NCBI RefSeq assembly: GCF_007679495.1
Contig: NZ_VEGP01000004.1
Span: 62,001-126,000 of the forward strand
DNA length: 64,000 nt
Source of the DNA: Paenibacillus sp. 32O-W
GTDB lineage: Bacteria; Bacillota; Bacilli; Paenibacillales; NBRC-103111
Direction: 5' to 3'
Shown in pieces: positions 1 to 64,000 of the stretch. The notes under the pieces were generated by a model. It did not search any database and was not told where the DNA came from. It saw only the letters and a program-made list of their open reading frames with translations. The stretch's first letter is position 1; every line of letters begins with the position of its first letter. A program made the position numbers and the translations under genes.

Positions 1-605
1 GTGAGCTGGCCCGTCTGGCTCGCGAATACGGGGACGGGACCATCGGAACGTGCAATTCGCAGAACGTCCTGATCCGCCAGATTCCGGCCGACAAGGTGGA
101 AGCCTTCAAGGAGGAGTCTCTCATTGTCAACCGTTTCCGGTTAACGCCCAATACGTTCGTCGGCTATGCGGTCTCTTGCACAGGGATCGAGTACTGCAAT
201 CTCGCCGTCGTCGAGACGAAGGAAAGAATGAGGGCGCTCGCTGAGTATTTGGACGAAACGGTGGAATTGGATACGCCGCTCCGCATCCATATGGTCGGCT
301 GCCCTAATTCCTGCGGACAGCATCAGATTGCCGATATCGGACTGCAGGGGGCGCTGGTGAGAACACCGGATGGTATGGTGGACGCCTTTGATGTCCATGT
401 TGGCGGTACGTTGGAAGGCGAAGCGCGGTTTAACCGCAAGCTCAAGATCAGGGTGGATGTGAACCGGTTGGGCCCTTTCCTGGCGCAGTTGATAGGCGCC
501 TATAAGGAAGAACGGCTCGAAGGGGAGACCTATTGGCAGTATGTGGAGCGAGTCGGGATCGAGACGATTCAGAGCCAGGCCGACAGTATTTTGACACCTG
601 CTTGA
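1..605 (+). CDS. Ferredoxin-type sulfite/nitrite reductase, 3' part only
   Basis: The reading frame is open from base 3 and runs in from outside the window, so only about the last 200 residues are visible. Two cysteine clusters are present, CTGIEYC and GCPNSCGQH. This is the paired pattern that holds the [4Fe-4S] cluster and siroheme in NirA/Sir-type reductases, which carry out six-electron reduction of sulfite to sulfide or nitrite to ammonia. The neighbours (siroheme synthesis, cysH, sat, cysC) make sulfite the more likely substrate, but that is inference. A start at base 96 would fall inside the conserved fold, so the gene is 5'-truncated by the window edge rather than short. Confidence 0.9.
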   Translation, partial: ELARLAREYGDGTIGTCNSQNVLIRQIPADKVEAFKEESLIVNRFRLTPNTFVGYAVSCTGIEYCNLAVVETKERMRALAEYLDETVELDTPLRIHMVGCPNSCGQHQIADIGLQGALVRTPDGMVDAFDVHVGGTLEGEARFNRKLKIRVDVNRLGPFLAQLIGAYKEERLEGETYWQYVERVGIETIQSQADSILTPA

Positions 606-693
606 CGGAGCTTCGGAAAGTTTCTTGGACGATTACGATTCGTTGGAAAACTGCATCATCATATTTACGATACCTAAAAAGGAGGCATGGCTG

Positions 694-933
694 ATGCCGG
701 AACAGCACACCGAGCCCTATTTGTATAAACTGGAAGCCATCTTGTCCCGGGAAAGGTTAATGACCGTCGTCGTCGTCTCATCCTCGGACGAGAAGGCTTT
801 CACCTATGCGGAAAATCAACTGCTGCGGTACACGGTCGAACCGCCGGAAATCCGGTCGCTCGGAATTGTCGAGAAGAAGCCTCTCGGCCGAGACGGGGTC
901 GGCTACTCGATTGAAACGCTGCAGTTCGATTAA
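694..933 (+). CDS. Small DUF3906-like protein (79 aa)
   Basis: A 79-residue soluble protein with no signal peptide or membrane segment. I chose the ATG at 694 because AAAGGAGG lies about 8 bases upstream; an upstream in-frame start at 625 has no such site. The pattern YLYKLEAIL, VVVVSSSDEKAF, then PEI and VEKKPLGRDGVGY resembles the DUF3906 family of small Bacillales proteins from memory. That family has no known function that I can name. It lies 88 bases after the reductase and about 100 bases before the siroheme gene in the same direction, so a role in sulfite reduction or siroheme handling is plausible but unproven. Confidence 0.7.
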   Translation: MPEQHTEPYLYKLEAILSRERLMTVVVVSSSDEKAFTYAENQLLRYTVEPPEIRSLGIVEKKPLGRDGVGYSIETLQFD

Positions 934-1035
934 TCAAACTACCAGAGACATGGGGCGCTTGCTGCTTAAATCCACTCGGAGCCTGAGGCGGCTAAGCGGT
1001 GCAAAGTGAAGAAGCCATGGGAAAGGAGCCGGAGC

Positions 1036-2583
1036 ATGAAGGCCGGGAAAGTATACTTTATCGGAGCGGGACCGGGGGATCCCGGCTTGATTCCGTTAAA
1101 AGGGATCAAAGCGTTGGAGGAAGCCCAGGTGGTCGTCTATGACCGGTTGGCGTCCCCCCAATTGTTGGCCTATGTGAAGCAGGGCGCCCGCTTCGTGTTT
1201 TGCGGCAAGGAAGCGGGAAAGCATTCGATGGCACAGGAGGAAATTAACGAAATCCTCGTCCGTGAAGCTCTGCGCGGGAAAAAGGTAGCCAGGTTGAAGG
1301 GCGGGGATCCGAGCATCTACGGCCGGGTGGGAGAAGAGGCGGAGGCTTGCGCCAGACATGGGATTCCGTTCGAAATTGTCCCCGGCGTCACTTCCGGCAT
1401 CGCAGCGGCTTCTTATGCCGGTATTCCGCTCACCCACCGCGAATGGAGCTCGAATACGGCCTTCGTCACCGGGCATCGCTGCGCGGGCAATGAGGGGAAG
1501 GAGACGAATTGGCAGGCAGCCTCCGGCTTCGACACCCTCGTGGTCTATATGGGGGTGAAGAATTTGCCGTATATTCGGCAGCGGCTGATTGAATGCGGCA
1601 AGCCCCCGGCCACCCCGGCAGCGCTGGTCCGGTGGGGAACGACCGGCGATCAGCGTACGCTCGCCGGCACCCTTGATAATATCGCCTCCAAGGCGCAGGA
1701 GGCGAACTTCGAGGCGCCGGCGATCCTGATCATCGGTGAGGTGGTCCGGCTTAGGGAAACTCTTGGCTGGTACGAACAAAAGCCGTTATTCGGCCGCAAA
1801 GTGCTGTTGTTTCAATCCGAACCTGCTACTCGGGGGGACGGCCGGCTTCTCGAGCAATGGGGCGCCGAGACGGCGGAGGTTCCGGTCCTTCCGGAACCCG
1901 CATTGGAAGCGGAACGAGTACTCCAGGCTGCGGAGTCCAGCGATTGGATCGTGTTTGCGGATGTATGGGAGGTGCAGTTTTTCTTCCAAGCCTTGCATGC
2001 GGCGGGAAGGGATATCCGCAACATAAATACCCGTATGGCGGCACTCAACGAAGGAGCGGCGGCGGAGCTCGCCCGAAGAGCGATAACGGTTGAATACGAC
2101 TTTTCTGCGGATTACGCAGCCGGATCGGGAGTGCGGCCCGGGGTGCTTGGGAGCCGGATCGGCCTGCAGGAAGGAGCCCGCATGCTGCTGTTATCGCCCG
2201 AGTACACCGGAATTAACGCCCCCTATTCGGAAGATGGGGTTTGCTGGCTATTGGCCGGCATGTCCCGGCAGAAGATTCGGGCTACCGCTTATCTGGCGGA
2301 GCTGTTCCGGGAGCGCGGCTTCGATACGCTCTGGATTGGCGATGTCCGTGCTATGTACGCTCTTCAGGAATTGGCAAATCGAGAGCCGGAGCTGGCTTCC
2401 AGGCTGCTGTGCATTCCCGAATTCATATGTGTAGGCGAGGGAACGGCGGCCGTAGCCGGAGCTTATGGCTGGAAGGTGACCCGGACTATTCGTGAAGGGG
2501 AATCGTTTGTCATAGATGCCGTGGAATGGCTGAATGAGAGCCGCATGGAAGGAAGCGCACTGCATCAGGAATTCGCCGGTTAA
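1036..2583 (+). CDS. cobA: Uroporphyrinogen-III C-methyltransferase fused to HemD-like domain
   Basis: A 515-residue cytoplasmic protein. Residues about 1-245 are a SUMT/CobA tetrapyrrole methylase with GAGPGDPGL, VVYDRL, LKGGDPSIYGRVGEE, PGVTSG and GIPLTHRE. This domain makes precorrin-2, the precursor of siroheme, from uroporphyrinogen III and SAM. Residues about 255-515 match the size and position of a uroporphyrinogen-III synthase (HemD) domain, as in other CobA-HemD fusions, but the sequence is divergent and I recognise only scattered features. The ATG at 1036 follows AAAGGAG with 8-base spacing; an upstream ATG at 1006 would add ten weakly supported residues. Siroheme made here would supply the upstream reductase. 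Confidence 0.88.
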   Translation: MKAGKVYFIGAGPGDPGLIPLKGIKALEEAQVVVYDRLASPQLLAYVKQGARFVFCGKEAGKHSMAQEEINEILVREALRGKKVARLKGGDPSIYGRVGEEAEACARHGIPFEIVPGVTSGIAAASYAGIPLTHREWSSNTAFVTGHRCAGNEGKETNWQAASGFDTLVVYMGVKNLPYIRQRLIECGKPPATPAALVRWGTTGDQRTLAGTLDNIASKAQEANFEAPAILIIGEVVRLRETLGWYEQKPLFGRKVLLFQSEPATRGDGRLLEQWGAETAEVPVLPEPALEAERVLQAAESSDWIVFADVWEVQFFFQALHAAGRDIRNINTRMAALNEGAAAELARRAITVEYDFSADYAAGSGVRPGVLGSRIGLQEGARMLLLSPEYTGINAPYSEDGVCWLLAGMSRQKIRATAYLAELFRERGFDTLWIGDVRAMYALQELANREPELASRLLCIPEFICVGEGTAAVAGAYGWKVTRTIREGESFVIDAVEWLNESRMEGSALHQEFAG

Positions 2584-2610
2584 GGCGGAACGACGCGAGG
2601 AGGGAAACTT

Positions 2611-3327
2611 ATGCCCGGTAACCAGTGGTTGTACGAAACGCTGACAGAGGAACAGTATCGCGGTATCAATGCAGAACTGGAAAAATTAGATTCGCTGGAG
2701 GTCATCAAATGGGCTTACGGCCATTATGCCGACGAGCTCGTCTATGCCTGCAGCTTCGGTGCGGAAGCGATCGTGCTGATTGATCTCATCAGCAAAGTGC
2801 GCAAGGATGCCAAGGTGATTTTTATCGATACCCATGTCCATTTCAAGGAGACCTACGAACTAATCGTCCGTGTTCAGGAGCGGTATCCGGCTTTGCGAAT
2901 CGAATTCATCGAGCCGGATCTGACGTTGAGCGGGCAGGCGGCCGTCTATGGGGATAAATTGTGGGAGAGCGACCCTAACCTGTGCTGCCGGATGCGTAAA
3001 GTGGAGCCGTTGGCACGGGCGCTGAGTGGGCTGGCGGCCTGGATGTCCGGGCTGCGCAGGGAACAATCTCCGACAAGGGCCCATGTTCAATATGTGAATC
3101 GGGACGATAAGTTTCGCTCGATCAAAATCTGCCCGTTGATCCACTGGACGTGGGACGATATATGGGAGTACATCCATACTTACGATTTGACCTATAACGA
3201 GCTGCATGATCGCGGTTACCCGAGCATCGGATGCGAAACCTGCACGCTTCCGGTGTCCGGAATCGGCAGCTCCAGAGCCGGAAGATGGGCGGGCAGCGGG
3301 AAGACCGAATGCGGTCTTCATCAATGA
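2611..3327 (+). CDS. cysH: Phosphoadenylyl/adenylyl-sulfate reductase
   Basis: A 238-residue thioredoxin-dependent reductase that turns activated sulfate (PAPS or APS) into sulfite. The PP-loop region ACSFGAEA is near residue 47. The cysteine pair CCRMRK, the later CETC, and the C-terminal catalytic KTECGLH are all present. The CC plus CxxC set is typical of Bacillus-type enzymes that bind a [4Fe-4S] cluster and can use APS. GGAGGG precedes the ATG at 2611. It lies 27 bases after the siroheme gene and 67 bases before sat, so it is probably part of one operon. The cysteines make an active enzyme likely; APS versus PAPS preference cannot be read from the sequence. Confidence 0.95.
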   Translation: MPGNQWLYETLTEEQYRGINAELEKLDSLEVIKWAYGHYADELVYACSFGAEAIVLIDLISKVRKDAKVIFIDTHVHFKETYELIVRVQERYPALRIEFIEPDLTLSGQAAVYGDKLWESDPNLCCRMRKVEPLARALSGLAAWMSGLRREQSPTRAHVQYVNRDDKFRSIKICPLIHWTWDDIWEYIHTYDLTYNELHDRGYPSIGCETCTLPVSGIGSSRAGRWAGSGKTECGLHQ

Positions 3328-3394
3328 CGAACTCTTCAAACGGCCGATTCTGCGATGACTACAATCTTTTGGAATACGAAGGGGATGGAGCCAA

Positions 3395-4546
3395 ATGAGT
3401 ATCAATACCCCCCATGGCGGGGAACTGATCCACCGGATAGATGCCGACGCGCAATATGTATCACTGACGCAGGAAATAGAGCTGGATAATATCGCTTTAT
3501 CGGATCTGGAACTAATCGCCATCGGGGCGTACAGCCCGCTGACCGGTTTCATGGGAAGAGAAGATTACTTGTCCGTCGTGCAGAATATGCGGCTGGCCGG
3601 CGGCCAAGTCTGGAGCCTGCCGATCACGCTGCCCGTAACGGTGGAGACAGCCCGGCAGCTAAAGCAGGGCGAGCGGGTGAAATTAGTTCAGAACGGGATT
3701 GTCTATGGAGTAATGGAGGTAGAGGAAATCTTCGTTCCGGACAAAAGGCTGGAGGCAGAGCAGGTCTACCGGACCTCCGATCAGGCCCATCCGGGGGTCA
3801 GAAATTTGTTCTCCCGTCCCGATGTGTATATCGGCGGGCCGGTGACACTGGTTAGAAGGCCGAAGAAGGGTGCCTTCGCCGATTATTATCTTGATCCCTC
3901 GGCAACGAGAAGCTTGTTTGAAGAGCGGGGGTGGAAGACGGTCGTCGGTTTTCAGACCCGCAATCCGGTTCACCGGGCGCATGAATATATTCAAAAATCG
4001 GCGCTGGAAATCGTAGACGGCCTGTTTCTGAATCCGCTGGTCGGCGAGACGAAGGCAGACGATATTCCTGCGGATGTCCGAATGGAGAGCTATCGGGTGC
4101 TGCTGGAAGCCTATTACCCGAAGGATCGCGTGTTTCTGGCTGTATTCCCGGCCGCCATGCGTTACGCGGGGCCGCGGGAGGCTGTTTTTCATGCGCTGGT
4201 CCGCAAAAATTACGGCTGCACCCACTTTATCGTCGGCCGTGATCATGCCGGTGTCGGAAATTATTATGGAACCTATGAGGCGCAGCAAATCTTCAGGCGG
4301 TTTTCCGGGGAGGAATTGGGAATCACGTTGTTGTTCTTCGAAAACAGCTTCTTCTGTACAAAATGCGGAAATATGGCCTCGACCAAAACTTGCCCGCATC
4401 CGTCCGAGGATCGGGTTGCACTGTCCGGAACAAAGGTAAGAGAAATGCTGAGCCGAGGGGAGGCGCCGCCGCCGGAGTTCAGCCGCAAGGAAGTGGTAGA
4501 GGTATTGATTCGCGGAATGCGGACGGAAGCTGCCGTCAAGAAGTAG
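3395..4546 (+). CDS. sat: Sulfate adenylyltransferase (ATP sulfurylase)
   Basis: A 383-residue protein, the usual length of the monofunctional Bacillus Sat. It joins sulfate and ATP to give APS, the first step of sulfate activation. The catalytic motif [12 protein letters not shown], the second motif [19 protein letters not shown] and the C-terminal zinc-ribbon-like segment with [17 protein letters not shown] are all present. The start at 3395 follows GGGGATGGAG. It sits between cysH and cysC on the same strand. Confidence 0.96.
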
Positions 4547-4623
4547 AGAGATGTGAAGAGGTTGCAAGGGCTGACTGATTCTAGAGCTTGACGCAGAAAT
4601 AGAAAAGGATGGAGGAATGGAGC

Positions 4624-5232
4624 ATGTCGAATTCATCGGCCGCGGAAAATATTGTCTGGCATGCGGCATCTGTTACCAAACCCGATCGGCATCGCTTGAA
4701 CCGGCACAAAAGCTGCGTGTTATGGTTTACCGGCTTGTCCGGTTCAGGCAAATCTACGCTGGCCAATGCGGTGCAAACCAAGCTGCATGAATTGGAAAAG
4801 CGCTCCTACGTGCTGGACGGGGACAACATCCGCCATGGCTTAAGCAAAGGTCTCGGCTTCAGCGCCGAAGACCGCAGGGAGAACATTCGCAGAATTGGCG
4901 AAGTCGCCAAACTGTTCGTCGATGCCGGAATCATTACGCTGACGGCCTTCATTTCTCCTTATCGCGAGGACCGGAATCTGGCGCGCGGGCTGCTTGAGCC
5001 GGGAGAATTTATCGAGATCTACGTCAAGTGCCCGTTGGAGGAATGTGAACGGCGCGATCCCAAAGGGCTGTATCAAAAAGCAAGAAACGGGGAAATTTCC
5101 GAATTTACCGGAATCTCCTCCCCCTACGAGGAGCCTTTGGCACCGGACATCGTCATTGACAGCTCCCGGAAATCGGTGGAAGAATCGGTTGAATTGGTGA
5201 TTTCCTACTTATATGATTCATCCTTGATTTAG
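4624..5232 (+). CDS. cysC: Adenylylsulfate kinase
   Basis: A 202-residue kinase that phosphorylates APS to PAPS. The P-loop GLSGSGKST is near residue 40, followed by DGDNIRHGL, the [13 protein letters not shown] helix, [10 protein letters not shown] and FTGISSPYE, all typical of CysC. I took the ATG at 4624 because ATGGAGGAATGGAGC upstream provides a ribosome site; the ATG at 4609 lies inside that site. It is the last gene of the sulfate operon and is followed by an intrinsic terminator at 5439-5488. Confidence 0.95.
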
Positions 5233-5438
5233 CTAAACGCCACTCCTACATCAAGCTGAAAAAATACAATTCGGACCTGATTATCCCATTGGTCGGCCGG
5301 GGCTTCTATATTTTTCCTCGAAGGAATATGCGGCCCATTGTGTCGAATTTGTCTGTAAAACTGCGTCAAGTCTTGGGGTTGTCTCATAAATCGAATTACG
5401 ATTTTCCAAATCCCGCCTAGAGAGTTAATTTGGGCTGC
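5233..5438 (+). other. Gap after cysC with an unassigned open frame
   Basis: This stretch is open in one plus-strand frame from 5217 to the stop at 5420 (67 codons), overlapping the end of cysC. The translation contains LIIPLVGRGFYIFP and later KLRQVLGLSHKSN. It has no ribosome site and no ATG at its front. I do not recognise it, and it may be a decayed gene remnant or chance. Confidence 0.3.
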
Positions 5439-5488
5439 AAAAAAAAGGACCCGTTCCCACTCCATAGTGGGATTTGAGGTCCTTTTTA
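5439..5488. terminator. Bidirectional terminator between cysC and the stalk-domain gene
   Basis: AAAAAGGACC at 5442-5451 pairs with GGTCCTTTTT at 5479-5488, and an inner TCCCAC/GTGGGA pair extends the stem. A/T tracts flank both sides. The converging genes cysC and the protein at 5542-6480 could both use it. Confidence 0.85.
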
Positions 5489-5541
5489 CTTCATTGTTGG
5501 GATGTTCCCGTCTTATGCAAACAATTCCGGGGCAGCACCGT

Positions 5542-6480
5542 CTATTGCTGCCCGGTCTCCGTCACGTAATCCTCAACGATATCTTCGGCCCGGATCGTTC
5601 CGATAAAGAACCAATCCATGTACAGATCACCGAATTTTTCATAAAACCAGTCGCTGCTGTATCGGCTGAAGCTTCCGAACAGGTCATAGAGGTCGCCAAC
5701 GGTATTGTACCTCTTGTTTCCGGAATCATCGACCCATTCCACGACCTGGTTCAGGTCAACCTCTCTGATTTCATGCATTTGCGTATAGAGAATAGTGCCG
5801 TTAATTCTGTAGTAGATTTCTACAAGGTCCTCATATTCATGGCCCTTTAGCAATTGCCAGCCTTCCATCTCGCCGGTAGCCGGTTCGTGGGACAGGGGAC
5901 GCTTCGCATCCGGATACCACTCCTTATAGGTCTCGAACGGAACTTCGCCTTGGGGTACAGTGCCGATATACGCAGTAGAGGTTGGCCCGTAAAAATGAAC
6001 GTCCATCTCCATAATTTCGGCCACAGCTCTGATGGGGGCATAGGTCGTCCCATTGTACAGAATGTTGCTCGTTTCTACCGGAATTCCATGAACCTGGATG
6101 GCAATATCATTGAATACGGCTTCGATCGTGTCAAATCTCTTGTCCTCCAGCACGACCTCTTCTTCGGAGGCGGCGGCCGCCTGCGCTTCTGCGGCATCAA
6201 TGACTTCATCCGGTACTTCTCCGGCCGGAAGCATTCCAATATAAGCGGTTCTAGTTTTGTCATAATAGATGACGTCCCAGCCCAGCATCTCGGCCAGATT
6301 TCGAACCGGAACATAAGTCGTGCCCTCATACAGCAAGTTGTTGCTGACAGAGGTGACCCCGTTCACCTTGACCTGGATTTGGTTGAATCCAACCTCAATT
6401 TTCTCGGGCTCCGCGGCCGAAGCATAGCCGGGCAGGAGCAGCAGGAAAGCCATCATTAGTGCGATCAAACTCTTTCTCAT
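5542..6480 (-). CDS. Secreted protein with two copper-amine-oxidase N-terminal-like stalk domains
   Basis: A 312-residue exported protein. The first 22 residues form a signal peptide ending at YASA/AEP. Two repeats of the small stalk domain common in Paenibacillus follow: the first carries LLYEGTTYVPVRNLAEMLGW and ends TAYIG, the second carries ILYNGTTYAPIRAVAEIM and also ends TAYIG. They are separated by an Ala/Glu-rich linker near residue 90. The C-terminal 120 residues are rich in aromatic and acidic residues and match no family I know. These domains are not copper oxidases by themselves; they usually serve as extracellular scaffold modules. It stands alone on the minus strand. Confidence 0.85.
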   Translation of the reverse strand: MRKSLIALMMAFLLLLPGYASAAEPEKIEVGFNQIQVKVNGVTSVSNNLLYEGTTYVPVRNLAEMLGWDVIYYDKTRTAYIGMLPAGEVPDEVIDAAEAQAAAASEEEVVLEDKRFDTIEAVFNDIAIQVHGIPVETSNILYNGTTYAPIRAVAEIMEMDVHFYGPTSTAYIGTVPQGEVPFETYKEWYPDAKRPLSHEPATGEMEGWQLLKGHEYEDLVEIYYRINGTILYTQMHEIREVDLNQVVEWVDDSGNKRYNTVGDLYDLFGSFSRYSSDWFYEKFGDLYMDWFFIGTIRAEDIVEDYVTETGQQ

Positions 6481-6740
6481 GGGCGGTCTTCTCTCCTTGA
6501 TAGTAAGTAGTTTACCAGATTATAGCATCTTTTTAGTTCCGAAGCATCAATAAAATGAGACTTAAGGTGCAGAAATTTGTCCGACACATCGATTAAGATT
6601 GCAGCTCGCCAAACTTATTTCTGCAAATGAAGGCCGCAGGCTGGCAGATCATGGTACAATAGATAACGCGATATATTAGGATAAGGGAAAAGAGTAGGTC
6701 GGAAAGGACCGGATGAATTGTGGGGATAGGAGCTGAATCT

Positions 6741-8615
6741 ATGAGCATTCGTAAAATAGGGGAACCGATCCAAGGCGTACATATTTGGACGGCCGCTTAC
6801 GGACAAGAGGGCGGGGAAGACCGGATCTATGCCGTTTCCTCAGGGGAGCCCTGCGTATTATTTGTCATCGATCCTCATACGGCGGAATGCTTGGGCCGTT
6901 ATTTGCTGGAAGGGGCGAAGCATTGCTGGGGCGTCGTAGCGGTCGATTCCGGTGTATATATCGGAGGGGACGGCAATTTGTACCGGTATACGCCGGAGCA
7001 AGGGGCGGTCAATCTGGGCAATGCGATTCCAGGGGAGCATTATACATGGCGTCTCGCCGCAGACAGTCAAGGCAGGGTGTACGGCGGATGCTATCCCGGA
7101 GGAAAGGTGTACCAATACGATCCGGCGGTAGGCGGCTTCCGGGATTATGGGCAGATCGTCGAAGGAGAGCAGTATACGCGCTGCATGAAGGCGTTGAATG
7201 ACAAGCTGTATATTGGAGTCGGTACGAAGAAGCCGCATTTGATAGAATTGGATACGCAGACGGGGGTTGTGAGGGAGATTACACTTCCGGCCAAGTGGCA
7301 GGAGGAACAGCTGGTTTATGATCTCGACATTGCCTATCCGAAGCTATTGATCCGCATCACTCCTTCCAATGTGCTTCTCAGTTATGATCTGGAAACCGGA
7401 GAATGGGGCGATGAAGTGGAAGGGGTATCGGGCTTGTCTGTCTCGCCGCCCAGCGAGGAAGGGCTGGTGTACTTTGTTAAAGACGACGTTCTGCACTCCT
7501 ATGATCCGCAGACGTCGGCATTGGCCCCGACATCCCTGGCCATGCCGCAGCCGGCTTCCGACTATGGATGGCTGGAATGGAAGAGCCCGGAATTCCCGGG
7601 GAAGAGCCTGGTCAGCGTCAACCGCGACGGAAGCTACTGGATTTATCATCCGGCTACGGACCGATACATAACGATGCGGCCGGAATTAACCGGACGCCCG
7701 ATTACCCTGCAATCGTTGACCTGCGGACCGGATGGCCGAATTTGCATCGGAGGATATTTCGCCGGCGGATTTGCAAGCTATGATCCGGCAGCCGATAAGC
7801 TGGCGTCGTTCCAAGGAATCGGTCAGATTGAGAACATGCTCGCATTCGACGGCAAGCTGTACATGGGGGTCTATCCGAAGGCGATTCTGTTCTGCTATGA
7901 TCCTGAAGAGCCCTGGGATTATGGGGTTAATCCGAAGCCTCTGTTCTCGCTGCAGGGGGATGAGCAGGACCGGCCCTTTGCTTTCGCCGCTGCAGGGGAG
8001 GAATTGGCGATCGGAACCGTATCCAGTTACGGGAGGCTGGGCGGAGCATTAACCTTATATCGCCCGCAGGAGGACCGCCACGAGGTCTACCGCAATATTA
8101 TCGATAAGCAAAGCATCATTTCACTGGCTTACCATGATGGAACCATCTTCGCCGGGGGTACCGTATGGGGGGGACTGGGGGTTGTACCGGAGAAATCGGA
8201 GGCCGTCCTTCTCATGTGGGATACGGCAACGAGGACGAAGGTCTGGGAAGGCGTACCGGTTCCCGGAGAGAAGGCGATATCCGCTCTGGCGTTCGACAGT
8301 GACGGTTTCTTATGGGGATTAACGGCCGGTACTTTGTTCCGGTTTGACCCTGTGCGCAAGGAGGTGCTCGAGACGGTCCCGCTATTTCCTTTCGACTGGA
8401 AAGAGGTGCCCCATTACTGGAGGGGGGGCTATCTGCAATATCATTCCGACCACTCCTTGTACGGCACTACTTTGGGAAGGCTGTTCCAATATGAATTGAG
8501 CTCAGGCAAACTTAACATTCTGGACGACGAGGCCTTCTTGTTCGCCGGTGATCAGAACGGGAATTTGTATTTCGCACGCAATACGGAGCTTTATCAGTAT
8601 TTACGGCAGGCTTGA
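6741..8615 (+). CDS. Large beta-propeller protein, predicted cytoplasmic
   Basis: A 624-residue protein built almost entirely of beta-propeller blades with recurring patterns such as LYRYTPEQG, VYQYDPAVGG, IELDTQTG, LSYDLETG, SYDPAADK and FRFDPV, probably two propellers. It has no signal peptide or membrane helix, so it looks cytoplasmic. I chose the ATG at 6741 because GGGGATAGGAG lies 8 bases upstream; an in-frame GTG at 6720 overlaps that site. Propellers of this kind (SMP-30/PQQ-like) can be sugar lactonases, lyases or binding scaffolds, and nothing here decides between them. It is monocistronic, with a terminator at 8650-8683. Confidence 0.8.
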   Translation: MSIRKIGEPIQGVHIWTAAYGQEGGEDRIYAVSSGEPCVLFVIDPHTAECLGRYLLEGAKHCWGVVAVDSGVYIGGDGNLYRYTPEQGAVNLGNAIPGEHYTWRLAADSQGRVYGGCYPGGKVYQYDPAVGGFRDYGQIVEGEQYTRCMKALNDKLYIGVGTKKPHLIELDTQTGVVREITLPAKWQEEQLVYDLDIAYPKLLIRITPSNVLLSYDLETGEWGDEVEGVSGLSVSPPSEEGLVYFVKDDVLHSYDPQTSALAPTSLAMPQPASDYGWLEWKSPEFPGKSLVSVNRDGSYWIYHPATDRYITMRPELTGRPITLQSLTCGPDGRICIGGYFAGGFASYDPAADKLASFQGIGQIENMLAFDGKLYMGVYPKAILFCYDPEEPWDYGVNPKPLFSLQGDEQDRPFAFAAAGEELAIGTVSSYGRLGGALTLYRPQEDRHEVYRNIIDKQSIISLAYHDGTIFAGGTVWGGLGVVPEKSEAVLLMWDTATRTKVWEGVPVPGEKAISALAFDSDGFLWGLTAGTLFRFDPVRKEVLETVPLFPFDWKEVPHYWRGGYLQYHSDHSLYGTTLGRLFQYELSSGKLNILDDEAFLFAGDQNGNLYFARNTELYQYLRQA

Positions 8616-8649
8616 GGCCGCCGGATCATAATTGCGCAAGCTAACGATA

Positions 8650-8683
8650 CGGCCCATTGAAAGGATTCAAGTTCAGTGGGCCG
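8650..8683 (+). terminator. Terminator after the propeller gene
   Basis: CGGCCCATTGAA pairs with TTCAGTGGGCCG (one G-U pair) around a short loop, followed by TTGATTTGATTTT. Confidence 0.8.
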
Positions 8684-8781
8684 TTGATTTGATTTTAAAC
8701 TTTCCCTATGGCAAATATGTTAATGATGGGAAAAATAGAATACTCCTTTCATAGGTTGGGTTAGTGTTTTTTCGTCACGGT

Positions 8782-8811
8782 TTGACTTTGTAAAGCTAGA
8801 TTCGATAGAAT
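8782..8811 (+). promoter_or_regulatory. Candidate sigma-A promoter of the LCP gene
   Basis: TTGACT at 8782-8787 and TAGAAT at 8806-8811 are 18 bases apart. The leader of about 170 bases before the ATG at 8986 contains a GAGAGAG...CTCTC hairpin, and I match it to no known riboswitch. Confidence 0.5.
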
Positions 8812-8985
8812 AAAATGTAAATTTTCATAGATTCGGGGAGAATTTATTTTACAAGAGAGAGGCTATCAGGTGATTGGCTTCACGAACTTCTCTCCCGGTG
8901 ACTGTCAGACACTTTTGCAGTGCTATCGGTGGTAGAAAGTTAGAATAATGAAGCGAACCCATTAAATGAATGAGAGGAAAACATC

Positions 8986-9993
8986 ATGGCTAAGAAAATC
9001 AAGTGGATCATCGTATCCCTCTTTGTTCCGATCCTGCTGATTGCCGGTTATTACGGTTACTCTATTATTACCTTCGGCATGCAAATTCAAAAAGGAGCAA
9101 AGGAAATGGGGTACTCCGAAGTTAAACAAGACAACGGAGGGAAAGAGCAGGTAGACAAGGAAGTCATCCCGGAATGGGAGGGGAAAGAGAGGGTCAACAT
9201 TTTGCTGCTTGGAGCAGATGGCAGAGAAGAAGGCGATCATGGGCGGTCGGACACGATTATGGTCCTGTCTATCGATCCGGTTTCCAAGAAAGCTCATTTG
9301 TTTTCCATCTTACGGGATACCTATGTAGAAATTCCCGGGCACGGCCATAGCAGAATTAATTCCGCATTTGCCTATGGAGGCCCCGAACTGACTATGAAGG
9401 TGGTCGGAAATCTGATGGGACTTCCGATTCATTACTATTTTTATGTTGAACTGGACAGCTTTATAGCCTTGGTCGATGCGATCGGGGGAGTGGATCTTTA
9501 TGTCGAGAAGGATATGAAATATACCGATACGGCGGATAAGCAGGAGTATCAGATCGATCTAAAAGAGGGAATGCAGCACCTGGACGGAAATAAAGCTCTG
9601 CAGTACGTCAGATTCCGTAAGGATGCATTGTCGGATTATGCACGGACCGAGCGCCAGCGCAAGTTTCTGAAGGCCGTTGCGGATAAAATGCAGTCCACCT
9701 CGACCTTGGTAAATGTCCCGAACATCTTGAATAAAATCGCCCCTTATATTGAAACCAATATGGATTTAAGCAGTATGATCAAGCTGGCGGTTCTGGGGTA
9801 TAAAATCAAGGCCAACTCCATGGTGACGGAGCAAATTCCGCCTATGGACCTGCTCAGGGAAGAAACGATTAACGGGGCCGCGGTCCTTACGGTCGATCAG
9901 AAACGGCTGAGGGCCTTTATAGAGGGGCTGTTCCAAGCGGATGAAGTGGGCCCGGGCCATACTGAGGAGCCATTGGCTCCAAATCCACGATAG
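8986..9993 (+). CDS. LytR-CpsA-Psr (LCP) family wall-polymer ligase
   Basis: A 335-residue membrane protein with one N-terminal transmembrane segment (about residues 5-25) and an extracellular LCP domain from about residue 65. The motifs NILLLGAD, RSDTIMVLSIDP, SILRDTYVEIPGHG, RINSAFAYGG, GGVDLYV and LQYVRFRKD with downstream arginines are typical. LCP enzymes transfer undecaprenyl-linked polymers such as wall teichoic acid to peptidoglycan; members include TagU/TagT. Which polymer this one handles cannot be seen. GAGAGG precedes the ATG. It is alone in its unit and shares a bidirectional terminator with the efflux gene. Confidence 0.93.
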   Translation: MAKKIKWIIVSLFVPILLIAGYYGYSIITFGMQIQKGAKEMGYSEVKQDNGGKEQVDKEVIPEWEGKERVNILLLGADGREEGDHGRSDTIMVLSIDPVSKKAHLFSILRDTYVEIPGHGHSRINSAFAYGGPELTMKVVGNLMGLPIHYYFYVELDSFIALVDAIGGVDLYVEKDMKYTDTADKQEYQIDLKEGMQHLDGNKALQYVRFRKDALSDYARTERQRKFLKAVADKMQSTSTLVNVPNILNKIAPYIETNMDLSSMIKLAVLGYKIKANSMVTEQIPPMDLLREETINGAAVLTVDQKRLRAFIEGLFQADEVGPGHTEEPLAPNPR

Positions 9994-10054
9994 AGGCTGA
10001 GCGCTTGCAAGGGGAGCCGTCAACGTTACAGTGCCGTTGGTGTCCGCTTCCAGA

Positions 10055-10120
10055 CTAAAGTGCATCTATTTCGCGCCGGAAGTGCCGGATGCGGTGAAAT
10101 AGAAGTAAAAGTGCATCTAA
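10055..10120. repeat. Short direct and inverted repeat in the gap after the LCP gene
   Basis: AAAGTGCATCTA occurs twice, at about 10057 and 10108. Between the copies CTATTTC (10066-10072) and GAAATAG (10096-10102) are inverted, with CCGG inside. It may be a small intergenic hairpin element; the copy number in the genome is unknown. Confidence 0.4.
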
Positions 10121-10147
10121 GCGAAAGCGGTAAGCTTTCGAAATATA

Positions 10148-10176
10148 AAGCGTCTCCCGATGATCGGGAGACGCTT
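10148..10176. terminator. Bidirectional terminator between LCP and efflux genes
   Basis: A near-perfect 29-base palindrome, AAGCGTCTCCCGAT then ATCGGGAGACGCTT, is followed by ATTTTTA on the plus strand. Both converging genes end beside it. Confidence 0.88.
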
Positions 10177-10244
10177 ATTTTTAGGGAAGCGGTTCTGCAC
10201 ACTGCAAGCCTCGACAGGTCAGTCGCCTACGGTTCGATGCGGTT

Positions 10245-11456
10245 TTAGGCCTGAGCAGATGTTCGCCGTCCGCTTGCTGTCCGGCGGTTCCAGGCCACCG
10301 ACAGCACCAGGCTGAGCAGCAGTATGATAGCGCCGAACGAGTATGGGATATCCGTATGCTTATCGAATAATATCCCGGCCAGAGACGGGCCGATAATATT
10401 GCCAAGACTCATATAAGCATTGTTCATCCCGGCGACGAAGCCCTGCTCATTGCCGGCCATCTTCGACAGCAGCGTATTGATGGCGGGTCTAAGAATCGAT
10501 GTGAACGTGAAGAACAGAATCGTAATGAGCAGAACGTACCAGAAGTTGCCTGATAACAGCATAAGCAGCAGGGCGACCGCCGAAATCAGGAAGCTCATAT
10601 TGATCAGCTTTCTTTCCCCATAACGGGTAATCAGCCGGTCTATGAATATCGCCTGGATAATGACCCCGACCAAAGCTCCGATCGTAATGAGGATGGAAAT
10701 ATCTTTGGGAGTAAACCCGTACTTGATATCAACATATAGCCCGAAGATCGCCTCAAAGTTGGCCAAGCCGAAGGTCAGGGCGAAGACCAGGATCAGAAGC
10801 ACCAGGTAGGGCGCTTTAAAAGACATGGCGAATTGCTTGAGGATGTTCTCTCTCTTGGTCTTGGTGCTGCGGGCTTCGAGCTGCTTATCGCGGGATAGCG
10901 TTTCGGGAAGCACTATGATGGAAATCAGCATCGCCACTCCGGCAACAGCTGCCGAGACGTAGAACGGTACCCGGACTCCATATTCTGCCAGGAATCCTCC
11001 GATGCCGGGACCGATGACAAAGCCGAGAGACATCGCGGCACCCAGCATGCCCAGTCCCTTGCCCCTCTTCTCCTCCGTTGTAATATCCGCTACATATGCC
11101 ATCATCGGAGGGATCATGGCAGCGGCGCTCAAGCCGCCCAGCAACCTCGACACGTAAAGCATCCACATCTCCGTGCCCATGGCAAAAATAAGCTGGGACA
11201 GGGTAAAGGCAGTCAGCCCGCCGACTATCATTATCTTACGGCCGTATTTATCGGACCATTCTCCGGCTATGGGAGAGAACAGAAATTGCGTCAATCCGAA
11301 GGCTGCGACCAGGAAGCCCAGCGCTTTACCGCTGGCGCCGAATTCAAGCATGAATTTCGGCAATATAGGAATAACAAGCCCGATCCCAAGCATGGCAATG
11401 AACATGTTGATCATCAGAATAATTAATGCGGTTGTATTCTTTTTTGAAGAACTCAC
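10245..11456 (-). CDS. MFS multidrug efflux transporter, Bmr/NorA type
   Basis: A 403-residue membrane protein with about 12 transmembrane segments. The N-terminal GIGLVIPILPKF and SRLLGGLSAA..PPMMAYVADIT (motif C region), the loop DKYGRKIMIVGGL (motif A), GFVIGPGIGGFLAE and LSKMAGNEQGFVAGMNNAY closely resemble Bmr/Blt/NorA drug-proton antiporters. It likely exports lipophilic cationic drugs, but the substrate range is inferred from family. The start is GTG at 11456 with AGGAGAG upstream. No MerR-type regulator such as BmrR lies beside it. Confidence 0.9.
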   Translation of the reverse strand: MSSSKKNTTALIILMINMFIAMLGIGLVIPILPKFMLEFGASGKALGFLVAAFGLTQFLFSPIAGEWSDKYGRKIMIVGGLTAFTLSQLIFAMGTEMWMLYVSRLLGGLSAAAMIPPMMAYVADITTEEKRGKGLGMLGAAMSLGFVIGPGIGGFLAEYGVRVPFYVSAAVAGVAMLISIIVLPETLSRDKQLEARSTKTKRENILKQFAMSFKAPYLVLLILVFALTFGLANFEAIFGLYVDIKYGFTPKDISILITIGALVGVIIQAIFIDRLITRYGERKLINMSFLISAVALLLMLLSGNFWYVLLITILFFTFTSILRPAINTLLSKMAGNEQGFVAGMNNAYMSLGNIIGPSLAGILFDKHTDIPYSFGAIILLLSLVLSVAWNRRTASGRRTSAQA

Positions 11457-11491
11457 GTAAGGTCTCTCCTCTATAATTATCTATCCGTATA

Positions 11492-11752
11492 TTATCTTTC
11501 TGTGTATCTTCTATCTTCTATAAATTTAACTTTCAGCAACTTGGGCTCGACGTTCGGATGGCGAAGAACCTGTCTGGCATGGAAAAGGGCGACCCTGGAC
11601 CAATGAATTGCGGCTAGGCTCTCCGGTTCATAGGAAGAAATTCGACGGGAATAAGGTTCCTGGATGAATTCTCCGTAATCCGATGGGAGGATGATCGGGT
11701 GACGATGGTTTCCACAGCTTTCGTTATTGGACATCGATGGACAATAATTCAT
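11492..11752 (-). CDS. Possible small hypothetical protein upstream of the efflux gene
   Basis: An 86-codon frame on the same strand as the efflux gene and ending 36 bases before it. A later ATG at 11683 or the one at 11729 could also start it. The C-terminal half reads as plausible protein (IHWSRVALFHARQVLRHP) but I recognise no family, and there is no good ribosome site at the first ATG. TATAAT overlaps the first codons, so transcription may even begin inside it. Kept as a weak candidate because it fills the gap and points into the efflux gene. Confidence 0.3.
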   Translation of the reverse strand: MNYCPSMSNNESCGNHRHPIILPSDYGEFIQEPYSRRISSYEPESLAAIHWSRVALFHARQVLRHPNVEPKLLKVKFIEDRRYTER

Positions 11753-11878
11753 TATACCAGCATACAGGCCCCCTTTCGATGGAAAAAATCATTATAAATA
11801 GATTTAACCAATGCTGATCTTGTCATGATCAGAGCTATATTATAATGGATAGGCGTGCCTTAAAACAACCGAAAAAAT

Positions 11879-11898
11879 GAGGCGGAGCGGGCCGCCTC
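11879..11898 (-). terminator. Terminator after the Gfo/Idh/MocA gene
   Basis: Read on the minus strand, GAGGCGG pairs with CCGCCTC around a short GC loop and is followed by ATTTTTTC. Confidence 0.8.
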
Positions 11899-11930
11899 TT
11901 GTCTATCGCTTATACGGGGGTGTCTTTACG

Positions 11931-12998
11931 TTAGGTTGCTTTGGGGAATGCTTTCCAGTCATCATTCAATCCGAGTCCGCGTAAATCGGCAATCGTTCCG
12001 TTCTGCTCGGCTTCGTATAAGCGCCAGATTACGCGCAATCCCTGAAGACTGGAGGTGCCGTCGGTAAGGGGCTGACGGCTGTTATGGATACAGTCCAGAA
12101 AATGAATTATTTCGTACTGGGTCAATTTCCCCGTATCTTTCTGCTCGTATAATACTTGGGAGTGTGAGGAGGTATCCAGATTCGCCTTTTCCGGATGGAT
12201 TTGTGAGTGCAGAATTAGCTTTCTTGTCGCCGAATCGTATTCGAGCATTCCTTCGGTGCAATGGATGTGAATGCTATAGCCAAGCCTGGTGCCTCGTGCC
12301 CCCCAGGTGCCAAAGTGATAGCCCAGTGTGCCGCTTTCAAATTCCAGGACGACATTGCTCGTCCCTTCTCCTTCGAGCCAGGGGGTGCCTTTGCGAGTTC
12401 CGATATGCGCCCCTCTGATCGGCTGGCCGAGAAACCACAGCAGAAGGTCGATGTAGTGGCACCCGTGGCTGAAAAATTGCCCGCCGCCCAGCCTGACTTT
12501 GGAGTGAGCCCAGTGTCCGGGGGAATATCGGGTATACTGTTCTGTCCAAATGGACATTTGGAATACATCGCCGTAGGTTTTATTATCGACGTACTGCTTC
12601 ATTAGGCCGATCACCGGCCAGAACCGGACCGGATAAGCCGTCATCAGCGTAAGCTTATTTCGCTCGGCGGTCTCGATCAGCGTCAGACATTCCCGCTCGG
12701 TATTGCACATTGGTTTCTCCATAAGCACATGCTTGCCCGCCTCCAGACAGGCCATTCCTACCTCATAATGCAGGTCGTGAGGCAGTGCAATCAATACTGC
12801 ATCTACGAAGGGCAGTATTTCCCGATAATCGGTGACGGCCACCCCGGCTCCGGTAAAGTCTGCTGCGAGACGGACTTTCTCCGGATCGATATCGCAAACC
12901 GAGGTGATCGTCATCCGATCGCCGATCATAGCTAGTCCCTGTAAGTGGGAGCCCGTCATTCCCCCGCATCCGATGATGCCCATACGGATATGGCTCAT
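11931..12998 (-). CDS. Gfo/Idh/MocA family oxidoreductase
   Basis: A 355-residue NAD(P)-dependent sugar or polyol dehydrogenase-like protein. The N-terminal Rossmann motif GIIGCGGMTGSH, the EKPMCNT motif near residue 95 (catalytic Lys of the EKP motif) and the GCHYIDLLLWFLG segment near 180 are as in the family. The substrate cannot be told from sequence. GGAGGTAAAAAA directly precedes the ATG. It diverges from an AraC-type regulator 127 bases away, which probably controls it. Confidence 0.92.
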   Translation of the reverse strand: MSHIRMGIIGCGGMTGSHLQGLAMIGDRMTITSVCDIDPEKVRLAADFTGAGVAVTDYREILPFVDAVLIALPHDLHYEVGMACLEAGKHVLMEKPMCNTERECLTLIETAERNKLTLMTAYPVRFWPVIGLMKQYVDNKTYGDVFQMSIWTEQYTRYSPGHWAHSKVRLGGGQFFSHGCHYIDLLLWFLGQPIRGAHIGTRKGTPWLEGEGTSNVVLEFESGTLGYHFGTWGARGTRLGYSIHIHCTEGMLEYDSATRKLILHSQIHPEKANLDTSSHSQVLYEQKDTGKLTQYEIIHFLDCIHNSRQPLTDGTSSLQGLRVIWRLYEAEQNGTIADLRGLGLNDDWKAFPKAT

Positions 12999-13124
12999 TT
13001 TTTTACCTCCATGAGATCCTATTTTTTTCTCTTGCGTTCATTCATATAATAGGCTTAAGTAAGAGGGTTTGGCTTTAGCGGCAAGGACGACTATTTTATC
13101 ATTTTGTACGGAGGGGCAGGGGAA

Positions 13125-14060
13125 ATGGGATACCCGAAATATGATTTAAGAGAGGAACTGTCCGTTCGTCAGCTGGTGACCTTTGTCTACAAGGAATTTC
13201 CCGTCCATTTCAGATCGCGTGGGGAGAGTCACGACTTCTGGGAGTTTGTCTATGTGGATAAAGGGAAGGTGGAGATCGAAGTCGGGACCGGCCGGGAAAT
13301 TTTGCAGCAAGGAGATATGATTTTTTATACCCCCAATGAGTTCCATGTGGGTCATGCCCTTGACGGTACGGCTCCCAATTTGCTTATAGTGTCCTTTGTA
13401 TGCGATTCCCCGGCCATGCGTTTTTTTGAAGGAAAGACATTCCAGTTGAAGGAAGGGGAGAGACAGCTGTTATCCTGTTTGCTGCAAGAAGGAAGGGAGG
13501 CGTTCGATCCTCCGGTCGATTCTCCGCTGATGTCGCTGCCTCGGAGGAACAGGTTCGCTTCTTTTGGCAGCGAGCAGGTTATCCGCAACTATCTGGAGAT
13601 TTTGCTCATTCAATTGATTCGCACAGGGGAGAGAGGCGGATCAGATCGTAAACCTTTCAAGACTGTGTTATCGAACGAAAACAAGGCTTTGGCGGAGCAA
13701 ATCATCGCCTACATGAGGGAACATCTCTCTGAGGAGCTGTCCATTGATAAGCTATGCAGCCAGTTCCAAATCGGCAGAACCCGCTTAATTACGTTATTCA
13801 AGGAAGAGACTGGGGGTGGGGCTATGGCTTGTTTCGGCAAGCAGAAGATCGAGCAGGCCAAGAGCTGGATTCGCGAGGAAAAGCTGAATATGACGGAGAT
13901 CGGCGAACGGCTCGGTTATAGCAGCATACACTCCTTTTCCCGATCATTCAAACAGGCCGTAGGTATGACTCCGACGGAATATGCCCGTTCCGTCCATGCC
14001 CGTTCGGTCCGAGGAACGAAGACGGCCAGGCCGGCCGATCAAGCTGCCGTGGAGGGATAG
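13125..14060 (+). CDS. AraC-family regulator with N-terminal cupin
   Basis: A 311-residue regulator. The first 100 residues form a cupin sensor domain (HDFWEFVYVDKGKVEIE, QQGDMIFYTPNEFH) that usually binds a sugar. The last 100 are the double helix-turn-helix of AraC/XylS proteins (LSIDKLCSQFQIGRTRLITLFKEETG, then MTEIGERLGYSSIHSFSRSFKQAVGMTPTEY). I start it at the ATG at 13125 because GGAGGGGCAGGGG lies just upstream; an in-frame TTG at 13104 overlaps that site. It diverges from the oxidoreductase and converges on mntR, so the oxidoreductase is the likely target. Confidence 0.9.
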   Translation: MGYPKYDLREELSVRQLVTFVYKEFPVHFRSRGESHDFWEFVYVDKGKVEIEVGTGREILQQGDMIFYTPNEFHVGHALDGTAPNLLIVSFVCDSPAMRFFEGKTFQLKEGERQLLSCLLQEGREAFDPPVDSPLMSLPRRNRFASFGSEQVIRNYLEILLIQLIRTGERGGSDRKPFKTVLSNENKALAEQIIAYMREHLSEELSIDKLCSQFQIGRTRLITLFKEETGGGAMACFGKQKIEQAKSWIREEKLNMTEIGERLGYSSIHSFSRSFKQAVGMTPTEYARSVHARSVRGTKTARPADQAAVEG

Positions 14061-14087
14061 CCTGGCTGCAGCATATAACACGGTTGC

Positions 14088-14540
14088 CTATTCAGACGGA
14101 TCGGGAAGCCTCTTGTTGGGGGGAGCATGGCGAATAAGCAGGTACTGCAGGAAGGATTGATAAATAGGTGGATGCTCCTTAAGGAATTGAACCAGACTGG
14201 CGATACGGCAGGAGGTCTGCTGGCCGATATAATGCTCAATCTGTTCGATTTCTAGGCAGGCAACCTCATCGTCTACGCGAAGGATGCGGAAAAACTCTTC
14301 CAGGATTTCGTGTTTCCTGACAGTGGACTGACCAATCTTTTTCCCTTTGGCCGTTAAAATAACGTCGCGGTATTTCTCGTAACGGACGAATCCGGATTCG
14401 TGAAGGCGCTGAATCATCTTGGTGACCGTAGGCGAAGTGACTTTAAGGCGCGCCGCAATATCGACCGGCCGGGCGTATCCTTTGGTTTCGATCAGCCGAT
14501 AAATCTGTTCCAAATAATCTTCCATTGCGGGAGTGGGCAA
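14088..14540 (-). CDS. mntR: Manganese-responsive repressor MntR
   Basis: A 150-residue DtxR-family repressor very like B. subtilis MntR. The N-terminal winged helix (residues 1-70) and dimerisation domain are complete. All six MntR metal ligands are present at the same numbering: D8, E11, H77, E99, E102 and H103. The start is TTG at 14540, with AAGGAGGTGA about 10 bases upstream; alignment of PTPAMEDYLEQIY with the known N-terminus supports it. It represses manganese uptake when Mn(II) is plentiful. It follows mntABCD on the same strand but beyond a terminator, so it probably has its own promoter. Confidence 0.95.
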   Translation of the reverse strand: MPTPAMEDYLEQIYRLIETKGYARPVDIAARLKVTSPTVTKMIQRLHESGFVRYEKYRDVILTAKGKKIGQSTVRKHEILEEFFRILRVDDEVACLEIEQIEHYIGQQTSCRIASLVQFLKEHPPIYQSFLQYLLIRHAPPNKRLPDPSE

Positions 14541-14587
14541 GGATGGTTCACCTCCTTGGACATCATCAACCTATTTGGTAAGAAAAG

Positions 14588-14612
14588 GGAGCGGCCGCAA
14601 AGGCCGACTCCC
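14588..14612 (-). terminator. Terminator after mntD
   Basis: On the minus strand, GGGAGTCGGCC pairs with GGCCGCTCCC and is followed by TTTTCTT. It separates mntABCD from mntR. Confidence 0.8.
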
Positions 14613-14660
14613 TATGAATTGCTTATCGTCCAACGGTGACCAAGGATAGCCGCGGCTGAT

Positions 14661-15560
14661 TTATACTGCGGGACTGCTCGCCGCATGGTCGCGGGTCATC
14701 CGTCTCTGCTTAAGCTTGCGGAACACTACGCCGTGGGTCGGAGAGAAGAGCAGTGCGATGACGAACAAAACTCCCGCGACGCTGATCATGCATCCGGCAA
14801 TCGAGGCATCCAGCAGATGTGCGGTGTAATAGCCGGCAATGGAACAGAAGCAGCCGATCAACAGGCTGTATGTGATCATCCGGCCCAGTTTATCCGTCAG
14901 CAGATAAGCGGTAGCCGGCGGCACCACCAGCATACCTACGACAAGAATCGCGCCGACGCTTTCGAACGAGGCGACCGTCGTCACGGATACGAGTCCCATG
15001 AGTAAATAGTGAAAGAAGGCGACGGGGATACCGACAGCGGCGGCCATGGCCGGATCGAAGGAGCAGAGCTTGAACTGCTTGTAAAAAGCGGTAATCAATA
15101 TGGCGCTGAGCAGAAGGGCGAGTCCCACACCCCAGACGGCCTTCGGCCCGATGTCGATTCCGGCAATCTCAATGGTATTCCAAGGAACGTAGGCAATTTC
15201 CCCATAAAGCACACAATCCAAATCCAAATCAATATTTCTTGTATATAGGCTGACCAGAACGATGCCCACTGCGAAGAGGGCCGTAAACACCACTCCTATG
15301 GATGCGTCTGATTGAACGCCGCTCTGATGAAACATTTGTATGAGAAACACGGTAACCAGCCCGAGTACCGCGGCCCCAAGCAGCATGGCCAGTGAGTCTC
15401 TGGTGCCGCTAATGAGGAAGGCGATCACGATGCCTGGAAGCACCGAATGACTGATCGCGTCTCCGATCATGGCCATCTTCCTCAGAACGAGGAAGCACCC
15501 GACGAGGCTGCAGGCCCCGGCGACCAGCGCACCGGTGAAAATGATCCAGAATGTACTCAT
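14661..15560 (-). CDS. mntD: Manganese ABC transporter permease, second subunit
   Basis: A 299-residue ABC-3 family permease with about eight membrane segments. The early GACSLVGCFLVLRKMAMIGDAISHSVLPGI block and the later SVGAILVVGMLVVPPATAYLLTDKL are typical of the Mn/Zn/Fe permease family. It overlaps the preceding permease gene by 4 bases, which points to translational coupling and a heteromeric channel. Metal choice is inferred from the adjacent MntR. Confidence 0.92.
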   Translation of the reverse strand: MSTFWIIFTGALVAGACSLVGCFLVLRKMAMIGDAISHSVLPGIVIAFLISGTRDSLAMLLGAAVLGLVTVFLIQMFHQSGVQSDASIGVVFTALFAVGIVLVSLYTRNIDLDLDCVLYGEIAYVPWNTIEIAGIDIGPKAVWGVGLALLLSAILITAFYKQFKLCSFDPAMAAAVGIPVAFFHYLLMGLVSVTTVASFESVGAILVVGMLVVPPATAYLLTDKLGRMITYSLLIGCFCSIAGYYTAHLLDASIAGCMISVAGVLFVIALLFSPTHGVVFRKLKQRRMTRDHAASSPAV

Positions 15561-16492
15561 ACGGCTCTCTCCTTTCGCTCCAGCTTGAGGGAGGCTTCCT
15601 CCCGTCTAACCTTGCTGCGGACCGAATGGCGCAGCAGCCACTTGGAAAGGATGCCCCGGCGGGGGGCAAAGATGACCGAGATGACAAAGAGCAGAGTCGC
15701 GGACAGCACGCTGAGCGGGCCGGTCGGCAGGTTATTGCCGCTGGCGCTGATGAATGTGCCCACCAGACCGCTCAAGGCTCCGAACAATCCGGACAGCGTC
15801 ACCATTACGCCAAGCTTCTCGGTCCAGTACCGGGCGGAAACTGCCGGAGTAATCAAGAGCGCAGCCATAAGTACGACTCCAACGGCCTGAATGCCGACGA
15901 CAACGGCCACCACGATAAGGAACATGATGAGCTGCTCCAGGAAAGTAACGGGGTATCCCATCCCACGCGCAAAACCGGGATCAAAGCTCAGCAGCTTGAA
16001 TTCCTTAAACAGCAGGGCGCAGGCACCGACAAGCAGGACGGAAATGATGGCCATAATGACAACATCCGTATGAATCATCGAAGCGGCTTGCCCGAATAGA
16101 AATTTATCCAGACCGCTTTGATTGCCGTTACCGCTATGCTGTATTTGCGTCAGCAGGACGATACCGAAGCCGAAGAAGACGGTCAGTGTAATAGCCAAAG
16201 CCGAATCCTGCTTAATTCTTGTGTTGCGGGTGATATATCCAATGCCGAAGGTAGCAATGATCCCGGCAATTGCAGCTCCCAGAAGGAAGAGCAGGATCGA
16301 TTTCGAGCCCGTCAGCATAAAGGCAATGCATACCCCGGGAAGTGCGGCGTGGGATAAGGCATCGCCCATCAGCGACTGTTTGCGCAAGTAAGCGAAGCTG
16401 CCGATGACTCCGCTGCTTAATCCAAGCAGCATGCAGCCGAATAAAATCCATTGTGTATTAGGATCGAGGAAAATTTCCAGCCATCCGAACAT
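15557..16492 (-). CDS. mntC: Manganese ABC transporter permease, first subunit
   Basis: A 311-residue ABC-3 family permease. SFAYLRKQSLMGDALSHAALPGV and VGIQAVGVVLMAALLITPAVSARYW are the family blocks, with about eight hydrophobic segments. The C-terminus carries a basic tail (RSKVRREEASLKLERKER). It lies 6 bases after the ATPase gene and overlaps mntD by 4 bases. Confidence 0.92.
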   Translation of the reverse strand: MFGWLEIFLDPNTQWILFGCMLLGLSSGVIGSFAYLRKQSLMGDALSHAALPGVCIAFMLTGSKSILLFLLGAAIAGIIATFGIGYITRNTRIKQDSALAITLTVFFGFGIVLLTQIQHSGNGNQSGLDKFLFGQAASMIHTDVVIMAIISVLLVGACALLFKEFKLLSFDPGFARGMGYPVTFLEQLIMFLIVVAVVVGIQAVGVVLMAALLITPAVSARYWTEKLGVMVTLSGLFGALSGLVGTFISASGNNLPTGPLSVLSATLLFVISVIFAPRRGILSKWLLRHSVRSKVRREEASLKLERKERAV

Positions 16493-16498
16493 CCTTCA

Positions 16499-17263
16499 TC
16501 ACCTCGCGTTCAAGATCCATGCCGAGCGGTTTTCCTGATCGAGCATGGTCAGTCTGCCTCCGTACGTCTGCTGTAATTTATCGGCTGTAAATACTTGGTC
16601 CGCGGGGCCGAAGTCGATTAAATTGACGTTTAAAAGCAGAACCCAATCGAAATATTCCTGGACCGTGGCCAGATCGTGATGGACGACCAGGACGGTCTTG
16701 CCCTGCATCTTCAACTCGTTCAGCAGAGTAATAATCGCTTTCTCCGTAGCGGCGTCTACGCCGACAAAAGGCTCATCCATAAAGTACAGCTTGGCATCCT
16801 GGGCGAGGGCCCGCGCAAGAAAGATACGCTGCTGCTGTCCACCGGAAAGCTGGCTGATCTGCCGGTCGGAATAATCCGTCATTCCGACCTTGGCCAGACA
16901 ATCCATCGCTATTTTCTTCTCTGTCGAGCCGGGACGTTTAAACCAACCCAAATGCCCATACCGTCCCATCATGACGACATCGAGGGCGTTCGTCGGAAAA
17001 TCCCAGTCGACCGATTCCCGCTGAGGAACATATCCGATCATGCTCCGCTGTTCGGCATAGGGGCGGCCGTAGATGGACACTTCGCCGGATAGGCGGGGTA
17101 TAAGTCCAAGGGCCGCTTTAATCAGCGTCGATTTTCCGGCACCGTTCGGACCGATAATTCCGATCAGCTTGCCTTCCGGCACTTCGAAAGAGACGTTCCG
17201 GAGCACCGGCTTCTTCTGATAGGCGACTGATAAATTGTCTATTTTCAATGGCACCTTATTCAT
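16499..17263 (-). CDS. mntB: Manganese ABC transporter ATP-binding protein
   Basis: A 254-residue ATPase. Walker A is GPNGAGKST near residue 40, the signature is LSGGQQQR near 142, and Walker B is KLYFMDEPF with VDAATE after it. The segment [22 protein letters not shown] is typical of Mn/Zn/Fe importers. It drives the two permeases downstream. Confidence 0.94.
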
Positions 17264-17368
17264 ATGTTTTTCATCCCCTTAGATTATTGATAGCTTGCAA
17301 GCAGGGCGAATGCAGCCGGATGGCGGAAGCCGCATCCCGGGCATTCCCGCCGTTTGCGGAATCTGCCG

Positions 17369-18355
17369 CTATTTCAAAGCATTAACGATGGTATCCACGT
17401 TATGGCGCACCATTCCGATATAAGTTCCTTCCGGTGTTCCGTCTTTGCCCATCGCGTCGGAGAACAGCTCGCCGCCGATTTTTAGTTCGTGACCTTTTTC
17501 CTTGGCGCCTTGAATGACCGCTTTAATTGCTTTATCGGGGACACTGGTTTCGATAAAAACGGCTTTGATTTTATTCTCAATCAAATAATCACGCAGATCG
17601 GTCACGTCTTTCGTCCCGGCCTCCGATGCGGTGCTGAGCCCCTGCAGTCCCATCACTTTAATTCCGTAGGCGTCGCCGAAATAGCCGAAGGCGTCATGGG
17701 CGGTAACGAGAACCCTGCTGGATTCCGGGATCGTGTTGATTTTGTCGGTGACTTCCTTGTGCAGCTGTTCCAACTGCTTCAAATAGGCGTCTGCATTCTT
17801 CTGATAATCGGCCGCATGAGCGGAATCGAACTCAATTAGAGCGTCCCGGATCGTTTCGGTCGCTGTCATCCACAGCCTCACATCGAACCAAATATGCGGA
17901 TCGAATTCTCCCATCTCTTCGTCTCCTGCACGCAGTTGAGAGGTATCGATCTTGCTCGCGACGGCGACGGTCGGCTTCTTCTTCTCCATCCGTTCGAAAA
18001 TTTCGACCATCTTGCCTTCCAGATGCAAGCCGTTGTAGAACACGATATCCGCCTGATCCAGCTTGGCGATGTCACCCTGGGACGCTTTATACAGGTGAGG
18101 GTCGACCCCCGATCCCATCAGGCCTATAACCTCTACATGCTCGCCGCCGATTTCCTTGACCACATCGGTTATCATTCCGATTGTCGCCGTTATCTTAATT
18201 TTCCCTTCGCTGCCGCTGAAGGCGTCCTTCGTTCCGCAAGCCGTCAGCATAACGGCCAGAGTCAAACAGGCCAAGACCGCCATCAGCTTTGTCAGCGAGC
18301 CTCTTTTTGTGAATTGCAAGTTTGCTTCTTTGGTTTTCCATCCACTCATGTTCAT
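17369..18355 (-). CDS. mntA: Manganese-binding lipoprotein of the ABC importer
   Basis: A 328-residue cluster A-I solute-binding protein. After a basic N-terminus and hydrophobic stretch, the lipobox LTAC gives a lipidated cysteine near residue 40. The metal ligands expected of PsaA/TroA-type proteins are visible: the first His in GVDPHLYKAS, the second in FDPHIWFD, a Glu in AVFIETSVPD, and an Asp in GGELFSDAMG. GGAGG precedes the start on the minus strand; two nearby ATGs are possible and differ by two residues. It leads the mntABCD operon. Confidence 0.93.
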   Translation of the reverse strand: MNMSGWKTKEANLQFTKRGSLTKLMAVLACLTLAVMLTACGTKDAFSGSEGKIKITATIGMITDVVKEIGGEHVEVIGLMGSGVDPHLYKASQGDIAKLDQADIVFYNGLHLEGKMVEIFERMEKKKPTVAVASKIDTSQLRAGDEEMGEFDPHIWFDVRLWMTATETIRDALIEFDSAHAADYQKNADAYLKQLEQLHKEVTDKINTIPESSRVLVTAHDAFGYFGDAYGIKVMGLQGLSTASEAGTKDVTDLRDYLIENKIKAVFIETSVPDKAIKAVIQGAKEKGHELKIGGELFSDAMGKDGTPEGTYIGMVRHNVDTIVNALK

Positions 18356-18399
18356 TCATTCCTCCGAAAAATAGTATTTTTAATAAAAAAGCGACCCTC

Positions 18400-18454
18400 T
18401 TTCCTTAAGCGAAAATAGTTAATAAGGTAAAATAAAGTTGAACAAGGTAAACTT
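18400..18454 (-). promoter_or_regulatory. Cluster of MntR-like boxes downstream of the mntA promoter
   Basis: Read on the minus strand, TTTTCGCTTAAGGAAA (18415-18400) is close to the B. subtilis MntR box TTTGCCTTAAGGAAA. Two weaker copies, ATTTTACCTTATTAAC (18433-18418) and AGTTTACCTTGTTCAAC (18454-18438), lie exactly 20 bases apart. All are between the -10 and the start codon, a position suited to repression. Confidence 0.6.
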
Positions 18455-18461
18455 TTCTTCA

Positions 18462-18491
18462 ATTCTATTCCAGTTAAATTTGTTTTGTCAA
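18462..18491 (-). promoter_or_regulatory. mntA promoter
   Basis: On the minus strand TTGACA (18491-18486) and TAGAAT (18467-18462) are 18 bases apart. A further TTAAGCAAAAAA-type sequence at 18496-18513 lies just upstream of the -35. The rest of the gap to 18769 holds an AT-rich stretch and a weak AAAAAGC/GCTTTTTT pairing at 18615-18677 of unclear meaning. Confidence 0.7.
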
Positions 18492-18769
18492 TCCTTTTTT
18501 TTGCTTAAGTTCAATTAAATTTGGATTAATTAAAAGTGTTGCGTAGAGACAAGATGTTCTGCTGCATGGAACAAAGGAGCCCGGGGGATTTTTAGTCCAT
18601 TATGTTATTGGCATAAAAAGCGACCTTTAAAACCGGGTTATTCATCTTCGAGCCGGCTCCGTATAAAAGCTTTTTTTACCCAATCATTACATGGTTTTAA
18701 CAGCGCGTTGAAGATTGCCCGTTACAATGGATGAGACAACTCATTATAAGACGAAGGAAGTGCTCTAGG

Positions 18770-20830
18770 ATGTCTCAAAGAAATTGGTTGGCCGTTCTCG
18801 TGTTCATGCTAATGTCTGTCGTATCGATTCCGGCGTACGCCGAACAAAATCCGGTATTTTCAGACATTGAACACTCCCCCTTTAAGGAAGCGATTCTGGA
18901 TTTGCACCGGGACGGTATCATAAACGGCTTCGAAAATCATTTTTACTATCCCAAGCAGCCTCTGACAAGGGCACAAGCGGCGTCGCTATTGGTCCGAGGC
19001 TTTCATCTGACGCCGATCGAACCGATCATTCCAAGCGATCCGACGATGAACAAATCGTTCCGATACTCCGATCCTCTCGGGGTCATCGATGAATCATTCT
19101 CGATTCCGTCTGCTTCGGATATCGTAAATCATTGGGGCTTGCAGGATATCGAGGGCTTGATCAAGGTTCGGGCCGCGGAAGTGGAGGGGGGAATTTTCTC
19201 ACCGGAGCGGTTCGTCACCAAGAAGGAATGGCGGGAGATGCTGGCCAAGGTCGTTTTAGGCGTGGATTCCGGTGCTAACGGTCCGGAAGAGCTGGTCAAG
19301 CTTGGTCTTCTGAGGGAGGAAATCGACCTAGAAGAGCTGATTACACGAGAGGAAGCCGCCGGAAGTTTGCACCATATTGTGCGGCATCCCGATTTCAAGA
19401 TCATTACCGTCTTTGCCACATCGGACATTCATTCCCATCTGGAGCCGTACAGGCCGGCAGGAGAGGAATATGTGATTGGCGGTCTCGCCAAAATGAGCCG
19501 GATCGTTAAGGATACCCGCAAGCGGCAGCCCAATACTTTGCTGGTGGATGCCGGAGACGCTCCGTATAACACCAATATCGGAAATTTGTTCGAGGGAGCT
19601 TCGACGATCGAGGTTATGAACGAGATGAAATACGATGCCATGGTGCTCGGAAATCATGATTTCGATTTTCCGATCCAGGTGATGCAGCGCAATGCGGAAA
19701 GCGCACAGTTTCCGTTTCTGTCGGCCAACACCTTCTATCGTGAAGCAAAGCCTTCCTTCCTGCATTCTTCTATTATTAAGGAAATAGACGGAGTGAAGAT
19801 CGGTATTGTCGGCGTCACCGACGATGAGAGCCATTATTACACACATCCTCAAAATGTCGAAGGAATCAGCTTCACCGATCATTTCGAGGCGGCTCAGAAA
19901 GAGGTCGACGAATTGCGGGGCCGAACCGATATCATTATTGCCTTGGCCCATCTGCATGGAGACAATCCGCTGCTTCCGGCTCGGGTAAGCGGCATTGACG
20001 TGGAAATCGGAGGAGGTCAGGACGTGGTGGACTTTCCCAAGCAAATAGAGGGAACCTGGCTCATCTCTCCGGGAAAGCATGCAGAGGTCCTTAATCAGAT
20101 CAACATTCAGACGATGGGCGGAAAGATGATCGGTCTGAACTTCGCTCACCTGTTCATGACGGACAATCTTCCGTCAGATCCGAAAGTGAACGAAATCATC
20201 GATCGCTACAGCAGCCAATTGGATCAGAAGATGAAGCAGGTCGTCGGCACGGCGGAAGTTCCATTGGACGGGGAGAGACAGACAGTAAGACTGAAGGAAT
20301 CCAATTTCGGGAACGCATTGGCTGACAGTCTGAGAGACTTGACCGGAGCGGATATTGCTCTGCAAAATGGGGGCGGCATCCGGGCAAGCATTCCCGCCGG
20401 GGACATCACGCTGGAGCAAATTTACGCCGCGCTTCCTTTCGACAATACGGTTGTCATGGTAGAGGCAAGCGGGCAGACGGTTTGGGATGCGATCGAGCAC
20501 AGCCTGGCAAGCTATCCGGCCGCTGCCGGAGGATTCCTGCAGGTATCCGGGATTCAGTACACGTTCGACGCCTCGAAGGAGCCTGGCGCAAGACTGGTGG
20601 AGGTGACGATGGACGGTCAACCATTGGACAAAAACAAAACCTACAAGGTGGTTGCCAATGACTTCCTGACAGGCGGCGGGGACAAATTTACGATGCTGAA
20701 GGAAAACACGGTCTTAAAGCAGAAGACGAAGCATTACTTAAGAGATGCATTTACCGAATACGTGCGGAAGAATGGGACGATCTCCCCTCAGTTGGAGGGT
20801 AGAATCCGCATTCTGAATTCAGGTGAATAG
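18770..20830 (+). CDS. Surface 5'-nucleotidase/metallophosphatase with SLH region
   Basis: A 686-residue exported enzyme. A signal peptide ends at IPAYA/EQ. Residues about 30-75 form an SLH repeat (FSDIEHSPFKEAILDLHRDG, then LTRAQAASLLVRGF) and a second, weaker one follows, which would anchor it to the cell wall. From about 210 a calcineurin-type metallophosphoesterase carries DIHSHLEPY, VDAGDA, LGNHDFDF and LAHLHGD. The C-terminal 5'-nucleotidase domain has FGNALADSLR, LQNGGGIRASIP and GGDKFTM. It likely dephosphorylates extracellular nucleotides. The ATG at 18770 follows AAGGAAG; an upstream ATG at 18731 would spoil the signal peptide. Its gene diverges from mntABCD. Confidence 0.92.
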   Translation: MSQRNWLAVLVFMLMSVVSIPAYAEQNPVFSDIEHSPFKEAILDLHRDGIINGFENHFYYPKQPLTRAQAASLLVRGFHLTPIEPIIPSDPTMNKSFRYSDPLGVIDESFSIPSASDIVNHWGLQDIEGLIKVRAAEVEGGIFSPERFVTKKEWREMLAKVVLGVDSGANGPEELVKLGLLREEIDLEELITREEAAGSLHHIVRHPDFKIITVFATSDIHSHLEPYRPAGEEYVIGGLAKMSRIVKDTRKRQPNTLLVDAGDAPYNTNIGNLFEGASTIEVMNEMKYDAMVLGNHDFDFPIQVMQRNAESAQFPFLSANTFYREAKPSFLHSSIIKEIDGVKIGIVGVTDDESHYYTHPQNVEGISFTDHFEAAQKEVDELRGRTDIIIALAHLHGDNPLLPARVSGIDVEIGGGQDVVDFPKQIEGTWLISPGKHAEVLNQINIQTMGGKMIGLNFAHLFMTDNLPSDPKVNEIIDRYSSQLDQKMKQVVGTAEVPLDGERQTVRLKESNFGNALADSLRDLTGADIALQNGGGIRASIPAGDITLEQIYAALPFDNTVVMVEASGQTVWDAIEHSLASYPAAAGGFLQVSGIQYTFDASKEPGARLVEVTMDGQPLDKNKTYKVVANDFLTGGGDKFTMLKENTVLKQKTKHYLRDAFTEYVRKNGTISPQLEGRIRILNSGE

Positions 20831-20896
20831 AGCGGAAAGGAAGGACTGTCCCTCCAAAGTGGAAATGAAGAAGAGGCCGTTGACCTCGCTCCGCAA

Positions 20897-20935
20897 AAAA
20901 ATGCAGCCGACCCTGTCCAAGGGCGGCTGCATTTT
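20897..20935. terminator. Bidirectional terminator after the 5'-nucleotidase gene
   Basis: AAAATGCAGCCG pairs with CGGCTGCATTTT around GACCCTGTCCAAGGG, with A and T tracts on both sides. The oxidoreductase on the opposite strand ends 33 bases later. Confidence 0.85.
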
Positions 20936-20967
20936 ATTATTTCGAATATCTGACTGTCCACAGAAGG

Positions 20968-22029
20968 TTACAGGCGTACTTCCGTTTGAGTTTCGGCCGA
21001 TTCGTAGATTGCGGATAAAATCTCGATCATGTCAACGCCGTACTCGGGAGTGATGATCGGCTCGGTCCGTCCGAATACGCAGTCAATGAAATGGCGAATG
21101 TTGAGATGATGCGCCTGATCACCGGTCTTGGGAAACCGGGGAGTGATGTCGCACAGCACCTGCTCGATCTCGGTAAACAGCTTCAAATCGTCATTCTGCA
21201 TGCTGCAGCCGGCGAGCGTTCCTCGAAGCTCGAGAAATTTCGATTCGTGCTCAATGTTGGAGGCCCAGCTAAACTCGATTTGCAGCGTAGCCCCGTTCTG
21301 GAACCGGATGAACCCGGAGGCCAAATCCTCGACATCGAAAGTCCCTCCGACCGGCCGGCCGGTTACTTGCTTGAGATTCGGGTCCGATATCGTTGTGCCT
21401 GCGAATTTCGTATAGGTGGAGGCGGATACGGACATCGGCTTCGGATTTCCCATTAACCAAATGGCGAGATCGATCATATGAACCCCGAGATCAATAAGAG
21501 GGCCTCCGCCGGACAGAGCCTTTGTCGTAAACCAGCCTCCCCGACCGGGGATGCCGCGGCGGCGGATCCAACCCGTCCGTCCGGTATAGATATCACCCAT
21601 CGCTCCGGAGTCGATATATCTTTTCAGAAATTGCGACGCCTGGGTAAACCGGTTGTTCCGCATCACCATCAGCACTTTGCCGGATTGCCGGGCCGCTTCG
21701 GCCATCTTGCGCGCTTCGGCGGGATTGATGGCGTCCGGTTTTTCGCAAAATACATGGATTCCCCGGTTCAATGCGAAGATCGATATTTCCGAATGGAACA
21801 GGTTAGGGGTGCTGATTCCAACCGCGTCCAGCTCCTCGCGCTCCAGCATCTCCCGATAATCGGTATAGATGCGCGGAATTCCGAAATCCTTGGCCGCAGC
21901 CTCCGCCAGCTCCCGATTCGAATCACACGCGGCCACAAGCTCCACCTCCGGAAGAGACAGCCAACCGGGAGCATGGATATGGCGGAAAATATTGCCGGTT
22001 CCGATAACACCAATCTTAAGCTTGCTCAT
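20968..22029 (-). CDS. Gfo/Idh/MocA family oxidoreductase, ThuA-linked
   Basis: A 353-residue dehydrogenase-like protein with the Rossmann motif GVIGTGNIFRHIH, the catalytic EKPDAIN motif near residue 95 and DLGVHMIDLAIWLMGNP near 185. AGGGGAGCG lies before the ATG. It follows the ThuA-like gene by 3 bases, so the two proteins probably work in one pathway on a sugar derivative; pairs of ThuA-like and Gfo/Idh/MocA proteins are known from trehalose and related sugar use. It is not a close copy of the oxidoreductase at 11931-12998. Confidence 0.92.
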   Translation of the reverse strand: MSKLKIGVIGTGNIFRHIHAPGWLSLPEVELVAACDSNRELAEAAAKDFGIPRIYTDYREMLEREELDAVGISTPNLFHSEISIFALNRGIHVFCEKPDAINPAEARKMAEAARQSGKVLMVMRNNRFTQASQFLKRYIDSGAMGDIYTGRTGWIRRRGIPGRGGWFTTKALSGGGPLIDLGVHMIDLAIWLMGNPKPMSVSASTYTKFAGTTISDPNLKQVTGRPVGGTFDVEDLASGFIRFQNGATLQIEFSWASNIEHESKFLELRGTLAGCSMQNDDLKLFTEIEQVLCDITPRFPKTGDQAHHLNIRHFIDCVFGRTEPIITPEYGVDMIEILSAIYESAETQTEVRL

Positions 22030-22032
22030 TCG

Positions 22033-22773
22033 TTAAACGCTCCCCTTATCTTTAATCGGCTCCAGGGATGGAACGTAACGCCCGTACTTCGGCTTGCTGT
22101 CGCCCGTCGGTGCGGCCCAGCGTACGCTGTTGGCGATGATGCGGCGCACTCCTTCATTATAGTAAGTCGGATGCGTCTCATGACCCGGACGGAAATAGAA
22201 GATGCGTCCCAGCCCTCTCTTGAAGCAGCAGCCGCTGCGGAACACTTCCCCGCCTTCGAACCAGCTTACCAGGACGAGCTCGTCCGGTTCCGGAATATCG
22301 AAATGCTCTCCATACATTTCTTCCTGCTCCAGCTCGATGTATTCGCCGATTCCCTGCACGATAGGGTGTCCGGGAGAGACGACCCAGAGCCGCTCCTTGT
22401 CTCCGGCTTCGCGCCACTTAAGATCGCAGGAGGTACCCATTAATTTCTTGAATATTTTGGAGAAATGCCCCGAGTGGAGAACGATCAGTCCCATTCCGGC
22501 AAGCACCCGCTGATAGACCCGCTCGACGATCTCATCCTGAACTTCCTTATGGGCCATATGCCCCCACCAGACAAGGACGTCGGTCTCGTTCAGCACTTCT
22601 TCCGTCAATCCGTGCTCAGGCTCATCCAACGTTGCGGTGCGGACTGCAAATTCCGTGCCCAAGGCTTCCGCCAGGACGGCATGTATTCCTTGCGGATAAA
22701 TGTTCCGGACCGCCTCATCTTTTAGTTCATGGCGGTATTCATTCCATATGGTGACTCTCACATTGCCGCTCAT
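22033..22773 (-). CDS. ThuA-like (trehalose utilization) protein
   Basis: A 246-residue protein with a class I glutamine amidotransferase-like fold. [43 protein letters not shown] and [18 protein letters not shown] are typical of ThuA proteins. No catalytic cysteine is in the usual place, as in other ThuA members. The role in sugar breakdown is known only loosely. AAGGAGGCA precedes the ATG. It leads a two-gene operon with the oxidoreductase and diverges from an AraC regulator 240 bases away. Confidence 0.9.
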
Positions 22774-23013
22774 TTCATTGCCTCCTTATTTATGCATTGC
22801 ACTAATGGTTTGTTCTTGTCCCCTCTATCATAAGTAAACAGAACGGCCGAGAAAAGGAGCGATCCTGACCATTTTGTATCCAATTGTGCTCACAAGCGAT
22901 CAAGCATGGTATAATTAATCGATGGAATAGCGATTCTTAAGTTTATCAGCCGTTCGGCTGTTTGACAATGTGGGACAAGCAAACGATTAAACCGACCCGG
23001 CGGGGGGAAAACA

Positions 23014-23967
23014 ATGAAGATCAGCCATGAGGAAGTCCATTATCAGAATCCTTTTTTGTGTCTCAAAATTTGGGAAATCGTTCACGACAGCGGCGGAGAA
23101 ATGATGCCTCAACCGGCCGATACTCCGCCGGATCGCTGGCATTATCATAGAGAAGCGGAATTCCTGCTCATTCTGCAGGGAGAGATGGAGGTGGGGGTTC
23201 CCGAAGAGAAATGGACGATTGGAAGCGGGGATGTGCTGCTGATCGGCTCCTCTCAGCCGCATTGGACGCGTCCGCTCGGCAAGCCGCTGAAGTACATTGT
23301 GTTCCAGCTTGATCTTGCATCCCATTTTGATCAATCCGTAGTGGTTCACCTGAAATATTTTCAAGAGCAGATCCGGCCGTTAAGCGCGTTAAACTATATC
23401 TTTAAAGAAAATCCGGAGGCAAAGAAGAAGGTGGCCGAGGCCATTCTGGGCATTTACGAGGAAATCGGGGGCCAGGCCAAGGGCTATGAAATTGCGATTT
23501 CGATGCTGGTCAAGCAGATTATTCTGGTGCTTGTCCGGAGTGACCGCAGCGACAGACTGCAGTACGATCGCGGAGAGCAGCTGCAAATGCTGGCGCCTGT
23601 TCTACTTTATATCGATAAGAACCTGAAGGAGAAAGTGACGGTTGCAGAGGCAAGCCGGCGGATGAATTTAAGCTATCATCATTTCTTGCGGACGTTCAAA
23701 CGGGCAATCGGCATGTCTTTCACAGAGTACGTTAATTTTAAACGGATCCGGAAGGCGGAGCAGCTGTTATTGACCGAGGACCTGACCGTCGAGCAGATTG
23801 CGAACGAGGTGGGGATACCGAACCGGGCGCATTTTCATGAGCTGTTCAAACGGCAGCACGGCTGTTCTCCGGCACAGTTCAAGAGAAGAATGCATAAGCA
23901 GTTTCCGACCGGCGAGTCCCGGAAGATCTCGGGGCCGGAAGAAGCTGCAGCGGGCACAGATGGCTAA
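23014..23967 (+). CDS. AraC-family regulator of the ThuA/oxidoreductase module
   Basis: A 317-residue regulator with an N-terminal cupin (RWHYHREAEFLLILQGEMEVGV, GDVLLIGSSQPHW) and a C-terminal double helix-turn-helix (VTVAEASRRMNLSYHHFLRTFKRAIGMSF, then TVEQIANEVGIPNRAHFHELFKRQHGCSPAQF). CGGGGGGAAAA precedes the ATG. Its position opposite the ThuA gene makes that operon the likely target. Confidence 0.9.
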   Translation: MKISHEEVHYQNPFLCLKIWEIVHDSGGEMMPQPADTPPDRWHYHREAEFLLILQGEMEVGVPEEKWTIGSGDVLLIGSSQPHWTRPLGKPLKYIVFQLDLASHFDQSVVVHLKYFQEQIRPLSALNYIFKENPEAKKKVAEAILGIYEEIGGQAKGYEIAISMLVKQIILVLVRSDRSDRLQYDRGEQLQMLAPVLLYIDKNLKEKVTVAEASRRMNLSYHHFLRTFKRAIGMSFTEYVNFKRIRKAEQLLLTEDLTVEQIANEVGIPNRAHFHELFKRQHGCSPAQFKRRMHKQFPTGESRKISGPEEAAAGTDG

Positions 23968-24195
23968 AACCTGTGCACACGGCCTGGCATTACAATACGT
24001 ATTTTTATATACTAAAATTGATTTATTTTGTAAATTTCTATATATCAGTTGCATGGTTTCAATACTAGTCTTATACTCGTGTTTAAGAGGAACTCTGTCT
24101 TGAATTTTCTAAGCGGGATGCGGCCATATAACGATGATTGGGCCTGTCGTCCTTGTATGCCAAGACGACATATTAACGGGATAGGGAGGTTGCCT

Positions 24196-24852
24196 GTGCT
24201 GCGAAAGAGGAAGACCGCCATGAGAAATAAAATTGGCTCTTTATTAATCCTTATAGGTGTCATTTTCATATTCGTTAGTGTATATCAGTATTTCAGCCAT
24301 AAGATAGGAATGCAAAGAGCGTTGGAGGAGGCGGAAAGCAAGATTTCCTTGGAACAGGAATTCAAGCCCAAGCCGATAGTTCAGCCGGAGGTGGATTCTA
24401 AGGAAGCTCTGCAGGCTGCCCAGTTAGCAGCAAGACAGCAATTTGATCCCCAGGATAACGATGTCATCGGTGTTCTGAAGATTCCGAAGATTGAAGCCAA
24501 GCTGCCGATTATCGAAGGAACGGATGAGGAAATGCTCGCCAAAGGAGTAGGACACTACCGCACAACGGCATTTCCTATGGATAATGAACAAATCCTGCTG
24601 TCGGGACACCGTGATACCGTCTTCCGAAATTTCGGCGAATTGGAGATTGGAGACCGTCTGATCGTTGAAATGCCTTACGGAACATTCGAGTACAGCATTG
24701 AGGAAACCGAAATTGTCTCCAGCGATAATACAACGGTTATAGGCCCCAAGGGAGAGGAAGTCTTAACCTTGTCGACCTGTTACCCGTTCAGATATGTTGG
24801 GGATGCCCCCGACCGGTTTATAGTTTACGCTTATCCGGTAGAGGATGAATAG
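24196..24852 (+). CDS. Class D sortase
   Basis: A 218-residue transpeptidase with one N-terminal membrane anchor (IGSLLILIGVIFIFVSVYQY). The catalytic histidine lies in LSGHRDTVF, the cysteine in LTLSTCYPF, and the arginine just after in DRFIVYAYP, spaced as in YhcS-like class D enzymes. I prefer the GTG at 24196, with GGGAGGT 6 bases upstream; the ATG at 24220 is also possible. Sortases join proteins with an LPXTG-like tail to the cell wall. I found no protein with such a tail in this window, so its substrate lies elsewhere. Confidence 0.9.
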   Translation: MLRKRKTAMRNKIGSLLILIGVIFIFVSVYQYFSHKIGMQRALEEAESKISLEQEFKPKPIVQPEVDSKEALQAAQLAARQQFDPQDNDVIGVLKIPKIEAKLPIIEGTDEEMLAKGVGHYRTTAFPMDNEQILLSGHRDTVFRNFGELEIGDRLIVEMPYGTFEYSIEETEIVSSDNTTVIGPKGEEVLTLSTCYPFRYVGDAPDRFIVYAYPVEDE

Positions 24853-25033
24853 AAACCATGTTGTATCAGCAAGGAGTCAGATGGCTTGAGCCTTAATCAT
24901 GAGGTTTGGGCCATTTTCTTTTATCACCTTCGTTTCTACTTCCAGATCGCGAATTCAACAAAAAATGGTCAGAAATTGTATAGGAGCCTGTGAGATTATA
25001 AATATAATATCGTCCAAGCTCGAGGTGGTCTCT

Positions 25034-28000
25034 TTGCATCACATACATGGCACTTATAACATTCCGCTTGTCATTCTTTCCGTCTTCATTTCCATTTTTG
25101 CATCTTATGCTTCATTAAATATTATAGACAGGGTAGTTTTGAAGCAAGGAAGATCCCGGTTCCTTTGGATTTTATTCGGGTCCTGTGTAGAGGGGTTGGG
25201 CATTTGGTCGATGCATTTTGTCGGGATGCTGGCGTTTCATCTGACTTTCGAAGTAACCTATGATCCTTGGCTGCTGGTGCTTTCGATGATCCTTCCCGTC
25301 TGTGCGGCTTTTATCGCCATGCAGTTTGTCAGCAGAGAGAATGTCACCCATTTCCAAACGGTATTGGGCGGCTTGTTCATGGGACTGGCTATTACTACGA
25401 TGCATTATACCGGGATGTTCGCAATGATCGTTCCTGCGGAAATTCACTACGATCCCTACTTGGTTACCCTGTCTCTGCTCATTGCGGTTACGGTTTCCAT
25501 AGCGGCGCTCTATTTGATGTATCAATATAAAAAGGGCTCGCGGAAATCACCATATCTCTTAAGAATTGCCGGAAGCTGCATGATTGGCGGCGCCATTACC
25601 AGCATGCATTACACGGGGATGGCTGCGGCCAGCTTTACCGTATCTGAAGAGATGCTGCAGCGCTCTATGGAGTATCCGGTTGTAAACAATATTGACCTTG
25701 CCGCTTGGATCGGTTTGACCGCGGTATTCATCCTGCTCCTGATCATCTCTCTGCAGTCGATCGAACACAAGATAGAAATGCGATTGGCTACATTGAATGA
25801 ACGAAGATATCATTACATGTTTGAGCACAATCCGGATATCGTGTGCCTCTTTGATGTGCACGGAAAATTGCTGCAGGCCAACTCCTCAATGGAGAAGCTT
25901 ACAGGCTACACTGTGGAAGAGGTAAGAGAGAGGACGATTCCCGGCATGCTGGATCTCCGGAATCGTTATAAAGTGATTTCCAAATTCAAGAAAGTATCGG
26001 AAGGACGTTCCCAATCGGTCGAAATTACCTTATGGCATAAGAACGGCTCGCTTCTTCATCTGAATACTACGATCGTTCCCATCTTTATGCACGGAGAAAT
26101 AGTTAACATTTACGCGATTTCCAAGGATGTAACAGCCCATAGAAGAGCTGAGGCTGGATTAAGAAGGGAGAAGGATACCGCCCAGAAATATTTGGATGTC
26201 GTTGGCGTTATGCTGTTAGTTCTGCAGGCGGACGGGACGGTTTCCTTGATCAATAGAACGGGGTGCCAAATTCTCGGCTATCCGGCTGAACAAATCATCG
26301 GTGTCCATTGGTTTGAGCATTTCGCAGCGGATCCTTCCCGAGATCAATTCAGGCTGTTGCTCCAGAGGCTTATAGATGGAGCCCAAGAGATGGAAGAAAG
26401 CTTCGAAAGCACGATCAGGACCAGAACAGGAGAAAGAACGATCCTATGGCATCATACGATTCTTCTGGATGACGATGAGAACAAGCGAATCCTTGTTTCC
26501 GGAGCGGATATTACGGAACGTAAGCAAGCCGAGATCGCGCTGCAGAAGAGCGAAGCCAGTTTATCGGAATCCCAACAAATTGCCAAGCTGGGAAGCTGGG
26601 AGTGGGATTTGAAGAGAAATGAATGGAACTGGTCCATCGGCATGTACAAGATTATCGGATTGGACAAGGACAAGCTAACGTTGGCCCATATTGTTTCCCT
26701 GGTCCATCCGGAAGACCGCTTGCAATTCCAGCAGAAAGTGGAAGAAGCGTTAAAAAATAAAAGCGAATGTACTCTGGAATATAAAATGCTGATGCCGGAT
26801 CAGACGATTCGCTATCACTACGGGGAAATCCACATGGAGGTGGATGATCGGGGGACTCCCGCCAGAATGTACGGCTTTGTTCAGGATATTACGGAGCGCA
26901 AACAGCTGGAAATGAAGCTGCGGGAAGTCACGCAGGCCAAGAGCAGCTTCCTCGCCAGCATGAGTCATGAAATACGGACGCCGCTGAATGCTATTCTGGG
27001 GCTGGGCCATCTCATTCAGATGACCGATTTGTCCGACAAGCAGAAGGACTATATTCATAAGATTCAATCGGCCTCGCAATCTCTTCTGGGCATTATTAAT
27101 AACATTCTGGATTTCTCCAAAATCGAGGCGGGGAAAATAGAACTCGAGTCCATTCCTTTTCAGCTAAGCCGGGTGCTGAAGGAGGTGACCGATGTTATTT
27201 CCGTCAGTGCCGCTGAGAAAGGGCTGCATATTTTCTTTAGTTCAGAATGGGATGTACCCGATGAGCTGATCGGCGATCCTTTGCGGCTTGGACAAGTCAT
27301 CATCAATCTGGCCAATAACGCCATTAAGTTTACGGATAGCGGAGAAATTGTAATTCGAACGAAATTAGTCTCACTAAAGCATGATAGTGTAAAGCTGCAG
27401 ATTTCTGTCAAGGATACGGGAATCGGTCTCACACCCGAACAAAAATTGGTCATTTTTCAGTCGTTCGCTCAAGCGAATGAAGCGACAACGCGCAAATATG
27501 GAGGAACCGGCCTGGGTCTGTCGATTAGCCAACAATTGGTTGAGATGATGAACGGGAGCATCCATGTGGAGAGTCGCATCGGGAAGGGGAGTACGTTCTC
27601 ATTCACGGCGGAATTCGGGCTTCAGGAACAGCGGGAAAGAGTATTAATTCCCGACAAGCCGTATAAATTATTAGTTATCGATCAAAGCAAAACCTCCCAG
27701 GATTGTATTAGGGAATCGCTATGCCCTTATACTTTTGAAGTGACCTGCTTGGATGACGCTTCTTCGTTGGATACGGGGCGGATCCCTTTACGGCAGGACG
27801 TGAGAACCGGATATGATCTAGTCTTGTTGGACTGGAATACAGACAAAAGTAATTGTTTCGCGGCAGCGAAAGTCCTAGGGAATAGTTCTGAAGTAAGTGG
27901 TATCCCTTCCATTACCATGGTAAACTGGTTTCAACGGACTGATATGGATGGAAATAGCAATTTGCCCCGTCCGGATTATATTTTGGAAAAGCCCTTTAAC

Positions 28001-29191
28001 AGGGAGGAATTACTTGCTGCCGTCTGGAAAGCCATAGTGCCAGCTAAACGGGGTGATGCCGGCGAAGTCCAAGCACTTTCTCTTACCGGACCTATGGAAG
28101 AAGGGCCTAATCAGACAAGGATTTTGATCGCGGAGGATAATCAAATCAATCGTTTGGTTTACCAGGAGATTATAGCTCCGTATTTTAATAATGTAGTTTT
28201 AGTCGGCAGCGGGAAAGAAGCGGCGGATTTATTTACTCGTTCACCCCGCCTACAATTTGATATCATACTGATGGATCTGCAAATGCCGGAAATGGACGGC
28301 TTCGAAGCGGTCCGGCTTATTCGCAGTCAGGATGCGGAAGTTCCGATTATTGCCATCACGGCTCATGCTCTGTTATCGGTTAAGCAGCAATGTTTAGAAC
28401 AAGGAATGAATGATTTTATTTCCAAGCCGATCGTTCCGTCGCAGCTTATTTCTACCATTATTAAATGGACTAACGGCAGATTGGAAGAAGGTTATATTAA
28501 ATATGGAGAAACGGCTGTAAGCAGGTATAGTCCTCCGAATATTCCATCCTTGGATTCAGACCTGCTCGATTTGGGCACGCTATCAGGCCGTCTAAACGGG
28601 AATCAGGCTAAACTATATGATCTATTGATGACGTTCCTTAAAGAGCATTCCGAATTTATTCCGCAAATCCGTCGATATTTAGCCGAGGAGGACTATGTAT
28701 CCGCAGGCCGCCTTGCTCATAATTTGAAAGGAGTGGCCGGCAATCTGTCCATGGATTCCCTGGCGCACTCCGTTCATCAGCTGGAGAAAGCTCTTAATCG
28801 GCGGGAAGGAAGTAAGATCAGGGTTCAGATAGAAGAGTTGAGACTTCTTATAGATGCGTTAACCAAGAAAATTGAAGCCTGGCTCCAGCAAGTCGATGAT
28901 GCTATGGAGATGGAGCCCCTGGTCCAGAAACCGGGCAAAGTATATATAACTTCATTATTTAGAGAGCTTGATCTTCTGTTAAGCAAGAACAGCATGGCGG
29001 CGTTCGAAGTTTCGGAACGTATATATAAGGTTCTGCGCGGAGATCCCGGGATCGGGAAAGAGGCAAGAAGCCTTGTGCATTCAATAAAACAGTTGGATTA
29101 TAGCCGGGCAAGACAAATATTGCTGGAAATCGAAGCCGGTTTGCTTTATCAAATACCCGAAGACAGGGTGGGATTTGAAATTGAACGATAA
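25034..29191 (+). CDS. MHYT-PAS hybrid sensor histidine kinase with two receivers and HPt
   Basis: A 1385-residue membrane kinase. Residues about 1-245 are an MHYT sensor with seven membrane segments and three motifs (MHFVGM, MHYTGM twice), thought to sense oxygen, CO or NO through a metal. Three PAS domains follow (about 255-635). The HisKA site is SHEIRTPLNAILG with His near 645, then an ATPase domain ending in GTGLGLSISQQLV. A first receiver-like domain (about 875-985) lacks the usual acidic pair. A second (about 1029-1145) is complete, with the phospho-Asp in ILMDLQMPEMDG near 1079. The HPt domain has LAHNLKGVAGNL near 1228. I start at TTG 25034, after GAGGTGG, because the sequence then begins like other MHYT proteins. 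Confidence 0.9.
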   Translation: MHHIHGTYNIPLVILSVFISIFASYASLNIIDRVVLKQGRSRFLWILFGSCVEGLGIWSMHFVGMLAFHLTFEVTYDPWLLVLSMILPVCAAFIAMQFVSRENVTHFQTVLGGLFMGLAITTMHYTGMFAMIVPAEIHYDPYLVTLSLLIAVTVSIAALYLMYQYKKGSRKSPYLLRIAGSCMIGGAITSMHYTGMAAASFTVSEEMLQRSMEYPVVNNIDLAAWIGLTAVFILLLIISLQSIEHKIEMRLATLNERRYHYMFEHNPDIVCLFDVHGKLLQANSSMEKLTGYTVEEVRERTIPGMLDLRNRYKVISKFKKVSEGRSQSVEITLWHKNGSLLHLNTTIVPIFMHGEIVNIYAISKDVTAHRRAEAGLRREKDTAQKYLDVVGVMLLVLQADGTVSLINRTGCQILGYPAEQIIGVHWFEHFAADPSRDQFRLLLQRLIDGAQEMEESFESTIRTRTGERTILWHHTILLDDDENKRILVSGADITERKQAEIALQKSEASLSESQQIAKLGSWEWDLKRNEWNWSIGMYKIIGLDKDKLTLAHIVSLVHPEDRLQFQQKVEEALKNKSECTLEYKMLMPDQTIRYHYGEIHMEVDDRGTPARMYGFVQDITERKQLEMKLREVTQAKSSFLASMSHEIRTPLNAILGLGHLIQMTDLSDKQKDYIHKIQSASQSLLGIINNILDFSKIEAGKIELESIPFQLSRVLKEVTDVISVSAAEKGLHIFFSSEWDVPDELIGDPLRLGQVIINLANNAIKFTDSGEIVIRTKLVSLKHDSVKLQISVKDTGIGLTPEQKLVIFQSFAQANEATTRKYGGTGLGLSISQQLVEMMNGSIHVESRIGKGSTFSFTAEFGLQEQRERVLIPDKPYKLLVIDQSKTSQDCIRESLCPYTFEVTCLDDASSLDTGRIPLRQDVRTGYDLVLLDWNTDKSNCFAAAKVLGNSSEVSGIPSITMVNWFQRTDMDGNSNLPRPDYILEKPFNREELLAAVWKAIVPAKRGDAGEVQALSLTGPMEEGPNQTRILIAEDNQINRLVYQEIIAPYFNNVVLVGSGKEAADLFTRSPRLQFDIILMDLQMPEMDGFEAVRLIRSQDAEVPIIAITAHALLSVKQQCLEQGMNDFISKPIVPSQLISTIIKWTNGRLEEGYIKYGETAVSRYSPPNIPSLDSDLLDLGTLSGRLNGNQAKLYDLLMTFLKEHSEFIPQIRRYLAEEDYVSAGRLAHNLKGVAGNLSMDSLAHSVHQLEKALNRREGSKIRVQIEELRLLIDALTKKIEAWLQQVDDAMEMEPLVQKPGKVYITSLFRELDLLLSKNSMAAFEVSERIYKVLRGDPGIGKEARSLVHSIKQLDYSRARQILLEIEAGLLYQIPEDRVGFEIER

Positions 29192-29582
29192 ACATACGAT
29201 ACTAATTGTCGATGACTCACCTTCCAATATTTTGCTGCTGCAAGCGATTCTGGGAGAGGAATATGAAGTCTTGTATTCAACAAGAGGGGAAAAAGGATTG
29301 GAAATGGCGCAAGAGCTACAACCCGATTTGATCCTTCTGGATGTTATGATGCCGGATATGGATGGGTATGCCGTGTGCAAGCAATTAAAAGAGAACCCTC
29401 TGACCGTTGCCATTCCTGTTATTTTCATTACCGTACTGGATCATGAGGAAGATGAAGGAAACGGGCTTCAGGCAGGGGCCATTGACTACATAACCAAGCC
29501 ATTCAATACAACGAATATTATGATGAAGATTAGGAATCATTTGACGTTTAAGGACTTGATTCGCCACAGAAGGATCAACTGA
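29181..29582 (+). CDS. Stand-alone receiver-domain response regulator
   Basis: A 133-residue protein made of one receiver domain. The acidic pocket is ILIVDDS, the phospho-acceptor is in LILLDVMMPDMDG, Thr is in VIFITVLD, and Lys is in DYITKPFN. It overlaps the 3' end of the hybrid kinase gene by 11 bases and should be its partner. TTG at 29181 or 29175 is the likely start. It ends right after the receiver without an output domain. A second frame continues from 29552 to 29704 and would read on as a helical tail (KDQLIDAYRT), so a frameshift at the end is possible. Confidence 0.88.
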   Translation: MNDKHTILIVDDSPSNILLLQAILGEEYEVLYSTRGEKGLEMAQELQPDLILLDVMMPDMDGYAVCKQLKENPLTVAIPVIFITVLDHEEDEGNGLQAGAIDYITKPFNTTNIMMKIRNHLTFKDLIRHRRIN

Positions 29583-29718
29583 TTGATGCCTACAGAACCA
29601 AACCATTCAACGGACGGCAGGTCTTCGAAGTACGGACATATGCCTTAGTTGAACGAGGGTTAATACATAATTTTAAAGCGAATAAGCCGCACATACAAAA
29701 TTAATTGAAAGACTGCAG

Positions 29719-30312
29719 TTATTGCTTAAATTTCAACCCGGCTAATATAAAATCGGCCGTATGACGGATCTCAAGGCTCGAATCCTTCTCCAAAGCCTGG
29801 CTGGACTCGATAAGGAAGGAGTCATATGCCGGATATACCAGTATGGAAGCAATGAACATCAGGACCAAATCCAACGATTCATAATGAAACACACCATTTT
29901 CTCTACCATTAATAAGTATCTTCTTGAGATAAGAGAAATAGGGTGAGATGATTCTGCTAATCACTTGCTTCCGGGGACTATCGGTTGATAGTTCGTGTCT
30001 TAAAATCATGTTAAACTGCTTGTCCTGCTTCCGCAAGTTTATAAAAATGTCAACGAAGGAGCGCAGGGCCTCTTCAGGGTCCGCGATATCCTCATGCTTA
30101 TCAAGTTTATGTCCATTATTCAGATATAAGGATTCAATGACCGTGTAATAGAGATTTTCTTTGGAGCCGAAATAATAGGAAACAAGAGCCAGATTGGCAT
30201 CAGCCGCCTCACAGATTTGCCGGACGGAAGTCCCGTCGTAGCCATTGTTGGCAAAACAGACTTTGGCTGCTTCCAGAATTCTTTTTTTCGATTCGTCCTG
30301 TTTATGATTCAT
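29719..30312 (-). CDS. TetR-family regulator
   Basis: A 197-residue repressor-like protein. The N-terminal helix-turn-helix is clear: KKRILEAAKVCFANNGYDGTS, VRQICEAADANLALVSYYFGSKENLY. The rest is an all-helical ligand domain of unknown specificity. I start it at the ATG at 30312 because GCGGAGG lies 6 bases upstream on the minus strand; the ATG at 30342 would add ten residues. There is no divergent or co-directional partner close by, so the target is unknown. Confidence 0.88.
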   Translation of the reverse strand: MNHKQDESKKRILEAAKVCFANNGYDGTSVRQICEAADANLALVSYYFGSKENLYYTVIESLYLNNGHKLDKHEDIADPEEALRSFVDIFINLRKQDKQFNMILRHELSTDSPRKQVISRIISPYFSYLKKILINGRENGVFHYESLDLVLMFIASILVYPAYDSFLIESSQALEKDSSLEIRHTADFILAGLKFKQ

Positions 30313-30439
30313 TCCTATCCTCCGCGAAAATTCATTTATCACGATTATAGTAAATTTAGACTAAAACTACAAACCGTAAGGATTAAGGATGTGCCAAAAG
30401 GTTTCTTGTTTTCGCATCCGACCCGATTACCGGACCGGC

Positions 30440-30487
30440 AAAAACGGGCCGACACCTTTCCGTTAAGGAAGGTGTCAGCCCGTTTTT
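30440..30487. terminator. Strong hairpin terminator
   Basis: AAAAACGGGC, GACACCTT and CC pair with GGAAGGTGTC and GCCCGTTTTT, giving about 20 base pairs around GTTAA. It faces the 3' end of the cotD-like gene on the minus strand. Confidence 0.88.
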
Positions 30488-30508
30488 CAGTGTACGGCAG
30501 GGGGTGAA

Positions 30509-30742
30509 TTAATATCTGCCTATTCCTTTTGACTTGGAAGGATAGTTAGCGGCGCCGGCGACCTCGTCTCTTTCGGAATAAGTGTAATAATGGCAAGGTA
30601 CGGGGACACAATGATGGCGGTTAACTACTTCTATCGGATGAATGACCGGGACAACCTGCGGATGATAATAGTCTCTTACTACCCGAGAGGTCGGAGCAAT
30701 CACCGGTTTTGCTGGAGGACATGGATTATGATGACAATGCAT
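30509..30742 (-). CDS. cotD: CotD-family spore coat protein
   Basis: A 77-residue protein rich in His, Cys, Pro and Tyr: MHCHHNPCPPAKPVIAPT, then repeated VVP.IHP and NRHHCVPVPCHYYTYSE. This matches the inner-coat CotD family, which is made late in sporulation in the mother cell. I chose the ATG at 30742 because AGAAGGAG lies about 8 bases upstream; the longer frame from 30811 does not read as coat protein. It shows that the host forms endospores. Confidence 0.85.
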   Translation of the reverse strand: MHCHHNPCPPAKPVIAPTSRVVRDYYHPQVVPVIHPIEVVNRHHCVPVPCHYYTYSERDEVAGAANYPSKSKGIGRY

Positions 30743-31063
30743 TCTGATCAACTCCTTCTTGACCAAGTATACTAACACTATACGCCGGCAAGGCGAATGG
30801 AGACTGTTCATTAGTCTAGATAACTGCTCTTTTTAGGCAAAATGGGGGATAGCCTACAGCTCTTTGGGCCCTTGCGGACATTGGGATGCTGGGAGCCATA
30901 TGACTGACTGATGCTAATTCCATGGAGCCTTACGGCGAACCATAATAGAGAACCTGAACGAATATGGTAAACTAAATGAAGAAGGCTTGGTTTGCTAATT
31001 CACTCCATGATACGGACGCGAAAGTGGCCGAGCTCCATTGGATGACAAGAGGAGGAAGTTCTT
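30743..31063. other. Gap between cotD and the dehydrogenase gene
   Basis: About 320 bases with no convincing gene. The cotD side has CGTATAGTGTTAGTATACT on the minus strand, which could hold a mother-cell promoter, but I cannot fix -35 and -10 elements with confidence. The rest, from 30811 to 31040, shows no clear hairpin or known RNA. Confidence 0.4.
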
Positions 31064-32059
31064 ATGAAGCCTAAAGTGTTCATAACCAAACCGATACCGA
31101 AGGATGTGCTGGATTATATTTCCCGTCATGCCTCTGTCGATGTATGGGAGTCGGAAGGTCCCGTTCCGGAGCAGGTATTACGGGGAAAACTGTCTGAGGC
31201 GGAGGGGCTTCTAACCTCCGGATTGCGGGTCGACGGCCGACTGCTGGATCTGGCTCCCCGGTTAAGGGTGGTGAGCAGCATTTCGGTCGGGTACAATCAT
31301 CTGGACGTAGCGGAGCTGGCCCGGCGGAGGATCATGGCCACGCATACTCCGGGTGTGCTGGATGAAACGGTGGCTGATCTGATCTTTGGGCTTATTCTGG
31401 CCGCGGCCCGCCGTATACCGGAATTGGACCATTACGTCCGTGCGGGACGGTGGAAGGCGGGAAGCCAGGAGCATCTGTTCGGAATAGACGTACACCATGC
31501 GGTGCTGGGCATCGTTGGAATGGGACGGATTGGCGAGGCTGTAGCAAGAAGGGCCAAATTCGGCTTCGGAATGGAGATTTTGTATGCGAACCGGACCAGG
31601 AAGCCGGAGGCCGAAGCGGAGCTGGGGGCACGGCATTGCGATTTGAACGAACTGTTGGAGCTGGCCGATTATATGGTGCTGATGGTTCCGCTAACCGAAC
31701 AGACCAGGCAAATGATCGGGGCCGAGCAGTTTGCGCGGATGAAGCCGACAGCCGTCTTCGTGAACGCTTCCCGCGGGCAAACGGTGGATGAACAGGCGCT
31801 GGTGGAAGCGCTGCGGAACGGCACGATTCGCTCGGCCGGATTGGATGTCTTCGCGGAGGAGCCGATTAGCGGCGACCATCCGCTCGTCTCTCTGCCGAAT
31901 ACGGTGCTGGTTCCCCATATCGGCTCGGCAACCGCGAAGACACGGTATGATATGGCCAAGCTTGCTGCCCAAGACTTGGTGGCCGCTCTGCAGGGCAGAC
32001 GCCCCGCTCATCCGCTTCCCGAGCTTCGCTCCTTGCTGGAGGATAACTTGCCGGGGTGA
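31064..32059 (+). CDS. D-2-hydroxyacid dehydrogenase (glyoxylate/hydroxypyruvate reductase-like)
   Basis: A 331-residue NAD(P)H-dependent enzyme. The nucleotide motif GIVGMGRIGEAVARRA is near residue 150. The catalytic residues are in place: Arg in VNASRGQTVDE, Glu in DVFAEEP, and His in LVPHIGSAT. VGYNHLDV near 70 is the substrate-loop signature. It probably reduces glyoxylate or hydroxypyruvate, or oxidises D-glycerate; exact substrate is inferred. GAGGAGG precedes the ATG. It appears to be a single-gene unit. Confidence 0.92.
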   Translation: MKPKVFITKPIPKDVLDYISRHASVDVWESEGPVPEQVLRGKLSEAEGLLTSGLRVDGRLLDLAPRLRVVSSISVGYNHLDVAELARRRIMATHTPGVLDETVADLIFGLILAAARRIPELDHYVRAGRWKAGSQEHLFGIDVHHAVLGIVGMGRIGEAVARRAKFGFGMEILYANRTRKPEAEAELGARHCDLNELLELADYMVLMVPLTEQTRQMIGAEQFARMKPTAVFVNASRGQTVDEQALVEALRNGTIRSAGLDVFAEEPISGDHPLVSLPNTVLVPHIGSATAKTRYDMAKLAAQDLVAALQGRRPAHPLPELRSLLEDNLPG

Positions 32060-32177
32060 TTGCCGTAATCACCGACGATGTCAATGGATTGCCGCTCAGT
32101 CTGTCAGATGGTCAAAATTGATTCTCTTGCCATATGGCTCTTTAATAAGTTTTATTATTTGTCAAATTTGCCTGGAC

Positions 32178-32194
32178 GGGTGTCATTGACACCC
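32178..32194. promoter_or_regulatory. Perfect dyad over the -35 of ccdA
   Basis: GGGTGTCATTGACACCC has two perfect 8-base arms around one central T. The -35 hexamer TTGACA (32186-32191) lies inside the right arm. It could be a protein operator; its loss of a T-tract argues against a terminator. Confidence 0.5.
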
Positions 32195-32214
32195 CCATCT
32201 TCTTATACTACTAT
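32186..32214 (+). promoter_or_regulatory. ccdA promoter
   Basis: TTGACA at 32186-32191 and TACTAT at 32209-32214 are 17 bases apart, an almost ideal sigma-A promoter. The start codon follows about 50 bases downstream. Confidence 0.65.
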
Positions 32215-32221
32215 TTGTAGT
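32207..32221. promoter_or_regulatory. Second dyad over the -10 of ccdA
   Basis: ACTAC at 32207-32211 and GTAGT at 32217-32221 are inverted around TATTT and cover the -10. The shape recalls BlaI/MecI/CopY operators (TACTAC...GTAGTA), but the spacing differs by one base and no such repressor gene is nearby. Confidence 0.4.
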
Positions 32222-32270
32222 GTGATGTACAGCCGTTGGCCTGCGGCTATATACAGATAAGAAGGTGATT

Positions 32271-32987
32271 GTGCTGAATGCTGCCGATTTAAGCCTCTGG
32301 ATCGTTTTCGGAGCAGGCATCCTCTCGTTCGTCTCGCCCTGCTGTCTTCCTTTGTACCCGTCCTATCTGTCTTATATTACGGGAGTGTCGGTTAAAGATC
32401 TTCAGGAAGGCAAAGGATTATTGGAGAGACGAGCGATGCTCCACACCGTTTTCTTCATACTGGGATTTTCCATTATTTTCGTTGCCCTTGGATTCTCTTT
32501 AAGCTTTATCGGGTCCTTCTTCGCGGAATATCAAAACCTGATCCGCAAGCTGGGCGGTATCTTCATTGCCGTCATGGGGCTGATTATGTTGGGGATATTT
32601 ACGCCCAAAGCATTGATGAAGGACCGCCGGTTTACTTTCCGGAGCAAGCCGCTCGGGTACTTCGGGTCTGTCCTCGTAGGTGTGACCTATGCAGCCGGCT
32701 GGACACCCTGTGTCGGCCCTATCTTGGCCGCTGTTATCACTCTTGGAGTAAGCAATCCGGATCAGGCTTTCTTCTATACGCTAGCCTATACGATCGGATT
32801 TGCCATTCCATTCTTCATCATGGCTTTCTTCATTGGCAAGATGAAATGGATGATGCGGCGTTCCGGGTTGATTATGAAAATAGGCGGGGGCCTGATGGTC
32901 CTTACAGGGATTTTGCTATACACCGACCAAATGACGAAAATCACCATTTATTTTATCGAACTATATGGGGGCTTTACCGGATTCTAG
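32271..32987 (+). CDS. ccdA: Cytochrome c biogenesis / thiol-disulfide membrane protein CcdA
   Basis: A 238-residue membrane protein with six hydrophobic segments. The two redox cysteines are in SPCCLPLYPSYLSY (first segment) and GWTPCVGPIL (fourth segment), as in CcdA/DsbD. It carries electrons from cytoplasmic thioredoxin across the membrane for cytochrome c maturation or spore cortex work. I start it at GTG 32271 because AAGG of AGAAGGTGATT is 5 bases upstream; GTG 32265 overlaps that site. No CcmG/ResA-like partner is adjacent. A hairpin follows at 33080-33111. Confidence 0.93.
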   Translation: MLNAADLSLWIVFGAGILSFVSPCCLPLYPSYLSYITGVSVKDLQEGKGLLERRAMLHTVFFILGFSIIFVALGFSLSFIGSFFAEYQNLIRKLGGIFIAVMGLIMLGIFTPKALMKDRRFTFRSKPLGYFGSVLVGVTYAAGWTPCVGPILAAVITLGVSNPDQAFFYTLAYTIGFAIPFFIMAFFIGKMKWMMRRSGLIMKIGGGLMVLTGILLYTDQMTKITIYFIELYGGFTGF

Positions 32988-33079
32988 TCTCGCTATAACT
33001 CTTCTCTATAATTACATTAATAGGAAAATGAAAGATGAATTGACAATGTCTTCCTTCTGTAGTATAGTTATGCTTATAT

Positions 33080-33111
33080 AAGGCATTTCGCTCGTTGGAG
33101 CGGGATGCCTT
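33080..33111 (+). terminator. Hairpin after ccdA
   Basis: AAGGCAT and CGCTC pair with GAGCG and ATGCCTT. Only a short T-rich tail (CGTTTCTCT) follows, so its use as a terminator is moderately sure. Confidence 0.55.
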
Positions 33112-33275
33112 CGTTTCTCTATAGGAATGTGGCAACTTGCCGGTTTAAAGGGTGGTGATGACGCCATGCATGTTCTTGTTCTTGGAACATAACACCTATC
33201 AGCCGTTCGCAGCTTGGATTTGAGGCTGCAGGAGCAAGTCCAACAGGATTATAATAGAACAGGTGAAGGATGGAT

Positions 33276-33467
33276 ATGAAAAATTTTCCTAACAAAAGCA
33301 AATCGGAGAAGGAACCTCCTGTCATTGAGGCGAAAGTATGGATATGTACGGGAGGTCAGTGTCCGGGCTGGATGCGGGCGGAGTTTACTTTCGCGGAACA
33401 GCCGGAATGCCCGCTGTGTCACTCGGAGATGAGCCTTGGGGTTAAAGTGGTGCCTAAAATATCGTAA
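33276..33467 (+). CDS. ydjO: YdjO-like small zinc-ribbon protein
   Basis: A 63-residue protein with WICTGGQCPGWMR and CPLCHSEM, a four-cysteine zinc-ribbon pattern like B. subtilis YdjO, which is described as cold-inducible. ATG 33276 has AGGTGAAGG upstream; ATG 33270 lies immediately after that site and is less likely. The biochemical role is not known. It lies 28 bases before the Cse60 gene. Confidence 0.82.
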   Translation: MKNFPNKSKSEKEPPVIEAKVWICTGGQCPGWMRAEFTFAEQPECPLCHSEMSLGVKVVPKIS

Positions 33468-33495
33468 ACAATATCTCCACGAAAGGGGAACTTCT

Positions 33496-33690
33496 ATGAT
33501 TCAAGTGAAGGAATTTTTAGATACTCATAATTCATCCGCCGAGAAGAAAACGAACGATTTTCTAGCGACTCTACGTGACGATCAACTGATTGATATTAAA
33601 TATTCTACCGGGATGAAAACATTCGGCACGACAACGGAGCAAAGAAGCTATATTCTAGTTATTTATAAAGCCGACCCACCTTCCAAATAG
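33496..33690 (+). CDS. cse60: Sporulation protein Cse60
   Basis: A 64-residue protein, MIQVKEFLDTHN then DDQLIDIKYSTG and RSYILVIYK, matching the small Cse60 family. In B. subtilis the gene is transcribed by sigma-E in the mother cell. The molecular job is unknown. AAAGGGGA lies 7 bases before ATG 33496; the longer frame from 33436 overlaps ydjO and is rejected. Confidence 0.85.
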   Translation: MIQVKEFLDTHNSSAEKKTNDFLATLRDDQLIDIKYSTGMKTFGTTTEQRSYILVIYKADPPSK

Positions 33691-33901
33691 TAGAACCGGA
33701 TCTGTGGCAGGCCTTCCGGGGAACTCTGTCTATCCTGAGTGAAGTCCGAATAGTCGATCAGACAGTCCCTCGCTCGTTTCAGCGCGCCTGAACCGTCCTT
33801 GACGGCAGGGCGCTGTTTAATTTTATGCAAAGTAAATTGCTGAATAAAGCAGATTTCATTATGCTTGTAGTATTAGATGCGGGAAATTAGGAGAGCTTGC
33901 C

Positions 33902-35410
33902 ATGAAAAGACAGATCAGGAGCTTATTTTCGGGTAAAAATATGCTGATATATTTTTTTGTCGTGATTATACCTGTGCTCGCGTCTAGTTATCAATACTAT
34001 AGCGTAATAACCGGCAAGATAGAGGGCAGGCTGTCCGATAAGGTCATGAAAGAAGCGGTTCAGAACAGTCTGTATATAGAAAATTTTATGGTAGAGACCG
34101 TGGGCAGGATCGAAACGCTGGCTCTGACCATATCGGCCAAGGATAATCCGGCATGGATTCAAGAGATGCTGTCCAAGATGCATCAACTGGATCCCCGTTT
34201 CTCAGGTTTTATCTGGGCATCTGACACCGGTCAGATTCGGCTCAGCTCCATTCCATTCGACGGAAAGCTAAATTTGAGCGACCGCTCTTATTTTACCGAA
34301 GCCATCCGTACCGGCCGTTCTCAAATATCGGAAGCTTATTTCGGACGAATAAACGGAAATTACATTGTATCGGTGGCTACGCCTGTTATCGATTCCGAGG
34401 AACAAATTATCGGGGTATTGATCGGAAGCGTCAATCTTCAGGTCATGAGCGAGTATGTTAATCAACTGTCCAACTCGGAAGTCCGGCTTTATGATCATTA
34501 TGGGAATTTACTGTTTCTGTCCAACTCTTCCGGCAAAATTCGTCATCCGGTTTCTGCGCAATACGAACTGAATAATGTTCCCTGGAAGCTGGAGGTCGTC
34601 ATTGACCTCTTTCATCCGGATTTCTCCGGCAGGCTTCTTCTGTTTGTCGTCTTTGCGTTTATTCTGGCGAATGGTTGCTTTATGATATTCCAGCTGTGGA
34701 GGATGAGGAGAAACCTGCAGAAGGAAAGGGAGCAGAATGAGGCGCAGAAGCTGAAATTGATCGGTACGATTGCAGCCAGTACGGCCCATGAAATTCGTAA
34801 TCCTTTGACAGGAATTAAAGGCTTCATCAGTCTGCTCAGCGAGAAATACACGGATGAGAAGGATCAATACTTCTTCAGCCTCATTAAAAAGGAAATTGAC
34901 CGGATCAATTCCATCGTCAGTGAATTGCTGATCATCGGCAAGCCCGCGGAGACGGAGGCGACCCAGGAAGTGAGTCCGCTTGAAGAGATCTTGACGGATA
35001 TCCTGCCTCTGATAGAATCGGAAGCCCATCTGTATAATGTGAGCCTGCTTGTTGATATTCCTGACAGACCTCTGCCCGTCCGCTGCTCCAAGGTCCATAT
35101 CAAGCAGGTTCTTCTGAACCTCGTCAAGAATGCATTGGAGGCGATGGTTTCCGGAGGAGAGCTGACGATTAGAATACTGGCGGAGAAGCAGCAGCTGACG
35201 ATTATCGTATCCGATACCGGAATCGGGATGTCCAGGCAGGTCGTTAAGGAAATCTTTACTCCTTTCTTTACATTAAAACCGAATGGCACCGGATTAGGGT
35301 TAGTCGTCTGCCAGAATATTATTGAAAGCTGCGGTGGGGTTATCCACATCGAAAGCGAGCCCGGCAAAGGAACGGATGTGTTCATCCGTCTGCCTTTGGT
35401 TCAGACGTAG
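33902..35410 (+). CDS. Membrane sensor histidine kinase, Cache type (sporulation-kinase-like)
   Basis: A 502-residue kinase. Membrane segment 1 is about residues 13-30; an extracellular Cache domain follows (SDRSYFTEAIRTGRSQISEAYFG, VSVATPVIDSEEQIIGVLIGSV); segment 2 is about 242-265. The HisKA site STAHEIRNPLTGIKGF has His near 296. The ATPase domain has LLNLVKNALEAM, VSDTGIGM and GTGLGLVVCQNIIE. The AHEIRNPLT..KGF pattern is shared with KinB-type kinases that feed Spo0F, and no response regulator is adjacent. A role in starting sporulation is therefore inferred. AGGAGAG precedes ATG 33902. Confidence 0.9.
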   Translation: MKRQIRSLFSGKNMLIYFFVVIIPVLASSYQYYSVITGKIEGRLSDKVMKEAVQNSLYIENFMVETVGRIETLALTISAKDNPAWIQEMLSKMHQLDPRFSGFIWASDTGQIRLSSIPFDGKLNLSDRSYFTEAIRTGRSQISEAYFGRINGNYIVSVATPVIDSEEQIIGVLIGSVNLQVMSEYVNQLSNSEVRLYDHYGNLLFLSNSSGKIRHPVSAQYELNNVPWKLEVVIDLFHPDFSGRLLLFVVFAFILANGCFMIFQLWRMRRNLQKEREQNEAQKLKLIGTIAASTAHEIRNPLTGIKGFISLLSEKYTDEKDQYFFSLIKKEIDRINSIVSELLIIGKPAETEATQEVSPLEEILTDILPLIESEAHLYNVSLLVDIPDRPLPVRCSKVHIKQVLLNLVKNALEAMVSGGELTIRILAEKQQLTIIVSDTGIGMSRQVVKEIFTPFFTLKPNGTGLGLVVCQNIIESCGGVIHIESEPGKGTDVFIRLPLVQT

Positions 35411-35471
35411 GAATCTGTCCGGCGAAGCATAACAAGTTCCCAATTCCAATTCAAGCCATACTTTGCGTTCG

Positions 35472-35505
35472 AGCATCCCTACTTCATTATAGGGGGATGC
35501 TTTTT
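35472..35505 (+). terminator. Terminator after the sensor kinase
   Basis: AGCATCCC pairs with GGGGATGCT, followed by TTTTTATTATT. Confidence 0.82.
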
Positions 35506-35709
35506 ATTATTGGACTGCTTTCGTAAATTAGGATAAGAAATTGGGCTTTGCTTGCATTTTTTGCTAAAATAATAACCAGAGTTCTCGAAGTCGGGTGAAA
35601 ACATGGAACTAAGCAGAAAATAATCCATAAATCACTTTACTTCCTGGCAAACGGAATTGGGAATCAAACCATCGAGTTCAAGATGCATAAGTTGAAGGAG
35701 TTTACGATT

Positions 35710-36159
35710 ATGATCCAAAATGAGCGGAGCGATGAATCGATCCAGGTGGTTAAGGTGCTGGCCGTTCATCGGCACAAAATTGTGATCGTCAGACAATTCA
35801 GACGGTCTATGAACGAATATACGTATGAGCTTCCCGGAGGACGGCTGGAGAACGGGGAGCACCCCAAAGCGGCTGCGCTTAGAGAAATGCAGGAAGAAAC
35901 CGGATTGAAATGCAATCGTCTGACCGAATTGGGGACTTTCATCGATTCGGAGCGAAGAGTGGCCGCCGGTTTATATTTCACTAATGACATCATAGCGGAA
36001 GGACCCCAGAATCTCGAGCCGGACGAACGAATTGAGGTTCGTCTGGTTGGAATTGAAGAGGCGCTCTCCAATGTCCTTCATCGCAGATGGAGAGACCCGA
36101 GACTCGGGGTCGCCCTTATTCTTGCCCGATCCAAAGGATATTTGGACAAGAGAGGATAA
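35710..36159 (+). CDS. Nudix hydrolase (ADP-ribose pyrophosphatase-like)
   Basis: A 149-residue protein with a perfect Nudix box: GGRLENGEHPKAAALREMQEE plus TGL. YELPGG before it and LEPDERIEV after it suggest the ADP-ribose or nucleotide-sugar branch. I start at ATG 35710 because AAGGAG is 9 bases upstream. An in-frame ATG at 35683 has no site but would add beta-strand-like residues, and the frame stays open further back, so the N-terminus is unsure. It converges on the LTA-synthase-like gene, with only 32 bases between them. Confidence 0.85.
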   Translation: MIQNERSDESIQVVKVLAVHRHKIVIVRQFRRSMNEYTYELPGGRLENGEHPKAAALREMQEETGLKCNRLTELGTFIDSERRVAAGLYFTNDIIAEGPQNLEPDERIEVRLVGIEEALSNVLHRRWRDPRLGVALILARSKGYLDKRG

Positions 36160-36191
36160 GTCTGCCTTCGGTAATAACGGGGCAATCGGAT

Positions 36192-38336
36192 TCATTTCGT
36201 ACCGGCACCGGCATATCCCCCTCCCTCTGCCGCAGAAACGGTTACAGTCCAAGTTTCCGATTCGGCTATGACCGTTTCCTTATCGTCAAGAATTTTGACC
36301 TGCAGTTCCCATTGGCCTGGCTTATAAATATCAGATTGCGGGTGAACAACGATCTGCTGCTCGCTGATCCATTCGGTCGGCTGAGGCTTCCCGTTTATAT
36401 AAACAACGCTAAGCGGGGCGAAGGCCCGGCCCTTAATCGGGACAGATGCCTCCTTAGCTGTCAGGGGCAGACTCTGGCCGATCACCAGCGGTTCGGTGGG
36501 GAAGGGTCCCAGTATCATTGGATCATATCCTAATGTGAAGCCGGGCTGCACAATGCTGTCCTTCCATCCGGAGTAGCCATGCTGCTCCCCGAAGAGAATA
36601 TCATATTGCAGCGCTTCATATTCCTTAAGATCTTCGTCGCGTACTCCCATTCTTACATAGTAATCTTTGGGCGGAATGACCGGGATACGGCGGCCCAAGT
36701 CAAGCAGGTAATCGGTATAATAGCTTCCTCCGACCTTAGCCAGTTCCAGAATATAGGGGCCCAGGAAAGAAGGGCTGAGGTTAATGGCCTCTTGCTTGTT
36801 CGGCAAATAGTTGTTCCATACGATAACGGGTACACGGTACATTTTGTCAAGAAAGTCGGGGTCATTCTCCTGCAAATACCCTACATCTTTGTAAACCTTG
36901 TAGTCATCCCCGAGGAAAGGGAGATGATCACCGAAGAAAGCGAGTATAGTCGGTTCCTCCGAGGCGCTGAAATATTCCACCAGCTGCCTCAGCATATCAT
37001 CCGCCCCTTTGGTCCCTTGAGCATAAGTCTCCAGCATCCCTCTGGATTCCTCGGACATTCTGCCCTCCACCCGAATCGTATTTTGCTTGAATTTCCCCGG
37101 ATAATAATGAAAGTGGTTTTGCATCGTATTGGCGAAAATAAATGCCGGGCCCTCCGTTCTTTCGGTTTCGGAAATAATGACGTTGGCGACCTCTTTGTCC
37201 GCGATATAAGGGCCTTCATATACCGGCTTGAGAAATTCCATACTAATATATTGGGAGAAGCCGAAGTATTCATAAACCTTATCGCTGTTGAAATACCAAT
37301 GGTGGAAAGGACTGATGGCTTTCGCCGTGTAGCCCTGTCTGGTTAGTATGCTTGCGAGGGAATCGACCGGACGGTTGATATATTGATTATAGGCGATGGA
37401 GCCTTGCGGCAGGAAACGCATGGAAAGGCCTGTCAGCACTTCAAATTCGACATTGGCCGTACCGCCTCCGAATTGGGGGGATAACAGCGTGCCGCTTGGA
37501 TAGTCGTGCTGCAGAGAGTGATAGAACTCCAGAGGGTCCCGGCTGAATTTAACGTCTTTAAGAACGGTCGGATCCCACAGAGATTCGCTCAGGACTACAA
37601 TGACGTTCGGTGGCCGGGACTCTCCGGCCGGGGTCGGCGGCTGATACTGACTAACGATGGCTTCTACCGTATCCGTATCCATCCTGTCTTGGGAATTTTG
37701 GAACAGAAGCTTCACATTCATCAGCGATGCGAGGGCGAATCCGTTCTCCTTGACATTATCCGCCTGGTTATAATCGATCGTTTCGAAGCCTAACGTCTTC
37801 TGCAGGGGAGGGAAATCCGTATATAGAAAGGTCAGAAGCAATAAGGAAGAAGAGGCGAGAACCCATCTTTCCTTGCCATATATGCGGACGGGAGAAGGGG
37901 GAAGTCTGTATTGTAACCCATAGCTTCCCGCCAGGAAAACAATAAGCGCGGCCAGAATGGGAAAGGTAAATAAATTTGTGATATACGGTATCATATCCCT
38001 GGTTTCGCCGGCGAGCAGGAAATCCCAGGGAAGCAGCGGGACATGGAGGATCTTCAGCTTGATCCCGCTAACCCATGAGAAAATAAGAATAACGGGCCCA
38101 ATGCTCCAATAGGCGGCCCGGGGTCTTCCCGTAAGGGCGGAAATAAGCAGCAGGAAGCCAAGAACGGTCAGCACATTGAAGCCAAAGTGGGCGAAGCTCC
38201 GCCATGTCCACTCCAATGCCTGGAGTGCATTTCCACGGCTAAGCACCTCAGAAATCCATACTATCCAAACGGAAGACAGAACAATTACATATCTGGACTT
38301 CGCATATCCGGCCACTGGTTTTACCCATCGGTCCAT
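36192..38336 (-). CDS. LTA synthase-like sulfatase-fold membrane protein, paralog 1
   Basis: A 714-residue protein. About five membrane segments occupy residues 15-185, then an extracellular alkaline-phosphatase/sulfatase-fold domain runs from about 240. It has IVVLSESLWDPT, GGGTANVEFEVLTG (likely the catalytic Thr region), HHWYFNS and FFGDHLPFLGDDY. This is the plan of lipoteichoic-acid synthases and related phosphoglycerol transferases. After about residue 600 there is an extra immunoglobulin-like beta domain (VYINGKPQPTEWISEQQIVV) that standard LtaS lacks. A paralog with the same plan lies at 53785-55854. Which polymer it makes cannot be read here. Confidence 0.9.
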   Translation of the reverse strand: MDRWVKPVAGYAKSRYVIVLSSVWIVWISEVLSRGNALQALEWTWRSFAHFGFNVLTVLGFLLLISALTGRPRAAYWSIGPVILIFSWVSGIKLKILHVPLLPWDFLLAGETRDMIPYITNLFTFPILAALIVFLAGSYGLQYRLPPSPVRIYGKERWVLASSSLLLLTFLYTDFPPLQKTLGFETIDYNQADNVKENGFALASLMNVKLLFQNSQDRMDTDTVEAIVSQYQPPTPAGESRPPNVIVVLSESLWDPTVLKDVKFSRDPLEFYHSLQHDYPSGTLLSPQFGGGTANVEFEVLTGLSMRFLPQGSIAYNQYINRPVDSLASILTRQGYTAKAISPFHHWYFNSDKVYEYFGFSQYISMEFLKPVYEGPYIADKEVANVIISETERTEGPAFIFANTMQNHFHYYPGKFKQNTIRVEGRMSEESRGMLETYAQGTKGADDMLRQLVEYFSASEEPTILAFFGDHLPFLGDDYKVYKDVGYLQENDPDFLDKMYRVPVIVWNNYLPNKQEAINLSPSFLGPYILELAKVGGSYYTDYLLDLGRRIPVIPPKDYYVRMGVRDEDLKEYEALQYDILFGEQHGYSGWKDSIVQPGFTLGYDPMILGPFPTEPLVIGQSLPLTAKEASVPIKGRAFAPLSVVYINGKPQPTEWISEQQIVVHPQSDIYKPGQWELQVKILDDKETVIAESETWTVTVSAAEGGGYAGAGTK

Positions 38337-38360
38337 GCTATCGCTCTCCCGGAACAGTTT

Positions 38361-38398
38361 AAGATTTTGTAAATATATGATTACGCTTACACATTATA
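38361..38398 (-). promoter_or_regulatory. Promoter and TTTACAAAATCTTAAAC element of LTA paralog 1
   Basis: On the minus strand TTAACA, 16 bases, then TATAAT (about 38398-38393). Downstream lies TTTACAAAATCTTAAAC at about 38373-38358, whose core TTACAAAATCTT also stands upstream of LTA paralog 2. It resembles paired PhoP/WalR half-sites. Confidence 0.45.
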
Positions 38399-38585
38399 TC
38401 AGGGAATTTCTTGTTGTTAAAGAAGGAATTTTATTACATAAACGATGAAAAATATTCGGTAGTATAGCGGTTCACTAAAAATTGGGACTGATTTTTGTTT
38501 TCGTATTTGGTCATTTTATTTCGAAAATTATAAAAATTATTTTTATTTTCTGTTGATTTTGTGGAAAATATTGAGCATTATTATT

Positions 38586-38601
38586 ATGATAACGTTATCA
38601 T
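38586..38601. promoter_or_regulatory. 16-base perfect palindrome near +1 of the lamin-tail protein gene
   Basis: ATGATAACGTTATCAT is a perfect palindrome lying 7 bases before the AAGGAGGAG ribosome site. A possible promoter, TTGATT at 38553 and CATTAT at 38576 (17-base spacer), would place it at the transcription start. It looks like a repressor operator of unknown owner. The rest of the gap from 38400 is AT-rich with no other clear signal. Confidence 0.5.
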
Positions 38602-38621
38602 CGAAAACAAGGAGGAGAATC

Positions 38622-40406
38622 ATGAAGTTTCGAGTCATTATTATTTTGTTGATTTTTTGCTTGGCGGTAGGGATAGGTGGGCAGGTTGGTTATTCTTCAC
38701 CATCGGATATTCAAGAGACAGCTCAGGACAGAATTACCCAGGAGGAAATAGGCCCGGTACATCGGGTTCAATCTTCCAATTACCGGGATCTGGATTCGGT
38801 AAGCGAACAGGGGCCGGTCATTCCCGGCTTGATGCAGGGCCTGATCCCCCAAGGAATTGCTTATTACGAAGCGATGGATTGGCTGCTTGTGTCTTATTAT
38901 CGTGATAATGGTCAACCGAGTGTGGTAAGTGTTATCGATGGAGCAACCGGACAGTTCATCAAGGCGCTGGACCTGTACAAAGACGAATCCACGCCGTATA
39001 CGGGTCATGCAGGCGGGTTGACGGTAAGCGAGAAGCATATGTGGGTAACCTCGGAGAAGAGCGCCTACGCGGTTAAGCTGGAAGATCTGATTCAATCCGC
39101 AGACGGTGGCCGGCTTGTATTCTCGAGTATTACCCGCACGGAGACGAATGCTTCTTTCGTCACTTATGATTCCGGTATTTTGTGGGTGGGCGAGTTTGCC
39201 AGATTTAATTTTAATACAGAGCCGTCGCATCATATGAGAAACCGGGAAAACATCGAGCATTCTGCCTGGGTTGCCGGATACCGGCTTACAGACGAGGATT
39301 TGATCGATACTTCTCGGACGGTTGAGAAGACCAATGCGGCCATTCCGGATCTTCTTCTTTCCATTACAGACGAAATTCAAGGGATGGCGTTCGTGGACGG
39401 GCATATCCAGCTCAGCCAGTCTTACGGCCGGACGGTAGAGAGCTCGCTGCTGACTTACCGGCTTTCCCTGGATGAATCACCGCATGCCTATACCGACCGT
39501 TTTGGCAATGATCCGGTTCCTATCTGGTTTCTGGACGGATTGAATAAGGTTCATACTGTTGTTATGCCCCCGATGTCGGAAGGGATTGTCGAGCATAACG
39601 GCCGTTTGTATATTTTGTTTGAATCCGGGGCGGAAACTTATCGGGACAGCTTCTATCCCGTTGACCGCGTTTACGTTGCCGATTCCGGCCGACTGCTAGC
39701 GATGACCCCTACGGTTCCCGGAGCATCGGGAGAAGCTTCGCTCTTGATCACCGAAATGGTTGTGGCTTCACCGGGTGAGGGAGAGCCGTACGAATATATA
39801 GAGCTCTATAATAACAGTAATCGGGCAATTGATCTGGCAGGTTACAAAATGTATTACTATTACGACCCGGCTCATCCGGAGCTCTGGAATACGAAAGTGA
39901 CCAAATGGCTGATAATGACGGCGAAAGATGTGGATCCCGGCGTGAAAGAGGAGACGAATACGGTGATTAGACCGCATCAAACCAAGATTGTTTGGCTCAA
40001 GAAGCCCGGTCATTACGACAAGACCGTCGCGGATTTCAATGCCGCTTACGGGACGAAGCTGAAAGCTGGCGATTTCGTATATATCAAGCTTGCGCAAGGT
40101 CAAGGGCTCTCCAATACGACCCAGAGATTTCTGGCTGTGGTGGCGCCTAGAGGGAATCAAGTTTTTGATCGGATCAGTCATGTAACTTATAATGGCAGCT
40201 CGGAGAATCCTTCTTCGGAAAGCTGTGGAAGCGCCGATCGCCCCTGCGATTTTGCCGTCGGCGAAAGCATTATTTATTATTATCCGGAGGAGAGTCCGGC
40301 AGGAGTGTTGGGAATGGTGAGGAAGGTTCCGCAATCTCTTCATCAGACCCCGACTCCGGGCAAGCTTCTGCCCGAGCAGATCCGGTCTATCGCCAAGGGA
40401 AGATAA
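38622..40406 (+). CDS. Secreted protein with N-terminal propeller-like region and lamin-tail domain
   Basis: A 594-residue exported protein. The signal peptide is about residues 1-25. Residues about 60-370 read as propeller blades (GIAYYEAMDWLLVSYY, VVSVIDGATGQFIKAL, YDSGILWVGEFA, IVEHNGRLYILFESGAE). From about 385 a lamin-tail domain follows (LLITEMVVASPGE..EYIELYNNSNRAIDLAGYKMYYY), with an inserted loop before QVFDRISHVTYNG. Lamin-tail domains in bacteria often sit on secreted nucleases or phosphatases, but none is visible here. AAGGAGGAG precedes ATG 38622. It is followed by a bidirectional terminator. Confidence 0.85.
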   Translation: MKFRVIIILLIFCLAVGIGGQVGYSSPSDIQETAQDRITQEEIGPVHRVQSSNYRDLDSVSEQGPVIPGLMQGLIPQGIAYYEAMDWLLVSYYRDNGQPSVVSVIDGATGQFIKALDLYKDESTPYTGHAGGLTVSEKHMWVTSEKSAYAVKLEDLIQSADGGRLVFSSITRTETNASFVTYDSGILWVGEFARFNFNTEPSHHMRNRENIEHSAWVAGYRLTDEDLIDTSRTVEKTNAAIPDLLLSITDEIQGMAFVDGHIQLSQSYGRTVESSLLTYRLSLDESPHAYTDRFGNDPVPIWFLDGLNKVHTVVMPPMSEGIVEHNGRLYILFESGAETYRDSFYPVDRVYVADSGRLLAMTPTVPGASGEASLLITEMVVASPGEGEPYEYIELYNNSNRAIDLAGYKMYYYYDPAHPELWNTKVTKWLIMTAKDVDPGVKEETNTVIRPHQTKIVWLKKPGHYDKTVADFNAAYGTKLKAGDFVYIKLAQGQGLSNTTQRFLAVVAPRGNQVFDRISHVTYNGSSENPSSESCGSADRPCDFAVGESIIYYYPEESPAGVLGMVRKVPQSLHQTPTPGKLLPEQIRSIAKGR

Positions 40407-40522
40407 ATTCAATAAGGTTGCTCCTATTCTTCATAGCTCCACAATGGTTAAGCTCCTCAAGTGCAAGTGAGAGTTAATCCGGACGGCTATTCTTCGAAAG
40501 ATGTAAGTCCGAGAAAAAAACA

Positions 40523-40570
40523 AAAAAGAGCGGGCGTTGGAGGGAACTTGCCCCCGGCCTCGCTCTTTTT
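40523..40570. terminator. Bidirectional terminator between the lamin-tail and Nramp-like genes
   Basis: AAAAAGAGCG pairs with CGCTCTTTTT, with a GC-rich inner region. Both converging genes end nearby. Confidence 0.85.
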
Positions 40571-40620
40571 GTCTTAATTTTAAATTCGGATCCGGATAAA
40601 CTTGATTGCGGCTGGGATCA

Positions 40621-41862
40621 CTAAGAGAAGAAGATCGTGCGAATGTTGTTAACAGCCAATACTATCAAGACCAGAATCCCAAGAATGGCCACGATATTTT
40701 TGAACCATGTATTCTTCAGGTCGCCCATAACTTTCGAATCGTTGGCAACCCTGTACATGGCAACACCGATAATAGGCACGATAATGACGGTGATGGCTTG
40801 GGCGAAGATGATCATATTCAGAGGCACCGCCCCAAACAGCAGGGCTACGATTCCTCCTACGGCCATTACGGCAAGAATGCAGATTCTCACGCCGCGTTCG
40901 CTTAACTTGCTTCCAAGTCCGAGAGATTCGGCCAGCATAACCCCTCCGATGGTAGCGTTCCCGGTAAGAGAAGAGAAGGAAGCGCCGAACAAGCCGATTA
41001 TAAACACGACGTTCGCCCAACTGCCGAAGACAGGCTCCAGAGCTTTGCCGATATCGCCGGCGGTATTGACTTGAATGCCCTGGGGCAGAAGAATGGCGGC
41101 TGAGCTTATCATAATCATGGAGGAAATCAGTCCAAGAATGATGATCCCCGTAAAGCTCTCTTTCACGCCGTCTCTAAGCCGGTCCTTAGTCAGTCCCTTC
41201 TCCTGCACCAAGTAGGATTGGTAGAAGGCACCGACGATACTGAAGGTAGTGGCTACCAGCCCGATGATAAGCAGCAGGGAGCCTTCGGGCACCCTCGGGA
41301 CTAATCCGCTCAAGATGCCGCCGATACTGGGCTTGACCATGATTAGGGTCAACAGGAAAGAAATAATCATTAGAGCGACCATAACCAGCATCATTTTTTC
41401 CAACACTTTGTAGAAATTTTTGGTAAAGAGCAGAGACATGCCAAGCAAAGTCGTAATGATCACCCATACCGGCGTTGAAGTCTGGGTCAGATCGGCAATG
41501 GCCAGCCCCGAACCGATGGAATTTCCCGCCTGAAAGGAAGAGGTGACCAGGCAAGCACCGATCCCGATGACGACTGTAACGGCTTTACCCCATTTCTCAC
41601 GAATAACCGACAATAGGGAACGGTTCGCAGCCATCCCGATTCTGGCGCTCATTTCGGTAAAGGCTAACATAAAACAAACCGATATTACCATGACCCACAG
41701 CAGATCGTAGCCATAAATGCTGCCCAGCTTGGAGGTAAGCGTGATGCTCCCAGGCCCGAGGACCAGTGCCGCTGTAATCAGGGAAGGGCCTAATGTGCCC
41801 AGCCACCGGGCTAAGGACGAGGAAGATGTTCTGCGATCTGGCAGTTGCGACGGGTTGTTCAT
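40621..41862 (-). CDS. Nramp-family divalent metal transporter with non-canonical metal site
   Basis: A 413-residue protein with 11 hydrophobic segments and the Nramp/SLC11 layout. In canonical members the first segment carries DPGN and the sixth carries MPHN, which bind Mn or Fe. Here the first is GPGSITLTSKLGSIYGY and the sixth region reads IVGAFYQSYLVQ, so the Asp, Asn, Met and His-Asn are all replaced. Such divergent members exist, and some have been described as magnesium transporters (NRMT), so manganese should not be assumed. AAGGGGGT precedes the ATG. A cre-like site lies over the promoter region. Confidence 0.88.
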   Translation of the reverse strand: MNNPSQLPDRRTSSSSLARWLGTLGPSLITAALVLGPGSITLTSKLGSIYGYDLLWVMVISVCFMLAFTEMSARIGMAANRSLLSVIREKWGKAVTVVIGIGACLVTSSFQAGNSIGSGLAIADLTQTSTPVWVIITTLLGMSLLFTKNFYKVLEKMMLVMVALMIISFLLTLIMVKPSIGGILSGLVPRVPEGSLLLIIGLVATTFSIVGAFYQSYLVQEKGLTKDRLRDGVKESFTGIIILGLISSMIMISSAAILLPQGIQVNTAGDIGKALEPVFGSWANVVFIIGLFGASFSSLTGNATIGGVMLAESLGLGSKLSERGVRICILAVMAVGGIVALLFGAVPLNMIIFAQAITVIIVPIIGVAMYRVANDSKVMGDLKNTWFKNIVAILGILVLIVLAVNNIRTIFFS

Positions 41863-41887
41863 TCAGAATACCCCCTTGACTTAATGA

Positions 41888-41900
41888 TGAAGCGCTTACG
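41888..41900. promoter_or_regulatory. cre-like (CcpA) site downstream of the Nramp-like promoter
   Basis: TGAAGCGCTTACG resembles the CcpA consensus (TGNAARCGNWWWCA). It lies just after the -10 on the minus strand, where CcpA binding would repress. Confidence 0.4.
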
Positions 41901-41907
41901 TAATTGT

Positions 41908-41936
41908 ATTTTAGTGAGCGTATGTTTAAATGACAA
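41908..41936 (-). promoter_or_regulatory. Promoter of the Nramp-like gene
   Basis: On the minus strand TTGTCA (41936-41931) and TAAAAT (41913-41908) are 17 bases apart, and the start codon lies about 45 bases further on. Confidence 0.6.
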
Positions 41937-41940
41937 GTCT

Positions 41941-43164
41941 TTAATTTGTCTTTAAATTGAGAGAGGAGGTAAGCTCCTTAAGAATTCGATTTGTGATTTT
42001 ATCCGAAGCGCCGCCGCAGCCCGCAAATCGGTCATAGGTGAAATTGAAGCGGTCCGAATCGGAAGCATTCCACAACGCTTTCATATGTTCGTCTAAGCTT
42101 TCTCCGGTTAACATTTTCATCTTGGCTTCCATTCTTTCCCGTTCAGATCGGTCTAAGGAAGTCATCATTCCGATCTGCTTGACTAACTCGCGGGGACAGC
42201 GGGCAATCGCTGCTACGCCTTGACTCTGGAGGTACAGGGCGTTATCCGCTTCCTGCCCCGGCAGGGGGCGATAAACAATAATGGGAAGGCGGGAGGCGAG
42301 AGCTTCCGTTAATGTGATTCCTCCGGCTTTGGTCACTATGCATGCGGAAGAGGCCATCAATTCCGCCATTTGTTCAACGAAGCCGTAAATCTCCACATTC
42401 GGGTCATTCCCGAAATTTTTTGCGATGGAGTTAAACAGGGCCCGGTTTCTTCCGCATACGACAGCTATACGGGCATCCTTCAGTTCTCTGCGAATGAGGG
42501 AAATCACCTCGGATAAATTGCGAAGAATACCGTTGGCGCCGGCCATTACCAGGACCCGGAGGAAAGTGCGGGCAGCTGCCGGATCCCGGTCGGACATGGT
42601 TTGTTCCCTGAGATGTACGGATGGAAAGGAGGAACGGATCGGTATGCCGCTTACGGCAACGCGTCCGGGATCGATTCCCTGCTCGAGAATGGATTTCTTC
42701 AAGTCGGGGGTGGCTACGAACAACAGGTCATATTCCGAGTATATCCAACGGTTGTGCAGAGCGAAGTCCGTCAAGATCGTAAACGTAGGAATGTTAGCTC
42801 CGCTTCTTCCGCGAATGGCAGGCATCGGAAAAGTACAGATGAGAACATCCGGCTTCTCCCGGGAGATCAGCTGCATCAGCTTCTTGGCCCCCCATGCTTT
42901 CAACCCTTTGTTCAGCATCCGCTGAGGCTTCATATTTTGGGTACATCTATATATCCAGCCATAGATGTACGGGAAATATTGGGAAGACATCTTGTAGAAC
43001 TGTTGAACAGCCCGGTCCAAAAATGGATACGACTCCCCATATAAGTCCACGAGCTTCACTGCCTTGAACCCCCTCCGGGATAAAGTCTCCTGAAGAGCCC
43101 GTGCCGCCTGGAGATGGCCGTCCCCGTAGCTTGCATACAGAATAAGTGCTTTTAATCCATACAT
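41941..43164 (-). CDS. MGDG-synthase/UgtP-like diacylglycerol glycosyltransferase
   Basis: A 407-residue GT28-type glycosyltransferase. The N-terminal LYASYGDGHLQAARALQE is the lipid-acceptor motif of MGDG synthases and UgtP. TILTDFALHNRWI, VSGIPIRSSF, VVCGRNRAL, VEIYGFVEQMAELM and SACIVTKAGGITLTEAL with PGQEADNA form the UDP-sugar site. UgtP makes the diglucosyl-diacylglycerol anchor of lipoteichoic acid, which fits the LTA-synthase-like genes in this window, but that link is inferred. The ribosome site is weak (GGACGG). Its gene diverges from the CAP-protein gene. Confidence 0.88.
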   Translation of the reverse strand: MYGLKALILYASYGDGHLQAARALQETLSRRGFKAVKLVDLYGESYPFLDRAVQQFYKMSSQYFPYIYGWIYRCTQNMKPQRMLNKGLKAWGAKKLMQLISREKPDVLICTFPMPAIRGRSGANIPTFTILTDFALHNRWIYSEYDLLFVATPDLKKSILEQGIDPGRVAVSGIPIRSSFPSVHLREQTMSDRDPAAARTFLRVLVMAGANGILRNLSEVISLIRRELKDARIAVVCGRNRALFNSIAKNFGNDPNVEIYGFVEQMAELMASSACIVTKAGGITLTEALASRLPIIVYRPLPGQEADNALYLQSQGVAAIARCPRELVKQIGMMTSLDRSERERMEAKMKMLTGESLDEHMKALWNASDSDRFNFTYDRFAGCGGASDKITNRILKELTSSLNLKTN

Positions 43165-43300
43165 ATAAGCATCCGTCCTGCCCTTGAAATGGAAGAGAAG
43201 TATTATTGCCGGTTCGCCACATAAGATGATCTTTTACGATTGAGGTATATGTATTTAATGTGTTCTCATATGCGGAAAATCATGTACCGTATCAGGGCAA

Positions 43301-43328
43301 TTGTATGAATTACCAAACATTGTAGAAT
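43301..43328 (+). promoter_or_regulatory. Candidate promoter before the c-di-AMP riboswitch
   Basis: TTGTAT at 43301-43306 and TAGAAT at 43323-43328 are 16 bases apart and would start transcription about 30 bases before the aptamer. Confidence 0.4.
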
Positions 43329-43361
43329 GAAAGGGCTAATCTAGCATGTTACAATCTAGTA

Positions 43362-43484
43362 GAAATTCGGCCGAAGCACAATCTAGTGCGCGGGGGAACC
43401 AATAGTGGGGGTGAAGCGGCTTTGCAAGCCGTAGGGCGATTACTCTTTGACCCGAACCCGTCAGCTAACTTCGCAGGCCAAACA
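43362..43484 (+). ncRNA. Cyclic di-AMP riboswitch (ydaO/yuaA class)
   Basis: The conserved blocks of this class are present in order: GCGCGGGGGAACCAATA, GGGGTGAAGCGGC, GCCGTAGGGCG, CTTTGACCCGAACCCGTCAG and CTAACTTCGCAGGC. This RNA normally shuts off its gene when c-di-AMP is high. It lies just upstream of the ribosome site of an exported CAP-domain protein, a typical target class (cell-wall proteins). No clear intrinsic terminator is visible between aptamer and start, so control may be at translation initiation. Confidence 0.93.
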
Positions 43485-43505
43485 AAGAGGAGGAAACTGA
43501 ACACC

Positions 43506-44381
43506 ATGAAGAAACACATTAAGAAAGTTGCTCTTTCCGGAGTTTTGCTCGTGGGGACTATGTTGTCTGCCAATGCAGCATTCGCTGCTCCGCAAACATT
43601 TCATTCTGGTGATGCAGTAAACCATATCACCAAGAAGTACGGGATTGACCTTGAATCCTTGTTCAAGAATCATCCCAAGTTCAGCAAATTTATCATTATA
43701 GGACAAGACGGATTTAAGTTTGATTTCTCTTGCAATCCTATACCTGACAAAGGAAACGGAAGCAAGCCTGCACCATCCAAGCCGGATAAAGGCGATCAGG
43801 GAAGCAAGCCCGCGCCATCCAAGCCGGATAAAGGCGATCAGGGAAGCAAGCCCGCGCCATCCAAGCCGGATCAAGGCAATCAGGGAAGCAAGCCTGCACC
43901 ATCCAAGCCGGATCAAGGCAATCAGGGAAGCAAGCCTGCACCGACCCAGCCAAACCAAGGCGATCAGGGCAACAAACCTGCCCCGACTCAACCTGACCAA
44001 GGTCAATCCGATATTTCTCAATATGCTAAAGAAGTAGCAGAATTGGTGAATCAGGAACGGGCGAAGGCCGGACTGAAGCCTCTGCAGCTGGATTCCGCAC
44101 TTTCCGCTATGGCGTTGGATAAAGCCAAAGATATGTATCATAACAATTACTTTGACCATAATTCGCCAACCTACGGCTCTCCGTTCGATATGATGGACAC
44201 TTACGGCATCAAATATTCATATGCCGGAGAGAACATTGCCAAAGGCCAACGCACACCCGAGGAAGTTATGAATGCATGGATGAACAGCCCGGGCCACAAA
44301 AAGAACATCATGAGTCCTAATTTCACCAAAATAGGCGTAGCTTATTACCAAGGGGAATGGGTACAAGAATTTATCGGTTAA
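43506..44381 (+). CDS. Secreted CAP-domain protein with Pro/Lys/Gln-rich repeat linker
   Basis: A 291-residue exported protein. A signal peptide ends at NAAFA/APQ. A short N-terminal region (VNHITKKYGIDLESLFKNHPKF) looks like a LysM-type or SafA-like module. Six 14-residue repeats of the SKPAPSKPDKGDQG type follow, then a C-terminal CAP/SCP domain (about 165-291) with AKEVAELVNQERAKAGL, FDHNSPTYGSPFDM, AGENIAKGQRTPEEVMNAWMN and SPGHKKNIM, like B. subtilis YkwD and YlbC. AGAGGAGGAAAC precedes ATG 43506. Expression should respond to c-di-AMP through the riboswitch just upstream. Confidence 0.92.
   Translation: MKKHIKKVALSGVLLVGTMLSANAAFAAPQTFHSGDAVNHITKKYGIDLESLFKNHPKFSKFIIIGQDGFKFDFSCNPIPDKGNGSKPAPSKPDKGDQGSKPAPSKPDKGDQGSKPAPSKPDQGNQGSKPAPSKPDQGNQGSKPAPTQPNQGDQGNKPAPTQPDQGQSDISQYAKEVAELVNQERAKAGLKPLQLDSALSAMALDKAKDMYHNNYFDHNSPTYGSPFDMMDTYGIKYSYAGENIAKGQRTPEEVMNAWMNSPGHKKNIMSPNFTKIGVAYYQGEWVQEFIG
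43761..44012 (+). repeat. Six 42-bp tandem repeats inside the CAP-protein gene
   Basis: Each unit encodes 14 residues. Units 1-2 are SKPAPSKPDKGDQG, 3-4 are SKPAPSKPDQGNQG, 5 is SKPAPTQPNQGDQG, and 6 is degenerate (NKPAPTQPDQGQSD). The order of change suggests stepwise duplication. Length variation between strains is likely. Confidence 0.88.
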
Positions 44382-44397
44382 TAAAATAACCAAAACG

Positions 44398-44433
44398 AAA
44401 GAGACCGACGCTTATGCGTCCGGTCTCTTTTTT
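44398..44433. terminator. Terminator after the CAP-protein gene
   Basis: AAAGAGACC and GACGC pair with GCGTC and GGTCTCTTT, followed by TTTTT. The hydrolase-like gene on the other strand ends beside it. Confidence 0.85.
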
Positions 44434-44437
44434 TTCA

Positions 44438-45646
44438 TCATGAGTCCAGGTCTTTCCAGCCTCCATAAGAGAAGAAGCTGATTCCGGCAGCCCCCGCTTC
44501 TTGAGCGACAAGCTTATATTTTTCCCAAAGAGGTTGATCGATCGGGAATTCGTCTGACCGCAGCAGCCCTGCATATAGAGGCACTTTATTTTCGGAACGG
44601 GCTATTTGCTCCCGGATGATCTGTCCGAAGCTTTCGGGGGTGAGCCAATAGTTCATGGGGCACACAAAATCCATCAGCCCTTCCTTGATCCACTCCCACC
44701 ATTTCTGGCCGAACTGCTCATATTCACTGCCGGGATGGAAAGGCTCATTTCTCAGTTCGTTTCCGTAAGGCGAATTGTACCAGATTGCCGCAGACAGCTG
44801 CGCTTCCTTGCGTTGAGCCGTGATCTCCCGCCGGATATTTCGAACAACTCCGGTAATCAATGAGGAGCGGAACGCATACCAATCCTCCGCATGATGCTTC
44901 AGAATCCAATCCGCCCGCTGCCGGGTCTCTTCCAACTCGTCAGGGATCGAGAGATTAAACTCCCGTGCCAACCTTTCCAGGCAGCGCTCGCAGAAGCAAT
45001 AATGGTAAGAACGTCTGAGATGCAAATGACGGCCAATTGGAGGATCATTATAATGATTGAGGGCTTGTTCCACAAAGAAGGTCGTTGTCGTCCCGTTCGC
45101 CGTCGTCAGCTTCAGAGGCTCCCCGGCACGGGGAATAACCGTCCAATGCCCCGCCTGATTCGTATCGATAGACAAGCGGCTCTCATAATGATAGAAACGG
45201 ATGAAATCCAGATGAATCCCTGCCAATCCGGGATGCTTGACCAGCATATCTTTGCAGCGGCCGGCAATGAACGAGACAACATCCGGATTCGAGGGATCCA
45301 GAACATAGCGGCGGCCTGCCAAAGGCTCGTCCCAATTGGAAATTCCTTCATAATCGACGCAGTACGCCTCCCTGGATTGGAAAGGAAGACTTGCTCTATC
45401 TTCAGCCCGAAGCTGGAGGGTACCGATCATCCCGTGTATTTCAATGCCTGCCTTTGAGCACGCCTCCACGACCGAATCCATCTGTTCAGCGAATTCCGCC
45501 GCCGGATTCGTCCAATCGTGCAGATGAAGCAGAAGCTTGCCCACCCTATGCCGTGCGCACCACTCCACTAACTTCTCTGTATCCCCTAACGTCCAATTCT
45601 TATTTCCGATATACAGCCATGCCGTGTTTTGCCTAACTGTTGTCAT
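44438..45646 (-). CDS. Putative glycosyl hydrolase, GHL10-like TIM barrel
   Basis: A 402-residue protein without signal peptide. GKLLLHLHDWTNP, YVLDPSNPDVVSFI, GIHLDFIRFYHYES, CFCERCLERL, AAIWYNSPYG and DFVCPMNYWLTPESF recall GHL10/DUF4015-like barrels, where Asp in the LDFIRF strand is a possible catalytic residue. The CFCERC cluster in the middle is unusual and may bind a metal. The substrate is unknown; the divergent sugar ABC operon (298 bases away) suggests an oligosaccharide. GGAGAGGTG precedes the ATG. Confidence 0.75.
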   Translation of the reverse strand: MTTVRQNTAWLYIGNKNWTLGDTEKLVEWCARHRVGKLLLHLHDWTNPAAEFAEQMDSVVEACSKAGIEIHGMIGTLQLRAEDRASLPFQSREAYCVDYEGISNWDEPLAGRRYVLDPSNPDVVSFIAGRCKDMLVKHPGLAGIHLDFIRFYHYESRLSIDTNQAGHWTVIPRAGEPLKLTTANGTTTTFFVEQALNHYNDPPIGRHLHLRRSYHYCFCERCLERLAREFNLSIPDELEETRQRADWILKHHAEDWYAFRSSLITGVVRNIRREITAQRKEAQLSAAIWYNSPYGNELRNEPFHPGSEYEQFGQKWWEWIKEGLMDFVCPMNYWLTPESFGQIIREQIARSENKVPLYAGLLRSDEFPIDQPLWEKYKLVAQEAGAAGISFFSYGGWKDLDS

Positions 45647-45944
45647 TAAACTAACACCTCTCCGTTCTTTTTCCGGCCTCTCAAGCTAATTTGAAAGCCG
45701 CCTTGCGTTGCAGGTAAGTCCATTATAGCCCATCCTTCGTCGAGCTCAAGACGGAAAGGGACAAGCTTGGGCAAATAGTAATGAAAGTACTAAAAAAAGT
45801 AATCACTGTCCGCTATTCATCGGCCCCCATTACGGGTAAACTTGGAAGCATAGAAAAAAGCATTCCTTTTTTAGGTTTTATGTAGGAGATTTTCTCCAAT
45901 AGCTACACACTCAGAAAGAAATTTACGGATTTAGGGGGAATTCA

Positions 45945-46904
45945 ATGAAACCGACAACAAGAACGCCGCCAGTCATTCCAGCCTCCCGCAGAGGATATTG
46001 GGGTCAATTAGGGGCAGATATCAGGAAGGATTGGGATTTATATGTCGCTTTGATCCCGGGAATTCTGTTTTTGCTTCTGTTTAAGTATACACCCATGTAT
46101 GGAATCATTATTGCTTTTAAAGATTTTAATATTTTCACAGGATTTGCGGAAAGCCCCTGGGTGGGGATGGACAATTTTAAAAGGCTGTTTACCTCGCCTG
46201 ATTTCGTCAACGTATTCAAAAACACGCTGATAATCTCCTTATATAAAATTGTATTTCTGTTTCCTCTTCCGATCATCGTTGCCATTTTAATGAACGAATT
46301 AAAGAACATGATCTTTAAGAGGACAATTCAGACTATTGTCTATTTGCCGCATTTTTTATCCTGGGTTATTGTAAGCGGTTTATTTATCGACCTTCTTTCC
46401 ACCAACGGAGGCTTAATCAACCGGATGATTGTGGCGTTGGGCGGAGAACCGATAGCATTCTTCCTGGACCACACGATATTTCGCTCCGTGCTGATCACCT
46501 CAGCCGGATGGAAGGAACTTGGCTGGAGCACTATTGTTTACTTGGCGGCCTTGAGCGGAATTGACCCGCAATTATATGAAGCGGCCAGAATTGACGGGGC
46601 CAACAAGTTTAAGCAAATTTTATATATTACTTTGCCGGGTCTGACGCCGATTATTCTGCTGATGTTTATCCTCCGCCTGGGTAGTATTCTTGAAGCGGGG
46701 ACTGAGCAAATTCTCGTTATGTACAATCCGAACGTTTACAATGTCGCTGATGTTATAGGTACCTATGTCTACCGGGTGGGGCTGGGTGAGCAAGACTACA
46801 GCTTCTCGACGGCCGTTGGCTTGTTCGATTCGGTTATCGGCTTCATTCTGATCATTACAGGCAACTACTTATCCCGTAAATATTTGCAGAGAGGCATATG
46901 GTAA
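45945..46904 (+). CDS. Sugar ABC transporter permease, LplB/YtcP class (first subunit)
   Basis: A 319-residue permease with six hydrophobic segments. The PLYVALIPGILFLLLFKYTPMYGI start, FKDFNIFTG..WVGMDNFKRLF, and the coupling loop EAARIDGANKFKQILYITLPGL are typical of LplB-like proteins used for complex glycans in Paenibacillus. The proline/threonine-rich N-terminus is cytoplasmic. GGGGGA precedes ATG 45945. No ATPase gene is in the operon; such systems usually share an MsmK/MsmX-type ATPase coded elsewhere. Confidence 0.92.
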   Translation: MKPTTRTPPVIPASRRGYWGQLGADIRKDWDLYVALIPGILFLLLFKYTPMYGIIIAFKDFNIFTGFAESPWVGMDNFKRLFTSPDFVNVFKNTLIISLYKIVFLFPLPIIVAILMNELKNMIFKRTIQTIVYLPHFLSWVIVSGLFIDLLSTNGGLINRMIVALGGEPIAFFLDHTIFRSVLITSAGWKELGWSTIVYLAALSGIDPQLYEAARIDGANKFKQILYITLPGLTPIILLMFILRLGSILEAGTEQILVMYNPNVYNVADVIGTYVYRVGLGEQDYSFSTAVGLFDSVIGFILIITGNYLSRKYLQRGIW

Positions 46905-46937
46905 GCGATTTTGCGTAACGAGAGGGGAGATCATGAC

Positions 46938-47867
46938 ATGGATATGCCAGAAACAGCTTCTGTAAAGAAGAAAAATAGAAACGCCATTAAAGAATCGATA
47001 GGGGAAAAAATATTTTATTTCTTCAATTACATTTTTTTCATCCTATTTGGAGTAGTTACTCTGTTTCCGTTCCTGAATCTCATAGCCAAATCATTAAGCA
47101 GTGAGGCGGCGGTTATTTCCGGAATGGTCACAATATTCCCGGTGGATCTTCAATTCGGAACCTACAAATATGTACTTCAGGATTCCATGTTTCTTAATTC
47201 CTTTAAAGTTTCGGTATTTATTACGGTCGTAGGTACGGCGCTTAGTCTGTTCATGACCGCATTGGCCGCATACCCGCTATCCAAGCCGAGACTCCGTGGA
47301 CGGAAATATTTCATTCTGATGTACGTGTTTACGATGCTGTTCAGCGGCGGATTGATTCCGACCTACCTGCTGATGCATAATCTGGGGCTGATCAATCAGC
47401 TTCCGGTACTGTTCCTGCCCTCGATGATCAGTGTTTTCAACATGCTGATTATCAAGAACTATTTTGAAAGCCTGCCGGAAAGTTTGGAGGAATCGGCCAA
47501 GATTGATGGGGCCAGCAATCTGAAGATTTTATATAAAATCACATTGCCCTTATCCATGCCGGTTTTTGCCACAATCGCCTTGTTCTATGCCGTAAGCTTC
47601 TGGAATGATTTCTTTGCTTCCATGATTTATATCAACAGCCCGGAGAAAAAGCCGATGCAGCTTTATTTGAAAGAACTGCTCGTATCCGCTAGCGATGCTT
47701 TTATATCCGGAGGAAATGTCGTCAATATCGATGCGGCCATGAACATAACTCCACAAGCGATCCAGGCGGCATCCATACTGTTGGCCACGATCCCCATCTT
47801 GCTTGTGTACCCGTTTTTGCAGAAATATTTTGTGAAAGGCGTACTGATCGGTTCGGTCAAAGGATGA
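46938..47867 (+). CDS. Sugar ABC transporter permease, LplC class (second subunit)
   Basis: A 309-residue permease with six hydrophobic segments and the coupling loop EESAKIDGASNLKILYKITLPLSMP. GLIPTYLLMHNLGLINQ and FFASMIYINSPEKKPMQLYL are family features. I start at ATG 46938 after GAGGGGA; the earlier TTG at 46911 is less likely. It pairs with the preceding permease. Confidence 0.92.
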   Translation: MDMPETASVKKKNRNAIKESIGEKIFYFFNYIFFILFGVVTLFPFLNLIAKSLSSEAAVISGMVTIFPVDLQFGTYKYVLQDSMFLNSFKVSVFITVVGTALSLFMTALAAYPLSKPRLRGRKYFILMYVFTMLFSGGLIPTYLLMHNLGLINQLPVLFLPSMISVFNMLIIKNYFESLPESLEESAKIDGASNLKILYKITLPLSMPVFATIALFYAVSFWNDFFASMIYINSPEKKPMQLYLKELLVSASDAFISGGNVVNIDAAMNITPQAIQAASILLATIPILLVYPFLQKYFVKGVLIGSVKG

Positions 47868-47991
47868 TGGGATTCATTGTTACCGTGCCAAAAAGAAAGC
47901 ATGGAAAGGCGGTGATCATTTCTCCTAATCGGATAAGAACTGAAGGAATTTCATAATGAAATCTTTGAAAAGAAGAAAGGGAGGTTCATCC

Positions 47992-49527
47992 ATGCAATTT
48001 CAATCCAACGTAACTAAAAAGATGCTGTCTTCCGTTTCCATCGCCGCATTAGCCGTGACAGTGGCGGCTTGTGGAGGAGGCGGGAACGATAATAAAGGAG
48101 CTGCCCCGACCAATTCTCCGGCCGCTTCCGAAGCCCCGAAGAATGAAGGGGGCGATAAGGCGGAAAAGCCTCAACTGCGCCAATTGCTGCCTTTTGAACG
48201 CTTCGATCCGAATAAGGATCCCGTGGCCGCCTACTTGAAGGAGAAGACGGGATATGATGTCAAATACGATCAGCTTCCCGCCGAGAATGCCGATGAGAAG
48301 CTGAACCTGCTGATGGCTAACCAAGAGGCGTACGACTTCATGAAGCTCGGTAAGTCCCAATTCGCCAGGCTGGCGGCTTCCGGCGCGCTAGAGCCGCTGG
48401 ACGACCTGATTGATAAATATGGTACAAATATGAAACAAGTGATTCATGAAGAGACCTGGAACAGCGTCATTGTTGACGGCAAAAAGTACGGAATCCCGGA
48501 AGGAACGGCTGGAACACAGGTAGGTACCGAGCTGGTTGTCCGCCAGGACTGGATGGATGAGCTCGGACTGGAAATACCGACGACCACTGATGAATTGTAC
48601 AATGTGTTGAAGACGATTAAAGAAAAGAAGAACGTCATTCCTTTAACCGGAGGCAAGGATCCGATGGTTGGGGATATCGCTTCGACCTTCGGAATAACGA
48701 CGGATTGGGTGGAGCGTGACGGCAAGCTGGTGCATGCCGTAGAGCTCCCAGAGATGAAGGAGTATTTGGCCTTCATGAACAAGCTGTATGAGGAAGGCTT
48801 GATGGATCCGGAATGGGGAATTAATACTTCGGCTAAGGCCATCGAGAAATTCTCCAGCGGCAAAGCGGCCATGTACCGGTTAGCTTGGTGGGATGCAGGG
48901 AATATCAACAATGCCCTGGCCAAGAACTTCCCGGATGCCAAAATCTCCATCATACCTTTCCTTAAGGATAAAGACGGCAAAACACAGGTTGTCGGTTCGG
49001 CCGGAGTTACCTACGTCGTTGCCATCCCTAAATGGGCCAAGAACAAAGAAGATGCGATGAAGCTAATCGATATGAAGCTGGAGAAAGATATTCACAAAGG
49101 GCTGGCGATCGGCGAAGAGGGAGTTCACCACGAAATGAAGGACGGCAAATATTACCCGATTCATCCCAAATTCGCGGATGAGTGGAACAACGCAAGTTAC
49201 TTCCTGACGGGAACGGATCAGGACAATTATCCGATTTACTGGCAGGCACGTGTGCGTAAGGATGAAAATGTGCAGAAGTATTTCGAAACCTATCAGGAGA
49301 ACGCTAAAGAACATATGGTGATTGATCCGTTAACCTACGCACCTCCGATTGAGGCCATCTCCAAAAACACCCAAAAGCTTGCCAAGCTTAGGGAAGACAG
49401 CTTCATCAAATTTATTGGCGGAGTAGAGCCTGTCGACAATTACGATAAATTCCTGGCGCAATGGAAATCCCAAGGCGGAGAGGAAATGATTAAAGCCGCC
49501 AATGAGTGGTATCAGTCCAATAAATAA
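47992..49527 (+). CDS. Sugar-binding lipoprotein of the LplBC-type importer
   Basis: A 511-residue extracellular solute-binding protein. The lipobox VAAC/GGGGND near residue 27 gives a lipid anchor, and a Pro/Ala/Glu linker follows. The body (KTGYDVKYDQLPAENADEKL, RQDWMDELGLEIPTTTDELYNVL, YGIPEGTAG) is the type found with LplBC permeases. GGGAGG precedes ATG 47992, 9 bases away; an ATG at 47956 would spoil the signal peptide. The ligand is unknown but probably an oligosaccharide. Confidence 0.92.
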   Translation: MQFQSNVTKKMLSSVSIAALAVTVAACGGGGNDNKGAAPTNSPAASEAPKNEGGDKAEKPQLRQLLPFERFDPNKDPVAAYLKEKTGYDVKYDQLPAENADEKLNLLMANQEAYDFMKLGKSQFARLAASGALEPLDDLIDKYGTNMKQVIHEETWNSVIVDGKKYGIPEGTAGTQVGTELVVRQDWMDELGLEIPTTTDELYNVLKTIKEKKNVIPLTGGKDPMVGDIASTFGITTDWVERDGKLVHAVELPEMKEYLAFMNKLYEEGLMDPEWGINTSAKAIEKFSSGKAAMYRLAWWDAGNINNALAKNFPDAKISIIPFLKDKDGKTQVVGSAGVTYVVAIPKWAKNKEDAMKLIDMKLEKDIHKGLAIGEEGVHHEMKDGKYYPIHPKFADEWNNASYFLTGTDQDNYPIYWQARVRKDENVQKYFETYQENAKEHMVIDPLTYAPPIEAISKNTQKLAKLREDSFIKFIGGVEPVDNYDKFLAQWKSQGGEEMIKAANEWYQSNK

Positions 49528-49914
49528 AGCGCGAAAGAGGCGGTTTCTAAAGCAGTTTACAAACGACTGCGAAATGGCCTAAACCGAGAAAACAGTAAAA
49601 TCTATCTGAGAAAAGAGCGGGGCAAGTGGTCAATTTTTTCCACTTACACTCGCTCTTTCTCTTGCATCGTTGTACAGGGAAGCCGTGCGCCTGCTCCAGA
49701 TGCCCGTTGAGCTGAATGGGGCTGAAAATCGCAAACCGGCTGTCGGGAGAGCTCTATTTTCCGGCTAAATTCGGCTGTTCAACGGCGAGAAAGCCGCCGA
49801 AAGAACCGAAATCGCTGCTTAAGAGCATGGACCGGATTTCCTGTTTATGGTACTATCGTGTTGAGAATTTAATAATACATGCCGCCGCGCATGGGATGGA
49901 AAAGAGGATGAAGG
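49528..49914 (+). other. Gap between the binding-protein and isomerase genes
   Basis: Holds the terminator at 49611-49661 and about 200 bases of GC-rich sequence with local inverted pieces (GGCTTTCTCGCCG-like around 49780). I see no gene or known RNA. The isomerase therefore may have its own promoter, although the hairpin could be leaky. Confidence 0.45.
49611..49661 (+). terminator. Terminator after the sugar importer operon
   Basis: AAAGAGCG and AAGTGG pair with CCACTT and CGCTCTTT, followed by CTCTTGC. Confidence 0.7.
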
Positions 49915-50757
49915 ATGAAATATTCTGTATTCACGGTCATGCTCCCCGAGCTATCGCCCCAGGAAGCAATACATGAGCTTAAGAAGGCAGGCTATGACGG
50001 AGTGGAATGGAGAGTAACGGCAATCGACCCGGCCAAGCAGGAGGAGCCCCCGTCTTTCTGGGGAAACAATCGGTGTACCGTCGATACTCAATCGTCCGAA
50101 GAAGATATTCTGAGCTTGAAGGCGGAGACAGAGCTTGCAGGCTTGGAAATTCCCGCTCTAGCATGCTATTTGCAATGCGGCGATGTGGAAGGAACGGCAC
50201 GGGGGATGCAAATAGCTCAATGGTTTGGGGCCTCTGCGATTCGGGTTGGTGTGCCGATGTACAATCGAAGTAAGCGCTATCAGGAGTTGTTGGAGGAAGG
50301 CCGTTCTTATCTGGAGGAAGTACAGAAACTGAGCCGCCAATATGGCGTCCAGGGATGGATCGAGATCCATATGAACAATATTGCCTCCAGTGCCAGTCTG
50401 GCACACAGGCTGGTAGAAGGCTTCGATCCGGAACATATCGGGGTCATCTATGATCCCGGCAACATGGTCTATGAAGGATACGAGCAGTACCGTATGGGCT
50501 TGGAGCTGCTGGGGCCTTATCTGGCTCATGTTCACGTGAAGAATGCTCATTGGGTGCGGACTAACGACCCGAACCGTCATATCTGGCAGGCGGATTCCTG
50601 TCCAGTCAGTGAAGGAGTGGCGAATTGGAAACAAATCGTGGACGACTTGAAGACGGTCGGGTACGATCGCTGGCTCAGCTTCGAAGATTTCAGCCGCTCA
50701 GGAACAGGTGAAGAGCTGCTGGCTCGTAACCTGCAGTATATGAAATCCTTGGTTTAG
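49915..50757 (+). CDS. Sugar phosphate isomerase/epimerase (xylose isomerase-like TIM barrel)
   Basis: A 280-residue protein. Likely metal ligands sit in GVEWRV (Glu), IEIHMNN (Glu-His), VIYDPGNM (Asp) and HVHVKNAHW (His), with a final SFEDFS (Glu). These are typical of AP-endonuclease-2-fold sugar isomerases and epimerases. The real substrate is unknown. It follows the sugar importer in the same direction and probably acts on the imported sugar. AGAGGATGAAGG precedes ATG 49915. Confidence 0.9.
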   Translation: MKYSVFTVMLPELSPQEAIHELKKAGYDGVEWRVTAIDPAKQEEPPSFWGNNRCTVDTQSSEEDILSLKAETELAGLEIPALACYLQCGDVEGTARGMQIAQWFGASAIRVGVPMYNRSKRYQELLEEGRSYLEEVQKLSRQYGVQGWIEIHMNNIASSASLAHRLVEGFDPEHIGVIYDPGNMVYEGYEQYRMGLELLGPYLAHVHVKNAHWVRTNDPNRHIWQADSCPVSEGVANWKQIVDDLKTVGYDRWLSFEDFSRSGTGEELLARNLQYMKSLV

Positions 50758-50969
50758 AGCCGGGCCAGGGGAAGGTCGTTCAAGGCTTGTCTTGACTTTC
50801 AAATGACCATCCGCTCGTATGGGGAATTAAGGATAGAATGGATATAATTAAAATTTCCCGGCACCATGCCGTGATAACCATGCTAGAATGAAGGTTGGCT
50901 TACTTGCTGTCAATGACTGCTCATGAACAACAGCTGCAAGGAACCCGTATTCGTAAGGGGGTTGAAGAA

Positions 50970-53166
50970 ATGAGCGTTCTTGAGAAGGAAAAGATTAATG
51001 TAAGCGGAAACAGTCAGCCGACCGACGAATTGGTTTGGGAAGTCGAAGCGAATGTAGACGAGAACGGTACACCGGGGAGAAGCCGGCTTCTGATCACCAG
51101 GAGCCGGCTTGAGGTCGTTTCCGAAGAGGGGGAGCTTGTCAGGGAATATCCCTTGTCGTCTGTTAAAGAAGCCCGGATGCTGTCGGCGGTCGGGGGGCGG
51201 AACGCTTGTTATAGACACAGAGGAGGGGGCTGTTGTTCTTGCCCGTTTTACAGCGGAACTGAACAGACAGATGAGCTTCGCAACGAAAACGATCCAAGCA
51301 CTCATCCAAGGAGAGGAGCTCCCGGTTCTCACCTCCAAAGACATGCCCAGACTATGTCCTACCTGTCAGGAACGGCTGCCGGAAGGAAGCAATCTATGCC
51401 CGACCTGCTCGGATAAGGGGAAGGTTATTTCCAGGCTGCTCAGTTATGCCAAGCCGTATAAGATGCGGATGATAACAGCGGCGTTAATGATGATGGCCGC
51501 TACGCTGATGGAACTGATCCCTCCTTATTTGACGAAAGTCATTGTCGACGACGTTCTCCAGCCGAAGCATATCGGCCACGCTTTGCTGTGGCTGGTTATC
51601 GCTCTGGCCGCCACCCGGGTTGCTCTTTCGCTGATGCAGACATTGAGGGGGTATATAGGCGTATGGATCGGCGGCAAGCTGATGGGGGATATCCGCAAGG
51701 ATACATACCAAGCGTTAATGAGGTTGTCGCTCAGCTTCTTTGATCGCAGACAGACATCGCAATTTATAGGCAGGGTGAACAGCGATTCGGAAGCGATGAG
51801 GCAGTTTCTGACCGACGGAATCATTTGGATAGCCGGACAATTGCTGATGCTTATCGCCATTATCGGCATGATGCTTAACCTCAATTGGAAGCTGGCTTTG
51901 CTGGCCTTGCTGCCCACGCCTCTGATTGTCATTACTTCGCTCTCCATTTGGCCCCGGATTCGGCATCTCTGGTATCTTCAATGGCGTTCGGTCAACAAAA
52001 TCAATATGCTCGTAGGCGATGCCCTGCAGGGGATCCGCGTCGTCAAAGCGTTCGGCCAGGAGACGACCGAGAGGGAGAGATACGGGAGCGCTAACGAGGA
52101 GCTGGTGCATCAGACTATCCGTTCGGAAGGCATTTGGTCCGGTGTGTTCCCGTTATTTTCCTTGATTACGACTTCCGGGGCGCTGCTTGTCTGGTACTTC
52201 GGCGGCTGGCAGGTCATCCGGGACGAGCTGACACTGGGTACTTTGATGGCTTTTACCGCTTACTTGACCATGTTCTTCGGCCCTCTCCAATGGTTCAGCC
52301 AATCGATAAGCTGGACCAGCCGTGCGTTAACCGCAGCGGACCGCGTCTTCGAAATTATGGATACGCCGACGGATGTTCCTACCGCCCGAAATGCGGTATC
52401 TATCCCCAGGGTAGAGGGCAGGGTCGAGCTGGACAATGTTTCTTACGGATACGAGAAGCATCATCCCGTTCTCAAAGACATCAGCTTGCAAATCACTCCG
52501 GGAGAGATGATCGGCTTGGTCGGCCATTCCGGAGCGGGCAAATCGACCTTGATCAACTTGATTTGCCGATTTTACGATCCCGATTCAGGGATTATCAGGA
52601 TTGACGGTATCGATTTGAAACAAATCGACCAGGAAGCCTTGCGCAAGCAGATCGGTGTCGTGCTTCAGGAAACTTTTCTGTTCGACGGCACGATTGCCGA
52701 GAATATTGCCTATGCGAATCCAGAGGTAAGCCCTCTGGAGATTATGCGGGCGGCTAAAATTGCGAATGCCCACGATTTTATCGTCCGCATGCCGGATGGG
52801 TATGACACCCGGGTGGGAGAGCGGGGCCATCGTCTATCCGGCGGGGAGAAACAGCGTATTGCCATCGCCCGTGCCATCATTCACGATCCTCGCATTCTTA
52901 TCCTCGACGAAGCTACCGCTTCGGTCGATACAGAGACCGAGCGCCAGATCCAGGAGGCGATCGCCCGGCTGGTCAAGGGAAGAACGACCTTCGCTATCGC
53001 CCATCGCCTGTCGACTTTAAGGAACGCCGACCGGCTCATCGTTCTGGATAAGGGGAAGGTGGCGGAAATCGGAACGCATGAGGAGCTGTTGGCTCTTCGG
53101 GGAGTGTATTACAAGCTGGTGGAGGCACAGAAGGAAATGTCCAAGATCAGAGGGGTGGAAGGATGA
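50970..53166 (+). pseudogene. ABC transporter (permease-ATPase fusion), frameshifted near residue 75
   Basis: Reading from ATG 50970 (AAGGGGG upstream), the first 75 residues are an N-terminal beta-rich module (DELVWEVEANVDENG, SRLEVVSEEGELVREYPLSSV). At the six-G run 51192-51197 the frame shifts by one, and the +1 frame continues without break to 53166. The restored protein (about 732 residues) has a double zinc-ribbon-like CPTC...CPTC pair, six membrane segments, Walker A GHSGAGKST, signature RLSGGEKQR and Walker B ILILDEATAS. It is an exporter-type ABC half-transporter. Removing one G would restore it. It could be a true mutation, a sequencing error, or phase variation. It couples to the DUF1854 gene by an ATGA overlap. 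Confidence 0.85.
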
Positions 53167-53663
53167 GTAACGGATCGTATGAAATCATGGTGCTCGACTC
53201 CGGATCGGTCTCATTCAGACGAACCGAAGGCGGAATGCTGTCGATGGAAAGCGGAGGTACCCTTTATCCGGAGGTCCTGCTGTACCGGGGTTTCCCGCTG
53301 TCACGACAAGACGAATATATTTCCGTGCGCGACAGGGAGGGCCTGGAAATCGGAATCCTTGCCGGATTGACGGAGCTGGATGACATGTCCCGGGCGGAAG
53401 TGGAGAAGGAGCTTAAGCTGAGGTATTTGCTCCCGCAGGTTCAGCAGATCGTGAGCATCAAGCAGCATTCCGGGATGTGGGTATGGCAGCTGCAAACGTC
53501 GCTCGGTCCGATCAAGCTGACGATGCGCAATCTTCACGAGCATGTGCAGCCGATTGCCCGTAAGCGCCTGCTACTGTCCGATATGGACGGTAACCGGTGC
53601 GAGATTCACGATTATACCGCGTTGGATCCTCAGAGCCGCAAGCAGCTTATGCGGGTTTTATAG
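53163..53663 (+). CDS. DUF1854 protein, partner of the ABC transporter
   Basis: A 166-residue soluble protein of the DUF1854 type: VSVRDREGLEIGIL-like strand (ISVRDREGLEIGILAGL), ELKLRYLLPQVQQIVSIKQHSGMWVWQLQTS, and a C-terminal NCHE-like NLHEHVQPIARKRLLLSDMDGNR. It overlaps the ABC gene by 4 bases. In other bacteria DUF1854 proteins occur next to this kind of ABC exporter, including sets annotated with cyanophycin metabolism. No cyanophycin gene is visible here, so the exported molecule is unknown. Confidence 0.85.
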   Translation: MSNGSYEIMVLDSGSVSFRRTEGGMLSMESGGTLYPEVLLYRGFPLSRQDEYISVRDREGLEIGILAGLTELDDMSRAEVEKELKLRYLLPQVQQIVSIKQHSGMWVWQLQTSLGPIKLTMRNLHEHVQPIARKRLLLSDMDGNRCEIHDYTALDPQSRKQLMRVL

Positions 53664-53684
53664 GTTTGTGGCATTTTTTATCCA

Positions 53685-53726
53685 AATGGACCAGGATACG
53701 CCGGAAGGCGATCATCCTGGTCCATT
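53685..53726. terminator. Bidirectional terminator after the DUF1854 gene
   Basis: AATGGACCAGGAT pairs perfectly with ATCCTGGTCCATT, flanked by T-rich sequence on the left side (minus strand A) and TTGTTTG on the right. Confidence 0.82.
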
Positions 53727-53784
53727 GTTTGTGTCGCAAATGCGGTGGTGGCAATCGGTATTCCCATACGCCAGGCGGCCAGCT

Positions 53785-55854
53785 TTACTTTACGGTAAAC
53801 GGCAGCGAATTCGTTTCAACAATGGCGATGGATTGGGAATCGATCAGCTTGATCCTGATGTCGAGACGGCCGGATTTGCCCAGCATATTGGCCGGTACGA
53901 CGGCTGTCATCGTTTGACGGTCCACGTACTTCGTTTCAAGCGCACCGCCATTTGCATATACCAGCGCCCCGGGGACGAAATTCTTCCCTTTAAGCTCGAT
54001 CGTTACCGACGCATCCTTGCTTGTATCGGCATAGGTTTCCGCAGGAAGCACCTGTTCCAGCTCCATCGGCCCGCGCCCAAGGATAAAGTTCGGATCGACG
54101 ATCTGGTCTTCGAAATCTTTATAGCCGTATCTGGCTCCGAACATAATGTCATACTGCAAATATTCGTAGATGCGCATTTCTTCCGCCCACTGTTCATCCC
54201 CCGCCTCGGGAAGCAGCGGTGTTTTTTCATATAGAGAGTACAGGAAGTCGGTATAATAGCTGCCTTCTTTCCCGGCTTTGTTCAGCACATAGGGACCGAG
54301 GAAGGACGAACTGATATACAGATCCTCCTTCTCATCAGACAGATAGTTGTCCCAGATCACGAAGGGAACGCTGTAGATTTTCTTGAAAAAGTCGGGATCG
54401 TTATCCTGCAAATAATTGCTTTCCCTATAGACTTTATAATCGTCGCCGAGCACAGGCAGATGGTCTCCGTAGAAGACGATGATCGTAGGCTCCCCGGAAG
54501 CCTCGAAATGCTCAACGAGCATCTTCAGCATGGCATCCGCTCCCGTTAATCCTTGAGCGTATGTTTCAAGCTTTCCTATGGAATCCTCCGAAAGATTGGC
54601 TCCCTTCACCTTAATCGTGTTGCCGCCGAATTTCCATGGTTCGTACGGATAATGATTCTCCATCGTATTGGCAAAAACGAAGGCCGGGCCCGGACTGGAT
54701 TCAATTTGTTCTATAACATTTTTGGCCACCTCGGTGTCGGCCAGGAACGGACCCTTGTATACCGGGTCAAAAAACTCGCTGCTGATATACTTCGAAAATC
54801 CGAAATTGCGGTACACCGTTTTGCTGTTGAAAAACCAATTGTGGAACGGATTGACCGAGGCGGTCGTATAGCCTTGTCTCTTAAGAATACTGGCCAGTGA
54901 GTCCACCGGATGATTAACATACTGAATGTAAGGAAGAGATCCTTGCTGCAGGAAACGCATAGTATTGCCCGTCAGCACCTCGAATTCCACATTGGCCGTT
55001 CCTCCGCCAAATTGCGGGGATCTCATCCAGCCCCCGGTATACTTCTCCTGGATAGAATGGAAGAAAGGAAGCGGATCTTCACTGAACTCTACATCCTTCA
55101 TGACCGTCGGATCCCAGAACGATTCGCTCAGCACGACGATAATATTGGGATCGACATCGCTTTGATCGGGTCTCCGGGGAATTTCCGCCACCAGAGATTC
55201 GATCTTTTCCTTATTATATCCTTCGGGTTCTTCAATCAAGATGAGATCGACATTTAATACGGTTGTCAGTAAAAGTCCGTTGGTCATATAATTGGAAGTC
55301 TGATCCCAAGGGATGGTTGAAATGTTAAACGCCTGCTTGACCGGGATCGGCTTGTCCGAATAAACGGAAGTAAAAAATAAAACCGAAAGCACGGCGAGAA
55401 CGATTTGGGTTTTCCATCGGAATCTCCCTTTAAAGTGCGGGATATGGTAGAGCATCGCATAGCTGCCTGCCAGGAAAATGACAATTCCCGAGATCATGCT
55501 GACACTAAAGAGGCTGTTGACATATTGGAGCACATCCTTCGTCTCGCTGCCGAGAAACACGTCCCATGGCAGGAGGGGGACACCCATTATCTTCAGTTTG
55601 ATTCCGCTTACGATGGCAATGACGATAAATAAGACGGAGGCCAGCCAATAGGCCCATCTGGTTCTTCCCGTCAATGCTGCCAGGATCAGAAGGGAGAAGA
55701 AGACGAAGAGATAATTCAAGACAAGCTCCATAGGATTGGTCGTGAGCCAGGACCAAACCGCTTCGATGCTTCCACGGCTGAAAAACTCGACGAACGCCAG
55801 AAGCCATAACGAGAGAATAACTATTGGATATAACGATTTTAACTGCTTGCCCAT
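53785..55854 (-). CDS. LTA synthase-like sulfatase-fold membrane protein, paralog 2
   Basis: A 689-residue protein with the same plan as the one at 36192-38336: five membrane segments (about 8-170), a catalytic domain with IVVLSESFWDPT, GGGTANVEFEVLTGNTMRF, FHNWFFNS and FYGDHLPVLGDDY, then a C-terminal beta domain (LKGKNFVPGALVYANGGAL). The two are clearly related over their whole length, including VPLLPWD and the YKVY segment. It likely transfers phosphoglycerol or a similar group outside the cell. A shared motif upstream (see 55893-55909) suggests common regulation. Confidence 0.9.
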   Translation of the reverse strand: MGKQLKSLYPIVILSLWLLAFVEFFSRGSIEAVWSWLTTNPMELVLNYLFVFFSLLILAALTGRTRWAYWLASVLFIVIAIVSGIKLKIMGVPLLPWDVFLGSETKDVLQYVNSLFSVSMISGIVIFLAGSYAMLYHIPHFKGRFRWKTQIVLAVLSVLFFTSVYSDKPIPVKQAFNISTIPWDQTSNYMTNGLLLTTVLNVDLILIEEPEGYNKEKIESLVAEIPRRPDQSDVDPNIIVVLSESFWDPTVMKDVEFSEDPLPFFHSIQEKYTGGWMRSPQFGGGTANVEFEVLTGNTMRFLQQGSLPYIQYVNHPVDSLASILKRQGYTTASVNPFHNWFFNSKTVYRNFGFSKYISSEFFDPVYKGPFLADTEVAKNVIEQIESSPGPAFVFANTMENHYPYEPWKFGGNTIKVKGANLSEDSIGKLETYAQGLTGADAMLKMLVEHFEASGEPTIIVFYGDHLPVLGDDYKVYRESNYLQDNDPDFFKKIYSVPFVIWDNYLSDEKEDLYISSSFLGPYVLNKAGKEGSYYTDFLYSLYEKTPLLPEAGDEQWAEEMRIYEYLQYDIMFGARYGYKDFEDQIVDPNFILGRGPMELEQVLPAETYADTSKDASVTIELKGKNFVPGALVYANGGALETKYVDRQTMTAVVPANMLGKSGRLDIRIKLIDSQSIAIVETNSLPFTVK

Positions 55855-55892
55855 TCCTATCGATCTCCCAATCTATTTGTTTAGATAAAAAA

Positions 55893-55909
55893 ATGTAAAG
55901 ATTTTGTAA
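55893..55909. promoter_or_regulatory. WalR/PhoP-like double half-site upstream of LTA paralog 2
   Basis: On the plus strand TGTAAAGATTTTGTAAG fits the WalR consensus TGTWAH-N5-TGTWAH at 11 of 12 positions. On the minus strand it reads as TTACA-N6-TTACA, a PhoP-like direct repeat. A TATAAT at about 55928-55923 (minus strand) lies upstream. Confidence 0.45.
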
Positions 55910-56150
55910 GCATACAAGTCATTATAACATGAGGTATGTATACCATTTCAATTCACTTATAAAGGAAAGTGTAAAAACAGGATAAAAGAGAGCGAGTAGA
56001 ATTCTTCCAGTTAATTCTCGTAGGTTTTATGCTAAAATAGAATGGATTTTTGATATAAATCATAACGTATGCAGGAGAATGGCGATTTGTGTCGAATACA
56101 GTGTATTTGGTCCTATATAAACACATAGAAAAATTGGAGGAAAAGTCAGA

Positions 56151-57215
56151 ATGAAAAAAGGGACAATTGTATTTATGCTGGTGGCTCTCGTATTAACCGT
56201 CGTTCTTGCGGGCTGCGGAAAGAAAGAGGAAGTTCAGCCGACGCCGTCCCCTGGCGGGCAGGAGAAGGAAGCGGCTCCGGTATCGGTTAGTATCGGATTA
56301 TTGAAGCTGACCAGTTCCGCACCTTTATTTATTGCAGTGGAGAAGGGGTTCTTCAAAGAGGAAAATATCGATGCCTCGTTAAAATGGTTTGATGCGGCAC
56401 AGCCGATCGCGGTCGCTACGGCTTCCGGAAGCGTAGACATCGGTGCAACGGGAATTACCGCAAGTTTGTATAATATGATTGCGGGCGGTCAGAAGCTGAC
56501 GATCGTAGCCGATAAAGGTAGAGAAGAGAAAGGCTATTCTTCCTCCGCTCTGTTGGTATCCAGCGATTCTCCTATTGCCGGCATCGCTGATTTGAAAGGC
56601 AAGAAAGTAGGTATTACCCAAACCGGTTCTACCTATCATTATATGATCGGCAGAATGCTGGAAAATCATGGCCTTACACTTGAAGACATTGAACTGACTC
56701 CGCTTAACAGCATTAAAGGATTAATGGACAGCTTGAAGAGCAAGCAGGTAGATGCCGTGCTGCTGAATGAGCCGAATATTTCCGCCGTACTTAAAGACGG
56801 TTATGGGAGAGTAGTTGCCCAGGTCGGAGACGAGATTCCTTACCAAACCTCCGGAATCTTCTACTCTCCGAAGTTTGCCGAGGATAAAGATGCGGCTGTA
56901 CGTTTTCTGAAGGCTTATGCCAAGGCTACCCGCTACTATTACGATGCGGTATTGGTGCAGCAGGATGGCAAAATCGTGCCGGGCGAAAATTATGATGAAG
57001 TAGTCAGCATTATTGCGAAGTATACGGACCAGCCGGAAGAGAACATTAAAGCAGGACTTCCGTATATGGATCCGGACGGCAGACTGCTTGCCGAAGATAT
57101 TCAGACGCAAATCGATTGGTATGCCAAGGAAAAGCTGATCGAAAAGAAGGTAGATTCCAGTACGATCGTTAATACGGAGATGCTGGAGCAAGCGTTAAAA
57201 GAATTAGGGAAGTGA
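56151..57215 (+). CDS. SsuA/TauA-type substrate-binding lipoprotein
   Basis: A 354-residue exported protein. The lipobox VLAGC is near residue 22 and a Pro-rich linker follows. The body is of the NMT1/SsuA/ThiY type (APLFIAVEKGFFKEENIDASLKWF, SGSVDIGATGITASLY, DLKGKKVGITQTGSTYHYMI, VDAVLLNEPNISA). It binds a small organic compound such as a sulfonate, taurine, nitrate or a pyrimidine precursor; the sequence does not decide. GGAGG precedes the ATG. It leads an operon of binding protein, ATPase and permease. Confidence 0.9.
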   Translation: MKKGTIVFMLVALVLTVVLAGCGKKEEVQPTPSPGGQEKEAAPVSVSIGLLKLTSSAPLFIAVEKGFFKEENIDASLKWFDAAQPIAVATASGSVDIGATGITASLYNMIAGGQKLTIVADKGREEKGYSSSALLVSSDSPIAGIADLKGKKVGITQTGSTYHYMIGRMLENHGLTLEDIELTPLNSIKGLMDSLKSKQVDAVLLNEPNISAVLKDGYGRVVAQVGDEIPYQTSGIFYSPKFAEDKDAAVRFLKAYAKATRYYYDAVLVQQDGKIVPGENYDEVVSIIAKYTDQPEENIKAGLPYMDPDGRLLAEDIQTQIDWYAKEKLIEKKVDSSTIVNTEMLEQALKELGK

Positions 57216-57220
57216 CCGCA

Positions 57221-57997
57221 ATGAGAGTCGTGATCGAGAATGTGGAGAAGAAATTTATAGACTCCAAGAAGAAAGAAGTAATCGCACTGCAAAATATTAA
57301 TTTTGCGATCGAAAAGCAGGAATTTGTTGTCCTCGTCGGCCCCAGCGGCTGCGGGAAATCAACGCTCCTGAACATTGTCGGGGGTCTGCTGTCTCCAAGC
57401 TCGGGTTCCGTCTATTTCGAAGGGATAGAGAACAATAAAGAGCCGAGCCTTGGCATAGTATTTCAGGAAATAGCCCTTCTGCCTTGGCGGACGGTGTATG
57501 AGAATGTTATATACGGCCTTGAGGAGAGAGGGGTCAGCAAGAAGGAGCAGCAGGAGAAGGGCCGGCATTACATCGATATGGTCGGTTTGACCGGATTCGA
57601 GTCCGCCTATCCGAAGCAGCTCTCGGGAGGAATGAAGCAGCGGGCAGGAATCGCCCGGGCGCTTGCCATCGAGCCCGATCTGCTGCTGATGGACGAGCCC
57701 TTCTCCGCACTGGATGCCCAGACCCGTACGCTCATGCAGGAGGAGCTGCTGACGATCTGGAACCGGACGAAGCTAAGCACACTGTATGTCACGCATAACA
57801 TTCAGGAAGCGGTCTATCTTGCAGACCGTGTTGTCGTTCTCTCGAGGCATCCGGGCAGAATTAAAGAAATCATTCATATCGACTTGCCGAAAATGGGCAG
57901 GGATCAGGAGCAACACCGGAACCGGTTCGAGCATTATGCCGATCAGATCTGGCAATTGATCCGCCATGATGCCCAGGAAGCGTTGAAGGAGGGGTAG
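57221..57997 (+). CDS. SsuB/TauB-type ABC ATPase
   Basis: A 258-residue ATPase. Walker A GPSGCGKST, signature LSGGMKQRAGIARAL and Walker B LLLMDEPFSALD are intact, and VFQEIALLPWRTVYENV is the Q-loop region typical of SsuB/TauB. I take ATG 57221; a GTG at 57212 that overlaps the previous stop is possible. It powers the downstream permease. Confidence 0.93.
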   Translation: MRVVIENVEKKFIDSKKKEVIALQNINFAIEKQEFVVLVGPSGCGKSTLLNIVGGLLSPSSGSVYFEGIENNKEPSLGIVFQEIALLPWRTVYENVIYGLEERGVSKKEQQEKGRHYIDMVGLTGFESAYPKQLSGGMKQRAGIARALAIEPDLLLMDEPFSALDAQTRTLMQEELLTIWNRTKLSTLYVTHNIQEAVYLADRVVVLSRHPGRIKEIIHIDLPKMGRDQEQHRNRFEHYADQIWQLIRHDAQEALKEG

Positions 57998-58003
57998 GGA
58001 GCG

Positions 58004-58798
58004 ATGAAGCAGGAATCCAGACAATATATTAAAAACCGTGTAGCCTTCCTCGATCAGAAAATCCCTGCATACGCTTCTGCAATCGGTGTAGTAGGCTTGC
58101 TTGTTCTGTGGGAGATCATCTGCCAGCTAGGGCTCGTCTCGCCGGTAGCTCTTCCGGCTCCGTCCGCCATCGTCATGGCAGGCTGGGAGCTGTTGACGAG
58201 CGGTGATCTTCACAAAAATCTGCTGGCCAGCATGTTTCGAATCGGGACCGGGTATGCGATCGGCTCGATTATCGGAATTACGGTCGGGCTGCTGCTCGGC
58301 TTCTCCAAATGGGCGGACGCCATTATTTCGCCGGTCGTCTACTCGATTTATCCGATTCCGAAGATTGCTCTTCTGCCGCTGATCATTCTGTGGTTCGGAA
58401 TCGGCGAGCTGCCTAAGGTATCGATTATCGCACTGGGCGTATTCTTCCCGGTAGTGATCAATACTTTCTCCGGGGTCAAGAACGTCGACCCTATTCTGAT
58501 CAAGGCAGCGGTAACCTTCGGCTCCAATCACTTTAACGTCATTCGAAAAGTGATTCTCCCGGGCTCTCTGCCGATGATCTTCGCCGGATTGAAGCTGTCC
58601 GCCGGTACCTCTCTGCTGCTGTTGGTGGCTGCGGAGATGATAGCGGCTCAGCAAGGGTTGGGATCGATGATTAACCATTACGGGAATCTGATGTTGACCA
58701 CCAAACTAATGGTGGGTGTGGTTATTCTTTCTCTGCTAGGAGTTATTTTTAACCGCAGCCTGCAGTGGGTGGAGCGGAAGCTTCTTCCTTGGAAATAA
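58004..58798 (+). CDS. SsuC/TauC-type ABC permease
   Basis: A 264-residue permease with about six membrane segments. The family blocks PLLILWFGIGELPKV, ALGVFFPVVINTFSGV and the coupling segment KVILPGSLPMIFAGLKLSAG are clear. GGAGGGGTAGGGAGCG precedes the ATG. It starts 6 bases after the ATPase and ends the operon at a terminator. Confidence 0.92.
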   Translation: MKQESRQYIKNRVAFLDQKIPAYASAIGVVGLLVLWEIICQLGLVSPVALPAPSAIVMAGWELLTSGDLHKNLLASMFRIGTGYAIGSIIGITVGLLLGFSKWADAIISPVVYSIYPIPKIALLPLIILWFGIGELPKVSIIALGVFFPVVINTFSGVKNVDPILIKAAVTFGSNHFNVIRKVILPGSLPMIFAGLKLSAGTSLLLLVAAEMIAAQQGLGSMINHYGNLMLTTKLMVGVVILSLLGVIFNRSLQWVERKLLPWK

Positions 58799-58829
58799 TC
58801 TCGATCGTATATATTGTGTATAGTATTTT

Positions 58830-58873
58830 AACCGGTTCGTTCACCGTTTAATCCGTGAACGGCCGGTTTTTTC
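58830..58873 (+). terminator. Terminator after the SsuABC-type operon
   Basis: AACCGGTTCGTTCAC pairs with GTGAACGGCCGGTT, followed by TTTTCTT. Confidence 0.88.
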
Positions 58874-58977
58874 TTATGTTTTGGAGCAAGCGGGCGCTTG
58901 ATCTGGCAGCAGCCTACCCTGTTTTTCCCTGAGTTATGGGGGAGCAAGACATGTTACAATGGCATTGGTGATCTATT

Positions 58978-59859
58978 ATGATTTATGAACCTATGATTCC
59001 GATACGACAAGATAAGCCGTTCGATGATCCGGCCTATTTATTCGAGCCGAAGGTGGAAGGCCACCGGGTGCTGCTGGTGCATCAGAACGGGATAACGCGG
59101 CTATTCACCCGTCACGGGCATGAAATCACACACCGCTATCCCGAGCTTGTGCGGGTTCCGGTGAACGAGGATGTTGTGCTCGACGGGGAAGCGGCCTTTA
59201 TAGATCCTGCGACAGGGAAGCTGGAGCCGGCTCTGGCTAAGGAAAGAATCCGATTGAATAAGCGGAAGCAGATTTATGACGCCCAGAGACTTGTACCGGC
59301 GCGTTTTTTTGTATTTGATATTTTGCAGCGGGGTGGAGAAGACTTGCGTCCTCTGCCTTTGGCCGAAAGAAAAAGGCATTTGGAGGAAGCCATCACGGAT
59401 AACGATTATTTTTACAAGATGAAGTATGTGGAGGGCTGTGGCAGAGCCTTATTTCAAGCTGCGCTTGAACGTGGTGCGGCTGCAGGGGTAGTCGCCAAGC
59501 GTATAGACAGCCCTTATATAGCGGGGTTATCTCCCGAGTGGCGCCAAATACCCTGTTATCGGACAGAAAAGGTATATGTGACCGGATATTGCAAACGGGG
59601 CTCCGGCTGGTTGATAGGGGTTCAAGCAGACAACGGGGAAATCAAGCCTGCCGGGCTGGTCGGTTCCGACGTAATCATGCCTGACCGGATCTGGTTTGTT
59701 AAAGCCGCCGCCAAACAATACTCGGGCGAAGATCATCATTATGTCTACCTGAAGCCCGGCATAGAAGCGGAGCTAACCTTCCAGGGCTGGACGAAGGAAG
59801 GAAAGGTGCGGAAGCCCGTCTGTTTGAATAAACCAGCAGCGCTGCGGCTGCATGCATAA
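58978..59859 (+). CDS. ATP-dependent DNA ligase-like protein with altered motifs
   Basis: A 293-residue protein shaped like the adenylation plus OB-fold part of bacterial ATP-dependent ligases (LigC/LigD type). Motif I, usually KxDG, reads KVEG with the lysine at residue 25. Motif III (LDGEA) and IIIa (FFVFDIL) are normal. Motif IV reads AAGVVAKRIDSPY rather than EG(I/L)VAKR. The motif V region WRQIPCYRTEKVYVTGY lacks the usual KxK lysines. Activity as a ligase is therefore doubtful, although the fold seems complete. The ribosome site is weak; TACAAT lies 25 bases before the ATG. No Ku gene is in the window. Confidence 0.8.
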   Translation: MIYEPMIPIRQDKPFDDPAYLFEPKVEGHRVLLVHQNGITRLFTRHGHEITHRYPELVRVPVNEDVVLDGEAAFIDPATGKLEPALAKERIRLNKRKQIYDAQRLVPARFFVFDILQRGGEDLRPLPLAERKRHLEEAITDNDYFYKMKYVEGCGRALFQAALERGAAAGVVAKRIDSPYIAGLSPEWRQIPCYRTEKVYVTGYCKRGSGWLIGVQADNGEIKPAGLVGSDVIMPDRIWFVKAAAKQYSGEDHHYVYLKPGIEAELTFQGWTKEGKVRKPVCLNKPAALRLHA

Positions 59860-59962
59860 TTCTGTATAGGGAAGGCCGGCCGCTAACTGCGGAAGCTCTT
59901 TCTCTTGCATAGCTTCTTCCTATCGGCAATAATAGAAGGGGTAGGAGTAAAGAACGAAAGAG

Positions 59963-60685
59963 TTGAACCCAGTGGAAATCAGTAAAATTGCCCATCGTAA
60001 AATATATGAGGAAATTGCCGAGCAAATCAAAAAACAAATTATCGACGGCGGGCTTCCTCCGGGCACCAAGCTTCCCTCGACGCGAGAATTGTCTGAAAGT
60101 TATCAGGTCGGAAGATCCACGGTGCGGGAAGCGCTGAGCGCATTGAAAGCTATGGGATTGGTTGATATCCGGCAGGGGGAAGGAAGCTATGTGCGCAGTC
60201 TGGAATCCGAAGATTTATCGATGCCGGATCTGGAGTCGCTCCTGTTGAGCAGGAAGACGGTGCTCGAGCTGCTGGAGGCCCGGCAATCCCTAGAAATCTC
60301 CAATGCGGGATTGGCTGCGTCGAAACGAACGGAAGAAGATTTGCAAGCCTTCGAGTCCATTCTGTCGGCTATGGAGAAGAATATCGGAAATGAAGAGGAA
60401 GGCGAGAAGTACGACCTGCAATTTCATATGACGCTCGCCCGGGCAACGCATAATTCGATTATGGTGCGTCTCTTGGAGACCATATCCTCCCAGGTCGAGA
60501 TGGCGATCCGGGGTACGCGAAGACTGGAGCTGTATTCGAAAACTCCCGCTTCCCGCCGCTTATGGATGGAGCATAAAGATATCTTCGAAGCGGTAAAGAA
60601 GAAGGACCCCGGTCTCGCCCAGGAAAAAATGAGAATTCATCTTTACCATGTCGAGCAAGTGCTGATCCGCCACCTGAAGCCTTGA
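59963..60685 (+). CDS. lutR: FadR-type GntR regulator of lactate utilization
   Basis: A 240-residue regulator. The winged helix covers residues 10-80 (KLPSTRELSESYQVGRSTVREALSALKAMGLVDIRQGEGSYV), followed by a helical FadR/FCD domain with metal-binding His residues in FHMTLARATHN and IHLYHVEQ. It is very like B. subtilis LutR. It lies upstream of lutABC on the same strand. The start is TTG 59963 or GTG 59972; the ribosome site is weak. It should repress lutABC in the absence of L-lactate. Confidence 0.87.
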   Translation: MNPVEISKIAHRKIYEEIAEQIKKQIIDGGLPPGTKLPSTRELSESYQVGRSTVREALSALKAMGLVDIRQGEGSYVRSLESEDLSMPDLESLLLSRKTVLELLEARQSLEISNAGLAASKRTEEDLQAFESILSAMEKNIGNEEEGEKYDLQFHMTLARATHNSIMVRLLETISSQVEMAIRGTRRLELYSKTPASRRLWMEHKDIFEAVKKKDPGLAQEKMRIHLYHVEQVLIRHLKP

Positions 60686-60738
60686 TTTTAGGGGACGGAT
60701 CTTTTTTCTTTAAAAAAAGACTTTAAAAATTCCAACTT

Positions 60739-60761
60739 ATCTGATAACCTGATAACCAGAT
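60739..60761. promoter_or_regulatory. Candidate LutR operator before lutA
   Basis: ATCTGATAACC, TGATAACC and AGAT form outer inverted ends (ATCTG...CAGAT) around an 8-base direct repeat of CTGATAAC. It lies 47 bases before the lutA ATG, where a FadR-type repressor would block transcription. Confidence 0.5.
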
Positions 60762-60807
60762 AGCTATTTTTCGGTCATATCATTTTAAACAGAAGGAGTC
60801 CCTGCTG

Positions 60808-61539
60808 ATGAGAGTATCGTTATTTATAACTTGTTTGGCTGATCAGCTCTATCCCCAGGTCGGTGAAAGCGTTGTCCGCTTGCTGAACCGGTACGGCTGT
60901 GAAGTGGATTTTCCCGAGGGCCAGACCTGCTGCGGACAGCCGGCCTTTAACAGCGGTTATCAGGAGGAAACGAGGGAAGTCGCCCGATCGATGATCCGGG
61001 CTTTTGAGAAGAGCGATTATGTCGTTTCCCCGTCGGGCTCCTGCACGGGAATGATTCATCATTTTTACCCTTATCTGTTTCAGGAAGAGCCTGAATGGCT
61101 GGCTAAAGCGGAAGCGCTTGCAAAGAAAACATACGAGTTTTCACAGTTTTTGGTCCATGTTCTGGGCGTTACGGATCTGGAGGCGGAATTTCCGGCCAAA
61201 GTAACTTATCATCCGTCCTGCCATGCGATGAGATTGCTTGGTGTAAGGAATGAGCCGATTGAACTGCTAAAGCATGTTCGAGGCTTGGAATATGCAGATC
61301 TCCCCTACAAGGAGGATTGCTGCGGATTCGGCGGTACCTTCGCGGTCAAGATGGCGGACATGTCGGAAGCGATGGTTTGCGAGAAGGCGGCCAATGTCTG
61401 CTCAACGCAAGCGGAGGTGCTGGTCGGAACCGATATGGGCTGTTTAATGAATATTGGTGGACGCTTGCAGAAAGAGGGCAAGCCCGTCCGGGTCATGCAT
61501 TTGGCCGAATTGCTGGAGGAAGGAGTGAAGCGTAAATGA
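60808..61539 (+). CDS. lutA: Lactate utilization protein A
   Basis: A 243-residue protein with two cysteine-rich CCG domains: CCGQPAFNSGY and SPSGSCTGM in the first, YHPSCHAMR and CCGFGGTFAVK in the second. With LutB and LutC it forms the iron-sulfur complex that oxidises L-lactate to pyruvate. AGAAGGAG precedes the ATG, and it overlaps lutB by 4 bases (ATGA). Confidence 0.95.
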   Translation: MRVSLFITCLADQLYPQVGESVVRLLNRYGCEVDFPEGQTCCGQPAFNSGYQEETREVARSMIRAFEKSDYVVSPSGSCTGMIHHFYPYLFQEEPEWLAKAEALAKKTYEFSQFLVHVLGVTDLEAEFPAKVTYHPSCHAMRLLGVRNEPIELLKHVRGLEYADLPYKEDCCGFGGTFAVKMADMSEAMVCEKAANVCSTQAEVLVGTDMGCLMNIGGRLQKEGKPVRVMHLAELLEEGVKRK

Positions 61540-63065
61540 GCGGGCACGGAAATCAAGCGGAGATGATGCAGGAGGAGCCGATTGGCTCCGGTCTTAAGAG
61601 AAGAACGGAGGAGGCATTGAATAACCCGTTCTTGCGCAAAGCGGTTGCTTTCACCACCGACAAGCTGCGCAGCGGTCGTCTTCAGGCAATGGAGGATTTC
61701 GGCAGCTGGGAGGAGTGGCGGGAACGGGGAAGGGCCATCCGGGAGCATACTATCCGTCATCTGGATTTTTATTTAAACCAGTTTGCGGAAAACGTCGTTA
61801 AGGCCGGCGGTCATGTTCACTTCTGCCGGGAAGCCGGAGAGGCGGTTAATACCTTCTTGGATATTGCCAAACGGCATAATACGAAGCTTGTAGCTAAAGG
61901 CAAGTCCATGGTGTCTGAGGAAATCCATCTGAACCGGCATCTCAATGAGGAAGGGATCGAGGCCATTGAAACAGACTTGGGCGAGTATATTCTCCAGTTG
62001 GCCAAAGAGACGCCTTCTCACTTGATTATTCCGGCCATCCATAAAAACAAGGAACAAATCGCCGATTTATTCACGGAAGATTCCGGGGAACAGATGGCGC
62101 CGGAGACGTCCACTCTCGCCGCTTATGCGAGACAAAAGCTGCGGCAATATTTTCTTGAAGCCGGGATTGGTCTCACGGGCTGCAACTTCGGGGTTGCAGA
62201 GTCCGGCTCGATTACTCTCGTATCCAACGAGGGCAATGGGCGAATGGTCTCGACGATACCGAAGGTCCATGTCGTCATTATGGGTATGGAACGGCTCGTG
62301 CCAACGTTCGAGGATTTGGAGGTCGTGCTTAACCTGCTGGCACGGAGCGCCACCGGACAGAAGCTGACCGTTTACACATCCTTGTTGACGGGGCCGAGAG
62401 GCGCGGAGGATCTGGACGGTCCGGAGGAGCTTCACGTTATCGTCCTGGATAACGGGCGGTCGGCGCAGTTAGGAGACCCTATCTTCCAGGAGGTACTCCA
62501 TTGTATCCGCTGTGCGGCCTGTCTCAATGTATGTCCGGTTTACCGGCATATCGGAGGACACACGTACGGATCGGTATACAGCGGTCCGATTGGCGCGGTG
62601 TTAACTCCTCTGCTGAAGCAGGATATGAAGGAGGCGGGGCAGTTAGCCTATGCTTCCAGCCTGTGCGGAGCATGCTATGAAGCTTGTCCGGTCAAAATCC
62701 CGCTGCATGACATGCTCGTTCATCTGCGCTATCGCAAGGTTAGGCTTAAGATGACTTCTTTGCCGGAAAGGCTGGCCTTCCGAACGTTTCAAACCGCGTT
62801 CGGAAATGTGAAAGTGTACCGGATGGCGACTAAAGCCGCTTATTATTTGCAAAAGCCTTTCGGACAGAACGGCATGATTCGCCGCGGCCCCGGACCGCTG
62901 GCCGGATGGACGAAATCCCGGTTCTTTCCAATGAAACCCAGGCTGTCTTTCAGGGATAGATGGCAGACGCTGCAGAACGAGCTGAAGAGCTCGGACAGGA
63001 AGAAAGGGCAGGCCGCGGAACAGGATCAAAGCCATAATGGCAAGGGCGAGAGGGGGACATACTAA
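61536..63065 (+). CDS. lutB: Lactate utilization protein B
   Basis: A 509-residue iron-sulfur protein. The N-terminal LUD domain (about 50-300) contains GITGCNFGVAESGSI-like GLTGCNFGVAESGSITL. Two [4Fe-4S] clusters are bound by CIRCAACLNVCPVYRHIGG and CGACYEACPVKIPLHDM. A basic C-terminal tail follows. Start overlaps the end of lutA; its stop overlaps the start of lutC by one base. Confidence 0.95.
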   Translation: MSGHGNQAEMMQEEPIGSGLKRRTEEALNNPFLRKAVAFTTDKLRSGRLQAMEDFGSWEEWRERGRAIREHTIRHLDFYLNQFAENVVKAGGHVHFCREAGEAVNTFLDIAKRHNTKLVAKGKSMVSEEIHLNRHLNEEGIEAIETDLGEYILQLAKETPSHLIIPAIHKNKEQIADLFTEDSGEQMAPETSTLAAYARQKLRQYFLEAGIGLTGCNFGVAESGSITLVSNEGNGRMVSTIPKVHVVIMGMERLVPTFEDLEVVLNLLARSATGQKLTVYTSLLTGPRGAEDLDGPEELHVIVLDNGRSAQLGDPIFQEVLHCIRCAACLNVCPVYRHIGGHTYGSVYSGPIGAVLTPLLKQDMKEAGQLAYASSLCGACYEACPVKIPLHDMLVHLRYRKVRLKMTSLPERLAFRTFQTAFGNVKVYRMATKAAYYLQKPFGQNGMIRRGPGPLAGWTKSRFFPMKPRLSFRDRWQTLQNELKSSDRKKGQAAEQDQSHNGKGERGTY

Positions 63066-63847
63066 TGACCAGAGCAGGAACGATGACGGGAAGAGACGAG
63101 TTTATGCGTCATATTGCAGAACGGCTTGGCCGTTCTGTACCGATGACAGAGGCTCCTCAGCATATTCATAAGGGGGCTCCCGAATTTTATCGGGAGCTGC
63201 AGCTTAGTCGCGAAGAAAGGCTGGAGCTCTTCATCCGTAACTGGACAGCCTTAACGGGGAAAGTATGGGTAGTGCCCCAATCAGAAGCTCACAGCGGAAT
63301 CCGGCAATGTTTGGCCGAGGTGCTGGAGGAGCATAGAGTAGCCAAAGTATCACGCTGGGAGCATCCCCGAATCCAGGAGCTGCAATTGGATGAGTGGCTG
63401 AACGAGAAAGGCATCGGGGTAGTGCCCTGGAAGGAGGGCCTTTCCACGGAGACAGCGGATGGCTGGGAGCCGGCCCCGCATGCAGCGGGCCCTAACTGGC
63501 TGCAGAGAAGCGAGCTGCTTCGCAGGACGGAGCAGTGCCAGTTGGGCCTCGTATGGCCGGAATACGCGGTGGCCAATTCGGGCACACTAGTGCTGCTTTC
63601 CCACGGAGGCAGCGGTCGGTCGGTCAGTTTGCTGACGGGTATTCTATTTGCGATATTCCATGCAGATCAACTGGTATCACGGATGGGAGAAGCCTTCGCC
63701 GGAATTAAGGAAAAGCACCCCGGCATGCAAGGCCTGCCCTCTTCCATCAATCTGATTACCGGCCCGAGCCGGAGTGCGGATATTGAGAATGACTTGACCA
63801 TAGGTATTCATGGACCGGGCAAGGTTTGCGCCGTCATCCTGAAGTAG
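63065..63847 (+). CDS. lutC: Lactate utilization protein C
   Basis: A 260-residue LUD-domain protein. LVWPEYAVANSGTLVLLS and GPSRSADIENDLTIGIHGP are the family marks. It completes the LutABC complex. GAGAGGGGG precedes ATG 63065. Downstream to the window end (63848-64000) I see no gene and no clear terminator. Confidence 0.94.
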   Translation: MTRAGTMTGRDEFMRHIAERLGRSVPMTEAPQHIHKGAPEFYRELQLSREERLELFIRNWTALTGKVWVVPQSEAHSGIRQCLAEVLEEHRVAKVSRWEHPRIQELQLDEWLNEKGIGVVPWKEGLSTETADGWEPAPHAAGPNWLQRSELLRRTEQCQLGLVWPEYAVANSGTLVLLSHGGSGRSVSLLTGILFAIFHADQLVSRMGEAFAGIKEKHPGMQGLPSSINLITGPSRSADIENDLTIGIHGPGKVCAVILK

Positions 63848-64000
63848 AGCAGTGACAGGGAGTACAAAATTGCTTCGAAGTAACCGTCAATTATTAAGCC
63901 TCGTACCTCGAAATGAAAAAAGCGAATTGAAGTCCCGCATTGCTTTTCATCTGAACAAGCGGAACTAAAACTGCTTTACATTGGCCTTGTAATAGAGGAA

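Follow-up and report, generated by a model that had tools for sequence, protein, structure and literature searches.

A predicted BlaI-type operator with a five-base spacer on the -10 element of an accessory ccdA promoter in Paenibacillus sp. 32O-W

The closest described relatives of the system reported here are the BlaI-BlaR1 and MecI-MecR1 pairs of Staphylococcus and Bacillus, in which, as in this case, a repressor of the PF03965 family is encoded beside an M56 membrane protease with an HExxH motif, a dyad operator lies on the promoter, and autoregulation is likely. CcdA and ResA are partners in the thiol pathway of Bacillus subtilis (CcdA-ResA/StoA), and homologues of both proteins are the apparent targets here. 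In Staphylococcus aureus, the binding of a beta-lactam outside the cell leads BlaR1 to cut BlaI on the cytoplasmic side (PMC9834060). Known BlaI/MecI/CopY sites are of the TACA/TGTA type (TACA-NN-TGTA), with four bases between TAC and GTA (hereafter N4), and the CopY operator TACANNTGTA (KACANNTGTA) has the same spacing, CopY itself carrying C-terminal CXC motifs (PMC7253601). The nearest precedent for a wider spacing is BlaI_0696 of Clostridium thermocellum, which controls three operons through inverted repeats that are five nucleotides apart (PMC8457756), as they are here, so that the odd spacing is not unprecedented; its half-site is, however, GTCTAT rather than ACTAC, each target carries two copies of the motif, and the associated genes are of the BlaR1 type, not CcdA or ResA. 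Among the literature matches listed, none dealt with BlaI control of ccdA or resA or with a BlaI regulon of the CcdA, M56, copper, TlpA or ResA kind, which is not proof of absence.

Here, we describe a promoter in a window of 64,000 nucleotides from Paenibacillus sp. 32O-W (genome of 5.76 Mb in 235 contigs), where a ccdA-like gene, an accessory copy, occupies positions 32271–32987 of the forward strand. Its product matches DsbD_TM (PF02683) with 46.2 bits against a cut-off of 27.1, as expected of CcdA. The start codon is probably the GTG at 32271 rather than the GTG at 32265, because the orthologue in Paenibacillus sp. J2TS4 has ATG at the former position; a Shine-Dalgarno-like sequence read from the DNA, AAGAAGGTGA (32259–32268), is identical in that strain. 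The promoter consists of a -35 hexamer TTGACA (32186–32191), a 17-base spacer and a -10 hexamer TACTAT (32209–32214), and agrees with the consensus at 10 of 12 positions, which makes the "almost ideal" of the original prediction slightly generous; of the other operator promoters listed in the phasing comparison, most have TACAAT as their -10. Both dyads that had been placed on this promoter were found. A 17-nt palindrome with 8-base arms and one central base, GGGTGTCATTGACACCC, lies on the -35 (32178–32194), and the dyad ACTAC-TATTT-GTAGT (ACTACTATTTGTAGT, 32207–32221), which starts 15 bases after the end of the -35 hexamer, covers the -10 within a predicted 20-bp operator, TATACTACTATTTGTAGTGT (32204–32223). 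The latter dyad had been likened to BlaI/MecI/CopY sites, and the likeness holds: very probably, it serves as an operator of the BlaI type, with one base more than the classical site.

Farther from the operator, a block 5' of the -35 (32155–32171), containing TTTGTCAAATTT at 32158–32169, is common to J2TS4 and in part to P. abyssi. Downstream of ccdA, a promoter matching 11 of 12 consensus positions (TTGACA-17-TATAGT) and, directly after it, a terminator-like hairpin of 14 pairs (33080–33111) together span 33040–33111, upstream of a ydjO-like gene at 33270; the hairpin is possibly the ccdA terminator or a leader structure. A search of 31900–33400 against Rfam and a plasmid search with the ccdA promoter gave no match.

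The original prediction held that no gene for such a repressor was nearby, which is correct for the surroundings of ccdA but gives a false picture of the genome as a whole: of its eight PF03965 matches, two are BlaI genes of the fitting type on other contigs, C19 (72.5 bits) and C169 (78.6 bits; gathering score 22.6). The C19 operon reads blaI, M56 protease, ccdA, DsbD_2, TlpA and adjoins a divergent multicopper oxidase gene and a gene for a zf_CopZ protein; its ccdA is one of the three ccdA matches in the genome and the closest paralogue of the window copy (70% identical). The C169 cluster is BlaI-M56-TlpA-Lgt-OsmC, without ccdA. The C19 cluster looks recently spread, since P. validus and two species of Cohnella have it in nearly identical form, at 95–100% per protein.

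The M56 protein of C19 matches Pfam M56 at 45.3 bits, as a protease of the BlaR1/MecR1 type should, and HExxH was present in 45 of 45 distinct M56 homologues. In contrast to BlaR1 and MecR1, the C19 protein is only 286 aa long: it keeps the HExxH motif and the membrane segments, but nothing follows the final hydrophobic segment, so that the beta-lactam sensor domain is absent. It gave 27.2 bits with the NCBIfam BlaR1 model (cut-off 1200). The 287-aa M56 protein of C169, judged by length only, is likewise too short for that domain. Similarities to CopY (or CopR) are the PF03965 fold, the TAC...GTA dyad and a copper-flavoured neighbourhood; in contrast to CopY, which has the N4 operator and CXC motifs, the C19 BlaI contains no cysteine, falls below the CopY_TcrY cut-off (41.7 against 121.95 bits) and is paired with an M56 protein. 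No solved structure matching the C19 BlaI by sequence was found. Open frames of 421–478 aa at some BlaI matches raised the idea of a BlaI-M56 fusion, which was rejected after five loci had been read: BlaI ends normally in all of them (open frames of 140–180 aa), and M56 is the next gene.

The repressor genes themselves carry the same element on their promoters. A 20-bp motif, TATACTACWATNNRTAGTGT, which was fitted to its four sites, matches the genome perfectly at those four places, namely the C19 blaI promoter, the C169 blaI promoter, the promoter of a lone resA-like gene on contig C33 and the window ccdA promoter; at exactly one mismatch there is none in 5.76 Mb, and when ≤3 mismatches are allowed the motif has 17 matches and a control 10. 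The C19 blaI promoter reads TTGACA-N16-ACTACAATTTGTAGTGT and the window promoter TTGACA-N15-ACTACTATTTGTAGTGT, with ACTACAATTTGTAGT and ACTACTATTTGTAGT as the corresponding dyads, and the 20-bp elements form two pairs, window with C19 and C33 with C169, each differing at 1 of 20 positions. As known for BlaI and MecI, the same element thus stands on the repressor's own promoter, at both C19 and C169, and a regulator is not missing but would be supplied in trans. The C33 gene scores 170.8 as ResA (cut-off 170), is 45% identical to a ResA-like gene on contig C202 and lies near a heavy-metal P-type ATPase gene.

Copy number, by comparison, says little. At ≤1 mismatch, the window dyad is the sole copy of ACTAC-N5-GTAGT in the 64 kb, but 0.40 would be expected and at least one was present in 34 of 100 shuffles, so that its mere presence is not significant. 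The genome-wide search that had been proposed yielded four perfect sites (the C19 blaI promoter, a second dyad on C19 in the gap between M56 and ccdA, the window, and contig C7) against about 5.5 expected by simple arithmetic (4^-10, equal bases), and at ≤1 mismatch the backwards control pattern was commoner than the dyad (354 against 26). In 12 relatives, perfect 15-mers numbered 0–14 per genome, against 10–30 for the backwards pattern. With counts near chance and a commoner control, the number of copies proves nothing, and the weight falls on where the copies lie and on the extended 20-bp match.

On contig C7 (L174, 69–1034), the perfect site stands behind an intact M56 gene that has outlived the decayed blaI gene, of which a broken remnant precedes it. 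In P. senegalensis (L176), an N5 operator lies upstream of blaI (4812), and three more lie within 115 bp behind M56 (6094–6208), forming an operator array. Contig 14 of P. chondroitinus (L177–L179 and beyond) holds eleven perfect N5 sites over about 61 kb, a distribution that suggests a large BlaI-controlled island.

Where a TTGACN lies upstream, the distance from it to the dyad varies by no more than one base. Perfect sites from the fetched loci were taken in both orientations and identical contexts merged, giving 196 oriented contexts, and TTGACN was sought 10–22 bases upstream of each. It was found in 38, against about 2.5 expected by arithmetic over all 13 positions, and in each of the 38 at a distance of either 15 (22 cases) or 16 bases (16 cases); the remaining contexts had no TTGACN in that range. 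In these promoters, the dyad therefore covers the -10 as TACNNT, 17–18 bases from the -35, and overlaps the promoter core of its target, as BlaI/MecI operators do.

One departure from the known BlaI/MecI systems lies in the spacing: the window operator is TAC-N5-GTA and not the textbook N4. In this genome, five other BlaI genes have dyads resembling TAC-N4-GTA (0–2 arm mismatches), and those of C19 and C169 have N5, the latter with one mismatch. We compared 57 distinct blaI upstream regions of Paenibacillaceae, 250 nt each (77 loci were read, of which 6 lacked a BlaI match, and the other 71 were merged to 57 where the last 100 bases were the same), assigning each BlaI to a class by the better of two BlaI queries rather than by a tree. 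With the subclade to which the C19 and C169 repressors belong, perfect nnTAC-N5-GTAnn occurred in 30 of 43 regions and the N4 form in none of the 43 (shuffle means 0.42 and 0.28), ACTAC arms being listed for 27 of the 30; with the other BlaI proteins, N4 occurred in 8 of 14 and N5 in 1 of 14 (shuffle means 0.08 and 0.04), the sole N5 exception being L247. Neither perfect dyad was present in 13 of the 43 (C169 among these) and 5 of the 14. Most subclade BlaI proteins have an FNxVMTVMNR-like stretch where the others read EWKPKTIRTLL-like, a stretch that we take, from BlaI/MecI structures, to be the recognition helix; the residues at this supposed helix are thus a further difference from BlaI and MecI. 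A BlaI of the subclade type or a weaker relative was matched in 89 of 103 Paenibacillaceae genomes.

Conservation separates the two dyads. In Paenibacillus sp. J2TS4, the ccdA orthologue is 88% identical and syntenic. TTGACA and ACTACAATTCGTAGTGTG, with perfect dyad arms, are retained in its promoter, and much of the flanking sequence has diverged. By the test of conservation that the original prediction had set for itself, the -10 dyad passes and the -35 palindrome fails, the corresponding sequence being GGAGTCATTGACATGC. Of 61 loci fetched with the CcdA protein, 22 are from Paenibacillus or Cohnella, and 13 of these have a site within 300 nt upstream (≤1 mismatch), three of those being near-identical copies; none of the 39 other loci has one. 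Of the nine without a site, two are broken or partial genes (L135, L142); P. senegalensis, of the same genus, has no such operator upstream of its ccdA. In a CcdA tree of 29 rows, which includes 26 of the 61 loci, the window and J2TS4 proteins are sisters (98/93) beside P. senegalensis (81/80), and the operon copies of P. validus and P. roseus adjoin (94/97). The operator label requires 4 changes on this tree against a shuffled mean of 10.0, and none of 500 shuffles was as low. The identity of the operator, its phasing on the -10, its conservation and the presence of repressor genes in trans, with their neighbours, can all be read from the DNA.

The original prediction had suggested two regulators or one dimeric pair. 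A second regulator, or a second BlaI-type contact, on the -35 palindrome is in our view unlikely. The palindrome is perfect over 17 nt and sits exactly on the -35, and its core GTCATTGAC is also present in the J2TS4 promoter and at the blaI promoter of L019; the outer arms are, however, lost in J2TS4, and the arm around the -35, 8 bases in the window, is 4 in those two promoters and ≤2 in the other 35 of the 38 operator promoters. A genome search for the palindrome gave no second copy at ≤2 mismatches, and the window contains three perfect 17-mer palindromes of this type against 1.3 expected from 20 Markov shuffles, so that the palindrome as such is unremarkable and only its placement on the -35 is notable. 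Slightly less credible is an origin as a hairpin, either as the terminator of the dehydrogenase gene upstream or as a relic of the hairpin that M56 genes of operon copies have at their stop codon. The palindrome was flagged as terminator-like (RNA fold of -13 kcal/mol, z -3.1), and a hairpin with GGGTGT closes several M56 genes immediately ahead of a ccdA operator, but a good T tract is absent, the element lies 118 nt past the stop codon of the upstream gene, and the homology to M56 tails (...DGCH-stop in the window against ...GGCS-stop in M56) was judged by eye only. The relic version was dropped, the syntenic J2TS4 promoter having neither the hairpin nor GGGTGT. Most likely, the palindrome is private to this strain, a coincidence around TTGACA and probably no operator, which leaves room for a role in this one strain.

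The explanation that we consider likely as a whole is that a BlaI-M56 system acting in trans represses the accessory ccdA gene through the -10 dyad and that copper or thiol stress induces it, the -35 palindrome being coincidental. For binding, cleavage, inducer and physiological output, we infer the following course. BlaI from C19 or C169 would act on the window operator, obstructing RNA polymerase as a dimer bound to ACTAC-N5-GTAGT; under copper or thiol stress outside the cytoplasm, the M56 protease would cleave BlaI; expression of the accessory ccdA of the window and the accessory resA of C33 would then rise along with that of the BlaI-M56 operons; and electron flow to extracytoplasmic thiols would increase. 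Release of BlaI by a signal other than a beta-lactam is suggested by the C19 M56 protein, which keeps HExxH and has no sensor domain, and by the C169 protein of nearly the same length. The signal is the weakest step of the model: copper or thiol stress is a guess from the neighbouring genes, which are those for multicopper oxidases, zf_CopZ, CcdA and TlpA and, in relatives, rhodanese, the caa3 assembly factor CtaG, Lgt and BdbC/BdbD. A vestigial operator, passed on together with the gene but no longer occupied by a repressor, is very improbable. P. senegalensis ccdA does lack the site, and T at the centre makes the -10 (TACTAT) weaker, but the arms are perfect in the window and J2TS4 although much of the flanks has diverged, and the genome does encode repressors that match.

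Many M56 proteins of these loci carry a penultimate C-terminal cysteine (GGCS, GSCS, SGCM and similar), among them those of L043, L045, L047, L051, L084, L085, L087, L088, L118 and L173. Distinct M56 genes were tabulated after near-identical tails had been merged, and two loci with less than 2 kb of sequence behind the gene were omitted. The cysteine occurred in 9 of 9 distinct M56 proteins fetched beside ccdA, against 8 of 36 from the BlaI search alone. Of the 19 M56 genes with the cysteine, 12 had a CcdA or TlpA gene within 4 kb on the same strand, and of the 28 that lack it none did, but many of these loci had entered the set through their ccdA; when loci from the BlaI search alone are counted, the figures are 2 of 8 and 0 of 26. 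BdbC/BdbD genes follow in six operons without the cysteine and also, or possibly, in two with it (L055, L307). A tie between the cysteine and thiol reductases is suggestive only. In L316, L317, L318, L319, L326 and L327, subclade BlaI-M56 pairs are followed by BdbD-BdbC disulfide genes, an arrangement pointing to thiol control.

A broader reading, possible but rather doubtful as a whole, joins these observations: the window ccdA would be part of a regulon scattered over the genome, under a BlaI subclade not yet described, whose changed helix recognizes TAC-N5-GTA, the bare C-terminus of M56, often with its penultimate cysteine, would sense copper or thiol oxidation, and CcdA and ResA would re-reduce that cysteine and so close the loop.

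BlaI-M56 pairs are usually taken as beta-lactam sensors. The version described here adjoins genes for extracytoplasmic disulfide and copper functions, and its neighbouring genes suggest a role in extracytoplasmic thiol and copper homeostasis; compared with BlaI-BlaR1 and MecI-MecR1, its apparent targets are thiol and copper genes, one of them unlinked. Annotating such BlaI-M56 genes as beta-lactam resistance may therefore mislead. The version is widespread in the Paenibacillaceae, its 15-bp operator is distinct and can be predicted, and not all of its apparent targets are linked to it. The rule that N5 goes with the FNxVMTVMNR-type helix and N4 with the EWKPKTIRTLL type would make these regulons predictable from sequence, and the two variants form a clean pair with which to ask how a dimer of winged-helix proteins accommodates one additional base pair.
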